Shown piece after piece: positions 1 through 9,999 of a stretch of DNA of 9,999 nt. Made by a program: the position numbers and the translations under genes. The notes beneath the pieces were generated by a model. It was not told the DNA's origin and searched no databases. It worked only from the letters and a program-made list of their open reading frames with translations. The DNA is from Elusimicrobia bacterium HGW-Elusimicrobia-2 (lineage in GTDB: Bacteria; CG03): positions 1 to 9,999 of the forward strand of contig PHAM01000062.1 in the NCBI GenBank assembly GCA_002841685.1, given 5' to 3'. Position 1 is the first letter of the stretch. Every line of letters starts with the position of its first letter.

Positions 1-103
1 AAATAATAAAGCCGTCAACTGCCTTTCGGCTCTTCTGAGAATTTCGCCGTTTTACCGTCGCTCTGTGAACTTCAAATTTCCTTATGGCAAAACTTCAAAC
101 ACA

Positions 104-132
104 TTGACAGAAAAGCGCTGTCTTTATATCAT
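104..132 (+). promoter_or_regulatory. sigma70-type promoter for the ompA-like/PASTA unit
   Basis: A perfect -35 hexamer TTGACA (104-109) is followed by a 17-base spacer and a -10 hexamer TATCAT (127-132), five of six matches to consensus. Transcription would start near 139, giving a leader of about 36 bases before the ATG at 175. A dyad, GACAG (106-110) and CTGTC (118-122) separated by seven bases, overlaps the -35 box and spacer and could be a repressor site. The promoter is read directly from sequence. The operator role is inference. Confidence 0.75.
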
Positions 133-161
133 TGAAAGCATGGTTTTGTCTGCGCTTTATT

Positions 162-177
162 GAGGATTAATTCTATG
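162..177 (+). promoter_or_regulatory. ribosome binding site and start of the OmpA-like gene
   Basis: GAGGA (162-166) lies eight bases before the ATG at 175-177. The reading frame is open further upstream to a TTG at 160, but that codon overlaps the ribosome binding site itself. The ATG at 175 also gives a clean signal peptide, so it is the better start. Confidence 0.75.
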
Positions 178-1296
178 AATAAGATTGTTTTTTGCATCAG
201 CGTCATTTTGGCCCTGCCGGTGGCCGCCTCGCGGTCATGGGCGGAAAAAGCTCCTCCCGGATCATCTATAGAGGCGTCACCTTTTATGTTTTCGCCAAAC
301 GGTGACGGGGATCTTGACACAACAGATCTCCATCTGAAATTAAGCGGAGGTTATAAGCTCCGCGCCTGGCAGATATACATCCAGGACACTGCGGGCGAAA
401 CGGTGAGGGAAATGAGCTGGCCCGACGAAACCCCGGCGTCCGTGAAATGGGACGGTAAAGACAGCGAAGGCAAAGATCTTCCCGACGGCCGATACTCGGC
501 TTTCTTTGAGGCCCATTTCAGCAAGAAACTCGTTATCACAAGCTTCGCCCCCGTTATAATAGACCGTGCCGGGCCGATCGTCTCAATTGAAGTCTCTCCT
601 GAGATCATTTCGCCCGACGGTGACGGCAAAGACGACGGGGCCGTCTTCAGCGTCAGCGCGCAGGATCTGACTTTTGTGGAGAGGTGGTCGCTGGAAATTT
701 CCGACGAGAAGGACACGCCCGTCAAACTCTTTGAGGGCAAAGGCGCCGCGCCCGAAAGCATAACATGGGACGGCAAAGACGATTATTACAGCAGGGTCGT
801 GCCCAACGGCGTCTATAACGCGGAGCTGACCGCATCCGACGTACTCAGGAACAAGAGCATACCGGCAAAGGTCAAAATAAGAGTGCATGTGCCGCCGAAA
901 GTCGTGACGAAGGAGATCAAGATACAGGACGACGTGCGCGGATTGAAAGTGAATCTTTCGTCTAACATACTTTTCGGCAGCGGCAAAGCAAAGCTTCAGA
1001 GCTCCGCCAACAAATCCCTGGATGAAGTCGCCGCGCTCGCCAAAGCCTACCCCGCAAACAAGATCAGCATAGAAGGCCACACCGATTCCGTCGGAAGCAA
1101 CGATTATAACAAAAAACTTTCTCTCCAGAGAGCGCAGTCCATCCGCGATTATCTGGTATCCAAAGGCGTGCCCAAAGAAAGATTCATGGTCAGCGGTTAC
1201 GGCGAGGAAAAGCCCATCGCCTCAAACCGCAACCGCGCGGGCCAGATGAAAAACAGGCGTGTCGAAATAATAATCCTCAAATCGGGAAAGGAGTAA
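175..1296 (+). CDS. exported OmpA-family protein with two FlgD-like Ig repeats
   Basis: This 373-residue protein probably ties the outer membrane or periplasm to peptidoglycan. Residues 1-23 look like a signal peptide: Lys3, a hydrophobic core, and an Ala-Ser-Arg-Ser-Trp-Ala end. Two similar Ig-like domains follow (about 32-118 and 138-238). Each opens with a Ser-Pro...Ser-Pro-(Asn/Asp)-Gly-Asp-Gly motif (35-45, 141-151) and carries a Trp-Asp-Gly-Lys-Asp motif (92-96, 198-202) followed by Pro-(Asp/Asn)-Gly-x-Tyr. This pattern is known from FlgD Ig-like and CHU_C-type repeats. The C-terminal OmpA domain (about 258-368) has GHTDSVGSNDYN (301-312), LSLQRAQSIRDYL (315-327) and NRRVEI (360-365). 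The Asp of GHTD and the Arg of NRRVE are the family's diaminopimelate-binding positions. No N-terminal beta barrel or lipobox is visible, so it is probably periplasmic. The PASTA gene follows after seven bases, so the two are probably co-transcribed. Confidence 0.88.
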   Translation: MNKIVFCISVILALPVAASRSWAEKAPPGSSIEASPFMFSPNGDGDLDTTDLHLKLSGGYKLRAWQIYIQDTAGETVREMSWPDETPASVKWDGKDSEGKDLPDGRYSAFFEAHFSKKLVITSFAPVIIDRAGPIVSIEVSPEIISPDGDGKDDGAVFSVSAQDLTFVERWSLEISDEKDTPVKLFEGKGAAPESITWDGKDDYYSRVVPNGVYNAELTASDVLRNKSIPAKVKIRVHVPPKVVTKEIKIQDDVRGLKVNLSSNILFGSGKAKLQSSANKSLDEVAALAKAYPANKISIEGHTDSVGSNDYNKKLSLQRAQSIRDYLVSKGVPKERFMVSGYGEEKPIASNRNRAGQMKNRRVEIIILKSGKE

Positions 1297-1303
1297 AATA
1301 TTT

Positions 1304-2029
1304 ATGAAATTCCACCATTACCTCATTATTATCATCCTCTCTTTTTTGATCTCCTGCGTGTCTTATGTCCTCATGAGTGAAGGCTATGTGAGCATGCCAG
1401 ATGTATTCAGAAAAGCCTCCCCCGTCCCCGACCTGTCGGGTAAAAGCCCGGAATTCGCCGAACTTTTCGCGGCTTCCAAAAATTTTAAACTCAATGTGGC
1501 CGGACAGGAATTCACGGCATCGGGTGAAAAAGGCATGATTTTCAGGCAGAGTCCCGCGGCGGGTTTTCTTTTAAAATCAGGAAAGACAATTGACGCGTGG
1601 ATTTCCGGCGGCTCTTTCAGCATCGCCGTGCCCGACCTGAAAGGCCTTACGCTTGAGGAAGCGAAAGACGCTCTTCAAAAAAGCTCGCTGAATTCAGGCG
1701 CGAGCCAGAAAGAAAGCTCCCCCGACATCGCTGAAAACAAAGTCATAAAGACAATACCCGGCGCCGGGGCATGGTGCGAACGCGGCGCTGAAATAATCCT
1801 CGTGCTGAGCTCCGGAGCCGAACTGACAACGGTTCCCAACCTTAAGGGGAAAACCCTTGATGCGGCAAAAAGTATTCTGAAAGCGAAAAAACTGACGCTG
1901 GGCATGGTGAAAAGAGAAACGGACATCGATCAGCGCTTTGACGTAATTTTAAGGCAGTATCCCAATCCAGGCCAAAGAGTAAAACAGGGAATGGCGATCA
2001 CGGTCGTGCTCAATAGCGAAAGCCGCTGA
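1304..2029 (+). CDS. PASTA-domain protein, lipoprotein or N-anchored, no kinase
   Basis: This 241-residue protein consists of an N-terminal hydrophobic segment (7-23) and three PASTA repeats (about 40-103, 108-171 and 176-238). The repeats show the usual V-P-(D/N)-L-x-G opening, an alternating helix, a Q-x-P-x-x-G or I-P-G-A-G turn and an I-x-(V/L)-x-(V/L) closing strand. The first repeat is the most diverged. PASTA domains in other bacteria bind peptidoglycan fragments or beta-lactams, usually outside a Ser/Thr kinase. No kinase domain is present here. Leu-Ile-Ser-Cys at 15-18 fits a lipobox, but hydrophobic residues follow the Cys, so an uncleaved membrane anchor is also possible. The start is backed by GGAAAGGAG (1285-1293) ten bases upstream. 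It probably works with the OmpA-like protein encoded just before it. Its stop codon directly abuts the stop of the convergent gene. Confidence 0.85.
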   Translation: MKFHHYLIIIILSFLISCVSYVLMSEGYVSMPDVFRKASPVPDLSGKSPEFAELFAASKNFKLNVAGQEFTASGEKGMIFRQSPAAGFLLKSGKTIDAWISGGSFSIAVPDLKGLTLEEAKDALQKSSLNSGASQKESSPDIAENKVIKTIPGAGAWCERGAEIILVLSSGAELTTVPNLKGKTLDAAKSILKAKKLTLGMVKRETDIDQRFDVILRQYPNPGQRVKQGMAITVVLNSESR

Positions 2030-3040
2030 TCAGAATAAAATTTTCCAGCCGGCCGAAAAGCCGTAACTCACTCCGCCGATAACGACGCCGTCGCGGAAAG
2101 TCTCCCCGCCCATATCATAGTCCTGAAAGAGAAAATCCGTTTTTTTCAGTCCTGCCACGGAAAAATTCAGCCTCAGATCGGAATTCTCCGACACTTTCAG
2201 ATGAGTTGACACCGCGCATTTAACGGCTGGGATTATCCTGTTCTCACTGCGCCAGTAACTGTATTCGGCCACGGTTCCGGCATTGTGCGGCTTGCCTCCG
2301 GAATCCAAGAAATCCGCGTAGAATTTTTCACCCGATACAGATTCTATCTGCAGATGCGTTATGTACACCCCCGCGCCCAGCGACATATTCAAAAATCCCG
2401 GCGGATCCCACGACAGCACGGCCATGACCGGAAGGATAATAAGTTTTCTTTTATCACTGTTGTAGAGAGCCGACCAGGTGCTGGGTTCGGTCTGATAATT
2501 ATAAGCTGTTGACGGAGAAGTTGAGGTGGAAAGAAATGGAAGATTCCATTCGTCGCGCGAAGAGGAAAGAGGAATATAAAAACCCGTCTCAAAACCCGCC
2601 GAAAATGACGGCGATATGGCTTTTGTCTGGGCGAAGCCGGCAAAGACAAAAGGAAAAACTTTTTCATCGCGAAGCTGGGAATTATCGTATGACCCGGCCA
2701 CACCCCATCTATCGGAGGCTGCGTTCCATGACCACGAAGCCCGCGAGAACGGGGTGTGATATTCCGCGGGAACGCGTTCATAGCCAATGCTGAAATCCGG
2801 CCCCTTCCCGCGTTCGCCGTAGCCGAACTCTTCCGCCGGAGGACTTTCGTCTTCTGTCAGATAAAGGATCTCATTTTCCGCGGGAGGCAACCCGTAGCGC
2901 GACGATGCGTATGCATTTCTCGCCGCGCCGAAAACATCCTCCGTTGCGGAAGCGTGCAGATTGCCCCACGCGCACAATACAGGGGCCGCCGTCAGCAACA
3001 AAGTTTTTAAAATCACTTTTCGCCGATTTTCCATATTCAT
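2030..3040 (-). CDS. exported protein of unknown function, probable outer-membrane beta barrel
   Basis: I do not recognise a family for this 336-residue protein. Residues 1-32 form a signal peptide: Arg5-Arg6-Lys8, a hydrophobic core, and cleavage probably after the Ala-Ser-Ala at 30-32. An acidic, proline-containing stretch follows (about 51-82). The rest is rich in Ser, Gly, Tyr, Trp and Phe, with many alternating hydrophobic/polar stretches. The chain ends Gly-Trp-Lys-Ile-Leu-Phe, and a terminal aromatic residue after beta strands is the classic signal for outer-membrane barrel assembly. The ATG at 3040 is preferred because GAAGAG (3047-3052) lies six bases upstream and the signal peptide then sits at the N terminus. 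The frame is open to an ATG at 3184 that overlaps the fic stop, which would add 48 residues before the signal sequence. Base composition resembles the flanking host genes more than fic. Confidence 0.7.
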   Translation of the reverse strand: MNMENRRKVILKTLLLTAAPVLCAWGNLHASATEDVFGAARNAYASSRYGLPPAENEILYLTEDESPPAEEFGYGERGKGPDFSIGYERVPAEYHTPFSRASWSWNAASDRWGVAGSYDNSQLRDEKVFPFVFAGFAQTKAISPSFSAGFETGFYIPLSSSRDEWNLPFLSTSTSPSTAYNYQTEPSTWSALYNSDKRKLIILPVMAVLSWDPPGFLNMSLGAGVYITHLQIESVSGEKFYADFLDSGGKPHNAGTVAEYSYWRSENRIIPAVKCAVSTHLKVSENSDLRLNFSVAGLKKTDFLFQDYDMGGETFRDGVVIGGVSYGFSAGWKILF

Positions 3041-3180
3041 TAAAAGCTCTTCTTTCCCTATTTTCAGGCGTTGGTGTTTTAGGCAATTCACCATACCCTG
3101 CACTGCTACCATGAATTTATATTCCCGCCCCGGCAGATGAAACATTTCGTGACTTATTGCAAAAAGCAGATGTTTCTTTG
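3041..3180 (-). other. 140-base leader between fic and the barrel-like gene
   Basis: This stretch separates the fic stop from the preferred start of the exported protein. It stays open in the downstream gene's frame. It contains two copies of GCAGATG on the plus strand (3133-3139 and 3166-3172). It also has an inverted pair, GAAACAT (3139-3145) and ATGTTTC (3170-3176), that could form a stem with a 24-base loop. I find no convincing promoter or terminator. Confidence 0.35.
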
Positions 3181-4203
3181 TCATTCTTCTGAAGCCTGAA
3201 TTGACGTTGGAACGGTATATTTAACATTTTTGTGATGTCCTATCCTGACAATTATGCCATGCTTGATAAGTGGTTTAAGCACATAATGCGCGCCGGGCAC
3301 GGTTGTTTTAATCGCCAACGCTATATCGCGGATACCCATTATTCCCTTTTCATTGATAACACGCAAAAGTTTCTCCTGTTTCACTGTAACAGCTATAGGC
3401 GGCCCTGCCCCTATTCCTATCGACATCATACGTCCGTAAACACGTTCAAGTGTTTCCAATATAATTTCCGACATAAATTCCAGCCACGCCCCGATTGGAT
3501 AATTGCCCGACTGAACACGCTGAAGATTTTTAATATAAAGACTTCTGTTTTCAAGCAAAATCTCATCAATCGAAAAAATATGTAATGTATCAAACCCTCT
3601 CCTGAACAATTCCCATGACGCCAGCGCTCTTGCGCATCTGCCGTTGCCGTCTCTGAAAGGATGAATATTGACAAACTGAAGGTGCAGCAGAGAAGAAGAA
3701 AAAATAGCGGGGATTTGTTTTGATTTGCTGTTTAACCAGTCCAGCATATCTTTCAATAAACGCGGGACTTTTTTCCAGTCGGGCGCCGAATAAATACCGG
3801 CGGTCACGTCCACTCTTCTATATCTGCCAACCGGGCCGTCATCGACGGCGTCCGACGCTATAACCTTATGAAGATTCATGATGTCTTTTTCAAGTATGGC
3901 TGTTTTTTTTTCTTTTTTGATAATATCCCGTATAGCATTCAGATAATTTTTAGCCATTCTCACTTCTCTGACGGAATAACCTGAAATTTTTTTATTGTCA
4001 AACAATGATTTCACAGCTTCCACCGAAAGCGTGCATCCTTCTATTGCCGTTGAACCATGCGCCGAACGGATGGCGGCGTCCCGCGCCAGCGACAATATCA
4101 GAGGAAGCCGTACCCCTGCCGTTTGTATTTTTGAACGGAGACCGCTGATTTTTTCCAGTAAACCCAATGTTCTATCGTTAATTTTATAATCCGGCTCCCA
4201 CAT
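3181..4203 (-). CDS. Fic-family protein with N-terminal inhibitory motif and C-terminal winged helix
   Basis: Fic enzymes usually transfer AMP from ATP to a Ser, Thr or Tyr of a target protein. This 340-residue protein has the full active-site motif HPFRDGNGRCAR at 181-192, with catalytic His181 and Asp185, Asn187 and Arg189 for phosphate and metal contacts. Upstream, STAIEG (51-56) matches the (S/T)xxxE(G/N) inhibitory helix, so Glu55 should block ATP in cis. That places it in the self-inhibited N-terminal (class II) group, and no separate antitoxin gene is expected. VGRYRR at 125-130 fits the flap region. Residues about 275-335 look like a winged helix, suggesting DNA binding. The start has a strong ribosome binding site, GGGAGG (4209-4214), five bases away. 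AT-rich stretches (hand count 25-33% GC at 3541-3600, 3901-3960 and 3961-4020, against 68% at 4321-4380 in rpe) suggest horizontal acquisition. The target is unknown. Confidence 0.93.
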   Translation of the reverse strand: MWEPDYKINDRTLGLLEKISGLRSKIQTAGVRLPLILSLARDAAIRSAHGSTAIEGCTLSVEAVKSLFDNKKISGYSVREVRMAKNYLNAIRDIIKKEKKTAILEKDIMNLHKVIASDAVDDGPVGRYRRVDVTAGIYSAPDWKKVPRLLKDMLDWLNSKSKQIPAIFSSSLLHLQFVNIHPFRDGNGRCARALASWELFRRGFDTLHIFSIDEILLENRSLYIKNLQRVQSGNYPIGAWLEFMSEIILETLERVYGRMMSIGIGAGPPIAVTVKQEKLLRVINEKGIMGIRDIALAIKTTVPGAHYVLKPLIKHGIIVRIGHHKNVKYTVPTSIQASEE

Positions 4204-4216
4204 CTTTTCCTCCCTG

Positions 4217-4247
4217 CATAAAGTTTACATAAAGTTTTGCATAAAGT
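4217..4247 (-). repeat. three direct repeats upstream of fic, operator-like
   Basis: The octamer CATAAAGT (plus strand) occurs at 4217-4224, 4228-4235 and 4240-4247, with start-to-start spacings of 11 and 12 bases, about one helical turn. The array ends only two bases before the GGGAGG ribosome binding site of fic, so a bound protein would sit on the fic promoter or leader. The winged helix at the C terminus of the Fic protein is an obvious candidate ligand, by inference only. No strong -35/-10 pair is visible within or next to the repeats. Confidence 0.65.
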
Positions 4248-4263
4248 AAAGCAATCAAGAAAG

Positions 4264-4279
4264 GCTGAAGATATTCAGC
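4264..4279 (-). terminator. possible weak terminator at the end of rpe
   Basis: A perfect six-base-pair stem with a four-base loop (GCTGAA, 4264-4269; TTCAGC, 4274-4279) overlaps the rpe stop codon. In the direction of transcription it is followed by a pyrimidine-rich but imperfect tract, CCTTTCTT. The stem is short and only moderately GC-rich, so read-through into fic is plausible. Confidence 0.35.
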
Positions 4280-4907
4280 GGAGGGCTTTGAGGCCCGCGA
4301 GCTTTTGGAGGATGTTTCCGGATGAGAGATAGGAGCTGGCCACGATGGCGTCGGCGCCGGCTCTCCTGCAGAGAGCGGCCGTCTCAAGATTGATGCCGCC
4401 GTCTACGCATATCCTGCACTTGAGTTTTTTCGCGTCTATTGTTTTGCGGAGTTTCGCGATCTTTTTCAGGATAGCGGGATCAAATTTCTGGCCTGAAAAA
4501 CCCGGCGCCACGGACATGATAAAGGCGGTTTCTATATGCGGCAGCCACTTCTCTATTTTCTCCGCCGGAGCGGGAGGATTGAGGGCGATGCCTTTCTTAA
4601 CGCCTTTCATTTCTTTTATCAGCGCCATAGGCGAGCGCAGCGCCTCAATGTGGAAGATTATCCTTCCGCAGGATTTCCTGTACCACTTCCACTGCTTTTC
4701 GGGGTTGACGACCATGAGATGCGCCTCAAAGGGCAGTTTCGTTATCTTCCTGAGAGAATCTATGACGGGAGGCCCGAAGGTGAGGTTGGGAACGAAACTC
4801 CCGTCCATCACATCCATGTGGATGAAATCGAGCGACCTTCCGTATTTTTTTATTTCCGCGCCCATTCTGCTGAAATCCGAGGAGAGTATTGATAAGCCCG
4901 TTTCCAT
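4275..4907 (-). CDS. rpe: ribulose-phosphate 3-epimerase
   Basis: Rpe interconverts D-ribulose 5-phosphate and D-xylulose 5-phosphate in the pentose phosphate pathway. The 210-residue TIM-barrel protein is slightly shorter than the usual 215-225. Family motifs are in order: ILSSDFSRM (7-15), the FIHMDVMDGSFVPNLTFGP signature (28-46), EAHLMV (61-66), IALNPPAP (107-114), MSVAPGFSGQKF (131-142), CVDGGI (167-172) and GADAIVASSYL (184-194). The expected metal and catalytic residues are His30, Asp32, His63 and Asp169. One small deviation is Ala134 in a loop that more often reads Val-Asn-Pro-Gly. The start codon shares one base with the stop of the upstream PASTA gene (TGATG), so translation is probably coupled. 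A PASTA gene close upstream of rpe recalls prkC-rsgA-rpe in Firmicutes. Confidence 0.96.
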   Translation of the reverse strand: METGLSILSSDFSRMGAEIKKYGRSLDFIHMDVMDGSFVPNLTFGPPVIDSLRKITKLPFEAHLMVVNPEKQWKWYRKSCGRIIFHIEALRSPMALIKEMKGVKKGIALNPPAPAEKIEKWLPHIETAFIMSVAPGFSGQKFDPAILKKIAKLRKTIDAKKLKCRICVDGGINLETAALCRRAGADAIVASSYLSSGNILQKLAGLKALR

Positions 4908-5875
4908 CAGATATCTTTCCTCGCCGTGGGTATGTCGTCTATGTGAAAAATGGCGTAAGCTTCGCCTATCACTTCGACCTCAAGAGATATTTTATTGCCG
5001 GGCCGCTCCCTCTTCTCATAAACGGTTCTGCGGCCGACGGCATCTTTGACAATGATCTTCACCTCTCTTTCTTTTATGTCCTGCGGCACCTCCCAGAAGA
5101 TCGTGACCGTTCTTTTTACATTTTCCTCGAGGGAAAGCTGGGATATATAAAACTTGATGAGGCAATCGCCTGAGAGCATGTCGCCGGGCGCAGGCTCCTG
5201 CTTTATGATCGTGCCGGGAGAGATGTTGTTGTTTATCACTTCTTCCGTTTCGGCTACCTCAAATCCCATCTCATGCAGATAGGAATCCGCCTCAGCTGAT
5301 GATTTCCCGACGAAATACGGCATGACGAGAAAACCCATAAGAGACGCCGGGCCTTTGCTCATCACAATATCTATCATGGTGCCGGGTTTTACGATTTGGC
5401 CGGGCAGAGGTTCCTGCGTTATGATAAGGTCTATCTGCGCCTCGTCGCTGTAAATACCTGTGACATTCCCGACTGTGAGAACCGCGCGGGTTAAAAGGAT
5501 TTCGGCATCACTCATCCTCTTGCCGCAGATGTCGGGCACATATATGAGATTGCCGCCTTCCGAAAGAGTCAGCCGCACCTTCCTTCCTGCCCTGACCACC
5601 GAGCCCGCCACAGGGTTCTGCCTGACGACCGAACCCGCGGGGATCGTCTCGTCGCTGGCCGAGTCCTTTTCTTTGTAGGCATCCAGGCCCTTGGCCTGCA
5701 GCATATCCATGGCTTCGACGATATTCAGTCCCGTCACGTCGGGGGTCACGACAGCCCTGCTCGTTTTGGTGATGATGCGCATGGCTATGTCAAAACCCAC
5801 GCCCACCAGTATGCCGAAAAAAATGGCGTAGCCGGCGTAGCGCGCGTAGCGTATAATTTTTTCTTTACTTATCAT
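4907..5875 (-). CDS. membrane-anchored triple-PASTA protein without a kinase domain
   Basis: This 322-residue protein has a short basic cytoplasmic tail (1-12), one membrane segment (about 15-32) and three PASTA repeats (about 42-107, 111-175 and 183-245). A beta-rich C-terminal domain follows (about 252-315). PASTA modules bind muropeptides in Ser/Thr kinases such as PrkC and in some penicillin-binding proteins. Here neither a kinase nor a transpeptidase domain is attached. The C-terminal part, with a Val-Pro start, repeated K-(I/V)-x-V strands, a Tyr-Glu-x-x-x-x-Pro-Gly-x-x-(I/V) turn and a final Ile-Asp-Asp, resembles from memory the tail of clostridial PASTA kinases. It sits immediately upstream of rpe, as the kinase locus nearly does in Firmicutes. 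It could be the extracellular half of a former kinase, or a scaffold. The start overlaps the trpG stop (ATGA). Confidence 0.85.
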   Translation of the reverse strand: MISKEKIIRYARYAGYAIFFGILVGVGFDIAMRIITKTSRAVVTPDVTGLNIVEAMDMLQAKGLDAYKEKDSASDETIPAGSVVRQNPVAGSVVRAGRKVRLTLSEGGNLIYVPDICGKRMSDAEILLTRAVLTVGNVTGIYSDEAQIDLIITQEPLPGQIVKPGTMIDIVMSKGPASLMGFLVMPYFVGKSSAEADSYLHEMGFEVAETEEVINNNISPGTIIKQEPAPGDMLSGDCLIKFYISQLSLEENVKRTVTIFWEVPQDIKEREVKIIVKDAVGRRTVYEKRERPGNKISLEVEVIGEAYAIFHIDDIPTARKDI

Positions 5876-6441
5876 TTATCCGCGATTCTACAAAAATTCT
5901 CAATGATTTTAAAACCTTCCGGCGTCAGAATTGATTCGGGATGGAACTGCACACCGTATATATCCATGCCCTTCACCCTGACACCCATGATCTCATTGTC
6001 TTTCGTGCGAGCGGTTATCTCCAGCGGCGGCAGGGCTTTTTCTATGATGAGCGAATGATATCTTGTCGCGGTAAAAGGATTTTTGACGCCGAGAAAGATC
6101 CCTTTTCCGTTGTGTTGTATGAGGGATGTTTTGCCGTGCACTATTTTTCTGGCCCTCACCACCTTCGCGCCGAAGACCCGTCCTATCGCCTGATGTCCCA
6201 GACAGACGCCCAGGATAGGCGTTTTTCCGGCGACGGCTTTGATTATCTCCATGGAGCGCCCCGCCTTATCGGGCGTACCCGGCCCGGGCGATATTACTAT
6301 GCCGTCGGGACGGTAAGATACTATCTCCGAAACAGTGACCTCGTCGTTACGGACGACCTTTATGTCTTTCGTTATCCTGCCGAAATACTGCACGATGTTG
6401 TAAACAAAAGAATCGTAATTGTCTACGAAAAGTATCCTCAC
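5872..6441 (-). CDS. trpG: anthranilate synthase component II, glutamine amidotransferase
   Basis: TrpG releases ammonia from glutamine and passes it to TrpE for anthranilate synthesis. The 189-residue class I amidotransferase has DNYDSFVYNI (8-17), SPGPGTP (51-57), GVCLGHQAIG (78-87) and VQFHPESILT (164-173). The catalytic triad is Cys80, His167 and Glu169. VHGKTS (101-106) and RYHSL (127-131) are typical of the TrpG/PabA group. The start is GTG (6441), with GGAGG four bases upstream inside the end of trpE, and it overlaps the trpE stop by four bases. The family overlaps with PabA, and one subunit can serve both the tryptophan and folate pathways, so a dual role is possible. The downstream overlap with the PASTA gene ties it into the same transcript. 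Confidence 0.94.
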   Translation of the reverse strand: MRILFVDNYDSFVYNIVQYFGRITKDIKVVRNDEVTVSEIVSYRPDGIVISPGPGTPDKAGRSMEIIKAVAGKTPILGVCLGHQAIGRVFGAKVVRARKIVHGKTSLIQHNGKGIFLGVKNPFTATRYHSLIIEKALPPLEITARTKDNEIMGVRVKGMDIYGVQFHPESILTPEGFKIIENFCRIADK

Positions 6442-7898
6442 AGGACCTCCGCCATCTCCACGGCGCGCATCAGCGCCTTCACCTTGTTTTCCGTTTCCCT
6501 GTATTCGCCCAAAGGCGTGGAATCATAAACGATCCCCGCACCCGCCTGCAGTGACACCTCTTTGCCTTTCACAAAAACCGTCCTTATGGTTATGGCGAAA
6601 TCCATATCGCCGTTGAATGAAAAATATCCCACAGCCCCCGCGTAAGGGCCCCTTGAAGAGGCCTCAAGCTCGCTTATTATCTGCATGGCCCGCACCTTCG
6701 GAGCTCCCGATACCGTGCCGGCCGGAAAAGCCGCCTTGAAGAGCGAAAAACTGTCATGGCCCCGGCTGACGGTGCCCTCCACCTCGCTGGTCATGTGCAT
6801 GACATGGGAGAATTTTTCAACCGTCATCAGTTCCTTGACGGAAACGCTGTTGAAGCGGCAGACCCGCCCGAGGTCGTTTCTGGCCAGGTCCACGAGCATT
6901 ATGTGCTCCGCCCTTTCTTTTTCCGACGAGATGAGCTCTTCGACGAATTTTTTGTCTTCGGCGGGCGTCGCCCCCCGGGGCCTTGTGCCGGCAATGGGAC
7001 GCAGAACGGCCCTGGAAGAATCCTTCCTCACCAGTATTTCCGGGGAAGAACCGATCATCTTAAACTCCCCGAACTTGAGATAATACATGTAGGGCGAGGG
7101 ATTCACCATGCGCAGCGCCCTGTAAACGCGGAAGGGGTCAACGGATGAGCGCGCTTTCCATCCGCGGGAGATCACCGTCTGTATGCAGTCACCGCGGGCG
7201 ATGTATTTTTTTGCTTTTCTGACCATGTCCTCAAAACGCTTTTGTGTCATCCCGCTTTTAAAAACCGTCCTGCGGCCTGGTGCCAGGGGTTGACTTTCGA
7301 TACTTATTGTCCCGCGAAGCTTTTTCAGAGTCCCTTTAAGTTTTGCCGCGGCGGCGTCGTACATTTTACGGCCGTCCGCGCCCGATCCGTAGCTCCAGCA
7401 TATTATCCTCATCGTTTTTTTAAGATGGTCTATGACTATTACGATCTCGGGCAGCATGAAGCGGAAATACTCTCCGCCGGTGGAGGCGGGGGCATTGATG
7501 TTTTCCCATTCCCCCGCGATGTCATAGGCGAAATAACCCACAGCTCCTCCTGTAAAAGGAGCGTCACCCTGGAGTTTCGGGAAATTATAACGGCCTATGA
7601 ATTTCTTGAGCTCCCCGAAAGAATCGCCGGTTTTTTTCCTTTTTCCGTTGATCTCAAAATAATCCTTTCCGCCCGAGAGCACAAAAGCCGCTGACGGCGA
7701 AACAAAAGAATATCTCCCCCAGCGAATCCCGCCCTCGGCGCTCTCGAGGAGAAAAGCGTTTTCGCCGGAAGCGAGATGCGCGAACACGGAAACAGGCGTT
7801 TCCATGTCGCAGCACACATCCGTGTAAACACAGCCCAGCGAATAATCTTTCAGGGCTTTTTTGTAAACCCCGAAAGACGGCTCTATTTTATTCAGCAT
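6438..7898 (-). CDS. trpE: anthranilate synthase component I
   Basis: TrpE turns chorismate plus ammonia into anthranilate and pyruvate, the first committed step of tryptophan synthesis. From the ATG at 7898 the protein has 486 residues, normal for the family. The N-terminal region carries FLLESAEGG (49-57), whose LLES is the known tryptophan feedback site, followed by RWGRYSF (59-65). The chorismate-binding domain (about 218-475) includes NPSPYMYYL (266-274), GSSPEILVR (283-291), PIAGTRPRG (301-309), LVDLARNDLGR (335-345), a His-rich HVMHMTSEVEG stretch (365-375) and FPAGTVSGAPKVRAM (391-405). The LLES site favours trpE over pabB. At 240-247 the chain reads QTVISRGW where I would expect something closer to Q-V-V-x-S-Q-R-F, a mild oddity. 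The start lies 11 bases inside the end of lepB, so there is no room for a trp leader or attenuator. Confidence 0.94.
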   Translation of the reverse strand: MLNKIEPSFGVYKKALKDYSLGCVYTDVCCDMETPVSVFAHLASGENAFLLESAEGGIRWGRYSFVSPSAAFVLSGGKDYFEINGKRKKTGDSFGELKKFIGRYNFPKLQGDAPFTGGAVGYFAYDIAGEWENINAPASTGGEYFRFMLPEIVIVIDHLKKTMRIICWSYGSGADGRKMYDAAAAKLKGTLKKLRGTISIESQPLAPGRRTVFKSGMTQKRFEDMVRKAKKYIARGDCIQTVISRGWKARSSVDPFRVYRALRMVNPSPYMYYLKFGEFKMIGSSPEILVRKDSSRAVLRPIAGTRPRGATPAEDKKFVEELISSEKERAEHIMLVDLARNDLGRVCRFNSVSVKELMTVEKFSHVMHMTSEVEGTVSRGHDSFSLFKAAFPAGTVSGAPKVRAMQIISELEASSRGPYAGAVGYFSFNGDMDFAITIRTVFVKGKEVSLQAGAGIVYDSTPLGEYRETENKVKALMRAVEMAEVL

Positions 7899-8403
7899 CT
7901 TTGTTGATCCTTCCCGTGATGTTTTCAACGGGAACAAAATATACGGGGTTTCCGGACTCGTCTTTCCAGTCACGCGAATCGCCCGACCAGTCCCTGTTGT
8001 CGCCCATCACAAAGACATGTCCTTCCGGCACCGTGATCTCAGGGATGTTGTCGCCCTGAAGTATCTCGTTTTCTCTCTTATACACCGCATACGGTTCCGC
8101 GCCGATCTCTTCCCAGTTGAGATAGATTTGTTTGTCGCGGATCTCAATGGCATCGCCGCCTATGGCTATAACACGCTTGATCAAACCCCTCTGACTGTCC
8201 ACGGGAGAACGGAAAACGATTATATCGCCCCTCTCAACGGGGTTAAGAACATAATGGAGCGCGTCGGACCATTCTATGTCATAGATCTCCAGGGTCGGTT
8301 CCATGGAACCGCTGGCCACCTTCACAAAGCCGCCTATATACATGCGGAAAAGATAAGCCCCGCCCAAACCGAGAGCGACGATGAAGAGTAATCTTTTGAT
8401 CAT
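7888..8403 (-). CDS. lepB: signal peptidase I
   Basis: LepB cleaves signal peptides from exported proteins at the outer face of the cytoplasmic membrane. The 171-residue protein has one N-terminal membrane segment (about 5-25). The family boxes follow: ASGSMEPTL (30-38) with nucleophile Ser33, RGDIIVFRSP (58-67), GLIKRVIAIGGD (73-84) with general base Lys76, and GHVFVMGDNRDWSGDSRDW (128-146). The compact form with a single transmembrane anchor is typical of many non-proteobacterial enzymes. After box B the chain reads Ile-Tyr-Asp-Ile-Glu-Trp where other family members usually have Ile-Gly-Asp followed by hydrophobic residues, a small local variation. No strong ribosome binding site is seen upstream, and the start is 15 bases after the preceding stop, so coupled translation is likely. 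Its end overlaps trpE by 11 bases. Confidence 0.95.
   Translation of the reverse strand: MIKRLLFIVALGLGGAYLFRMYIGGFVKVASGSMEPTLEIYDIEWSDALHYVLNPVERGDIIVFRSPVDSQRGLIKRVIAIGGDAIEIRDKQIYLNWEEIGAEPYAVYKRENEILQGDNIPEITVPEGHVFVMGDNRDWSGDSRDWKDESGNPVYFVPVENITGRINKDAE
7896..7914 (-). promoter_or_regulatory. ribosome binding site deciding the trpE start
   Basis: GGAAGGA (7908-7914, minus strand) lies nine bases before the ATG at 7896-7898. The same frame is open 75 bases further into lepB, but that stretch lacks TrpE similarity, and the internal ATG gives the usual family length. Confidence 0.65.
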
Positions 8404-8418
8404 AAATTCAAGAAGGTG

Positions 8419-9069
8419 TTATACGACCTGCGCCTCAACCTGCGGCGCCGCGGAACCGCCCTCAAGCTTCCTGTAAACATAAGCCACGGCGGCCATTGAA
8501 AGAGGTATCGTTATGATGAGCCCTATTCCCAGGCACAGCGCTCCGGCGGCGTTGATAAGCCACAGAAGCAGAGCGAGCAGGAAAATATTCGTCTTGGAAC
8601 CGCTCGTCAGCTCGGAGCTCTTCCTGAGAGACTCCATGATACCGGCGTTTTTATCTACGATAAAATAGGCGAAGAACATGAATTGGATGCCAAGTATGAT
8701 CCCGGGCACGATCAAAAGAAGAGTGCCGATGAATATCATAAGACTGTACAATATGCCGGCGACGAAAAGAGTCACTATTCTTTTATCAAAACATGAGAAA
8801 AGATCGCCGATGACGGGTTTTTTGCCGTCGGCAAAAGCTATCAGCGATTTGACCACGCCCATCCTCAGCTCTACCTGAAGAACGGCTCCGGCCAGAGCGA
8901 TGATAAGAACGAGGATCCCCGCCTTCGCGAAAACGCCGGCTAAAATCTGCGGCAGAATGGCAGCCGCGAGAAGGATAAACAGCACCCCTATGAAAAAACC
9001 GAGGTTGCCCGTCACCGTCTCCCAGCCGAAAGTGATAGCGTCCTTCTTCAAAAATTTCACCTCATTCAT
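8419..9069 (-). CDS. multi-pass membrane protein of unknown function
   Basis: This 216-residue protein is strongly hydrophobic, with about six membrane segments (roughly 22-45, 50-68, 99-118, 120-138, 161-180 and 182-200). A short hydrophilic C-terminal tail follows. Two features stand out. A Phe-Gly-Trp-Glu motif (14-17) precedes the first segment. A VPGIILGI turn (121-128) precedes Phe-Ile-Val-Asp-Lys (136-140) and a Leu-Arg-Lys-Ser-Ser-Glu-Leu stretch (148-154). This architecture is familiar from uncharacterised membrane proteins of the DUF975 or glycerophosphodiester phosphodiesterase membrane-domain type, but I cannot assign the family firmly. The ATG at 9069 is preferred to the adjacent TTG at 9072, because AGGGGGG lies only four bases before the ATG. 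It follows the transglutaminase gene by 11 bases, and lepB comes next. Confidence 0.8.
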   Translation of the reverse strand: MNEVKFLKKDAITFGWETVTGNLGFFIGVLFILLAAAILPQILAGVFAKAGILVLIIALAGAVLQVELRMGVVKSLIAFADGKKPVIGDLFSCFDKRIVTLFVAGILYSLMIFIGTLLLIVPGIILGIQFMFFAYFIVDKNAGIMESLRKSSELTSGSKTNIFLLALLLWLINAAGALCLGIGLIITIPLSMAAVAYVYRKLEGGSAAPQVEAQVV

Positions 9070-9080
9070 CAAACCCCCCT

Positions 9081-9999
9081 TTATTTTCCCGCCGTTTCAA
9101 AAACAGCCTGGCTCCTCGTCCTGCGATGCAGGTCAAACATAAGAGCGCGGTATTTTTTGTAATCTTCCGGCGTCACATCTTCATTATTTGTAACAGTTTT
9201 TTCCGTGTATATCAATTCACTGCCCGACAGACGGAATTGGCGGTTCATTGAAAACCATTTGTTTTCCTCGTGTATGTCTTCCGGTATGAACACCGCCTTC
9301 CACGACGGCGGCAGTATGAGCCGCGTCTCTACGCTTTCCTCCGACGGCAGAGAGGCCTTCACCGGGTATTTGCGTTCTTCCTTCGCGACAATGGATGTGT
9401 CCACGCCACCCCACTGCGGAGCCAGCCGTATGCCTCCCGCTTTTTTGAGATAATCCATTCCCGTAAACATCATCCTGAGGCGGCAGGGCTCGTTCATGTT
9501 CTCAATATCGGGAAGCTCGTATTTTGAAAGCGATGCGTCCGGCGTTATCTCGTTCACCGCTTTTTCAAGCTGTTCTTTTATCTTGACGGGCTTTGTGTAT
9601 TTCAGCCAGTATCTCTGGCCCTGGTCGCTGATGCCTTTTGTCAGCACTTCCCTTGTGGCGCTGATCGACTCGTCATCTTCCACCTTCACCGTCATTTCTT
9701 TGCTCACGCGGTTTTCGGCGCTGCCGAAGACGGGTGTTTCCATGATCTCATATCTGTCGTCGAAGAACACGAGCGTTTTTCTCCCCTGGTCGCCTCCGGG
9801 AAGATCCCCGAAAGAACAGGTCTCCGAGGTCGGGTCCATGAATATTATCCGCCCGTCTATTTCCACGCAGGCTATGGCGTGATTGAAAACCAGTTCGGGA
9901 AAATCTTCTATCAGCGGGAATGTCCCTCTCGTGCCTATGAGGACAAGATAAGCTTTGAGGCCCGCTTCCCTGAGCATCGCCGTCAGGAGAACCGCCTGG
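9081..9999 (-). CDS. transglutaminase-like (DUF3857-type) protein, C-terminal part
   Basis: The gene runs off the right edge of the window, so only its last 305 codons or so are present. The first residues visible (Gln-Ala-Val-Leu-Leu-Thr-Ala-Met-Leu-Arg-Glu-Ala-Gly) match the helix just after the catalytic Cys of the transglutaminase core, and the Cys itself must lie outside the window. Counting from the Met encoded at 9975-9977, the other two triad residues are visible: His33 in Val-Phe-Asn-His-Ala, and Asp48 in Phe-Met-Asp-Pro-Thr-Ser. FGDLPGGDQGRKTLV (about 56-70) is typical of the DUF3857/transglutaminase proteins of diverse Gram-negative bacteria. The rest is a beta-rich C-terminal domain with no membrane segment. 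The substrate is unknown. The family is usually exported, but the N terminus is not available to check. The apparent internal start at 9977 is not a real start. Confidence 0.85.
   Translation of the reverse strand, partial: QAVLLTAMLREAGLKAYLVLIGTRGTFPLIEDFPELVFNHAIACVEIDGRIIFMDPTSETCSFGDLPGGDQGRKTLVFFDDRYEIMETPVFGSAENRVSKEMTVKVEDDESISATREVLTKGISDQGQRYWLKYTKPVKIKEQLEKAVNEITPDASLSKYELPDIENMNEPCRLRMMFTGMDYLKKAGGIRLAPQWGGVDTSIVAKEERKYPVKASLPSEESVETRLILPPSWKAVFIPEDIHEENKWFSMNRQFRLSGSELIYTEKTVTNNEDVTPEDYKKYRALMFDLHRRTRSQAVFETAGK

What the first reader, a model, noticed from the sequence alone, without database searches (positions are those of the whole stretch)
4907..5875. Kinase-less PASTA protein in the position of a PrkC-type kinase beside rpe
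The sequence shows a membrane anchor, three PASTA repeats and a beta-rich C-terminal domain, with no kinase domain, fused by overlap to rpe. In Firmicutes the PASTA kinase prkC lies just upstream of rsgA and rpe, and the C-terminal domain here resembles the tail of clostridial PASTA kinases. The inference is that this lineage kept the extracellular muropeptide sensor but lost or relocated the kinase, so the protein may act as a scaffold or pass its signal to a partner.
Basis: partly seen in the sequence, partly recalled or inferred. Interest (0 to 1): 0.6.

Follow-up and report, generated by a model that had tools for sequence, protein, structure and literature searches.

The report
Kinase-free relative of PrkC beside rpe
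The gene encodes the outside half of a well-known bacterial cell-wall-sensing kinase (PrkC) with no kinase attached, and this kinase-free form, usually next to the sugar-metabolism gene rpe, turns out to be far commoner in the genomes sampled than the kinase form that textbooks describe.

Summary
Confirmed: on the minus strand, 4907-5875, a 322-aa protein has a short cytoplasmic tail, one membrane helix, three PASTA repeats and a C-terminal beta domain, with no kinase; its stop codon overlaps the rpe start by one base. The genome is from Elusimicrobia. The C-terminal domain, which Pfam misses, has as its best PDB match the Ig-like C-terminal domain of S. aureus PrkC, and the full model best matches that complete ectodomain. 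The rpe adjacency is not local: in 117 related PASTA proteins from many families, rpe is immediately downstream in 80, commonly after def-fmt-rsmB (the PrkC slot); 105 of the 117 have no kinase. A few genomes carry pseudokinase or decayed-kinase versions in the same slot. PASTA kinases over the NCBIfam cut-off occur in 10 of 290 genomes. The genome's only Hanks kinase lies elsewhere and is outside the PASTA-kinase clade, so 'relocated PrkC' is not supported; 'lost in this lineage' is wrong in timing. Most likely it is a membrane-anchored peptidoglycan-binding scaffold or sensor that works without a fused kinase (inferred). Whether the kinase-free form is ancestral or derived is unresolved.

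The parts
4907..5875 (-). Kinase-free PASTA protein, 322 aa (the finding)
5765..5866 (-). N-terminal helix (residues 4-37 in the model) holding the single membrane helix; most hydrophobic 19-mer is residues 17-35, AIFFGILVGVGFDIAMRII, with an intramembrane Asp29
5561..5752 (-). PASTA repeat 1 (residues 42-105)
5354..5542 (-). PASTA repeat 2
5141..5326 (-). PASTA repeat 3
4910..5134 (-). C-terminal Ig-like domain (residues 248-322), same fold as residues 214-289 of chain 3py9 (S. aureus PrkC ectodomain)
4275..4907 (-). rpe, ribulose-phosphate 3-epimerase, start overlaps the PASTA stop by one base
5872..6441 (-). trpG-type glutamine amidotransferase, stop overlaps the PASTA start (ATGA)
6438..7973 (-). 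trpE-type anthranilate synthase component I (as called it overlaps lepB by 86 bases, so the real start is probably internal)
7888..8403 (-). Signal peptidase I (lepB)

Best explanation
The gene encodes a kinase-free member of the PrkC/PknB ectodomain family: N-terminus in the cytoplasm, one membrane helix, then a rod of three PASTA repeats capped by an Ig-like domain outside the membrane. Shown: architecture, homology to the PrkC ectodomain, absence of a kinase domain, conserved pairing with rpe and (in many genomes) with fmt-rsmB. Inferred: the PASTA rod binds peptidoglycan, muropeptides or lipid II and acts as a membrane-anchored scaffold or sensor that places or regulates cell-wall synthesis or division enzymes, without an obligatory Ser/Thr kinase; the only routes into the cell are the short tail and the membrane helix, i.e. 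contacts with membrane partners. Pairing with rpe probably gives coupled expression with central sugar metabolism; why rpe is unknown.
For: Architecture. Best PDB match of the full model is the entire S. aureus PrkC ectodomain (3py9, E 2.1e-18 over 291 columns); best match of the C-terminal domain alone is the same chain (Foldseek rank 1, E 1.4e-3; the only chain with Z of 8 or more, Z 8.3, rmsd 2.3 over 69 residues). A profile of the C-terminal domain also hits the tails of intact-looking PASTA kinases L125 (E 3.6e-5) and L131 (E 1.2e-10) in a small search set. Gene order: rpe immediately downstream in 80 of 117 surveyed PASTA proteins, with fmt, rsmB, def, rlmN or priA within four genes upstream in many. 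Inside Elusimicrobia the PASTA-rpe pair stays together in three different contexts: trpG, rsmB-fmt-def, and dprA-topA-xerC-x. Kinase not required: no Pkinase match in G051 (one contig, 99% complete) or G037 (99%), which have PASTA-rsgA-rpe, nor in G042 (92%) or G047 (89%). No PP2C_2 phosphatase match in the window's genome. Kinase-independent PASTA roles are known: S. aureus PBP1 PASTA domains bind peptidoglycan and are needed for division (PMC9426605), and PBP2x localisation depends on the StkP extracellular domain (PMC12077195).
Against: I found no binding, localisation or knockout data for any kinase-free member. A review reports that only one of three PASTA domains of PrkC binds muropeptides (PMC3601408), so ligand binding cannot be assumed. 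A Hanks kinase does exist in this genome and its family members, so a non-covalent kinase partner is not excluded here. 22 kinase-free loci lack rpe within two genes downstream.
Confidence: 0.6

Rival explanations
1. Split receptor: the PASTA protein is the sensor subunit of the genome's only Hanks kinase (KIN, 311 aa, one C-terminal membrane helix, no ectodomain); the two helices pair in the membrane and ligand binding switches the kinase.
For: KIN is the only Pkinase in the genome, keeps the catalytic residues VVLK, HQD and DFG and ends in a membrane helix without ectodomain. In G098 (L220) a PASTA protein sits beside a separate kinase-like gene with a C-terminal membrane helix. All Elusimicrobia copies carry an intramembrane Asp/Asn (13 of 13).
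Against: KIN lies on another contig in a phosphoesterase-KIN-TPR/HEAT-dprA-topA-xerC cluster, not near PASTA; it is outside the PASTA-kinase clade; several genomes with the PASTA-rpe locus have no Hanks kinase match; the kinase-like partner in L220 lacks catalytic motifs.
Confidence: 0.15
2. Recent lineage-specific loss: an ancestor of this Elusimicrobia lineage had a PrkC whose kinase domain was deleted, leaving a vestigial ectodomain.
For: Same locus, same ectodomain and same C-terminal domain as PrkC. Decay is seen elsewhere: pseudokinase and remnant forms in L100, L101, L188, L201, L231, L217, L216, L058, L174.
Against: All Elusimicrobia copies found are kinase-free, as are 105 of 117 surveyed proteins; on the PASTA tree the window protein lies among kinase-free rows. 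Conservation of full length and of core residues across the phylum does not look vestigial.
Confidence: 0.08
3. The protein is essentially a structural peptidoglycan tether without sensing or signalling, kept beside rpe only by operon inertia.
For: No cytoplasmic domain and only a short N-terminal tail. A second three-PASTA protein without kinase lies in the same genome next to an OmpA-like protein.
Against: The PASTA-rpe pair persists while all other neighbours change within one phylum, which argues against inertia alone.
Confidence: 0.17

Closest known systems
PrkC / PknB / Stk1 family PASTA Ser/Thr kinases (NCBIfam NF033483), ectodomain
   Same: Single membrane helix, three PASTA repeats, the Ig-like C-terminal domain of S. 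aureus PrkC (3py9), and the fmt-rsmB-...-rpe genomic slot
   Different: No kinase domain, no PP2C_2 partner detected in the genome, rsgA not adjacent (it is on another contig); the cytoplasmic part is only a short tail
PASTA-containing penicillin-binding proteins (S. aureus PBP1, S. pneumoniae PBP2x)
   Same: Short cytoplasmic tail, one membrane helix, extracellular PASTA repeats
   Different: No transpeptidase domain; three PASTA repeats plus an Ig-like cap
YabT-type kinases (C-terminal membrane anchor, no ectodomain), as compared with the genome's kinase KIN
   Same: KIN has the same topology as described for B. subtilis YabT (PMC6333020, abstract)
   Different: Only a topological likeness; homology to YabT in particular was not tested

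Membership tests
PASTA Ser/Thr kinase (NF033483) | N-terminal Hanks-type kinase domain | tested here: not met
   Only model positions 340-563 match, 119 bits against a 450-bit cut-off; Pfam shows PASTA only
PASTA Ser/Thr kinase (NF033483) | Membrane helix followed by extracellular PASTA repeats | tested here: met
PASTA Ser/Thr kinase (NF033483) | Cognate PP2C phosphatase in the genome or beside the gene | tested here: not met
   No PF13672 match in G000; present beside the kinase in the comparison locus L203. Other PP2C-like families were not searched, and the genome is 96% complete
Ectodomain family of PrkC (PASTA plus Ig-like cap) | C-terminal Ig-like domain as in 3py9 | tested here: met
Ectodomain family of PrkC (PASTA plus Ig-like cap) | Location between fmt/rsmB and rpe | tested here: inconclusive
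   rpe is adjacent in the window; fmt-rsmB lie upstream in the class relative G007 and in many other genomes but are replaced by trpEG in this family
PASTA repeat | Pfam PF03793 over its cut-off | tested here: met
   128.2 bits, three stretches; six repeats over cut-off in the genome, three in this protein
Peptidoglycan-binding protein | Binding of muropeptide or lipid II | not testable with these tools
   needs a binding assay

The most novel reading that the evidence does not exclude
The kinase-free PASTA-Ig protein beside rpe is the older and commoner form; the PASTA kinases of Gram-positives arose once, when a Hanks kinase was fused to this existing wall-binding protein at the fmt-rsmB-rpe locus, and several lineages later let that kinase decay to a pseudokinase. 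The primary function of the family would then be kinase-independent.
Probability: 0.35. Interest if true: 0.75.

Novelty: new variant of a known kind. Interest (0 to 1): 0.52.

Why it matters
PASTA kinases are studied as central wall-sensing regulators of Gram-positive bacteria. Here their sensor half, with the same cap domain and the same gene neighbourhood, is found mostly without the kinase in a wide set of genomes, and some relatives carry apparently dead kinases in the same slot. This makes the question of what PASTA proteins do without phosphorylation directly testable, and it points to an unexplained, strongly conserved link between a wall-binding membrane protein and the pentose-phosphate enzyme Rpe.

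Tried and rejected
Sequence search of the PDB with the C-terminal profile gave only chance-level hits and Pfam gave none; only the structure comparison identified it. The kinase-like hit upstream of PASTA in L192 reads as a UbiB/ABC1-like protein, not a split PrkC. Relocation of the PrkC kinase was tested by a kinase tree and not supported. The PASTA tree has 27 of 65 inner branches open and is not rooted, so gain against loss was left open; the AU test did not reject one clade of all kinase-bearing rows (p 0.60 and 0.83), and a third AU test did not finish. Literature searches of the held open-access library found no description of kinase-free PASTA proteins beside rpe; the library lacks most subscription journals, so this is weak evidence of novelty. 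Viral fold library, viral contigs and metagenome contigs were not used.

Full report
What is there. The finding lies on the minus strand. ORF 4907-5875 encodes 322 residues. Pfam recognises three PASTA repeats and nothing else. The NCBIfam model of PASTA kinases aligns only over its last 224 positions, i.e. membrane helix and PASTA part, far under its cut-off. The gene is packed between trpG and rpe with overlapping stop and start codons on both sides. The window is a whole contig of a 1.78-Mb, 96% complete genome. Named relatives at 59-82% identity are mostly labelled Elusimicrobia MAGs.

The C-terminal domain. Sequence tools miss it: no Pfam match and no meaningful PDB sequence match. Predicted alone with 24 aligned sequences it is a confident beta domain (pLDDT 94.3). 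Its best match in the PDB is the extra C-terminal domain of S. aureus PrkC (3py9; Foldseek rank 1; Z 8.3, rmsd 2.3 over 69 residues, the only chain with Z of 8 or more). A review describes that domain as an incomplete Ig-like fold that Pfam did not predict (PMC3601408). The full-length model again has 3py9 as best match, over the complete ectodomain (E 2.1e-18). Sequence identity is about 20%, and the Foldseek E-value of the domain alone is 1.4e-3, so the case rests on agreement of fold, order of domains and gene context.

Gene context. In the closest relatives the order is lepB-trpE-trpG-PASTA-rpe. In the class-level relative G007 it is def-fmt-rsmB-PASTA-rpe; in the other Elusimicrobia families it is dprA-topA-xerC-x-PASTA-rpe. 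So the PASTA-rpe pair travels as a unit while its other neighbours change. A wider set of 117 PASTA proteins, taken by similarity to the window protein and therefore not a random sample of all PASTA proteins, was laid out with home-made profiles. Counts: 105 have no kinase, 6 have a degenerate kinase domain, 3 a short remnant, 3 an intact-looking kinase. rpe is the next gene downstream in 80; of these, 44 overlap or abut and 65 lie within 60 bases. The classic PrkC locus appears in L203: rsmB-rlmN-PP2C-PASTA kinase-rsgA-rpe. In G037 and G051 the kinase-free protein sits directly before rsgA-rpe. PASTA kinases over the curated cut-off were found in 10 of 290 genomes, against 141 of 290 with a PASTA match to the window protein at E 1e-12 (the second number includes some kinase-bearing proteins, and the genomes were chosen by the tool, so these are not frequencies in nature).

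A decay series. Motif inspection of PASTA proteins with a cytoplasmic part shows intact kinases (HRD, DFG: L203, L211, L190), full-length domains without the catalytic Asp and without DFG (L100, L188, L201), one with the Asp but no DFG (L101), more degenerate ones (L231, L217), and cytoplasmic remnants of about 130-230 residues (L216, L058, L174). Of the six degenerate ones, four lie next to rpe and the other two have fmt upstream. L220 has the PASTA protein and a separate, degenerate, membrane-anchored kinase-like gene. Pseudokinase status is read from motifs and was not tested.

Loss, relocation or late fusion. The only Hanks kinase of this genome is KIN on another contig, in a phosphoesterase-KIN-HEAT/TPR cluster that is conserved in relatives. 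It keeps catalytic motifs and ends in a membrane helix without ectodomain. In a kinase-domain tree the PASTA kinases group together (support 95) and KIN falls outside, so KIN is not simply the detached PrkC kinase (quick method, SH-aLRT only). In the tree of PASTA-plus-cap regions, kinase-bearing rows cluster and the Elusimicrobia rows lie among kinase-free ones; one clade of kinase-bearing rows is not rejected. This fits either one early fusion followed by decay in some lineages, or one early loss. The data do not choose, and the tree is weakly resolved.

How it probably works. The protein has no cytoplasmic domain, so it cannot signal like PrkC by itself. Two nearly complete genomes with the PASTA-rsgA-rpe locus have no Hanks kinase match, and two further genomes (92% and 89% complete) show the same with PASTA-rpe or fmt-rsmB-PASTA. 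A general kinase-partner model therefore fails, although it may hold in some lineages. PASTA repeats have kinase-independent roles in division (PMC9426605; PMC12077195). I therefore favour a peptidoglycan-binding membrane scaffold or sensor. A conserved Asp/Asn inside the membrane helix is seen in 13 of 13 Elusimicrobia copies and in 41 of 91 other kinase-free proteins but in none of 12 kinase-bearing ones (Fisher p 0.0004 on non-independent sequences; the pattern was defined after looking at the sequences, so treat it as a lead). It suggests helix-helix contact with a partner. The link to rpe is strongly conserved but unexplained; in B. subtilis rpe neighbours the prpC-prkC-cpgA genes, and CpgA (RsgA) acts in pentose-phosphate metabolite proofreading (PMC6449344), which hints that wall and sugar metabolism are coupled there.

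Verdict. The lineage-loss story does not. The protein is a kinase-free variant of a known family, widespread and, as far as the held literature shows, undescribed as a class.

Noticed in passing
window 1304-2029 (+) with 160-1296 (+): A second kinase-free three-PASTA protein (241 aa, no Ig-like cap) follows an OmpA/FlgD-Ig-like protein; the OmpA-like-PASTA pair is conserved in other Elusimicrobia (L103-L107).
   Followed up: partly
L039 7612-10417 (G000 contig C56): The only Hanks kinase of the genome (HQD instead of HRD, C-terminal membrane helix) lies between a calcineurin-like phosphoesterase and a TPR/HEAT protein, a set conserved in the relatives G002, G005, G006 and G007.
   Followed up: partly
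   Followed up: partly
L220 2826-5052 (G098): PASTA protein and a separate kinase-like protein with C-terminal membrane helix as adjacent genes after fmt-x-rsmB-rlmN.
   Followed up: partly
window residue Asp29 of 4907-5875 (-), and L152, L165, L172, L088 and others: Intramembrane motif of the type F-D/N-x-I/L/V-(x)-M just before the first PASTA repeat, frequent in kinase-free PASTA proteins and absent from the 12 kinase-bearing ones examined.
   Followed up: partly
window 3181-4203 (-): Fic-domain protein with a winged-helix-like C-terminus, downstream of rpe; not recognised at this place in most relatives.
   Followed up: no
L182 and L193: Two genomes carry two kinase-free PASTA genes in tandem between rsmB and rpe.
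   Followed up: no
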